A stretch of 32,094 bases of DNA from Candidatus Zixiibacteriota bacterium (GTDB lineage Bacteria > Zixibacteria > MSB-5A5 > GN15 > FEB-12): contig JAGGTI010000115.1 in NCBI GenBank assembly GCA_021163775.1, positions 1-32,094 on the forward strand, in the 5' to 3' direction. The stretch's first letter is position 1. Each line of letters begins with the position of its first letter. Below the pieces are notes generated by a model. The model ran no database searches. It was not told the DNA's origin and saw only the letters and a program-made list of their open reading frames with translations. Positions 1 to 32,094 of this stretch are shown here, piece after piece. Made by a program: the position numbers and the translations under genes.

Positions 1-76
1 TATGACCACAAATCATCGCAGAAACAATCAATCCACACAATAAACCAAAACCTCGATTGAAACTCTCATCTTGTGC

Positions 77-142
77 TGTCAGGCGACTCTGCCTGACAGT
101 TCTTGTCTGTTAACCGGGTGTCGGGCAGGGTCACCCGACACC
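77..142. repeat. Pair of related short palindromes (family A)
   Basis: There are two hairpins. The first is 77-98, TGTCAGGC / loop GACTCT / GCCTGACA. The second is 117-142, with arms GGTGTCGGG and CCCGACACC. The first, read on the other strand, matches the hairpin at 19383-19402 (GTCGGGC AGAGTC GCCCGAC), with G-C pairs replaced by A-T pairs in the stem. The two copies here are therefore inverted members of one dispersed family. They lie in the non-coding stretch downstream of the histidine-kinase operon. Confidence 0.75.
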
Positions 143-193
143 ACGCAACCTCGGATGGAACTCTTTTTTCAAAAACACGATTATATCTTTGGT

Positions 194-236
194 GGGATGC
201 GAGTGGACATGGGCATCCGCCTGTGCGGATGTGACA
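194..236. repeat. 43-bp dispersed repeat with hairpin (family C, copy 1)
   Basis: By eye this matches the reverse complement of 16834-16876 at 40 of 43 positions. It contains the hairpin CATCCGC-CTGT-GCGGATG. In the other copy one A-T pair becomes a G-T pair, so the stem is kept. It is intergenic. Confidence 0.75.
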
Positions 237-425
237 GAAAAAGGATGCTAAGTAGATTCGTGGGTCACGGTTGCCTGCAACCTGACATTGTATCTGCAAG
301 CTTTTGGGGCCATTTACAACAAAACCCATTCACCAAAAACAATACAACACAAACATATCTATCTATTAACAGATAAAGACTTAGACTTTATTCAGCAAAC
401 CCTAAAGTGGACTTCTACAGAATAA

Positions 426-2144
426 TCAGCTTGCCGGTAGCCTGATCGTAAATCGGGTACCAGAGCCAAGTCTGGAATCTAACTCCACCTCTCCCCCAAA
501 GTCAGTCACTATCCGCTGTACGGTCGGCAGACCAAGGCCGGTACCCGCTTCTTTGGTCGTGTAGTACGGCGCAAAGACCTTATCGTGCAATTCACTCGGG
601 ATACCCGGTCCGTTGTCAGTAACCGTGATTTGAATCCAGTCGTCTGAGCGGCTGGCATTTATCTCAAGACTACCCGGCTGACCCGCCAGAGCCTCTTTGC
701 TGTTGTTAAACAGGTTAAGGAACATCTCTTTGAGCCTGTCCGTATCAGCCAGAACTTTCAGATTGGGTTCCGCTTTGATCTGGACAGAAATACCTAACCG
801 GTCGCCTTCGACCTGTAACAGATCACCGACCTCATTCAGCAACCGGTTTAATTCCACTGTCACACGCTTATGCTTTTCCTCACGTGCCAAAGCCAAAAAT
901 CGGGTGATAATCTCGTTGAGGCGTTTGGTTTCGGTGCGTATGCGACTGGTGAACGAATCGTATTTGTCCTGGTCGGCCTGTGGCTTAAACTCCCGCGCCA
1001 GTCTCTGTGCGGCGATTGAGATAGTATTGAGCGGATTGCGTATCTCATGTGCCACTCCGGCCGCAAGGTCACCCATTTCGGAGAGGCGTTCCTTCCGACG
1101 CGTTTCCTGTTCAAACCGCTCCACCATTTCCCAGCGCTTGCGTCGGCTTCTCAGGTAAGCTAAAGCGACCATCAGGAGCAACAGCAACACTCCGGACAAA
1201 ATCACTAACTGTTGATCAAACCCACTGCTCACAGCATAGTAGCGTTCCAACGACAAGCCAACACGAAAAAGCCCAAACGGATGCAGAGCCGTAGAAAACG
1301 GCCGTACCAGTTCCAGCACTCGTCGTCCCTGATAATCGTAAATGCGTTCAACAATGCTGTCAGCATCAAGAGCGGCGATTAGATATGGCTCATCGGTAAC
1401 AGCGGGGAGAGCACCGCTCAATCCCGATGAGAATACCATACCATCGGTCGTCTGATAGACGATATATTCCACCCCTGGTTCGCGTGCCATAACATCGGCC
1501 AAATGATCCATGCCGGTTTCGCTGATAGCTTCACGGTAGGCGAGCGCATCAGTTACAAGAACTACCACCTGGTCCATGCGGCTACTTAGTTCCAGGTAGT
1601 AGTGGTGCCTCTCGCCCGGCTCATGTCCCCCATCAAGCAACAACACAAAGCGCTCCTCAGGATTGGCCAATAACGAATCAACTTCCGCCTCAATGTAGTC
1701 AGGCGGACCGTAGCTCCCACCTCGTGCTGTCACACCGTCGACAAGTTCGCCTGACGTGTCATAGATATATACACCCACCAAATCGTGACTGAATGCAAAC
1801 GAAGCCCACCCTTGTTCATCAAGGTTCTCCAGCCGCATATCCATGAGGGTAATAATGAGATCGGAGTACCTGGCTCGAACCAGGTAGTCGTAAAATATCT
1901 CGGAGGTAACAGCGTTTTCCGAGGCTTGCGCCAGAGATTCGGTGAAAGTCCGACCTTGTTCGGCAAGCAGTTTGAAACTGTCCGACCGGCTCTGTCGGAT
2001 CGAAAACCATGTTATAAGAAAAATCGCCAGAGCCAAAGCTATCGCAAGGGCACTGAGATAACGTTGATCAAAACGTCCGGGGCGATTGTTGGAATCTACT
2101 TTCACAGCATTTAAGCTAGCGACAGCCTTACCGATGAGCAACAA
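426..2144 (-). CDS. Membrane sensor histidine kinase (HisKA-HATPase)
   Basis: A two-component sensor kinase of about 572 aa. TM1 (about residues 30-49) and TM2 (about 312-330) enclose an extracytoplasmic sensor region of about 260 residues. The H-box GVAHEIRNPL carries the phospho-acceptor His at about 366. The N-box (NLFNNSKEAL), G1 (DNGPGIP) and the glycine-rich lid (TGLGLPTVQRI) are intact, so the kinase should be active. The H-box and lid look like the NtrB/ZraS/AtoS type, which usually pairs with an NtrC-like regulator. No regulator lies nearby. The gene follows the second kinase after 25 nt and is probably co-transcribed with it. The start is uncertain: TTG at 2144 has no good ribosome site, and a GTG at 2105 would still keep TM1. 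The sensed signal is unknown. Confidence 0.88.
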   Translation of the reverse strand: MLLIGKAVASLNAVKVDSNNRPGRFDQRYLSALAIALALAIFLITWFSIRQSRSDSFKLLAEQGRTFTESLAQASENAVTSEIFYDYLVRARYSDLIITLMDMRLENLDEQGWASFAFSHDLVGVYIYDTSGELVDGVTARGGSYGPPDYIEAEVDSLLANPEERFVLLLDGGHEPGERHHYYLELSSRMDQVVVLVTDALAYREAISETGMDHLADVMAREPGVEYIVYQTTDGMVFSSGLSGALPAVTDEPYLIAALDADSIVERIYDYQGRRVLELVRPFSTALHPFGLFRVGLSLERYYAVSSGFDQQLVILSGVLLLLLMVALAYLRSRRKRWEMVERFEQETRRKERLSEMGDLAAGVAHEIRNPLNTISIAAQRLAREFKPQADQDKYDSFTSRIRTETKRLNEIITRFLALAREEKHKRVTVELNRLLNEVGDLLQVEGDRLGISVQIKAEPNLKVLADTDRLKEMFLNLFNNSKEALAGQPGSLEINASRSDDWIQITVTDNGPGIPSELHDKVFAPYYTTKEAGTGLGLPTVQRIVTDFGGEVELDSRLGSGTRFTIRLPAS

Positions 2145-2169
2145 AAAGCAAGCGTACGGGAATCTGTGT

Positions 2170-4110
2170 TTACACCGGTTGACCGGTTGCGTCAGAGTAC
2201 GTTTCTACCGGTTCCTCAGTTTCCTTCACTTCGGGCAGGAATACCGAAAAAACAGCCCCATCCTGTGCCTCATACGTAATGTTGCCACTGTGGTTGTCAA
2301 CTATGCGTTGGCAGGTGATTAAACCGATGCCATGTCCCCGCTCTTTAGTGGTAAAACGGGTATTGAATAGCAGTTTTTCTTTGTTCTTGACTACGCCCGG
2401 ACCGTTGTCGCACACCCTGATCTGTACCCCGGGGGTACCATCGAATTCGGCTGGCGATGTAACAACCTGAATATGCTTTTCACCTTCATTAGCACTTACA
2501 GCCTCAGCCGCATTGTATATCAGGTTGACCAGCAGTTGCTGAATCTGACCAGAGTCCACACGTAGCACCGATATCTCGGCAGATAATTCTTTATCAACAT
2601 CGACAACATCAAATTTGTTCTGCGGCTTTAAGAAAGCGATTACGTTTTCGACAATCTGGTTAATCGGTGCCAGCTCCAGTCTGACCACATCCACACCACT
2701 GTCAAGAAGCCCATCAGAGAAGCGAGCTATACTCTCCAGCGCATTCTTCATAACTTCCAACTTCTTCTCGACCTTATCCATTTTGCCATTTTTAAGATAC
2801 ATAGGCATCAGCTCTACATTGCCAAGAAGCACCGCCAGATAGTTATTGATCTCATGAGCAATATCACTGGCCATTTCGCCTCGGCTGTAATACCGGTCAA
2901 GACGAATCATCATTTTCTGAAAATCCTTGCTGTCGGTGATATTCCGACAGACGTACAGTCGAACGCTTGGGCGATCGCCTTCGGCCGCCACATGACTCGA
3001 AATAATATAACCGGGGAATTCTGTTCCATCGTGACAACGACAGATAGCTTCAAAGTTTAACTGATCTCCTATTGCCGTATCCGATACGCTCTGGACCGAA
3101 TCTTCGCTTATCAATGTTGAAAGGGGCCGCCCAGCTATCTCGTCGGTCTTATAACCAAAAACATCTCCTGCTTTCTGGTTAATCATAAGAATCTCACCGT
3201 CTAAGTTGGTGACAATAATACTCAGGGGTGTGCTGTCGACCAAAGTCATAAGAAACGACTTTGATTCCCGTAATTCAACATTGGCCTGTCCCAGACGGGT
3301 GCAGTAATCATCGAGTTGTTTTCGATTATCCCACAGTTTCAGGGTCATAGCATTGTAGGCGCAGGTAAGTTTCCCCAGTTGGAGATCGGTCGTTAGCTCG
3401 TTAAGATTATGGAGTTTACCATCAGCGGTTTCTTCAAATCCGGCGATAATCCGATCAAGCGGCAGTTTGAATTTATTGAGCAGGAACCAAACGGTAAGAA
3501 GCGAAACCAGCGTCGAACAGAGAAACAGAAACAAAACCGCATCCTGTAGATAGGACTGAGATGACACCGTGAGACCGTGTTTAACCGCGATCACCAGCAG
3601 AATTGGCATACCAGCACTATCTACCGCCAGTCGCTGGTAGTACACCAGATCATCAGTATCCATCACCACTTGAGACGATAGCTCGTCTGCTGATGAAGCC
3701 ATCAACCGAAGCATCGGATAACTGCTGTAACTGGAGATATCTCGATCATCAACAAATTCATCTGTAGACGCATCAGATTGGCTATAGGCATACTTGATTT
3801 CCAAGTTATGATTGCCACACACCCGGATGATGGCCGCCTGATCAACCAGCTTCAAGCTGTCAAGAAGCAGATCGAGATTCTCGTACGGATAGTCCTCTGC
3901 CTCAACTGGAAACTGATCAAAACTAACAGAGCCAGCTGTATGGCGTCCAATCTCGATCAATTTTCCTTCCAGACTGGCTATGCGACCATCTAAATCGTTA
4001 TCACTCTTGGGCACAAATAGAATCAGGGCCAAAGCGGTAAAAATGAAGAGTACTTGGACAATGATGAGATTGCCCAATCTGGAGATTATTCCAAATCTGC
4101 TAGAAGTCAC
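2170..4110 (-). CDS. PAS-domain membrane histidine kinase
   Basis: A sensor kinase of 646 aa. TM1 is at about residues 14-33 and TM2 at about 189-211, with an external sensor of about 155 residues between them. A HAMP-like linker follows TM2, then a PAS domain (about 287-395) of the kind that begins VDSTPLSIIVTNLDGEIL. The H-box DIAHEINNYLAVLLGN carries His at about 419. NLIYNAAEAV, DNGPGV and HGIGLITCQRI form the ATP site. The start is GTG at 4110, five bases after a GAGGAG ribosome site (4116-4121). It is the first gene of a two-kinase operon with 426-2144. Two kinases in tandem without a receiver domain suggest a phosphorelay partner elsewhere, or one kinase modulating the other. Confidence 0.9.
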   Translation of the reverse strand: MTSSRFGIISRLGNLIIVQVLFIFTALALILFVPKSDNDLDGRIASLEGKLIEIGRHTAGSVSFDQFPVEAEDYPYENLDLLLDSLKLVDQAAIIRVCGNHNLEIKYAYSQSDASTDEFVDDRDISSYSSYPMLRLMASSADELSSQVVMDTDDLVYYQRLAVDSAGMPILLVIAVKHGLTVSSQSYLQDAVLFLFLCSTLVSLLTVWFLLNKFKLPLDRIIAGFEETADGKLHNLNELTTDLQLGKLTCAYNAMTLKLWDNRKQLDDYCTRLGQANVELRESKSFLMTLVDSTPLSIIVTNLDGEILMINQKAGDVFGYKTDEIAGRPLSTLISEDSVQSVSDTAIGDQLNFEAICRCHDGTEFPGYIISSHVAAEGDRPSVRLYVCRNITDSKDFQKMMIRLDRYYSRGEMASDIAHEINNYLAVLLGNVELMPMYLKNGKMDKVEKKLEVMKNALESIARFSDGLLDSGVDVVRLELAPINQIVENVIAFLKPQNKFDVVDVDKELSAEISVLRVDSGQIQQLLVNLIYNAAEAVSANEGEKHIQVVTSPAEFDGTPGVQIRVCDNGPGVVKNKEKLLFNTRFTTKERGHGIGLITCQRIVDNHSGNITYEAQDGAVFSVFLPEVKETEEPVETYSDATGQPV

Positions 4111-4195
4111 GTCATCTCCTCAAAAAGCTTTCATCAGAAGATTATCGGACAAATCAGCGAGAAAATAACCGGAATGTGGGTATATGAAAATTAGG

Positions 4196-4267
4196 TAGGG
4201 AGTGGTGGAGGGGGGATGCCCGACTCTTACGTCAGGTGGCTGGAGTTCCAGCACGCACCACTCCCTA
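4196..4267. repeat. Long palindromic element with nested hairpin (family D)
   Basis: A perfect 12-bp inverted repeat, TAGGGAGTGGTG (4196-4207) and CACCACTCCCTA (4256-4267), encloses 48 nt. Inside it is a second hairpin, GCTGGA-GT-TCCAGC (4239-4252). Part of the inner sequence (GGTGGCTGG) recurs at about 25629. It lies upstream of the PAS kinase start. It could be a structured leader or a repeat of the kind seen elsewhere in the window. Confidence 0.65.
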
Positions 4268-4653
4268 ATTTAGTAACAACCTAACATACACTTTTGTTCA
4301 CGCAAGCAACGTGCCAAAGCATCTGTTACTTCATAAATCTAAATAGGCACTTGAAATATAACACGTAAGGGCATATATGACAACCGGTAAATGGGGCCCG
4401 TACCGCTCTAAATAACCAACCACATTCAGGTTTACTCCTATCCTGATTGGCAGTCTGACGACCAAATAGGCATGTGAATGCATACTCGCATGAGACCTGT
4501 CGCCTTTGTCTAACATGCGCTTACGTATCAGGTTCCAATCCCGTTTCGGTGGGATAAGGATCCAACACAACTCTATAGATAGTGTTTATTATCAACAGTC
4601 CCCTGAGTTCGTGCCTGAGAGTAGGAAAACAATGAACCGAGAGCTGAACAATG
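4268..4653. other. Intergenic stretch without a recognisable gene
   Basis: An open frame on the minus strand (4331-4570) has no recognisable domain or ribosome site, and I regard it as chance. A GGTTCCAATCCC string near 4531 looks superficially like a tRNA T-loop, but no cloverleaf can be built. I see nothing else here. Confidence 0.5.
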
Positions 4654-4686
4654 AAAAGAGCCAGCAACAATAATGATGCCGGCTCT
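4654..4686 (-). terminator. Intrinsic terminator of the 4716-6242 lipoprotein gene
   Basis: On the minus strand AGAGCCGGC pairs with GCTGGCTCT (9 bp, one G-T) around a 12-nt loop and is followed by TTTT. It starts 30 nt after the stop codon of the lipoprotein gene. Confidence 0.8.
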
Positions 4687-4715
4687 ATATTCTTAGCTAT
4701 ACGCTCCTGAAAAAG

Positions 4716-6242
4716 CTACAAACGCTGAATCCTAGCCGTAATCTTCGGAAATCCGTTGGCACCACTTGCCGTGCCAGTCCAGTTGATCAGCGGCCAGTAG
4801 TAAGGATAACCAAAATTATGCGAAGAAGGGAAGCGGAAACTGAATGCGATCAGCGGGAAATTGGTACTATCCGAAAACCGGTTGGTTGGCTCTATGGTTA
4901 CAAACACAGAGGCCTTGTCAGACATGTCGCCAACAGGGAACAAATCTAAAGAGCTGGAGATGACACCTCCGGTAGCGGCTGACAAAGCCGCTCCGTCAAG
5001 GAAATCCTCGCCCGGCAGATTCGGCCGTTTGAGCACCGAGTCACGGAATATCGTGGTGTCCCCTGCTACGGTGTCCACTACGACGCTGTCCACTTCCCAC
5101 CAAATCTCGCGCGTGAACGGATTGGAATTATCAGCCTTGGTGACATCGGTGAATGTACCAGTCGATATCAATCCACCCTGGTAGCCCGGTATAATTAGCT
5201 CTCCGGAAATGAAATCCCAAGCCGGTGGCGTGAATTCACCTATCGCCGTCGGGTAGATCTCATCCGAAACTACCCAACCTTTGTATTCCCATCCGTACAT
5301 GCTGAGATCCGGTAACTCATATAGAGCCTGAGTGAAAATGTCCAGATTTACATAGCGAGGGACAGTATCCCATTCAATCGTATAACTCTTGATTGTGCGA
5401 GGTATCTGCGTTGAATCTGCGCGATAAATAATATGTCGTTTGGCACCATAATGAAGATGTCCGGTCGAAAGGGGGGCCTCGGTTTGCGTCACACCTAAAG
5501 CAAGGGTGTCTCGACCAAAGTCCAGCAGTATTGTATCAAACTCTGCCCAGACCGAATCAGCGTACTCGGCATAGAGAGTGGCCAAGTTGAGGATATTGCT
5601 GTCGGCATCGTAGATCGGATAGATGGTCGAATCAACATAGCTGATATCAACTCCGAGAGTATCATCGATCTGCTTCTGAATGAAATTGTATGCTGAGAAC
5701 CAAAGACCAAACCCATCGGCACCTGAGTGGCCGTCCGTGGGGGTTTCGAAATTACAGCGGATAGTGGCGTCAAATAGTGAGTCATGCTTGGGGAAATACA
5801 GACGCAACGTATCGCTGTTACCGGCGATTGGGTTCAGAAGCATGACTGGTCCCGGAAACTCATCAACCGAATCCAGATTCTGAGCCGCCACAAACAGGTA
5901 TTCGTAGTCAAAAAGGTCGCCATCAAGCCTGAAGAGGTTGCTGTCGGCGCGAATTTCACCGGAATCATTTGTAAAGGCCACCAATGTATCCGAATTGATA
6001 TACGAGAACCGTCCAAGAGACTGCGCATCAGATGGATCAGCCAGGGTTCTGGGATCGACCTTCGACGCCCACAATTCGTAAATCATACCCACTGCCGCAC
6101 TAGGCAGGCGCTCGGCGGTCAGCCAAACTTTCGTGACCGATTTGGTTGCCGTAACATCATCCGTCTGGCTACAACTAAGTGCAACCATCAACAGACCAAT
6201 GACCGAGATAATAAATACCAGACGACTATCAAATTTGAACAT
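4716..6242 (-). CDS. Lipoprotein with YELW / anti-sigma-K-like domain
   Basis: A secreted protein of 508 aa. A hydrophobic signal segment ends in LMVALSCS, giving a somewhat degenerate lipobox with Cys at about 24. The start is the ATG at 6242, nine bases after AGGAGG (6252-6257). The longer frame from 6323 would begin upstream of the predicted transcription start. The first 120 or so mature residues contain GMIYELWAS, LGRFSY and GPVMLLNP. This spacing resembles the extracytoplasmic domain of anti-sigma-K (RskA-like) proteins, which begins YELW and ends in a short GPVLL-like strand. No anti-sigma zinc motif and no sigma factor is nearby, so regulation is not implied. The remaining 350 residues are rich in D, T, S and Y and resemble surface beta-proteins. 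No function is assigned. Confidence 0.75.
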   Translation of the reverse strand: MFKFDSRLVFIISVIGLLMVALSCSQTDDVTATKSVTKVWLTAERLPSAAVGMIYELWASKVDPRTLADPSDAQSLGRFSYINSDTLVAFTNDSGEIRADSNLFRLDGDLFDYEYLFVAAQNLDSVDEFPGPVMLLNPIAGNSDTLRLYFPKHDSLFDATIRCNFETPTDGHSGADGFGLWFSAYNFIQKQIDDTLGVDISYVDSTIYPIYDADSNILNLATLYAEYADSVWAEFDTILLDFGRDTLALGVTQTEAPLSTGHLHYGAKRHIIYRADSTQIPRTIKSYTIEWDTVPRYVNLDIFTQALYELPDLSMYGWEYKGWVVSDEIYPTAIGEFTPPAWDFISGELIIPGYQGGLISTGTFTDVTKADNSNPFTREIWWEVDSVVVDTVAGDTTIFRDSVLKRPNLPGEDFLDGAALSAATGGVISSSLDLFPVGDMSDKASVFVTIEPTNRFSDSTNFPLIAFSFRFPSSHNFGYPYYWPLINWTGTASGANGFPKITARIQRL

Positions 6243-6307
6243 CAAACTCATCCTCCTGGAGAGTAACCGACAAGAAGCTAACCTTCTCTTAACTATTACA
6301 GAGCGCC

Positions 6308-6337
6308 AATATAGCCGTACCAACGCCCCTCTGTCAA
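6308..6337 (-). promoter_or_regulatory. Sigma70-type promoter for the lipoprotein at 4716-6242
   Basis: On the minus strand TTGACA (6332-6337, consensus) is followed by an 18-nt spacer and TATATT (6308-6313). The predicted start is near 6301, giving a leader of about 58 nt that contains the AGGAGG site. This supports the ATG at 6242. Confidence 0.8.
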
Positions 6338-6477
6338 GCCAGATTTCAAGGGCAATTTCGCTATATTAGCGATCTCATTCAGAGACGATTGAACCTATAG
6401 TTTCATTCAAGAAATTCCTCTCCTCAACCGATATTGTTTAAGTACAGTAAGTTAACTCTACACAGGACAAGTGACCA

Positions 6478-8667
6478 TTGATTGAAACGTCCAAAACGCA
6501 CAATGAGGCAACTCACCCGAATCAGACCGTAAAGTCAGCCTCAACCCCGGATCCGCATGCGAACCCAAGGCCATCCGAGAAAACTGATGATAACGATCTT
6601 GATTTTGTGGTAACCGAGGCTCACGACCAAGACTCAGATCTCGTGGGCGGATTCAACAAATCCAACTCCGATGATCTCGGTATCGAAACGCCAGCCGACC
6701 TGATGGAAGCTGAAGCGTTAGATACCGGTGAATGTGTCCTGCCGGACCCAGTGATGACATCGTCTATTGGTGATACCAATCCCCCACTTCCAACAGACAA
6801 GCAGTTCGACTCGGATCTGAAACCAGCGACAGAAACAATGCAGGATACAATCCAAGACCTAACAACAAAACAGGGACTGGGGAAACTCACTGATGAGAGA
6901 CTTCAGGAGATCTCACAAAAAATGCAGGGGGAAACACCAAACAATAACTACCTGACTGCTGAAGAAAAACAGCGGTTACTCAAGAGCATTGATGAAGTCC
7001 CGGTTGATCAAGTCGAGTCTCCCTCCCCCCAGACAAAACCGAAAACCGGTTTTGATAATGAGCCGATTGTCCCGCCTTCCAAACAGAAAAACACAACCGC
7101 CCCCAAAACCTCAACACCAAAACCGACACCAACACAACCGGAAATCGAGCTATCCGGCGAACGACCGAAAATGTCAGGACGCGTGCGTGGAGTAGCCTAT
7201 TTTGCTCGTGAGTACATCAAAATATCCGGTGGCCAGGAACTCCATGAAGGCGACAGTATGACTGTCAATAATCGCGAGTACATGTTGCGCCATAAGAAAT
7301 TTAGCAATAAACTAATTCTCGGAATTGTTGTCCCCCTGGCGGCAATCCTGATTTTTGTGCTGGGCGCCATGCTCAGTTCGGATGCTGATACGGGTGCTGG
7401 GCAAATTGTCGGTCTGGTTCTGGGTGACGATGACCGCCCCTTCATCACCGGCACCGAAATCCATTTTCCTGAACTGGGGAAATCATACGAAAGCAACGGA
7501 CAGGGCTTTTTCAAAACCGACCCGCTGGACGCTGGCACTTACAAAATTGAATTCCGGTATGATGGTCAGGTCATAGCGACCGACTACGCCACCATTGTTG
7601 CCGACCGGATCACGACCATCACACTGCGCCCCGAACAGTTTGAAGACCAAGCGACCAATTGGGAAGGTACCTCGGAACCAATCGCTCAGACAGCCGAAGT
7701 CACACCTGATAGTCCAACCCCAACAGCCAAACCAACACCGCCCCCGGCCAAACCTAAGACAACGCCCAAGAAGACCGCGACCAGCGGTTCCCGATGGGCC
7801 AAGCTGGCTCTTGAGGCAAATGTCGAGGGTGCCAAATTAACGATTGATGGCTCGACTCTAGGCGCAGGAAATTTGACCTACCCGAGATTGAAACCGGGTA
7901 TTCACAAATATACGGTATCCAAGGACGGCTATCAATCTTATCGAGGTTCGGTTGATCTCAAGACTGGAAAGACCAAGACGCTCCAGGTGATTTTGACCCC
8001 TAACGTTTCGGTAGCTAAAGCAACGCCCCCCCCCGAACAAAAACCGTTCAATCAGGGCAATCAAGCCCTTGACCGGGGCGAGACTACAACTGCGATCGCC
8101 AGCTTCACCGATGCTATCAAGTTAAATCCGAGTTATGCTGAGGCCTACCTCATGCGAGCTAAGGCGTATCAACAGAACCGAGACTCAAAATCGTCCTACG
8201 ACGACTACGTGCGTGCCGCTGAAATATACAGCTCTCGCAATGACTTCAATCGGTCTCTCTCAGCCTACAACAAAGCACTGGCGCTTAATCCAAAGTCAAT
8301 CCCGGTTTTCCTCGGTCGTGGAAATCTATATCTGTCGCGAAGCGAAGAAATCGCGGCCATCGCCGACTTCGATATGGTCGTACGGTTGAACAAACGCAAT
8401 CTGGATGGCTATCTCGGTCTTGGTAAGGCTCGCTACAACCAGGGCTATTTCAAGAAAGCTATAAAGCATTTCAAAGATGCTCGTTCGATTGACTCAGAGA
8501 ACCCGACCATCCACAGTCATCTGATGATGTGCTACTATCGGACTGGTGATTTCAAACAGGTTGGAAAAAGTTATGACAAATTCCTTAAATATACCAGTGA
8601 GACAGAACAGCAAAAGATGCAATCTGATCCTCGTTTTGCTCCCGTACTTAAAGTTATAAAGGACTGA
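6478..8667 (+). CDS. Membrane protein with PEGA domain and TPR repeats
   Basis: A 729-aa protein. Residues 1 to about 230 are acidic, polar and rich in T, P and D, probably disordered. A short conserved-looking stretch (about 232-276, beginning MSGRVRGVAYF) precedes one transmembrane helix at about 279-301. A carboxypeptidase-regulatory-like beta domain follows (about 308-386), then a Pro/Thr/Lys linker, a PEGA domain (about 441-509, with AKLTIDG and LKPGIHKYTVSKDGY) and at least four TPR units (about 526-715). The topology suggests a cytoplasmic N-terminal tail and an outside PEGA-TPR scaffold. The start is TTG at 6478, ten bases after AGGA (6464-6467). The two-CW gene begins 5 nt after its stop, so the two are likely made together. 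It is probably a scaffold; no enzyme motif is seen. Confidence 0.85.
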   Translation: MIETSKTHNEATHPNQTVKSASTPDPHANPRPSEKTDDNDLDFVVTEAHDQDSDLVGGFNKSNSDDLGIETPADLMEAEALDTGECVLPDPVMTSSIGDTNPPLPTDKQFDSDLKPATETMQDTIQDLTTKQGLGKLTDERLQEISQKMQGETPNNNYLTAEEKQRLLKSIDEVPVDQVESPSPQTKPKTGFDNEPIVPPSKQKNTTAPKTSTPKPTPTQPEIELSGERPKMSGRVRGVAYFAREYIKISGGQELHEGDSMTVNNREYMLRHKKFSNKLILGIVVPLAAILIFVLGAMLSSDADTGAGQIVGLVLGDDDRPFITGTEIHFPELGKSYESNGQGFFKTDPLDAGTYKIEFRYDGQVIATDYATIVADRITTITLRPEQFEDQATNWEGTSEPIAQTAEVTPDSPTPTAKPTPPPAKPKTTPKKTATSGSRWAKLALEANVEGAKLTIDGSTLGAGNLTYPRLKPGIHKYTVSKDGYQSYRGSVDLKTGKTKTLQVILTPNVSVAKATPPPEQKPFNQGNQALDRGETTTAIASFTDAIKLNPSYAEAYLMRAKAYQQNRDSKSSYDDYVRAAEIYSSRNDFNRSLSAYNKALALNPKSIPVFLGRGNLYLSRSEEIAAIADFDMVVRLNKRNLDGYLGLGKARYNQGYFKKAIKHFKDARSIDSENPTIHSHLMMCYYRTGDFKQVGKSYDKFLKYTSETEQQKMQSDPRFAPVLKVIKD

Positions 8668-8672
8668 AATCT

Positions 8673-8978
8673 GTGGACAATAACTCACATCGAAAACTCA
8701 ATTGTTGGGAATTCCACAACTGTGGGCGTGAGAAAAACGGTCTTATGGTCGACAAGCTGGGTGAATGCCCGGTCTCGACGGCGATGAACCATGATGGCAC
8801 CAACGATGGCGTAGCTGGTGGACGCGTATGCTGGATGGCTATCAATACTAATAACCGTATAGCTGGTACCTGCCTTTGCAATGGCAATTCATGTCAATCC
8901 TGCGAATTCTATCGCCGGGTACAACATGAAGAAAAAGCGGCGGCACAGCACCGCTTCAAAACACCAGTTGCCGGTTAA
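8673..8978 (+). CDS. Small two-CW domain protein
   Basis: A cysteine-rich protein of 101 aa. It opens with NCWEFHNCGRE, followed by LGECPVS, a GGRVCWM core and CNGNSCQSCEFYRRV. The two Cys-Trp pairs and the regularly placed cysteines match what is called the two-CW domain, usually about 70-80 residues and found alone or fused to PAS, chemoreceptor or kinase modules. The cysteines suggest metal or redox chemistry, but the role is not established. The start is GTG at 8673, nine bases after AAGGA at the end of the TPR gene. There is no signal peptide, so it should be cytoplasmic. It converges on lexA, with only 11 nt between the two stop codons. Confidence 0.82.
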   Translation: MDNNSHRKLNCWEFHNCGREKNGLMVDKLGECPVSTAMNHDGTNDGVAGGRVCWMAINTNNRIAGTCLCNGNSCQSCEFYRRVQHEEKAAAQHRFKTPVAG

Positions 8979-8989
8979 ACCGAATGCCT

Positions 8990-9607
8990 TCAACTTAGTC
9001 TTCTGAGAAGACCCACCACTTTTCCGGCAATTCGGAAATCACCAGATTCCCTACCGACAATAATCGGTTCAAAATCTTCGTTTTCTGGTTGAAGTCGAAC
9101 CCGTTCCCCTTCAGGATAGTACCGCTTGACGGTTGCTTCACCATCAATTACCGCCACCACAATATCACCCTTAATAGCTTCAGATTGTTTCTGGACAACG
9201 ACCACATCACCATCATAAATTCCAGCATCAATCATCGAATCACCCATAACGGTCAGCGAGAACGCATCACCTTTCGGTACAAATGACAGATCCAGGGCAA
9301 TTTCCCCCTCGACATTTTCGATCGCATCAATCGGCTGACCAGCCGGTACCGAACCGACCAAAGGAACGCGACTGATATTTGAGAGCAACTGACGAGTAAG
9401 TTCCAAGCCCCGAGAAATGTGATCAGCCTTCTTGAGATAGCCTTTCTTGATCAAGGCAGTTAGGTGGGTCCGTACTCCGTTAGTCGAACTAATTCCAAAC
9501 CGCTCACCGATCTCTCTAATAGTTGGCGAGTGCCCCCGCTCCATTATTAGACTCTCGATATACTCAAGAATCTTTCTCTGTCGATCTGTCAGTTTCGGCT
9601 TAGCCAC
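8990..9607 (-). CDS. lexA: LexA SOS repressor
   Basis: A transcriptional repressor of the SOS response, 205 aa with the chosen start (the family is about 200). The N-terminal winged helix begins KLTDRQRKILEYI and continues SPTIREIGERFGISS. The autocleavage site is Ala89-Gly90 (SVPAGQP). The catalytic pair is Ser124 (MGDSMIDAG) and Lys161 (GEATVKRYY), both present, so RecA-stimulated self-cleavage should work. I chose GTG at 9607 because the family normally starts a few residues before KLTDRQ, with GGAG at 9619-9622 upstream. An open frame continues to TTG at 9706 but crosses the likely promoter. A terminator separates it from the GTPase gene upstream. I could not identify its operator. Confidence 0.95.
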   Translation of the reverse strand: MAKPKLTDRQRKILEYIESLIMERGHSPTIREIGERFGISSTNGVRTHLTALIKKGYLKKADHISRGLELTRQLLSNISRVPLVGSVPAGQPIDAIENVEGEIALDLSFVPKGDAFSLTVMGDSMIDAGIYDGDVVVVQKQSEAIKGDIVVAVIDGEATVKRYYPEGERVRLQPENEDFEPIIVGRESGDFRIAGKVVGLLRRLS

Positions 9608-9644
9608 GTTTTCCAATTCTCCAGCACAACATTTTTCACACCTC

Positions 9645-9673
9645 ACACTACTGCCCATTTGTTCATCTGTCAA
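9645..9673 (-). promoter_or_regulatory. Putative lexA promoter
   Basis: On the minus strand TTGACA (9668-9673) is followed by a 17-nt spacer and TAGTGT (9645-9650, 3 of 6 consensus bases). It lies between the upstream terminator and the GTG start and gives a leader of about 30 nt. I saw no convincing E. coli-type (CTGT-N8-ACAG) or Gram-positive-type (CGAAC-N4-GTTCG) SOS box here. Confidence 0.55.
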
Positions 9674-9708
9674 TAACTTTGTTGTCCTGAAATCTATATG
9701 GTCCAAGG

Positions 9709-9736
9709 AAAAAGGCGGGTCGAAACCGACCCGCCT
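9709..9736 (-). terminator. Intrinsic terminator of the EF-G-like gene
   Basis: A perfect 10-bp stem AGGCGGGTCG / CGACCCGCCT with a 4-nt loop is followed on the minus strand by TTTTT (9709-9713). It lies 32 nt after the stop of the gene at 9768 and before lexA. The GGCGGGTC core recurs in hairpins at 16987 and 30347. Confidence 0.9.
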
Positions 9737-9767
9737 GTAACTACTCTATTCTATTGATATAATGAGA

Positions 9768-11846
9768 TTAGGACTCGGCTTCTTTCTCAGCTTTAGCCTC
9801 GGCAATGATTTTCTGGGCTGTGTCGCTTGGGACCTGTTCGTACCGATCGAAAACGGCCGAATAGAACCCCTGCCCCTGAGTCATTGAACGCAGATCAACC
9901 GAATACTGATAGAGTTCCGACTGAGGTACGCTGGCCCGAATGCGCTGAGAACCACCTTCCGGCTCCATACCGGCAATCTTGCCTCGGCGAGACGACAAGT
10001 CGCCCATCACATCGCCTGTGAATTCATCGGGAACCAAAACTTCCAGATTAAAAATCGGTTCGAGAATCACAGGTTTGGACTTCAGGAAACCATCCCTGAA
10101 AGCCATTGTTGCGGCGATCTTGAACGCCATATCAGAGGAATCAACGTCGTGGTATGAACCAAAGAACAAGGTCACCTTAACATCCACCACCGGTGCTCCA
10201 CACAGGCCGCCGGACTGCATCGATTCCGCCAGACCTTTTTCCACAGCCGGGACAAACTTACCAGGAATCACGCCACCCTTAATTTCGTCGGCGAACTCAA
10301 AACCTGCACCGCGCGCATTGGGTTCGATCCGAATATGTACATGGCCGTACTGACCGCGGCCACCACTTTGCTTCTTGTGTTTGTACTGGGTTTCCGCTTT
10401 GGCTCTGACTGTTTCGCGATACGGAATCTTCGGCTTAACCAGATCAACTTCGACCCCATAACGAGCCCGCAGTTTTTCCATCAGCACTTCAATATGCGTT
10501 GATCCCTGGGCATATAGAACCTGCTGTCTCAAATCCGGATCGGAGATTAGTTCAAAAGTCGGGTCTTCGCCTTGGAGCTTAGCTAAACCGGAAGCAATCT
10601 TGTCCTCATCACCTTTATTTTTCGATTTAATGGCCATATCCATAACCGGACGCGGGAAAACGATAGGAGCAATGCTTACGTCCTTCCCCTTGACACCCAG
10701 GCTGTTACCGATATGCGTGTTTTTGAGCTTCACGGCCACGCCAATATCACCAGCCGCCAACGACACAACATCTACACGATTCTTACCCTGAAGCGTATAC
10801 AATTGGGCCAGACGTTCGGTAGCGCGAGTTTGCTCGTTGTAGAGTTCGGTGCCTGCCTTGATCGTACCGGAACAAACCTTAAACCAAGTCATCTCACCAA
10901 GATGTCCCTCGGTCGCAATCTTAAAAATGTAAGCCAAAGGTGAACCGGCAGGATCGACCGTAATATCCACTGACTCATCAGTATCGGTCTTGACTGCGGC
11001 TGGAGTGGCCACCTGATTCGGCGCAGGGAGAAAACTCTCGACAAAATCAAGCAAGAGTTCGGCCCCGATATCTTTCACGGCTGAACTAAACAGAACCGGA
11101 TAGAGGGTACCCCTGGCAATACCAGACTTTAGCCCCTTGATCAATTGCGTGTCGTCCAACGTACCCGCATCAAAGAACTTCTCCATCAGAGCATCGTCAG
11201 CCTCGGCCGCCATCTCGATCAATGCTTCACGCATACTCTCAGCTTCATCTTTCAAATCGGCCGGAATTTCTGTCGGGGTCGCATTGCCACCTTCAAACAG
11301 ATAGCCCTTCATGTGAACCAGATCAATCAATCCCTTGAAGTCCCCGGCCTCACCGATTGGCAATTGCACAGGTACTGCATTCTTGCCAAAAGCATTCTGG
11401 ATAGATTCCAGTGCACCCCTCCACTTGACATTATCCTTGTCCATCTTATTGACAATAAAGAACCGCGCGAGACGCTCAGGCATCATTTTCCACTGCAATT
11501 GAGTGCCTACCTCGACACCTGCGATGGCATCAAGCACTACCCCGACTGCTTCTGATACAGCAAAGCCCGACAGGAGATCACCCACAAAGTCAGCGTGTCC
11601 AGGACAGTCCAGCAGATTAAGTTTGCAGTTTTTCCATGTAGTTGCCAACAACTTGGTACCAAGTGTTGATTGTCTGGCTATTTCGGCATCAGTATAATCA
11701 AAATACGAACTACCGTCACTCACGTTGCCAATTCGATTGTTAGCTTTAGTATGAAAAGCAAGCGTATCAGCCAAGCTGGTCTTGCCACAACTACGTTGGC
11801 CAGCCAGACTCAAGTTACGAATGTTCTCGGTCGAAAATTCCTTCAC
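9768..11846 (-). CDS. EF-G-like translational GTPase (EF-G2 type)
   Basis: A 692-aa paralogue of elongation factor G. The G domain has G1 GQRSCGKT (residues 16-23), where housekeeping EF-G has AHIDAGKTT. It also has a divergent switch I (RQSTLGTKLLATTW), DCPGH (80-84) and NKMD (133-136). Domain IV carries GGRGQYGHVHIRIEP, close to the EF-G signature, and the C-terminal domain ends in a lysine/glutamate-rich tail. These features match the EF-G-like subfamily that often coexists with canonical EF-G. Its role is uncertain; some members lack ribosome-dependent GTPase activity. No rpsL or rpsG neighbours it, as they would a housekeeping fusA. The start is GTG at 11846, seven bases after GGAGG. Its own promoter and terminator make it monocistronic. 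Confidence 0.88.
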   Translation of the reverse strand: MKEFSTENIRNLSLAGQRSCGKTSLADTLAFHTKANNRIGNVSDGSSYFDYTDAEIARQSTLGTKLLATTWKNCKLNLLDCPGHADFVGDLLSGFAVSEAVGVVLDAIAGVEVGTQLQWKMMPERLARFFIVNKMDKDNVKWRGALESIQNAFGKNAVPVQLPIGEAGDFKGLIDLVHMKGYLFEGGNATPTEIPADLKDEAESMREALIEMAAEADDALMEKFFDAGTLDDTQLIKGLKSGIARGTLYPVLFSSAVKDIGAELLLDFVESFLPAPNQVATPAAVKTDTDESVDITVDPAGSPLAYIFKIATEGHLGEMTWFKVCSGTIKAGTELYNEQTRATERLAQLYTLQGKNRVDVVSLAAGDIGVAVKLKNTHIGNSLGVKGKDVSIAPIVFPRPVMDMAIKSKNKGDEDKIASGLAKLQGEDPTFELISDPDLRQQVLYAQGSTHIEVLMEKLRARYGVEVDLVKPKIPYRETVRAKAETQYKHKKQSGGRGQYGHVHIRIEPNARGAGFEFADEIKGGVIPGKFVPAVEKGLAESMQSGGLCGAPVVDVKVTLFFGSYHDVDSSDMAFKIAATMAFRDGFLKSKPVILEPIFNLEVLVPDEFTGDVMGDLSSRRGKIAGMEPEGGSQRIRASVPQSELYQYSVDLRSMTQGQGFYSAVFDRYEQVPSDTAQKIIAEAKAEKEAES

Positions 11847-11920
11847 CGATGAACCTCCAGGTCAAGATTGAATTGCCTAAACTCAACGCGACCCCGAAGG
11901 GCCGCTTTTTCAAGACGAAA

Positions 11921-11949
11921 AGTATATCACAATCAGTCGATTATGTCAA
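11921..11949 (-). promoter_or_regulatory. Sigma70-type promoter of the EF-G-like gene
   Basis: TTGACA (11944-11949) plus a 17-nt spacer plus TATACT (11921-11926) on the minus strand gives a leader of about 65-70 nt. The leader contains a short hairpin closed by a TTCG tetraloop (CCC-TTCG-GGG), then GGAGG and the GTG start. The hairpin has no T-tract, so it is not an obvious terminator. Confidence 0.85.
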
Positions 11950-12001
11950 ACGGATTAGCCGACAGAAAGAAGATTCTCCAATATTTAACCCAAATCATCA
12001 G

Positions 12002-12382
12002 CTACGACCCACAAAAGACGATCAAAGCACCAGTGACAAAGGCCGCCACCCACCAGAAATAGGCTATCCTGGAATATAGGTGGAGTCCAGAAGAAACCTC
12101 CCCATCACCTGCCCGGAGCCGGTGTCGCCAGGCGAGTGTGGTTTCGATCAACATAACCATCAGCGATGAGTAGCCTAACAGTCCATGGAGCGAAAAAGGC
12201 GAGTTGGTGGAGCCGATAATCATGCAAGTGGTTGCCACAATATCAAAAGCAATCCCCAGGGTCAAGAATAGCAGGGCTTTTTGTGTTATCTTATGTCGGT
12301 GTTGCTCAATGAATATCCCAATTGAGTAGAAGATTAAGGCCAGATTGACAATCACGGTACCGACCATAAGAATTGGAGCCAT
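12002..12382 (-). CDS. Small HsmA-family (TIGR03987-like) membrane protein
   Basis: A 126-aa integral membrane protein with four predicted helices, at about residues 4-22, 34-56, 67-83 and 105-123. The phrases LALIFYSIGIFIE, LGIAFDIVATTCM and FSLHGLLGY fit the HsmA/TIGR03987 family of about 130-aa proteins, whose biochemical role I cannot state. The start is ATG at 12382, nine bases after AAGGA. It follows the methyltransferase gene by 52 nt and may be read from the same message. Confidence 0.72.
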   Translation of the reverse strand: MAPILMVGTVIVNLALIFYSIGIFIEQHRHKITQKALLFLTLGIAFDIVATTCMIIGSTNSPFSLHGLLGYSSLMVMLIETTLAWRHRLRAGDGEVSSGLHLYSRIAYFWWVAAFVTGALIVFCGS

Positions 12383-12434
12383 CAAGTATATTCCTTGTGA
12401 GACCTGTTATGTCCGACAGAAAACTGTATTGTCC

Positions 12435-13016
12435 TCAGGATGATGTGCCTAACCTTTGCCGGACCGCTTCAAAAAGACAAACACCGGTAGCCACCGAAAC
12501 GTTCAGACTTTCCACCTTGCCAGCCATCGGCAGACGGGCCAAAAAGTCGCATTTCTGCGCGGTCAGTCGCCTCAACCCTTTCCCCTCTGAACCCATCACA
12601 ATCGCCAGCGGGCCGGTCAGATCCAGTTCGTATAACATTTGACGAGCGCTGTCGTCGGTACCCACGATCCAGATATCGCGCTCCTTGAGCTGGTCCATCA
12701 AACGTGCCAGATTGGTCACCTGCACAAACGGGACACTCTCGGCCGCCCCACAGGCGACCGTTCGGACCGCTTTGGTCATCCGCACCGAACGATCTTTTGG
12801 CGCAATCACCGCCTGCACCCCGGCTCCATCAGCCGTTCGCAGACAAGCACCAAGATTGTGGGGATCCTGAATATTATCCAGAATCAGCAGAAATGGCGGC
12901 TCAGTTAGATTATCCAACAGATCAAACAGAAAAGCCTCATCATACGTTGACACTTCAGCCTCAAGATCGGTGTGCCGGTGGCTTCTACTGGAATGTGCTC
13001 GTGAATTTCGACCCAT
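12435..13016 (-). CDS. rlmB: SpoU-type rRNA 2'-O-methyltransferase, RlmB-like, lacking N-terminal domain
   Basis: A 193-aa methyltransferase. RlmB methylates the 2'-OH of G2251 in 23S rRNA using S-adenosylmethionine through a trefoil-knot SPOUT fold. All three motifs are present: [13 protein letters not shown] (about 54-66), [13 protein letters not shown] (about 139-151) and [17 protein letters not shown] (about 162-178). CGAAESVPF also matches RlmB closely. Usual RlmB proteins have about 245 aa, with an L30e-like substrate-binding domain first. Here that domain is missing and only about 40 residues precede the PFLLILD strand. The ATG at 13016 has a clear GGAGAG site eight bases upstream, so the short form looks genuine. 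The symbol rests on motif similarity; a tRNA target (TrmH-like) is possible. Confidence 0.82.
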
Positions 13017-13100
13017 AACTTATTCTCTCCAATTGCCTGGCAAACTAACCAAGTCAATCTCCTGGAGCAAAGGAAAACCTCAGTATAAGATCAATCCAAT

Positions 13101-13129
13101 TTGATTGCGACCACAACGCTACTTATATT
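13101..13129 (+). promoter_or_regulatory. Sigma70-type promoter of the beta-propeller lipoprotein
   Basis: TTGATT (13101-13106), a 17-nt spacer and TATATT (13124-13129). The predicted start is near 13136, just before the GAGGAG ribosome site (13141-13146). Confidence 0.75.
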
Positions 13130-13156
13130 GTAGGATATATGAGGAGACCGCACCTG

Positions 13157-14998
13157 ATGAAACATTGCCCTTACCTGAAGGCTCTATTTGTTCCTTTCCT
13201 GATGGCTGTAATCTATCTTGCTGGCTGTGCAACCAGAGACAACCCCACCGATCCCGGTGACCCTGTCCCGAGCACCGAGTGGCGACTAGTCGAATCTGGG
13301 ATCACTAACACCGTGCGCGCGATGACAACCAATGATACAATGGTTGTCGCGGTCGGTGACGGCGGAATCATTTTTACCTCTACCGATGGACACCACTGGA
13401 CGGAACAACGTGAGAATGGCCCAAACGACGCGTTGACTGATGTAATCTGGACCGGCGATCAGTTTATCGCGGTGGGTTGGAACGCGACCCTGATTTCTTC
13501 ACCCGACGGCATCATCTGGACCTGGATCGGTATTGATCCCCATTCGCACTTGTACAGCGTAGCCGCTTCCGATACGCTACTGATCGCAGTAGGAAGTTCA
13601 AGCAATGTCTATTCGTCCAGAGACGGCATCGAATGGTCCCCGCTCAATACCGGTATCGCCGAAGATGTATTTGCCGTCAACTACGCCAACGACCTCTGGC
13701 TGATCGGAGCTGGTAACGGACAGTGCTATGTGAGTGAAAACGCGCTGACGTGGACTCCGGCATCGCTACCGTTTGTCGAGAGACGAGAGTTTGTCGCCTT
13801 GTCGGCCTCGGATAGCCTGTTCTATGGTTTGACACGCTATTACTCTACAGGGTGGACTCCGCCACTGGCTCTCAGTGTTCGATATTCGACCAATGGTATC
13901 AACTGGTCCTCCCTGGGCAACCTTGAGGCCTGGAATATCTGGGACATCTGCTGGACCGGAACAGAACTGGTCGCGGTCGGCGAAGGGACCAATTACCATC
14001 TCGGCATGCCCGACGGGCTTGTATTCTCCTCCACTGGAGGGGCAGATTTTGTGGAGCACATTACCGAAGCGCCATTTGCACTTGCCGCCGCTGAAACATT
14101 TAACGGTGAGTTGTTGGTTGGCGGAGGCGGTGGGTACATTCTGGGTGGCTCGCAAGCCGACGATCTCTCGGTGCGAACTTCGGGAGCCGGTATAACAGGA
14201 ATTGTATGGAACGGATCTGAGTATGTCGCAGTCACAGCACGCGGAACGATTATGAGATCACCTGATGGCGAAAGCTGGAGCGAAACCCACAGCCGGGTAT
14301 CAACCCAATTTGAAAGACTGGCGTTTTCAGGCGAGAAATACGTAACCTTGGGCGGCCTCGGAGCGCCGCTGGACATATATACCTCGGCCGATGCCGACAC
14401 CTGGATCAGGACTCAAATCTTTGACGATGCTATCCTTAGCGATGTCACCTGGGGTGGTGGCAATTTTGTAGTGTGCGGACAAAATGGGGCGATTTTCCTA
14501 TCAGCCGACGGCGAGACATGGAACCGCCACTTTGTCGGTGACAGCGTATTGCTCAAGTCGGTTTGCTACGACGGCACCCGTTACCTGGCCGCCGCACGCA
14601 ATATCGTTTATACGTCGGATAACGGTATTGACTGGACCAAGCCGCCGGTTGATCCGGCTGATACCGAACCGATCATTGAGAGCCTCATTTGGACCGGTTC
14701 GCAATATGTTACGGTTGGCAACCTGGACAGCCTCGGTCAGGGATATGTGCATACTTCGAGCGATGCCGTCCATTGGACCGAACATGAACTTGGCCCGCAG
14801 GAAGATCTGAACACCATTGCCTGGACCGGCCACCAGTACGTAGTTTGCGGTCGCTCAGGAACACTGTTGACCTCCGGTGACGCCAATAGCTGGACCTCGG
14901 TAGCTACTGGGACAGAGCATACTCTGGTGACCATTGAAACTCATAACGATCAGACCGTCATTGTCGGTGCTTACCGGACAGTACTGGTACAACCATAA
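13157..14998 (+). CDS. Beta-propeller lipoprotein
   Basis: A 613-aa exported lipoprotein. The signal peptide ends in the lipobox LAGC (Cys at about 22). The rest is built of about a dozen repeats of 40-50 residues with the pattern W-[TN]-G-x-x-[FY]-[IV]-[AV]-V-G, then S-x-D-G-x-x-W. Examples are WTGDQFIAVGW, SPDGIIWTWI and SADGETWNRHF. This is the BNR/Ycf48-like propeller signature. It probably folds as one or two propellers at the cell surface or in the periplasm. The partner or ligand is unknown. The start is the ATG at 13157, ten bases after GAGGAG; an upstream ATG at 13139 overlaps the ribosome site. It is the first of three lipoprotein genes in a row, each apparently a separate unit. Confidence 0.85.
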   Translation: MKHCPYLKALFVPFLMAVIYLAGCATRDNPTDPGDPVPSTEWRLVESGITNTVRAMTTNDTMVVAVGDGGIIFTSTDGHHWTEQRENGPNDALTDVIWTGDQFIAVGWNATLISSPDGIIWTWIGIDPHSHLYSVAASDTLLIAVGSSSNVYSSRDGIEWSPLNTGIAEDVFAVNYANDLWLIGAGNGQCYVSENALTWTPASLPFVERREFVALSASDSLFYGLTRYYSTGWTPPLALSVRYSTNGINWSSLGNLEAWNIWDICWTGTELVAVGEGTNYHLGMPDGLVFSSTGGADFVEHITEAPFALAAAETFNGELLVGGGGGYILGGSQADDLSVRTSGAGITGIVWNGSEYVAVTARGTIMRSPDGESWSETHSRVSTQFERLAFSGEKYVTLGGLGAPLDIYTSADADTWIRTQIFDDAILSDVTWGGGNFVVCGQNGAIFLSADGETWNRHFVGDSVLLKSVCYDGTRYLAAARNIVYTSDNGIDWTKPPVDPADTEPIIESLIWTGSQYVTVGNLDSLGQGYVHTSSDAVHWTEHELGPQEDLNTIAWTGHQYVVCGRSGTLLTSGDANSWTSVATGTEHTLVTIETHNDQTVIVGAYRTVLVQP

Positions 14999-15183
14999 TG
15001 TCAACACAATGACAAAGTGCACAGATTTCGGCCCTGGTTTTGCTCTATTAGTAAAGATTATCACCGCAGGAGCGATTAGCCTGCAGGGAAACGCTCTAAC
15101 GTTATGATACTCTTGCGATTAACATGTCCGAGCCGATGGATGGCAAAATCATATTCTCGGATAATTGTGAATTGAAGTAACAT

Positions 15184-16761
15184 ATGAAAATAGCTTTTAG
15201 ATCAATATCAATCCTGATGCTGACCGCCAGTATCATTGGTTGTGGAGGCTGTGGATCGAACCCGGTCGATCCAGAAGACACCACCCGGCCAACAGTAGTA
15301 TCGACAACACCAACTGATAGTGATACAACTGTCGCCATGAGTAGCGAGATCAGCGTCACCTTTTCGGAGAGGATGGATCCCGGTAGTCTGGTTGAAGGTG
15401 TTCTGTTACTGGAACCTTCGGTAGCCGGGTCTACATCGGCTACGGCAACTACTGTTACTTTTACACCGACCGACGGCCTTGATACCAATGTAACCTATAC
15501 CGCCACCGTAGCCACTTCAGCCCAGGATACGGCCGGCAACAATTTAGCCACACCGTATGTCTGGCAGTTTAGAACATATCTGGATACCCTGCCGCCAACC
15601 ATAATTGAGACCACTCCAACCGACAGCAATACGTCGGTCGGGGTCAACACCAACATCACGGTAGTTTTCTCAGAAACAATGGATCGGTCTACCCTGTCTC
15701 TGTCATCGTTTCAGATTAGTCCATCGGTCTCAGGGGTTATCAACAGCACTGACACCAGTATGACTTTTGACCCTGACAATCCGCTCGATACTTTAGAGTG
15801 GTACACCGTTACGCTGGCTACCAGTATCACGGACACGATCGGTAATCATCTTGCCGAGACTTTTGTCTGGGATTTCTACACCTACCCGGATACGACTTCA
15901 CCAGTAGCAACCATACAGACCCCGCTTGACGGAAGCGTGATAAACAACTTAACCGCAATTCAAGTGGGTGCCACGGATAACGACCAGATCGCCTATGTCG
16001 AATTCTATGTCGATGACAATCTGATACCCGATAGCGAAGATTCCACCACCCCGTATGAATATGTCTGGGATGCTTCCGGGCAAGAGATAGGTTCGGAACA
16101 TACTATTTTGGCTGTTGCTTACGATCTGACAGGCAACTCCGCATCGACCGACACAGTCACCGTGCATTACCTGTGGCGGCTGGCAATCACGGACGGCAAC
16201 GAGCCGATGATGCCACGCAACCTGAGCCGAGTCTGGTATCGAACAACCAACCAGCAGATTCAGTTCCGGGTCGAGACTCACAACGGCTGGGGTGTTTATA
16301 ACGATTCCGCAACCGGCATAAACGTGGTATTCTTTCTCGATACTGACCAGAATCAGAACACGGGTGATACCGAGACTGACAGCCTGTCCCCCAAACCCAT
16401 CGGCGATATAGGCGCTGACTACCAGATGGTCATCGGGTTCTTCGGCCTCTACTTCCAACCCTGGACCGGTACTGGCTGGGGCGCTTTTGAAGGGGTTGAA
16501 GACCTGGTCATGGCGGACAGCACCAACGTTTTTGAAGTAGCATTGTCACTCGCCAGATTGAATGACCCGGAGAAGATTGATCTCGTTCTGGCCAACGTAC
16601 ACATCAATATAGGTTTTGGCTCCTACTCATGGGACTGGGCACCAGACAGCGGCCATGCGACAGCGGTGGTTGACCGTTCATTCTCCCCTCTTTCGGCCAC
16701 CCGTAACACACGCCCCGATATCGCCGCCGCATCAATTCGACGAGTTGGACCATTCGACTAA
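15184..16761 (+). CDS. Lipoprotein with SbsA Ig-like (Big_5) domains
   Basis: A 525-aa lipoprotein with lipobox SIIGCGG (Cys at about 20). Two tandem Big_5/SbsA Ig-like domains (about 33-131 and 132-237) share the pattern P-T-[IV]-[IV]-x-T-T-P-T-D-S followed by V-x-F-S-E-x-M-D. A third Ig-like module (about 240-326, AYVEFYVDD) follows. The C-terminal 200 residues form another beta-rich domain (VVFFLDTDQNQNTGD, IGADYQMVIGF) that resembles modules at the ends of secreted peptidases or carbohydrate-binding proteins. No catalytic motif is visible. It probably has an adhesive or structural surface role. The ribosome site before ATG 15184 is weak (GAAG), and no convincing promoter was found in the 185-nt gap upstream. 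Confidence 0.85.
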   Translation: MKIAFRSISILMLTASIIGCGGCGSNPVDPEDTTRPTVVSTTPTDSDTTVAMSSEISVTFSERMDPGSLVEGVLLLEPSVAGSTSATATTVTFTPTDGLDTNVTYTATVATSAQDTAGNNLATPYVWQFRTYLDTLPPTIIETTPTDSNTSVGVNTNITVVFSETMDRSTLSLSSFQISPSVSGVINSTDTSMTFDPDNPLDTLEWYTVTLATSITDTIGNHLAETFVWDFYTYPDTTSPVATIQTPLDGSVINNLTAIQVGATDNDQIAYVEFYVDDNLIPDSEDSTTPYEYVWDASGQEIGSEHTILAVAYDLTGNSASTDTVTVHYLWRLAITDGNEPMMPRNLSRVWYRTTNQQIQFRVETHNGWGVYNDSATGINVVFFLDTDQNQNTGDTETDSLSPKPIGDIGADYQMVIGFFGLYFQPWTGTGWGAFEGVEDLVMADSTNVFEVALSLARLNDPEKIDLVLANVHINIGFGSYSWDWAPDSGHATAVVDRSFSPLSATRNTRPDIAAASIRRVGPFD

Positions 16762-16771
16762 GATCACAGAT

Positions 16772-16794
16772 GGCTGGAACACAGGGATCCAGCC
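16772..16794. repeat. Palindrome downstream of the Ig-like lipoprotein
   Basis: Arms GGCTGGA (16772-16778) and TCCAGCC (16788-16794) enclose a 9-nt loop. There is no T-tract after it, so it is more likely a repeat than a terminator. The stem resembles the inner hairpin at 4239-4252. Confidence 0.55.
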
Positions 16795-16833
16795 TACTAC
16801 TGAGGACGTTTTCTTCGTCACATCCGTCTTATT

Positions 16834-16876
16834 TGTCACACCCGCGCAGGCGGATGCCTATGTCCACTCGCATCCC
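16834..16876. repeat. 43-bp dispersed repeat (family C, copy 2, inverted)
   Basis: The reverse complement matches 194-236 at 40 of 43 positions. The stem CATCCGC / GCGGGTG is kept with one G-T pair. It lies in the repeat island between two lipoprotein genes. Confidence 0.75.
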
Positions 16877-16955
16877 GGAAAAGCAGTCAAGAATCAGCTT
16901 GGGACTTTACTCCAATGCAACCGAACATCTATTCTGCAAATATTCGTGGTCATAG

Positions 16956-16975
16956 ATTCCCGACTACTCGGGAAT
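16956..16975. repeat. REP-like hairpin
   Basis: ATTCCCGA-CTAC-TCGGGAAT is a perfect 8-bp stem, followed by GACA. The layout (palindrome then TGACA) is the same as in the inverted pair at 19218-19330. Confidence 0.65.
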
Positions 16976-16986
16976 GACAAGAACAG

Positions 16987-17027
16987 GGCGGGTCCGTCTT
17001 TGGTGTCTTCGAACCCGCCTATTTATT
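16987..17027 (+). terminator. Probable terminator of the Ig-like lipoprotein gene
   Basis: GGCGGGT (16987-16993) pairs with ACCCGCC (17013-17019) around a 19-nt loop and is followed by TATTTATT. It lies about 225 nt after the stop codon, beyond several repeats. The loop is long and the T-tract imperfect. Confidence 0.5.
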
Positions 17028-17047
17028 AGCGTAGATTACCACTTACC

Positions 17048-17125
17048 GTGCTCGGCAGATGTCCACATCTGCCACTTGTCGGGTATCTCACTCAAATCGT
17101 CCACGTTCGAACCCGACCTACGATT
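17048..17125. repeat. About 80-bp repeat with CGGCAGATGT palindrome (family B, copy 1)
   Basis: It starts with a 26-nt unit (17048-17073) centred on GGCAGATGT-CC-ACATCTGCC and continues with TTGTCGGGTATCTCACTCAA. The reverse complement of about 19060-19145 carries the same two blocks and further similarity around GTTCGAACCCGACCT. A third copy of the 26-nt unit alone is at 25703-25728. Confidence 0.75.
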
Positions 17126-17142
17126 TTTCTGACATTCACAAT

Positions 17143-17344
17143 GTTGGAACCACTAAGGGCTTGTTGATAAACCCTATTCACAGTTGTGTCGGGTCCTTGT
17201 CCCGTCAAGACGGGATTGTGGCCTGACACGTAAGTGCATGTCAGACAATAGCGGCAGGTCTCACGTATTCGCCCAGGAGAATTCGAAGGACCTGCCGCAA
17301 CTACACAAGAGGACTTTTTCAACAAGCCCTTAAGGGGTTCCAAC
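17143..17344. mobile_element. MITE-like element with terminal inverted repeats
   Basis: About 202 bp bounded by imperfect terminal inverted repeats of about 28 nt. The left end is GTTGGAACCACTA then AGGGCTTGTTGA. The right end, read inward on the other strand, is GTTGGAACCCCTTA then AGGGCTTGTTGA. No transposase is encoded. The interior is a series of hairpins: CCCGTC-AA-GACGGG (17201-17214), CTGACA/TGTCAG (17223-17244) and GCGGCAGGTC/GACCTGCCGC (17251-17260 and 17289-17298). I do not see a clear target-site duplication. It sits 128 nt before the transglutaminase lipoprotein gene. A non-autonomous transposable element is the simplest reading; a large structured RNA is the alternative. Confidence 0.65.
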
Positions 17345-17472
17345 CTACTATGCTTTTGTTTTTTTGTTTTTCTTGTGTAAATTCCAACCATCACGAGACT
17401 TGCTGTGTGACCGCTGGGGAGCTACCTTGGGCCTATGTGAAAAATATAACCGAGCCTACTTTGGAGAATAAG

Positions 17473-19032
17473 ATGCTCAAAAACTATGTCTTGATCGCAA
17501 CCCTGTCTGCCCTGCTGATCGGCTGTGGCGTCGGCAAGGGAGACCTTGATCCCGTGGAAAAAGTTCTGGCCGAAGCCGAAGACAACCGAGGTGAACTACA
17601 ACAGGTTCTTGACCACTATGCCGCTGAAGGTGATTCACTGAAACTCGATGCCGCTCGATATCTGATCGGCAACATGCAGGGACATAGTTACGTCACCTAC
17701 TATCTGCACGACACCACCGATACCGAAATCCCGTTTAATGTTGATGACTACGAAGACTATGCGGCGCTAACTGCCGCAAACGATACGCTCGAAGACGAAC
17801 ACGGTCTGCTTGATTTCAGCCGCCACGACCCCATGTACGATATCCACACCATAACTGCTGAGTTTTTAATCGAAAATATAGATTACGCTTTCCGTGCCTG
17901 GCGCGAAAGGCCTTGGGCACGCGGACTGAACTACGAAGATTTCCGCGATTACGTCCTCCCCTACCGCGGTAGCAACGAACCACTCGAAAGCTGGCGACCG
18001 GCACTCTTTGATAAGTATGCCGATATTGCCTCACAACTTGACGACTCGACCGACCCGCTTGAGGCGACGGTGCTGATCAACCGGGATATCATGACCTGGT
18101 TCGGGTTTGATCCGCGGTATTACTATCATCCGACCGATCAGTCGTTTTCCGAAATGAAAGCTTCCGGCTTGGGGCGTTGCGAAGACATGACCAACATCAC
18201 AATTTACGCCATGCGAGCCAATGGAATTGGCGTCACCAGCGATTATACACCACACTGGGCCAACACCGGCAACAACCACGCCTGGAATGCGATCCTCGCA
18301 CCGAACGGTGAGGTCATCCCGTTCATGGGAGCCGAAGCCAACCCCGGCGAGTATCACCTGGCCAATAAACTGGCCAAAGCATACCGCAAGAATTTCGCCA
18401 TGCAACCCGAGAACCTGACCTTTCAAGAGAAGAAACAGGAGAAAGTCCCCCGCTGGTTGGGCGGTAAGACCTACCGCGATGTTACTTCCGACTATGTCGA
18501 AGTCTGTCAGGTAGAAGTAGCATTCGAGGAGGCTATCCCCGACTCGGTTGATATCGCCTATCTGTGCGTGTTCAACTCCGGCGAGTGGAAAGCGATTCAC
18601 TGGGGGCGGATCGTCGATGGCCACGCCCTCTTTACCGACATGGGCAAAGGAATCGCCTACCTGCCCGCGCTTTACCTCAATGAAAAGATCGTACCATTCG
18701 GCCCGCCATTTATCCTGCACGATGATTGCACACAGGAAAAACTCATCGTGTTGCCTGATGTCACCCAGACAATCACGATCGGCTCAACCACTCGCCGCCG
18801 TCTGGTAGCATCCACTGACGGTATCGCCAAGTCATTTCTGAATAACGGGCAGGAGTACGAACTTTTCTTCTGGGATGACGGTTGGCAATCACACGGAAAA
18901 GCGATCTCCGGTGACTCGCCGCTGACTTTCGAAGGTGTCCCGGCCGAAGGTCTTTACTGGCTGGTCGGTACCGATTCAGATCACGAAGAGCGCATCTTCA
19001 CAATTGAAGAGCGCGTTCAAGTCTGGTGGTAG
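17473..19032 (+). CDS. Transglutaminase-like domain lipoprotein
   Basis: A 519-aa exported lipoprotein with lipobox LLIGCG (Cys at about 17). The N-terminal part (DNRGELQQVLDHY, AARYLIGNMQGHSY) matches a helical region typical of Bacteroidetes transglutaminase lipoproteins. The transglutaminase core has the nucleophile Cys at about 236 (GLGRCEDM) and His at about 269 (NNHAWN). The usual third-position Asp is not obvious; the strand reads PFMGAEAN. A C-terminal beta region follows. The fold is a papain-like protease or acyltransferase fold; substrates are probably peptides or cell-wall material outside the cell, unknown here. The start is ATG at 17473, five bases after GGAGA. The same frame extends back to 17350, but that adds a non-signal segment before the signal peptide. 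Confidence 0.85.
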   Translation: MLKNYVLIATLSALLIGCGVGKGDLDPVEKVLAEAEDNRGELQQVLDHYAAEGDSLKLDAARYLIGNMQGHSYVTYYLHDTTDTEIPFNVDDYEDYAALTAANDTLEDEHGLLDFSRHDPMYDIHTITAEFLIENIDYAFRAWRERPWARGLNYEDFRDYVLPYRGSNEPLESWRPALFDKYADIASQLDDSTDPLEATVLINRDIMTWFGFDPRYYYHPTDQSFSEMKASGLGRCEDMTNITIYAMRANGIGVTSDYTPHWANTGNNHAWNAILAPNGEVIPFMGAEANPGEYHLANKLAKAYRKNFAMQPENLTFQEKKQEKVPRWLGGKTYRDVTSDYVEVCQVEVAFEEAIPDSVDIAYLCVFNSGEWKAIHWGRIVDGHALFTDMGKGIAYLPALYLNEKIVPFGPPFILHDDCTQEKLIVLPDVTQTITIGSTTRRRLVASTDGIAKSFLNNGQEYELFFWDDGWQSHGKAISGDSPLTFEGVPAEGLYWLVGTDSDHEERIFTIEERVQVWW

Positions 19033-19059
19033 TTTTCGGACGAGAATAATGATATTGCA

Positions 19060-19145
19060 GGTCGGCGTTCGAGCAACAACCATTTGAGCGAGATACCCGA
19101 CAATTTTCTTTTGACATCCGGCAGATGTGGACATCTACCGGGCAC
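19060..19145. repeat. About 80-bp repeat (family B, copy 2, inverted)
   Basis: The reverse complement of the 17048-17125 repeat. It contains the palindrome GGCAGATGT-GG-ACATCTACC (one arm changed by a C-to-T, giving a G-T pair) and the block ATTTGAGCGAGATACCCGAC (19082-19101). Confidence 0.75.
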
Positions 19146-19217
19146 AATAAAGTAGGTCATGCCTACTCTGGGCGTGACACAGAAAGCATCGGGCCTGACC
19201 TTTGATATGTCTTGCTT

Positions 19218-19330
19218 CGTCATCCTTGCGGAAGCAAGGAGCCAGTTGTCTCCTTACGATGGCCGTATTATGATTCATAGCTTACAGCTATAACGACCAC
19301 AACTGGATGCTCGCTTTTGCGAGCATGACA
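19218..19330. repeat. Inverted pair of REP sequences (BIME-like)
   Basis: Two 32-nt units face each other at 19218-19249 and 19299-19330. Each contains a hairpin then CCAGTTGT. The hairpin stems differ by paired changes: CCTTGC/GCAAGG on the left and ATGCTCGC/GCGAGCAT on the right. So the structure is conserved while the sequence varies. The layout equals bacterial interspersed mosaic elements described in enterobacteria. Confidence 0.75.
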
Positions 19331-19351
19331 GATATGTGCTCGGCCCGCACA

Positions 19352-19402
19352 GGCGGTTCCGCCCTATAAACCACTGCCAAGCGTCGGGCAGAGTCGCCCG
19401 AC
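19352..19402. repeat. Two palindromes, including family A copy
   Basis: GGCGGTTCCGCC (19352-19363) is a perfect palindrome. GTCGGGC-AGAGTC-GCCCGAC (19383-19402) is a family A hairpin related to 77-98 and 117-142. Together with the neighbouring repeats they fill the 400 nt between the transglutaminase gene and cysS, where no gene is seen. Confidence 0.7.
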
Positions 19403-19429
19403 ACCACAACACCCCGCTCTACTAACTAA

Positions 19430-20824
19430 CTACACTTTTCGCTTCCACTTGACGCCCCGCGGCGTGTCTTCGAGAACAATTCCCATCGCCAGCAGATCGT
19501 CACGGATTTTATCCGAAGTAGCAAAGTCTTTGTCCTTTCGCGCTTCGGTTCTCTTCACAATCAACGCTTCAATATCGCTATCGAGCGCCTCTTTCTTCTG
19601 CTGGAAATCGAGGACACCGTCTATTCGATCCACTGCCTTAAGAGCCAGGTCGCGTTCATCAGCCGATAGTTTATTTTCGGCCCGAAGCCGGTTGATCTCG
19701 CGCACAAAGTCAAACACCGCCCCCAGCGCACCCGAGATGTTCAGGTCCTCGTCCATGCGGGCCTCAAACTCGGCCAGCATTTTGTCTATCACACCCTGAG
19801 CCTCGCCCGATGATTCCCCTCCTGAATAGTCCGTCAGATTGGTCACAAAATCATTGTACCGCTCAAGCGCCTTGGCCGCCTGTTCCAGACCGTCCACCGT
19901 AAAATTCAACTGCTGTCGGTAGTGGGTGGCTAACAGTTGATAGCGTACCGCCAACGACGAATGACCCTTATCGAGCAGATCACGCAAAGTATAGAAATTG
20001 CCGAGCGACTTCGACATCTTGCGACCTTCCAGAATCAGAAATTCGCAGTGCATCCAGTAGTTGACAAACTTCTCTTTATTGGCGCCTTCCGACTGGGCTA
20101 TTTCGTTCTCATGATGCGGAAACATGTTATCGACCCCGCCGGTGTGGATGTCGAAATGATTGCCCAGATACTTTGATGACATCGCCGAACACTCGATATG
20201 CCAACCTGGTCTTCCCTTGCCTAATTCGGTTTCCCAGAAAACATCACCATCGGATTCATCCCAGGCTTTCCAGAGCGCAAAGTCGGAAACCGATTCTTTC
20301 TCGTATTCGTCGGTCGCGACCCGGGAGCCTGTTTTCATGCCGCTCTTGTCGATATTGGCCAGTTTGCCGTAGTCGGGGAAAGCATCAATCTTGAAATACC
20401 AGCTTCCCTCAGCCTGATAGGCCAGCCCGTTATCGATTAGCTTCTTGATAAGCGTCACCATTTCCGGAATGTGTTCGGTGGCGGCGGGATAGTGCTCCGC
20501 GCGCTCAATCCTGAGAGCGTCGAGATCCGCGAAGAAAGCCTTGACAAATTTGTCCGTATGTTCTTTCAGGCTGATACCGGCCGCCTGCGAATCCCGAATA
20601 GTTTTGTCATCAATGTCGGTGAGGTTCATCACCTGCGTGACTTTGTACCCTTTGAATTTCAGATACCGTCGCAACAAATCCTCGAACACATAAGCCCGAA
20701 AATTGCCAATATGGGCATAGTCGTAGACGGTCGGGCCACAGGTGTACATCTTCACCTCACCTTCGACCATCGGCTTGAACTCTTCTTTTCTACGCGTAAA
20801 GCTATTCCTGAGAACCAACGGCAT
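19430..20824 (-). CDS. cysS: Cysteinyl-tRNA synthetase
   Basis: A class I aminoacyl-tRNA synthetase of 464 aa (E. coli CysS has 461) that charges tRNA-Cys in the cytoplasm. The HIGH motif appears as HIGN (38-41) after CGPTVYDYA, and KMSKS is at 269-273. Zinc ligands are expected from Cys29, the Cys in HIECSAMS and the His-Glu of FPHHENE, all present. The C-terminal DALR-type anticodon region follows. The ATG at 20824 is preceded by GGAGG inside the end of the M42 peptidase gene, six bases after that gene's stop, so the pair is co-transcribed. It ends in the repeat island. Confidence 0.97.
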   Translation of the reverse strand: MPLVLRNSFTRRKEEFKPMVEGEVKMYTCGPTVYDYAHIGNFRAYVFEDLLRRYLKFKGYKVTQVMNLTDIDDKTIRDSQAAGISLKEHTDKFVKAFFADLDALRIERAEHYPAATEHIPEMVTLIKKLIDNGLAYQAEGSWYFKIDAFPDYGKLANIDKSGMKTGSRVATDEYEKESVSDFALWKAWDESDGDVFWETELGKGRPGWHIECSAMSSKYLGNHFDIHTGGVDNMFPHHENEIAQSEGANKEKFVNYWMHCEFLILEGRKMSKSLGNFYTLRDLLDKGHSSLAVRYQLLATHYRQQLNFTVDGLEQAAKALERYNDFVTNLTDYSGGESSGEAQGVIDKMLAEFEARMDEDLNISGALGAVFDFVREINRLRAENKLSADERDLALKAVDRIDGVLDFQQKKEALDSDIEALIVKRTEARKDKDFATSDKIRDDLLAMGIVLEDTPRGVKWKRKV

Positions 20825-20830
20825 ACTTTA

Positions 20831-21907
20831 TCAGGCCTCCGTAAACGACTTGACGGTTTTCTTGTCCAGTTTTCTGATCACTTCGGTAATCAGCTTGATA
20901 GTATTATCATAATCGGATCGATTCAGGATTCCATTATGACTATGGATATATCGCACCGGTGCCCCGATAACAATAGACGGCACCCCGATCCCACTGATAT
21001 GAACCCGACCACCATCGGTACCACCGCGATTCATCGAAGTCAGGTGGAACGGGATATTCTTCGTCTCGGCCGTTTTGATAACCAGTTCTTTCAGGTGAGT
21101 GTTCGGAATCATTGAGCCATCCATAACCAACACGCCCGGCCCGCCACCCAACTTTTCAGCTTTGCTGAAACCGTCAGGGGGTACATCCTGTCCAATACCA
21201 ACGTCACATACGATACAAACGTCAGGATCGCCCAGATGGGCCAGTGTTTGGGCACCTCTTAGACCAACCTCTTCCTGGGTCGAGCCACATCCCAGCAAAG
21301 TATTAGGGTGCTTACCACGCTTGAGTCGCCTCATAACTTCAATCACCACCCCACAGGCCATTCGGTTATCAAACGCCTTGGAGAGATACATCTTTTTGTT
21401 AGCCATAATTTCAAACCGGCTGTAGGGTACGATAGGATCGCCCACCCTGATACCGAGCCGTTTCTTGATATCAAATTTCTCCTGCACACCCACATCAAGG
21501 AACATATCGGTGATCTCAATAACCTTCTTGCGCTCCTCTATCGGCAACAAATGCGGTGGCTTAGAACCAACGACACCGATCACCGGCCCCTTGGAAGTCA
21601 TAACTTGCAAACGCTGTCCCAACGCTACATGTCCCCACCAACCACCGAGAGGCAGAAACTTGATATAGCCCTCCTTGGTGATCTCACTGACCATAAACCC
21701 GACCTCATCCATATGCGCCATAATCATGACACGCGGGCTGTCGGCACTTCCCTTCATAACCCCCATGATCGAACCCATTTTGTCGTATTTAATTTCATCC
21801 GACAGCGGTTCAAGCTCACGCGCCATCAAGCGCCGGATTTCATCTTCGTACCCCGAAACACCGTTGGCCTCGGTAAGTTCTTTAAGCAACAGTTCTACTT
21901 TGTCCAT
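20831..21907 (-). CDS. M42-family metallo-aminopeptidase
   Basis: A 358-aa peptidase of the M42 (tetrahedral TET aminopeptidase / FrvX-like) family, normally cytoplasmic and dodecameric, trimming short peptides. The first metal ligand pair lies in AHMDEVGFMV (His65, Asp67). KAFDNRMAC supplies the bridging Asp, TQEEVGLRGA the catalytic and metal Glu, CDVGIG another Asp and YIHSHNG the last His. All are present, so activity is expected. Some M42 proteins are annotated as endoglucanases, probably wrongly. The ATG at 21907 has GAGGT seven bases upstream. It is the first gene of a two-gene unit with cysS and has its own putative promoter. Confidence 0.93.
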   Translation of the reverse strand: MDKVELLLKELTEANGVSGYEDEIRRLMARELEPLSDEIKYDKMGSIMGVMKGSADSPRVMIMAHMDEVGFMVSEITKEGYIKFLPLGGWWGHVALGQRLQVMTSKGPVIGVVGSKPPHLLPIEERKKVIEITDMFLDVGVQEKFDIKKRLGIRVGDPIVPYSRFEIMANKKMYLSKAFDNRMACGVVIEVMRRLKRGKHPNTLLGCGSTQEEVGLRGAQTLAHLGDPDVCIVCDVGIGQDVPPDGFSKAEKLGGGPGVLVMDGSMIPNTHLKELVIKTAETKNIPFHLTSMNRGGTDGGRVHISGIGVPSIVIGAPVRYIHSHNGILNRSDYDNTIKLITEVIRKLDKKTVKSFTEA

Positions 21908-21959
21908 AATTTTACCTCTATCGATATAATCAGTATTTTTCCGCTTACCTAATCCAATA

Positions 21960-21988
21960 AATATAGGCCGTCACTTATAGAAAAGCAA
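21960..21988 (-). promoter_or_regulatory. Putative promoter of the M42 peptidase-cysS unit
   Basis: TTGCTT (21983-21988), a 17-nt spacer and TATATT (21960-21965) on the minus strand. The -35 matches only three bases of consensus. The leader would be about 45 nt. Confidence 0.45.
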
Positions 21989-22002
21989 CCAACCGAAGTG
22001 GC

Positions 22003-22740
22003 TTAGCGTTCCAGGTGATCCAATAGCTCACTCAAGCTATCAATCTTACGCAAAGAGTCGGGCATATCATCGGGGTATTCTCGCCCCGGCTTGATTTTAA
22101 GTATTGCCTTCATACCGATCCCGACCGGACCAGTCACATCCTCGACATACCGGTCACCGACATAGAGACATTCGGACGGCGCAAAACCGGCCAGATTGCA
22201 GGCGTGGTAGAAAATATCCGGGTGCGGTTTGCGCAAACCAAAAGTAGAACTGAAGATCGCAAAGCTCAGATATGGCTCGATCCCAAATCGCTGTAATTCC
22301 ATGTGATGCGCTCGTTCGGGGAAAACTGTATTGGAAACCAAACCCATCATCGGATAGGTGGCCCTGAGTATTTCCAATGTTTCGAGGACATCATCATATA
22401 TGAACAGCTCGCGGTCGATCGGTTCGTAGTAGGCATCAAAAAAACTATCCAACAGGTCATCGTCATACTGTATTGTCAGAGCGTCAAACATGCGCGATGT
22501 GACTGTGGGCACATCCCACTCAATCAGCGATTCTGTTGCCTCGCGTCGATAATCATCACGAATCTCGTAAAATATATTCTGAACCGTCTGGCGATCCGGC
22601 AGATCATACCCCTTGTTCAACAAAAACTGCCGTCCTGCTTCGAGACAAGCCACGCCCAATTCATCCCAGGGCATTGACTCATACTCAATGAGCGTCGAAC
22701 CCAGGTCAAAAATTATCGCGCGCGGTTTCAGTTTGTCCAT
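22003..22740 (-). CDS. HAD-superfamily hydrolase
   Basis: A 245-aa haloacid-dehalogenase-fold hydrolase with an alpha-helical cap. Motif I is FDLGSTL (nucleophile Asp12; the usual second Asp is Gly14). Motif II is the Ser in LVSNTVF, motif III the Lys in LRKPHPD and motif IV YVGDRYVEDV. A Gly at the second motif I position is common in some HAD branches but weakens the acid/base step assumed for phosphatases, so the substrate and even the reaction are open. It is the last gene of the ispD-ispF-dedA-ddl run, nine bases after ddl, with AGGA seven bases before ATG 22740. It ends before the M42 promoter. Confidence 0.87.
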   Translation of the reverse strand: MDKLKPRAIIFDLGSTLIEYESMPWDELGVACLEAGRQFLLNKGYDLPDRQTVQNIFYEIRDDYRREATESLIEWDVPTVTSRMFDALTIQYDDDLLDSFFDAYYEPIDRELFIYDDVLETLEILRATYPMMGLVSNTVFPERAHHMELQRFGIEPYLSFAIFSSTFGLRKPHPDIFYHACNLAGFAPSECLYVGDRYVEDVTGPVGIGMKAILKIKPGREYPDDMPDSLRKIDSLSELLDHLER

Positions 22741-22749
22741 TAATCAGTC

Positions 22750-23769
22750 CTACTTTCGCATAGCCGAGTCGATTATCATTGCCACCAGTTGATCAAAACC
22801 TATCCCCTCACACGCGACCGCCATCGGAGACAGCGACAGTGCCGTCATGCCGGGTAGGGTGTTTATTTCCAGACAGAAAAAGAGGTTCTTTTCATTAAGA
22901 ATAAAATCAACACGAGCCAAACCAATACAGCCAACAGCATCGTAAATTCGAACAGCCGCCTGCTGTATGTTAACGGCCAGTGTCTCGTCCACGTCGGCTG
23001 GTGCAATATACTCGCTCTTACCCTTAGTATATTTGGCCTCATAATCATACAGACCACCACTAACCGGCTTGATCTCTACCAGAGGGTAAGCCTTACCGTC
23101 AAATACTGAAACCGTCAACTCACGACCGGCGATATATGCCTCCACCAGAATTTCATTCGATTGCTCTGCGGCCAATCGAAGTGCCTCGGTGATATCCGAG
23201 ACACTCTTAACCTTGGTCAGACCGATCGTCGATCCACCGTCATTCGGTTTCACAATAAGCGGCACTCCGAACTCATCGGCAATCTCGTCAGCCCACTGAG
23301 AGAACTCTTCATTCACTCCAACCCGGTACAGCTTCCACCTCGGGGTCGGCACATCCACCGAAGCCATAATCCTCTTAGCCACAGCCTTGTTCATCGCAAC
23401 CGCCGAAGCGCTCATATCCGAGCCAGTGTATTTCTTGCCAGCCAGTTCGAGAAGGTTCTGGATCGATCCGTCTTCTCCACCGCCACCATGCAGTCCGATA
23501 AAGACCAGGTCAATATCGGCATAGGTAGTTGAGAGCGCATTTGCCAAAAGACTTAAATCACCTTTGTGAGTAACCAGGTCGGAGTCGCTTGCTGAATCGT
23601 CTTCCAGCCAAAAATGACCTTCAGCATCAATCAGGTTCAACCCACTCGCCGGGTTGATAGCGTGCACCTCATGCCCCAGACGTTTGAGCGCATGACAAAT
23701 TGCCGCACCGCTGTCGAGCGACACAGCCCATTCGTTGGAATCGCCACCGGCCAGAACCAAAATTCTCAC
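22750..23769 (-). CDS. ddl: D-alanine--D-alanine ligase
   Basis: An ATP-grasp ligase of 339 aa that joins two D-alanines for the peptidoglycan stem peptide. It opens RILVLAGGDSNEWAVS. LHGGGGEDGSIQ, the YDYEAKYTKGKSEY loop and CLEINTLPGMTALS (metal and substrate binding) are all typical Ddl motifs. The tyrosine in YDYEAKY is of the type associated with D-Ala-D-Ala rather than D-Ala-D-Lac products, an inference from family knowledge. The GTG start at 23769 shares its first base with the dedA stop codon (TAGTG), so translation is likely coupled. It sits between dedA and a HAD hydrolase. Confidence 0.95.
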   Translation of the reverse strand: MRILVLAGGDSNEWAVSLDSGAAICHALKRLGHEVHAINPASGLNLIDAEGHFWLEDDSASDSDLVTHKGDLSLLANALSTTYADIDLVFIGLHGGGGEDGSIQNLLELAGKKYTGSDMSASAVAMNKAVAKRIMASVDVPTPRWKLYRVGVNEEFSQWADEIADEFGVPLIVKPNDGGSTIGLTKVKSVSDITEALRLAAEQSNEILVEAYIAGRELTVSVFDGKAYPLVEIKPVSGGLYDYEAKYTKGKSEYIAPADVDETLAVNIQQAAVRIYDAVGCIGLARVDFILNEKNLFFCLEINTLPGMTALSLSPMAVACEGIGFDQLVAMIIDSAMRK

Positions 23770-24398
23770 TACCTATTACCCTTTCGAGTCTTCCTATTTC
23801 GACGAAACAGGTAAAGCACTATGATGGCAACTACAATCGGCCACCCGATGTAGTTATACGTTGTGAAGTAATACTCAATCTGTTCAAAGTTTTCAACCAG
23901 TTTGAAGCCAAGATACATCAACAAACTGGCAAACAGGACATATGACATAAACGTATAAAAGATCATTCTGAGAGTTGGATAAGCTCCTATTCCGGCCGCA
24001 ACCGCCAGGATCACACGCATACCAACTACAAATCTGGAGACAATCAGGAGCAAACCACCATACCGAGCAAACCTTACCTCCACGATCTTGATATCGGCCG
24101 CTGAAAAGAATCTGTAATTCTTGCGTATGAAGTAATCGCGTCCATAACGTCTCCCGATTGCAAACACGAGCATCACCGAACCAAGTCCACCACTGACAAC
24201 CGCCAGCATTGACCAAACAGGGTCCAGATGTCCGACTGCAATCAGACCACCAGCCGCCACGATGAAACTGTCACCGGGAAAAGGGGGGAACAGGTTTTCA
24301 ACAAAACAGGCCACAAAAATCACAGCATAGACAAACAACGGCCCATAGTAAAACAGGTAGTCCAAATAGCCGTTAATCTGGATGAGGATTTCACTCAT
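23769..24398 (-). CDS. DedA-family membrane protein
   Basis: A 209-aa DedA/SNARE-associated integral membrane protein with several helices. The family motif ENLFPPFPGDSF is at residues 34-45, and the conserved basic region with glycines (SRFVVGMRVILAVAAG) occurs near residue 120. DedA proteins affect membrane lipid homeostasis, and some translocate undecaprenyl phosphate back to the cytoplasmic face. That role would fit neighbours that make isoprenoid precursors (ispD, ispF) and peptidoglycan precursors (ddl), but it is inference here. The ATG at 24398 overlaps the ispF stop by 8 nt. Confidence 0.9.
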   Translation of the reverse strand: MSEILIQINGYLDYLFYYGPLFVYAVIFVACFVENLFPPFPGDSFIVAAGGLIAVGHLDPVWSMLAVVSGGLGSVMLVFAIGRRYGRDYFIRKNYRFFSAADIKIVEVRFARYGGLLLIVSRFVVGMRVILAVAAGIGAYPTLRMIFYTFMSYVLFASLLMYLGFKLVENFEQIEYYFTTYNYIGWPIVVAIIVLYLFRRNRKTRKGNR

Positions 24399-24894
24399 CG
24401 ATGGTTATCAGACAGACCGCCGAGACGGCTATGCCCTCTCCCCGGCCGATAAATCCGAGCTGTTCACAGGTCGTTGCTTTGACGCTCACACACTCCATAT
24501 CAATCTCGAGCAAACGGGCTATGTTAGCCCTTATGCGGGGAATGAATTTGGCCAGCATCGGTTCCTGAGCCATCACCACACAGTCGATATTTCCGATTTG
24601 TGAATACCCGGCATCCCGCACGCGCCGCCATATTTCCACCATCAGTTCTCCGGAATCGGCACCCTCGTAGCGTTCATCGGAGGGCGGAAAGTGCTGACCT
24701 ATATCACCCAGCGCGGCCGCTCCAAGGAGGGCATCGGAAATCGCGTGAAAGAGCACATCGGCATCGCTACGGCCTAACAATCCAAGATGGAACGGTATAT
24801 CAACTCCGCCAAGAATCAAGCGACGCTTCTCAGCAAACCGGTGAACATCAAACCCCTGCCCAACTCTCAATCCAATCCGAGAACTCTTACTCAT
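24391..24894 (-). CDS. ispF: 2-C-methyl-D-erythritol 2,4-cyclodiphosphate synthase
   Basis: MEP-pathway enzyme, 167 aa, forming the cyclic diphosphate from the CDP intermediate. Zinc ligands Asp16 and His18 are in GQGFDVHRF, and His50 is in RSDADVLFHAISDALLG. DIGQHFPPSDE and VSVKATTCEQLGFIGRGEG are also family signatures. I chose ATG 24894 because it has GGAG upstream within ispD and overlaps the ispD stop by 8 nt. A TTG at 24909 would add five residues the family does not have. The trimeric cytoplasmic enzyme acts two steps after IspD. Confidence 0.96.
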   Translation of the reverse strand: MSKSSRIGLRVGQGFDVHRFAEKRRLILGGVDIPFHLGLLGRSDADVLFHAISDALLGAAALGDIGQHFPPSDERYEGADSGELMVEIWRRVRDAGYSQIGNIDCVVMAQEPMLAKFIPRIRANIARLLEIDMECVSVKATTCEQLGFIGRGEGIAVSAVCLITIDE

Positions 24895-25579
24895 TTGCCT
24901 CTCCAGCAAAGAATGTTGAAACTAACATCAGATCTTCCCTTGTCGTCACTTTTTGATTGGGATACTGCGACTCAACTAAGCGAACCTTGAACCCAGCCGC
25001 CTCAATAAGTGCGGCGTCATCGGTGACCTCAAGCCCTTCCTTGGCCGCCCGTTTATGTGCCTCGATTATCAAGTCGTACCCAAACACTTGTGGGGTCTGG
25101 GCCAAAAACAGTTCGTTTCGATCCAGAGTCGATAACACATAGCCGTCTTTGGCGCGCTTGACTGTATCAGTCATTTTTGTCGCCAGCATAGCCGCCCCAT
25201 CCTGCTCCGCAATAGCAACTACGGCATTAATATCAGCCGGGTCGATCAACGGCCGGGCACCATCGTGAATAGCCACCAATTCGGTCGAAATCGGAAGCCG
25301 GTTCAATCCCTTAAGCACTGACTCCTGACGTGAAGCGCCACCCGGAACAATTTTGGAAACTTTAGTGTAACCGAATGGATCAATCACTTTCTCGCCAACA
25401 TACAGCAACTGATCCTCGCCCACTACCAGCAGGATACTGTCAATCGAGGTTGCGGCTTCGAACCGTTGGATAGTCCAGGCCAGCACCGGTCTCCCGGCGA
25501 TCTCATGAAACTGTTTGGGAACCGGCCCTCCGAAGCGTTCGGAGCGACCAGCCGCCACGATAACTGCGACTGTTTTCAT
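24887..25579 (-). CDS. ispD: 2-C-methyl-D-erythritol 4-phosphate cytidylyltransferase
   Basis: MEP-pathway enzyme, 230 aa with this start (E. coli IspD has 236). The nucleotide-binding loop reads VAAGRSERFGGPVPKQF, with the conserved Lys at 22. GGASRQESV, HDGARP, TDTVK and LEVTDDA are typical. The ATG at 25579 has no Shine-Dalgarno site but lies 9 bases after the -10 hexamer of a good promoter, so it is probably a leaderless start. A TTG-type extension to 25621 would cross that promoter. It is the first gene of the overlapping run ispD-ispF-dedA-ddl-HAD. Confidence 0.95.
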   Translation of the reverse strand: MKTVAVIVAAGRSERFGGPVPKQFHEIAGRPVLAWTIQRFEAATSIDSILLVVGEDQLLYVGEKVIDPFGYTKVSKIVPGGASRQESVLKGLNRLPISTELVAIHDGARPLIDPADINAVVAIAEQDGAAMLATKMTDTVKRAKDGYVLSTLDRNELFLAQTPQVFGYDLIIEAHKRAAKEGLEVTDDAALIEAAGFKVRLVESQYPNQKVTTREDLMLVSTFFAGEANE

Positions 25580-25587
25580 AGAAAACG

Positions 25588-25616
25588 AATATACGCGGCG
25601 GCACAAGCTGTGCCAA
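25588..25616 (-). promoter_or_regulatory. ispD promoter, apparently leaderless, with palindrome in spacer
   Basis: On the minus strand TTGGCA (25611-25616), a 17-nt spacer and TATATT (25588-25593). Eight bases follow before ATG 25579, so transcription should begin at or within a base or two of the start codon. A 15-nt palindrome GGCACA-AGC-TGTGCC (25600-25614) overlaps the -35 and the spacer. It could be an operator. Confidence 0.72.
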
Positions 25617-25621
25617 CTCAA

Positions 25622-25778
25622 TTAAGTAGGTTGGTGGCTGGGGAACGAGAACCCGTTGGTCGCAGACTGGTAGGATGGAAGCCCACGCGACTTCGACACA
25701 GTGTGCCCGGCAGATGTCCACATCTGCCGCACGATGGCCTTGTGACTGGTTGGTGTGAGGAAAAGCCAAGCCAGAAGG
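25622..25778. repeat. Intergenic stretch with family B and D repeat pieces
   Basis: Contains the 26-nt family B unit (25703-25728, GTGCCCGGCAGATGTC...) identical in its core to 17048-17073. Near 25629 there is a GGTGGCTGG block shared with the palindromic element at 4196-4267. No gene is seen. Confidence 0.65.
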
Positions 25779-26444
25779 TCAAATATCGATTGGGATTCTG
25801 ATTTCTTTGCCCAGAATAGGCTTGGGGTAGAGTTGGGCGTAGGAAAAATGCCCAGCCTCAGGCGACGCTTTTCCGATCAAGATTATGGCACGGAAAGGGA
25901 CTGATGTATCGCCAAGTATTGCTGCAATCTCTTCTTCTGTGATGTTTGGCGTATTCTCCATGCTCACGACGAGGTGAAGGTGCTTGTCTGTCTGTTGGTG
26001 CCTGCATTTCTTCACTATGAGTTCGGCAAGCCTGCGATGTGCTATCCCATCAGGCGCGTACACGAATCTTGTTACCTGAAACCTAGCCGTCATTCCGCAG
26101 CTACTTACATGAATATCGACGTCCGTATCGCACACGAATTCTTGTTGGTTTTCCAGCAGCCGGTCGAGCGTCAGTGGACCTTCGGAGCAGTGCTCCTTCC
26201 AGCCGTCAGCGGCTGGAAATCCTATTATAGCAGCTTCTCTCAGATTTTCTTCTAGGAACTGAACCAGTATGTAGCCTATGAGAAGCTCGTGTACCTTCTT
26301 TGGTAAAGGTTGGGCAGTATCATACTTCCGCAGATACTCTGGTACGAGATGCTGATCAATGCCCAGCATACCACCTTCTCCCAAGCTGAGACGGCTTCCT
26401 ATACAACCGTTTTTCAGCGCACTTTTCTTCTTTTCGCCAGACAT
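25779..26444 (-). CDS. Unrecognised protein, possible nuclease-like fold
   Basis: A 221-aa protein with no signal peptide or membrane segment. I do not recognise the family. The centre has DTDVDIHV followed by RFQVTRFV, then LIVKKCRHQQTDKHLHLVVS. An acidic strand, a Q-x-T strand and a later hydrophobic strand appear in that order in some PD-(D/E)XK nuclease-like proteins, but one or more catalytic residues are not clear. Treat the fold as a guess. The ATG at 26444 lacks a ribosome site; ATG 26369, after GGGAGAAGGTGG, is an alternative start that removes 25 basic residues. It follows queA by 96 nt on the same strand and precedes the ispD promoter. Confidence 0.6.
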   Translation of the reverse strand: MSGEKKKSALKNGCIGSRLSLGEGGMLGIDQHLVPEYLRKYDTAQPLPKKVHELLIGYILVQFLEENLREAAIIGFPAADGWKEHCSEGPLTLDRLLENQQEFVCDTDVDIHVSSCGMTARFQVTRFVYAPDGIAHRRLAELIVKKCRHQQTDKHLHLVVSMENTPNITEEEIAAILGDTSVPFRAIILIGKASPEAGHFSYAQLYPKPILGKEIRIPIDI

Positions 26445-26540
26445 GGCTTAATGGTAACCACAAACTTCGGCCGGGTCCATCACATTTGAACACTCCCGAT
26501 AATGGCGTATTTGAGGACGGATCCGCCATACGGCTAAGAC

Positions 26541-27581
26541 TCAGAGGATCAACATAGCATCGCCATAACTGTAGAAACGATACTCCCGACCAACAGCTTC
26601 GGCGTAGGTCTCAAGAATCTTTTCCCGTCCGGTAAAAGCCGACACCAGCACCAATAGCGACGATTTGGGGATATGGAAATTTGTGATCAGGTGATCTACC
26701 AGATGGAATTCATGGCCCGGTTTGATATACAAGTTTACCATCTCAGCCAGTGGCTGAATCTGATTGTTCACAATCCGCGTCGACTCAAGCGTTCGCACCG
26801 AAGTCGTCCCAACTGCAAATATCCGCCCGCCTTCGCGTCTGGCCCGATTCAGGGTCGCCGCTACCGATTCCGATAGTTCGGCATATTCCTGATCTATCAG
26901 ATGATCTTCAATCGCCGCTGTTTTAATTGGCTTAAACGTTCCCGGACCAACATGAAGCGTGATCTCGCACACGCTTACCCCTTTGGCCGCTATCCGATTG
27001 AGCAGGTTGCGGGTAAAATGAAAACCAGCTGTCGGTGCCGCCACCGCTCCGGTCTTTTCTTCCCGCGAAAAAACAGTCTGGTAACGACGTACATCCATCG
27101 GCACAACGTCCCGGTTCACGTACTTCGGCAATGGTACATGACCATGACGAGAGATAATCCGCTCTCGAGCAGTCCGGGAAGAAAACAGCACTCGCCACCG
27201 TCCCCCGGTCAGATCAGCTTCCAGTACAACCTGGCCAGTATCAGGAAAGCTAATAATCTCCCCTTCCTTAAGACGTCTTGAAGGGTAAGCCAATGCTTCC
27301 CAGGCTTCTGCCGGATTGTCATCTGTCGGGCGAACCAGAAACAGTTCAACTTTGCCGCCAGTAGCCCGTTTGCCGAACAACCGCGCTTTGAACACTTTGG
27401 TGTTGTTTACCACCAGGGCATCGCCAGGGCGCAGATAATTAACAATGTCGCTAAATCGGCTATGGACAAGCTCACCCGTTGAACGATCCAGCACCAATAG
27501 CCGCGATTGGTCTCGATGGCGGGTCGGATACTGAGCAATCAGTTCTCGAGGGAGGTCGTAATCAAACAGGGATAACTTCAT
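26541..27581 (-). CDS. queA: S-adenosylmethionine:tRNA ribosyltransferase-isomerase
   Basis: QueA, 346 aa (the family is about 340-360), transfers the ribosyl part of SAM to preQ1 in tRNA to make epoxyqueuosine. It opens LSLFDYDLPRELIAQYP. DALVVNNTKVFKARL, VAAPTAGFHFT, ITLHVGPGTFKPI and NFHIPKSSLLVLVSAF are family signatures. The final YSYGDAMLIL is also typical. It is the next large gene after ruvB, a common arrangement in bacteria. tgt, which often follows queA, is not here. The ATG at 27581 has only a weak ribosome site. Confidence 0.96.
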   Translation of the reverse strand: MKLSLFDYDLPRELIAQYPTRHRDQSRLLVLDRSTGELVHSRFSDIVNYLRPGDALVVNNTKVFKARLFGKRATGGKVELFLVRPTDDNPAEAWEALAYPSRRLKEGEIISFPDTGQVVLEADLTGGRWRVLFSSRTARERIISRHGHVPLPKYVNRDVVPMDVRRYQTVFSREEKTGAVAAPTAGFHFTRNLLNRIAAKGVSVCEITLHVGPGTFKPIKTAAIEDHLIDQEYAELSESVAATLNRARREGGRIFAVGTTSVRTLESTRIVNNQIQPLAEMVNLYIKPGHEFHLVDHLITNFHIPKSSLLVLVSAFTGREKILETYAEAVGREYRFYSYGDAMLIL

Positions 27582-27626
27582 AGAGGGTTGGGTTAAGTAT
27601 TGTGGATCGAAACTGTTGAACGCCGA

Positions 27627-27938
27627 TCATTCGGCCCCAAACAGCGTGATATGGTCTATCCATATCTGGGTCAGGGCTTTTTGTTCCGGGGTAAGTTTAT
27701 GGGGAAGTTTGCGCCCCTCAAGATGCCTTCCAAGTGCCTCAAGTGCCATCTGAGTATCGCCAACTGTCAGGATTTCGCCAGTCTCCTCTTTGAGCTTATT
27801 GCGAAACTTGACGGTCTCCCGGATCAGTATATTGGTCACTTGAGTCGATTTCTGCTCACCGTTGCCCAAGTAACTACTCATAGAATCAACCAGAAGTCTG
27901 AGCTTTTCCTCTGAGAGCCTTGTACTCTTATCTGTCAA
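27627..27938 (-). CDS. Small unrecognised protein between ruvB and queA
   Basis: A 103-aa soluble, helical and charged protein (SEEKLRLLVDSM, KFRNKLKEETGEIL, LTPEQKALTQIWIDHI). I recognise no family. The start TTG at 27938 has AAAGGG six bases upstream, which supports translation. It lies 45 nt before queA and 153 nt after ruvB on the same strand. Its position in a conserved DNA-repair/tRNA-modification operon makes it worth testing for conservation. Confidence 0.65.
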   Translation of the reverse strand: MTDKSTRLSEEKLRLLVDSMSSYLGNGEQKSTQVTNILIRETVKFRNKLKEETGEILTVGDTQMALEALGRHLEGRKLPHKLTPEQKALTQIWIDHITLFGAE

Positions 27939-27971
27939 AATAAACCCTTTATTAATAATCCGTTAACCTGC

Positions 27972-28033
27972 CACCCGATCGTTGCAGTCACGAATTATCC
28001 TTATAATAATTTGCCCCCTTATAAGATCGGGTG
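27972..28033. promoter_or_regulatory. Inverted repeat in the ruvB-downstream gap
   Basis: A 9-bp perfect inverted repeat, CACCCGATC (27972-27980) and GATCGGGTG (28025-28033), encloses 44 AT-rich nt with two CTTATAA-like stretches. It lies between ruvB and the small unknown gene. It might be an operator pair, a structured leader or a processing site. No T-tract follows it. Confidence 0.45.
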
Positions 28034-28090
28034 CAAGTGAAATTAATCCACAATTGTCAGAATTCCTCACCCCCACCTTAATGTTATAGT

Positions 28091-29116
28091 TTAGAGCAAC
28101 GACTGTTGTTGGTTGTTATCCATAGACATACCGATATGTCGCGCCGCCTCTGCCGATATCACCCGACCTCGCCGAGTTCGCTGGATAAATCCAATTTTCA
28201 GCAGATATGGCTCCACCATATCAACCAGCGTATCGACCTCCTCGTTGAGAGTTGCCGCCAGTGCTTCAATTCCAACCGGCCCTCCCTTATAATACTGGAT
28301 AATAGTTTCCAGCAACTTGCGATCAAGGTTATCCAAACCGACCGAATCTATCCCTTCAACATTGAGTGCCTTGGTGGCAATCTCGGGTGTGACCGTACCA
28401 TTGCTCTTCACGGCGGCATAATCACGGACCCTGCGAAGCAATCGATTCGCTATGCGAGGGGTACCCCGCGACCGTTCTGATACAATTTCAGCCGCCTTCT
28501 CATCAATTTTGATCTCCAACAGTCCAGCTGATCTAAGAATCACCTGCTTAAGTTCTTCGTTTGTATAGAAATCGAGATGATAGTACAGCCCAAACCGATC
28601 CCTTAGTGGCGCAGAAAGCATCCCAGCCCTGGTAGTGGCACCGATCAGCGTGAATCGCTTGAGCGGCACGTTGATAACTTTGGCAAACGCCCCCTTGTCG
28701 ACCACAAAATCAACCTTGAAATCTTCCATCGCCGGGTAGATGAATTCCTCGATCACCGATGACAACCTGTGGATCTCATCAATAAACAGAATGTCCCCTG
28801 GATTAAGATTGGTGAGAATACCCATTAGATCACCGGCACGCTGGAGCGATGGCCCCGAGGTCGAAATGATCTTGGTCTTCATCTCCTGCGCGATGATATG
28901 TGCCAGGGTTGTCTTGCCCAATCCCGGTGGGCCATACAGAAGCAGGTGTTCAACCGGTTCACTTCTCCCCTGAGCGGCCTGAAGTAGAACTTCAAGTTTC
29001 TCGTGTAACTCGTGTTGCCCAATAAATTCGTCAAGACTATGCGGACGCAGTGAATATTGCGTAAGATCCTCATCCGAACCCAATTGATCACCCCCGACAA
29101 TTCGCTCGCGCCCCAT
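28091..29116 (-). CDS. ruvB: Holliday junction branch-migration ATPase RuvB
   Basis: An AAA+ hexameric motor of 341 aa that drives branch migration with RuvA. It opens with SLRPHSLDEFIGQ. Walker A is GPPGLGKTT (62-70) and Walker B LFIDEIHRL. The GATTRAG sensor region and the arginine finger RGTPRIANRLLRRVRDYA are present, as is the C-terminal winged helix (IGFIQRTRRGR). The ATG at 29116 shares one base with the ruvA stop (TGATG), so translation is coupled. Confidence 0.98.
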   Translation of the reverse strand: MGRERIVGGDQLGSDEDLTQYSLRPHSLDEFIGQHELHEKLEVLLQAAQGRSEPVEHLLLYGPPGLGKTTLAHIIAQEMKTKIISTSGPSLQRAGDLMGILTNLNPGDILFIDEIHRLSSVIEEFIYPAMEDFKVDFVVDKGAFAKVINVPLKRFTLIGATTRAGMLSAPLRDRFGLYYHLDFYTNEELKQVILRSAGLLEIKIDEKAAEIVSERSRGTPRIANRLLRRVRDYAAVKSNGTVTPEIATKALNVEGIDSVGLDNLDRKLLETIIQYYKGGPVGIEALAATLNEEVDTLVDMVEPYLLKIGFIQRTRRGRVISAEAARHIGMSMDNNQQQSLL

Positions 29117-29763
29117 CAGTCGCCACCCTTCGCACTCTGGCTTGACTTAAATATGAGCGAGATCAAATCCTCGGCCTGGTTTACTTTTGGGTTTTCTTTC
29201 AGTACAGCTTCAATCATCTCCGTTGCCTCAGTACGAGAATACTGAAGTTGCAACAAAATGTCCATCGCTTCCTCGACAAAAGGCTGAGCTACGCTCGTCC
29301 TGGCTACTAACGGTGCTGAATCCTTTGCCAAAGCAAATTTGGCACACTTACCGACCAACTCGGCGATAATCTTGTCAGCTAACCGTCCGCCGACCCCCGG
29401 CAAACGCTTGAGTTGGGCCGAGTCTTTCATCTCGATTGCCGCCGCCACCTCGCTTACAGGTAAGATCAGCGACTTGAGCGCCTTGCGGACACCCATCCCC
29501 GACACCTGGGTAAACAGCGAGAAGAACTCCCGATCAATCGGATCGATGAACCCGACCAGACGCGGGTAATGACTCGATTTCCGCTCACCAGCTTCGATAT
29601 AGTAAATCGTCTCAAATACGATTTCGCTCCCGACCCTGTTGCCACCCTTGAGCCGATCGGCCAGCGCTGAAGGCAAACGCACCTCGTAATACAGCCCCCC
29701 GTTTTCGACAAGTGCAAACTGGTCGGTGATTTGCTTGAGTGTGCCTTTCAGACGACTAATCAT
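29116..29763 (-). CDS. ruvA: Holliday junction-binding protein RuvA
   Basis: A tetrameric Holliday-junction-binding protein of 215 aa with this start (E. coli RuvA has 203). It begins MISRLKGTL, the family N-terminus. The OB domain and two helix-hairpin-helix motifs (LPGVGGRLADKIIAEL is the second) are visible, and the C-terminal RuvB-binding domain contains YSRTEATEMIEAVL. The ATG at 29763 overlaps the ruvC stop as ATGA and has GGAGG seven bases upstream. A longer frame to 29802 lies inside ruvC and is not needed. Confidence 0.97.
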   Translation of the reverse strand: MISRLKGTLKQITDQFALVENGGLYYEVRLPSALADRLKGGNRVGSEIVFETIYYIEAGERKSSHYPRLVGFIDPIDREFFSLFTQVSGMGVRKALKSLILPVSEVAAAIEMKDSAQLKRLPGVGGRLADKIIAELVGKCAKFALAKDSAPLVARTSVAQPFVEEAMDILLQLQYSRTEATEMIEAVLKENPKVNQAEDLISLIFKSSQSAKGGD

Positions 29764-30251
29764 GACAGCACCTCCCGTTGTTGAAGTGAGCGACAGTGAC
29801 AAAGTGCGACTGCCAAAGCATCGGCGACATCGGGCGGCTCGGGTACTTCCGCCAGACTAAGCGTGGAACGGATCATCAACTGCACTTGTTCCTTGGGTGC
29901 GCGTCCGTTGCCAGTGAGCGATTTCTTGACCCGAGTTGCGGCATAGGAATAAATCGGCAATCCGGCTTCGGCCGCCTTGAAAAAGATCACGCCGCGCGCG
30001 TGCCCCATGATAATCGCTGTCTTTGGATGCGCATAATGTGAGTAAAGTTCTTCGACCGCCATGACATCGGGTACGTACTGCGCGATGATCTGACCGATCT
30101 CTCGCCCGATCTCAGCCAGCCGCTCACCGGTGGACGCTTTTACTTTGGTACGGACGACTCCCGCTTCGACCAGCGTGATCTGCTGGTTGTTCTCATCGAG
30201 AATCCCGTACCCGGTGATATTCAATCCGGGATCAATACCTAACACTCGCAT
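29760..30251 (-). CDS. ruvC: Holliday junction resolvase RuvC
   Basis: A dimeric endonuclease of 163 aa that cuts Holliday junctions. The acidic catalytic residues are Asp7 (GIDPGLNITGYG), Glu67 or 68 (AVEELYSHY), Asp141 and Asp144 (PPDVADALAVALCH). The start is ATG 30251, which gives the normal N-terminus MRVLGIDPG. An open frame extends 41 residues further but crosses the promoter. No Shine-Dalgarno site is present: TATCAT is only 6 bases upstream, so the message is probably leaderless. It is the first gene of ruvC-ruvA-ruvB. Confidence 0.97.
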   Translation of the reverse strand: MRVLGIDPGLNITGYGILDENNQQITLVEAGVVRTKVKASTGERLAEIGREIGQIIAQYVPDVMAVEELYSHYAHPKTAIIMGHARGVIFFKAAEAGLPIYSYAATRVKKSLTGNGRAPKEQVQLMIRSTLSLAEVPEPPDVADALAVALCHCRSLQQREVLS

Positions 30252-30257
30252 GGGTAG

Positions 30258-30286
30258 ATGATATTGGGAACGAGCTGGGATTTCAA
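30258..30286 (-). promoter_or_regulatory. ruvC promoter, apparently leaderless
   Basis: On the minus strand TTGAAA (30281-30286), a 17-nt spacer and TATCAT (30258-30263), then six bases and ATG 30251. The predicted transcription start falls on the start codon. Confidence 0.72.
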
Positions 30287-30344
30287 ACAAAAAGAACGTG
30301 AGAGGTGGGAATGTGATGGGGTAACGGAAGTCATATTCTGGCAT

Positions 30345-30372
30345 GTGGCGGGTCCAAAGAAGGACCCGCCAC
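30345..30372. terminator. Strong hairpin downstream of the 30401-31225 gene
   Basis: A perfect 11-bp stem GTGGCGGGTCC / GGACCCGCCAC with a 6-nt loop, 28 nt after the stop of the gene at 30401. It has no T-tract on either strand, so it may stop or process transcripts without classical intrinsic termination. The GGCGGGTC core equals that of the hairpin at 9713. Confidence 0.55.
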
Positions 30373-30400
30373 ACAAAACTTGCTAGTATTTCGAACTGGG

Positions 30401-31225
30401 CTATAGATCAATCAATTTGCCATTATTATCCACAAAACTCTTGATCCCCCAATATGGGGGTTCATCGGTGAGTTCTATCACCACCCTATATATCTTGCTC
30501 TGGCCTAGCATTTCGTCAAGATATTCGAATAGTGAATCTAGGTCCGGCAACTTATCAGAATCAGGACTTAGCTGACTCTGAGAGCATCGTACCAAGACAT
30601 CTACATCACCTGAGTCCGTTGGGTATTTCACCTTGAAAAGATAGCCTGGCTCGGCACCAGTTGCCCCCCCCCTAATCACGGAGCCGTTTTCAATGAGAAG
30701 CTCTCTTAACTTGCGAAAGCCCTCCCTCCCAAGCTCTTGAAAGAAACCCGCACAAATGGCTGTCGAGACAAAAGTGATGACAATAATGGCAGTTGCGCCG
30801 GCGTCACGATCTACCTTTGATATGGCACTAATGCTTGTTTCCTGATCAGAGCAGGCTACGATTTTGTTCCCAAATTCATCGCCTAGCAACTCTTCGTCAT
30901 AGTAGACCGATATAGACGGCGCTCTACCGGAAGCATCGCGCATTTCTTTGTGACGTGTAGATAGGCTAAATCCACCCACTGGAATCTCCAGCGTTTCGAC
31001 ATACAAATCAACATCAATAATTATCGCAAGATTGCCATTAGAGAGTTTCTTCAATCTCTTATTGTAGCCCTTGCCACCTGGAGGAAGACTCTCATCGTGC
31101 CCCTGATTGAAGATGTAAGGATCGGACATTTGTGAAAATAACCGTTTTAGACCGGCCTCAGAGAACGTCTGTTTATTGGATTCCTGGTTAGTGCTTGCGA
31201 TAACTTGGCTTTTGAGCTGCCTCAA
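30401..31225 (-). CDS. Unrecognised membrane-segment protein
   Basis: A 274-aa protein that I do not recognise. The first 150 residues are polar. One hydrophobic segment, GATAIIVITFVSTAICAGFF, lies at about residues 145-165, followed by QELGREGFRKLRELL. The C-terminal 100 residues look like an alpha/beta domain (FKVKYPTDSGDVDVLV, YRVVIELTDEPPYWG). This arrangement, a single helix with the pattern G-F-F-x-x-L-G and then a small globular domain, occurs in many uncharacterised bacterial proteins. TTG at 31225 has AGGAG seven bases upstream. It lies 104 nt after the 31329-31913 gene on the same strand. Confidence 0.7.
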   Translation of the reverse strand: MRQLKSQVIASTNQESNKQTFSEAGLKRLFSQMSDPYIFNQGHDESLPPGGKGYNKRLKKLSNGNLAIIIDVDLYVETLEIPVGGFSLSTRHKEMRDASGRAPSISVYYDEELLGDEFGNKIVACSDQETSISAISKVDRDAGATAIIVITFVSTAICAGFFQELGREGFRKLRELLIENGSVIRGGATGAEPGYLFKVKYPTDSGDVDVLVRCSQSQLSPDSDKLPDLDSLFEYLDEMLGQSKIYRVVIELTDEPPYWGIKSFVDNNGKLIDL

Positions 31226-31328
31226 TGTTCATCTCCTTGAATCTGATCAAGGCCCGGTGGCCCGATGATAGTTGCCCTATCCGCAAGAGGTGGTCCAGGG
31301 CCCAGTAGGAAGCGCTGGGTTCTGTGGT

Positions 31329-31913
31329 CTACCCCACCGCTTGGTTTTCTATACCCAAAATACCCCTGAAGCTGTTTTCCAACTGTATCTTCAGAATCGG
31401 TGCCTGTTCGTCGATCTGTTCCCATGCGTCATCCCATACGCGTCGTGCCTCTTTGTATTCACCGCCCTCACGTACCAGTATTGAGAGTTCAAATTTATTG
31501 GCAGCGTCACGAAATATTTTGAGAAGTGAGTCGACTTTCTTTGCATGCCGTTCTTCGAAGAAAATGCGGTGTTCATCATAGTATGTCATGAGGCTGGTAT
31601 AGTCCCGTGACGCCTCAATGGCCTTCTCCTTCACAGGCGACTCACCAGACCACTGAACTATATTTATCAGGGAACGAAGACTGCGATGCGATTGTACGAT
31701 TTTCTTGTACACTTCCTTAATCACCGCGACCCGTTCACCATGCAATTGTTCATATCTAATTCTGTGGGTTATTGCGTCCTTCTCCAAATTGGACTTGAAT
31801 TTCTCCAAATCACGGCTTAGCATCTGCTTGAAAGCCGCACGAGCCAGCAACGACACAGCAGCAACTACAATACCGAATACCCCAATATTATTTGCGAGTT
31901 CAAACCAATCCAT
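31329..31913 (-). CDS. Unrecognised membrane-anchored coiled-coil protein
   Basis: A 194-aa protein with an N-terminal transmembrane helix (about residues 6-27, NNIGVFGIVVAAVSLLARAA). A long helical, probably coiled-coil body follows, with SRDLEKFKSNLEKDA and RYEQLHGERVAVIKEVYKKIV. Proteins of this layout are common as hypothetical genes in bacteria, often in variable regions. No function is established. The ATG at 31913 has GAGGT nine bases upstream. It precedes the 30401-31225 gene on the same strand and may be its operon partner. Confidence 0.75.
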   Translation of the reverse strand: MDWFELANNIGVFGIVVAAVSLLARAAFKQMLSRDLEKFKSNLEKDAITHRIRYEQLHGERVAVIKEVYKKIVQSHRSLRSLINIVQWSGESPVKEKAIEASRDYTSLMTYYDEHRIFFEERHAKKVDSLLKIFRDAANKFELSILVREGGEYKEARRVWDDAWEQIDEQAPILKIQLENSFRGILGIENQAVG

Positions 31914-32094
31914 ATTGAAGTTACCTCATGTGTTGTTTGAAGACCGAGTGGCCCAGCCATTAGGACCGGTTCTATCTTTCCTCAATCCATTCCCAATTTG
32001 CCTAGTATCTTACATGGCATGATAACCCCACAATCAGCTTGAGCTTCCCCCCGTTAAGTGGACAAGTTAACAAGCAATTGTTATCACCTGTTCT
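31914..32094. other. Window edge, no gene seen
   Basis: The 181 nt contain no open frame I can support and no palindrome or promoter that stands out. The next gene upstream on the minus strand is outside the window. Confidence 0.4.

Follow-up and report, generated by a model that had tools for sequence, protein, structure and literature searches.

The window analyzed here, that is, the whole 32,094-nt stretch of DNA from a Candidatus Zixiibacteriota bacterium, carries a strongly structured intergenic stretch at 17143–17344, lying between an upstream gene that encodes Ig-like domains and a downstream gene with a transglutaminase-like domain (PF01841) and a likely ATG at 17473. Compared with shuffled sequences, the stretch folds exceptionally well both as DNA (z = −8.4, with 0 of 200 shuffles as good) and as RNA (z = −7.3). 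A preliminary description had read it as a 202-bp, non-autonomous, MITE-like transposable element without coding capacity and with 28-nt terminal inverted repeats (TIRs), or else as a structured RNA, and the inverted ends on which this reading was built, GTTGGAACC/GGTTCCAAC and TAAGGGCTTGTTGATAAA/TTTTTCAACAAGCCCTTA, were located at their reported positions. A 100-aa open reading frame (ORF) runs antisense at 17092–17394, spanning the element as well as both of its flanks. The lengths of the MITE copies vary between 172, 173, 174, 179 and 180 bp, which indicates that no reading frame is kept among them, and the claim that the element has no conserved coding capacity therefore holds.

The 202-bp stretch was used as the query against the host genome (2.37 Mb in 130 contigs, 77% complete). 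It returned 13 near-complete copies, each spanning 160 bases or more, together with some ten shorter ones, several of them 94–100% identical, so that the family occupies more than 20 dispersed places. Related elements were found in 27 of the 146 other genomes searched, which belong to the same family, order and class, and the full-length ones among them are approximately 70–84% identical to the query. In an exact-pattern scan of named genomes, real copies appeared solely at two loci of DAOWIM01 ('bacterium CSMAG_2043'), while the other 17 matches were short chance or unrelated sequences. In one relative (G021), many contigs have a terminus roughly 100 bases into an element bearing these ends, suggesting that the repeat limits the assembly of that genome.

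Alignment of the copies together with their flanks showed that similarity ends at GGGCTTGTTGA on the left and at TCAACAAGCCC on the right, and that the outer arms GTTGGAACC/GGTTCCAAC are absent from the other MITE copies. This defines the mobile unit as window positions 17157–17329, a 173-bp MITE on the plus strand (the choice of strand being arbitrary), and the 202-bp stretch as this unit plus parts of a separate target hairpin. Its TIRs are about 15 nt long (GGGCTTGTTGAWAAA) and comprise GGGCTTGTTGATAAA at 17157–17171 on the plus strand and GGGCTTGTTGAAAAA at 17315–17329 on the minus strand. Thus, the single 28-nt TIR resolves into two things, a TIR of about half that length and, outside it, the GTTGGAACC arms, which form the target hairpin's stem. 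The 'variable 4–5 nt' described between the two inverted segments does exist, as ACTAA on the left and TTAA plus GG on the right, but it contains a 4-bp target-site duplication (TSD), CTAA/TTAA. More generally, a compound inverted repeat in raw sequence may represent a mobile element together with its palindromic target, and caution is needed in reading such structures. Further elements of 77 to approximately 320 bp (L140–L159) have the same TIR and different interiors, indicating that several MITE subfamilies use these ends.

The filled site is arranged as GTTGGAACCA–CTAA–element–TTAA–GGGGTTCCAAC, with the left hairpin arm at 17143–17152, the left duplication at 17153–17156, the right duplication, one change away from CTAA, at 17330–17333, and the right arm at 17334–17344; both arms are given on the plus strand, and their stem of 9 pairs is the longest among the sites. 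The duplication length was evaluated on 63 elements from the host genome and its relatives that have both ends present. Flank identity at a length of exactly 4 bp was 65%, compared with 33% in re-paired flanks (z = 11.8), and at all other lengths from 1 to 12 no flank likeness was found, with z near 0. To evaluate the palindromic nature of the targets, the 36 insertions with a duplication matching at least 3 of 4 bases were used, and 13 of them lay between arms pairing over at least 5 bases, whereas 1.8 were expected and the maximum in 500 flank shuffles was 6. When palindromes were first tested with re-paired flanks as the control, the difference had been weak (6.73 vs 6.38, sd 0.15), because the sites share the same left and right bias; the shuffled-flank test is the informative one.

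When the flanks of the element are joined, they give GGAACCACTAAGGGGTTCC, which matches a hairpin repeat dispersed over the host genome. The pattern of this target hairpin, GGAACCNCNAAGGGGTTCC, has 21 exact matches there, compared with 0 for the reversed control pattern, and 65 matches on both strands if up to two mismatches are allowed (L214–L243). The target hairpin forms a dispersed repeat family of its own, with extended conserved flanks. GGAACCACTAAGGGGTTCC occurs exact and uninterrupted at C50:16314 and C63:3433, each time within the same outer flanks, ACAATGTC...CCTACTATACT, and these two loci are paralogous empty sites. An empty paralogue of the site of another copy (L006) lies inside the window at 19214–19265 (CATCCTTGCGGAAGCAAGGAG) and is 92% identical over 52 bp across the junction. 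The element thus combines small size, lack of coding capacity, TIRs, a TSD of fixed length and empty sites, and the picture of a single-copy sequence with neither homologous ends nor an empty site is the opposite of what was found. The proposed comparison of empty and filled sites succeeded among paralogues; an orthologous empty allele was not found via the transglutaminase neighbor, whose homologs in relatives have about 50–64% protein identity and which is missing from the only genome of the same genus. In a relative (L111), a 153-bp element is nested within another MITE, with TTAG as the TSD. A further palindrome of the window, GTCATTCCCGA...TCGGGAAT at 16956–16978, resembles target hairpins of MITEs and insertion sequences (ISs) in relatives (L143, L191).

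The preliminary description had also called for a transposase flanked by the same ends, and this was found as IS1182 elements in relatives but not in the 77%-complete host genome. The first transposase family tried, PF01609, gave no match in the host genome. PF13751 matched in 7 of 10 genomes searched, the host genome being negative. A 1413-bp element in a relative (L161) has GGGCTTGTTGAAAAA at both ends, a TSD of GTTC and a transposase broken by a stop, and a second one (L162) pairs the same end with an ORF that scores 390.6 bits against the NCBIfam IS1182 transposase model NF033551 (cut-off 270; E = 1.1e-116) and also matches PF05598 and PF13751. Relatives of this transposase were detected in 26 of 147 genomes searched. 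Complete elements are approximately 1.41–1.44 kb in length, have the MITE TIR and are flanked by the TSDs TTTA, CAAG and GTTC. By inspection, complete ISs also sit in palindromes, such as CCCACAG-CAAG-CTGTGGG (L190) and CCCACCA-TTTA-GGGTGGG (L188), so that insertion into palindromes, reported for some IS1182 members, is seen for the MITE copies and, on inspection, for the IS copies. The complete IS1182 element in L187 matches both asymmetric ends of the MITE: one of its ends agrees with the left end of the MITE at 21 of 22 bases, and its opposite end is 84% identical to the right end over 32 bases. Both matches have the correct polarity, which indicates that the two differing MITE ends correspond to the two differing IS1182 ends. 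The MITE and the IS share no more than their ends, and none of the ISs found would give the MITE interior by internal deletion.

Autonomous elements with these ends were thus found in relatives and not in the host genome, which is 77% complete and yielded neither a PF13751 match nor an IS1182 transposase with these ends; the one sequence in it that matches the partner transposase has 34% identity and lacks them. Across genomes, close partner transposases and the MITE did not co-occur beyond chance (4/17 vs 28/147). Both the missing partner and the lack of co-occurrence might stem from assemblies that are incomplete and break at repeats, or from loss of the IS, and the source IS copy has presumably been lost from the host genome or was not binned.

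Based on these findings, we consider it highly probable (about 93%) that the locus holds a 173-bp MITE moved in trans by an IS1182-family DDE transposase via its TIRs of about 15 nt into the 4-nt loop of an older dispersed hairpin, with duplication of the loop bases. In mechanistic terms, the transposase would act on the TIRs of an element that encodes none itself, the element would enter the loop of the pre-existing hairpin GTTGGAACCA-CTAA-GGGGTTCCAAC, and the loop bases would then be found duplicated on either side of it with the stem kept. This reading is directly supported by the shared ends, the copy number, the 4-bp duplication, the palindrome preference, the paralogous empty sites and the complete IS1182 elements of relatives, which agree with the MITE in their ends and in the kind of target; that the IS1182 transposase family did the moving is what the shared end sequences suggest. 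The part of the preliminary description that proposed a non-autonomous transposable element is therefore strongly supported, by the multiple copies, shared ends, 4-bp duplications, paralogous empty sites and autonomous partner family. The analysis documents a family of IS1182-type MITEs that, throughout an uncultured class, occupies the loops of other repeats, and its clear before-and-after sites make hairpin targeting by the IS1182 transposase family testable.

IS1182-related MITEs are already known, and the new family adds well-documented loop insertion with a 4-bp duplication. Table 4 of PMC3852290 lists two such MITEs of Methanosarcina acetivorans with ISMac2 as the partner, 160 and 169 bp in length and present in 14 and 7 copies, with inverted repeats of 25–26 bp and, in the first, 4-bp direct repeats. 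Going by that table, whose entries do not extend to interior hairpins or targets, they resemble the present element in size, in their IS1182 partner and, for the first one, in the 4-bp repeat, but their host is archaeal and their inverted repeats are longer than the approximately 15 nt found here. ISPse1 of Paracoccus, another IS1182-family member, has 16/16-bp inverted repeats and 4-bp direct repeats (PMC3281130), both like those of the MITE, whereas it is a full autonomous IS of 1653 bp from an alphaproteobacterium. The Chunjie MITE of Geobacter uraniireducens, an intergenic element with tens of copies of 178–235 bp and many fragments (reviewed in PMC10969869), is alike in being an intergenic bacterial MITE with many length-varied copies and fragments, a likeness that rests on these traits and not on the ends or the partner family.

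Palindromic targets of some IS1182 members are credited by PMC5678879 and PMC4923244 to a review by Siguier and colleagues. According to the same two papers, IS1272 of staphylococci, which belongs to the IS1182 family, uses hairpin targets with little sequence consensus and replaces the stem-loop without producing a duplication. The IS1182-family transposase and the hairpin targeting are alike in the two systems, but the insertions of the present family leave the stem in place and duplicate the 4-nt loop. Replacement of the IS1272 kind was accordingly rejected for the present family: stems are retained, 42 of 75 sites carry a duplication in which at least 3 of the 4 bases agree, and among copies without a direct TSD inverted duplications are not in excess (P = 0.485). 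It is the 4-bp duplications that distinguish loop insertion from stem-loop replacement.

The sole unusual feature of the element is its interior, where compensatory changes maintain the hairpins in different genera. Three perfect hairpins had been described there; hairpins are indeed present, but the strong ones are two and compound, with mismatches and inner loops. Hairpin a at 17186–17229 (plus strand) is formed by GTGTCGGGTC...GGCCTGACAC and encloses an inner CCCGTC/GACGGG stem-loop, and hairpin b at 17251–17298 (plus strand) is formed by GCGGCAGGTC...GACCTGCCGC around a variable inner stem-loop. Among 19 diverged copies, 93.4% of the cells of both hairpins were paired (94% for hairpin a), and changes on both sides were found at 7 of 20 pairs, namely 2 of 10 in hairpin a and 5 of 10 in hairpin b. 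Cells with such two-sided changes numbered 23, compared with 7.7 in shuffles (0 of 500 reached this number) and no more than 2 in slid controls. An alternative fold that joins hairpin a (left arm) to hairpin b (right arm) showed little covariation beyond shuffles and was rejected.

These patterns could reflect either selection for a hairpin, in DNA or in RNA, or non-selective, template-switching repair of quasi-palindromes. If selection were responsible, the double hairpin would be a structured module, a DNA cruciform or an RNA, for which the IS1182 ends serve as a vehicle, and the unit would be more than a passive remnant. The compensatory pattern and the order of the element parts, which is kept while inner loops are replaced, agree with such a module, but template switching perfects quasi-palindromes into the same pattern without selection, and many elements of different sizes have just the ends in common; we regard the module as unlikely. 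It is similarly doubtful that the double hairpin has been selected through many genera of a class to aid the element itself, for example as a replication cruciform that recruits the transposase or as a landing hairpin. With respect to RNA, the stems contain 8 G-U compared with 16 A-C combinations, and this lack of a G-U excess means that nothing indicates an RNA on the folded strand; all Rfam scores were far below the gathering cut-offs. The structured RNA offered by the preliminary description was dropped on both counts.

Much less probable still is the suggested effect on the transglutaminase lipoprotein gene downstream, whose transcription the element would supply or insulate. Lying upstream, with 143 bp between it and the likely ATG, and being strongly structured, the element would suit this role, but promoter-like sites occur at the chance level (one weak match, 0.9 expected), the scan contained 0 intrinsic terminators, copies are found in all gene orientations in the host genome, and homologous downstream genes occur in relatives where no MITE copy was detected. 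A regulatory role as promoter or insulator is thus not supported, and the interior hairpins probably have no effect on the neighboring gene.

That the element is instead a repeat of the REP/BIME type, mobilized by a RAYT (Y1) transposase, is very improbable, since the intergenic, high-copy chain of hairpins and the occurrence of Y1 transposases and true REP-like hairpins in the host genome are outweighed by the TIRs, the exact 4-bp duplications and the DDE-transposase partners with the same ends, which already contradict a system of single hairpins without TSD, and by the lack of the target hairpin at all five Y1 loci checked. A second dispersed hairpin, GGCAGATGTCCACATCTGCC, occurs in the window at 17054–17073, 19120–19139 and 25709–25728 and has 69 sites genome-wide at no more than one mismatch, compared with 0 for the reversed control. 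At one locus (L248) it lies on both sides of a Y1 (RAYT-like) transposase gene, and this hairpin and gene look like a REP/RAYT pair.
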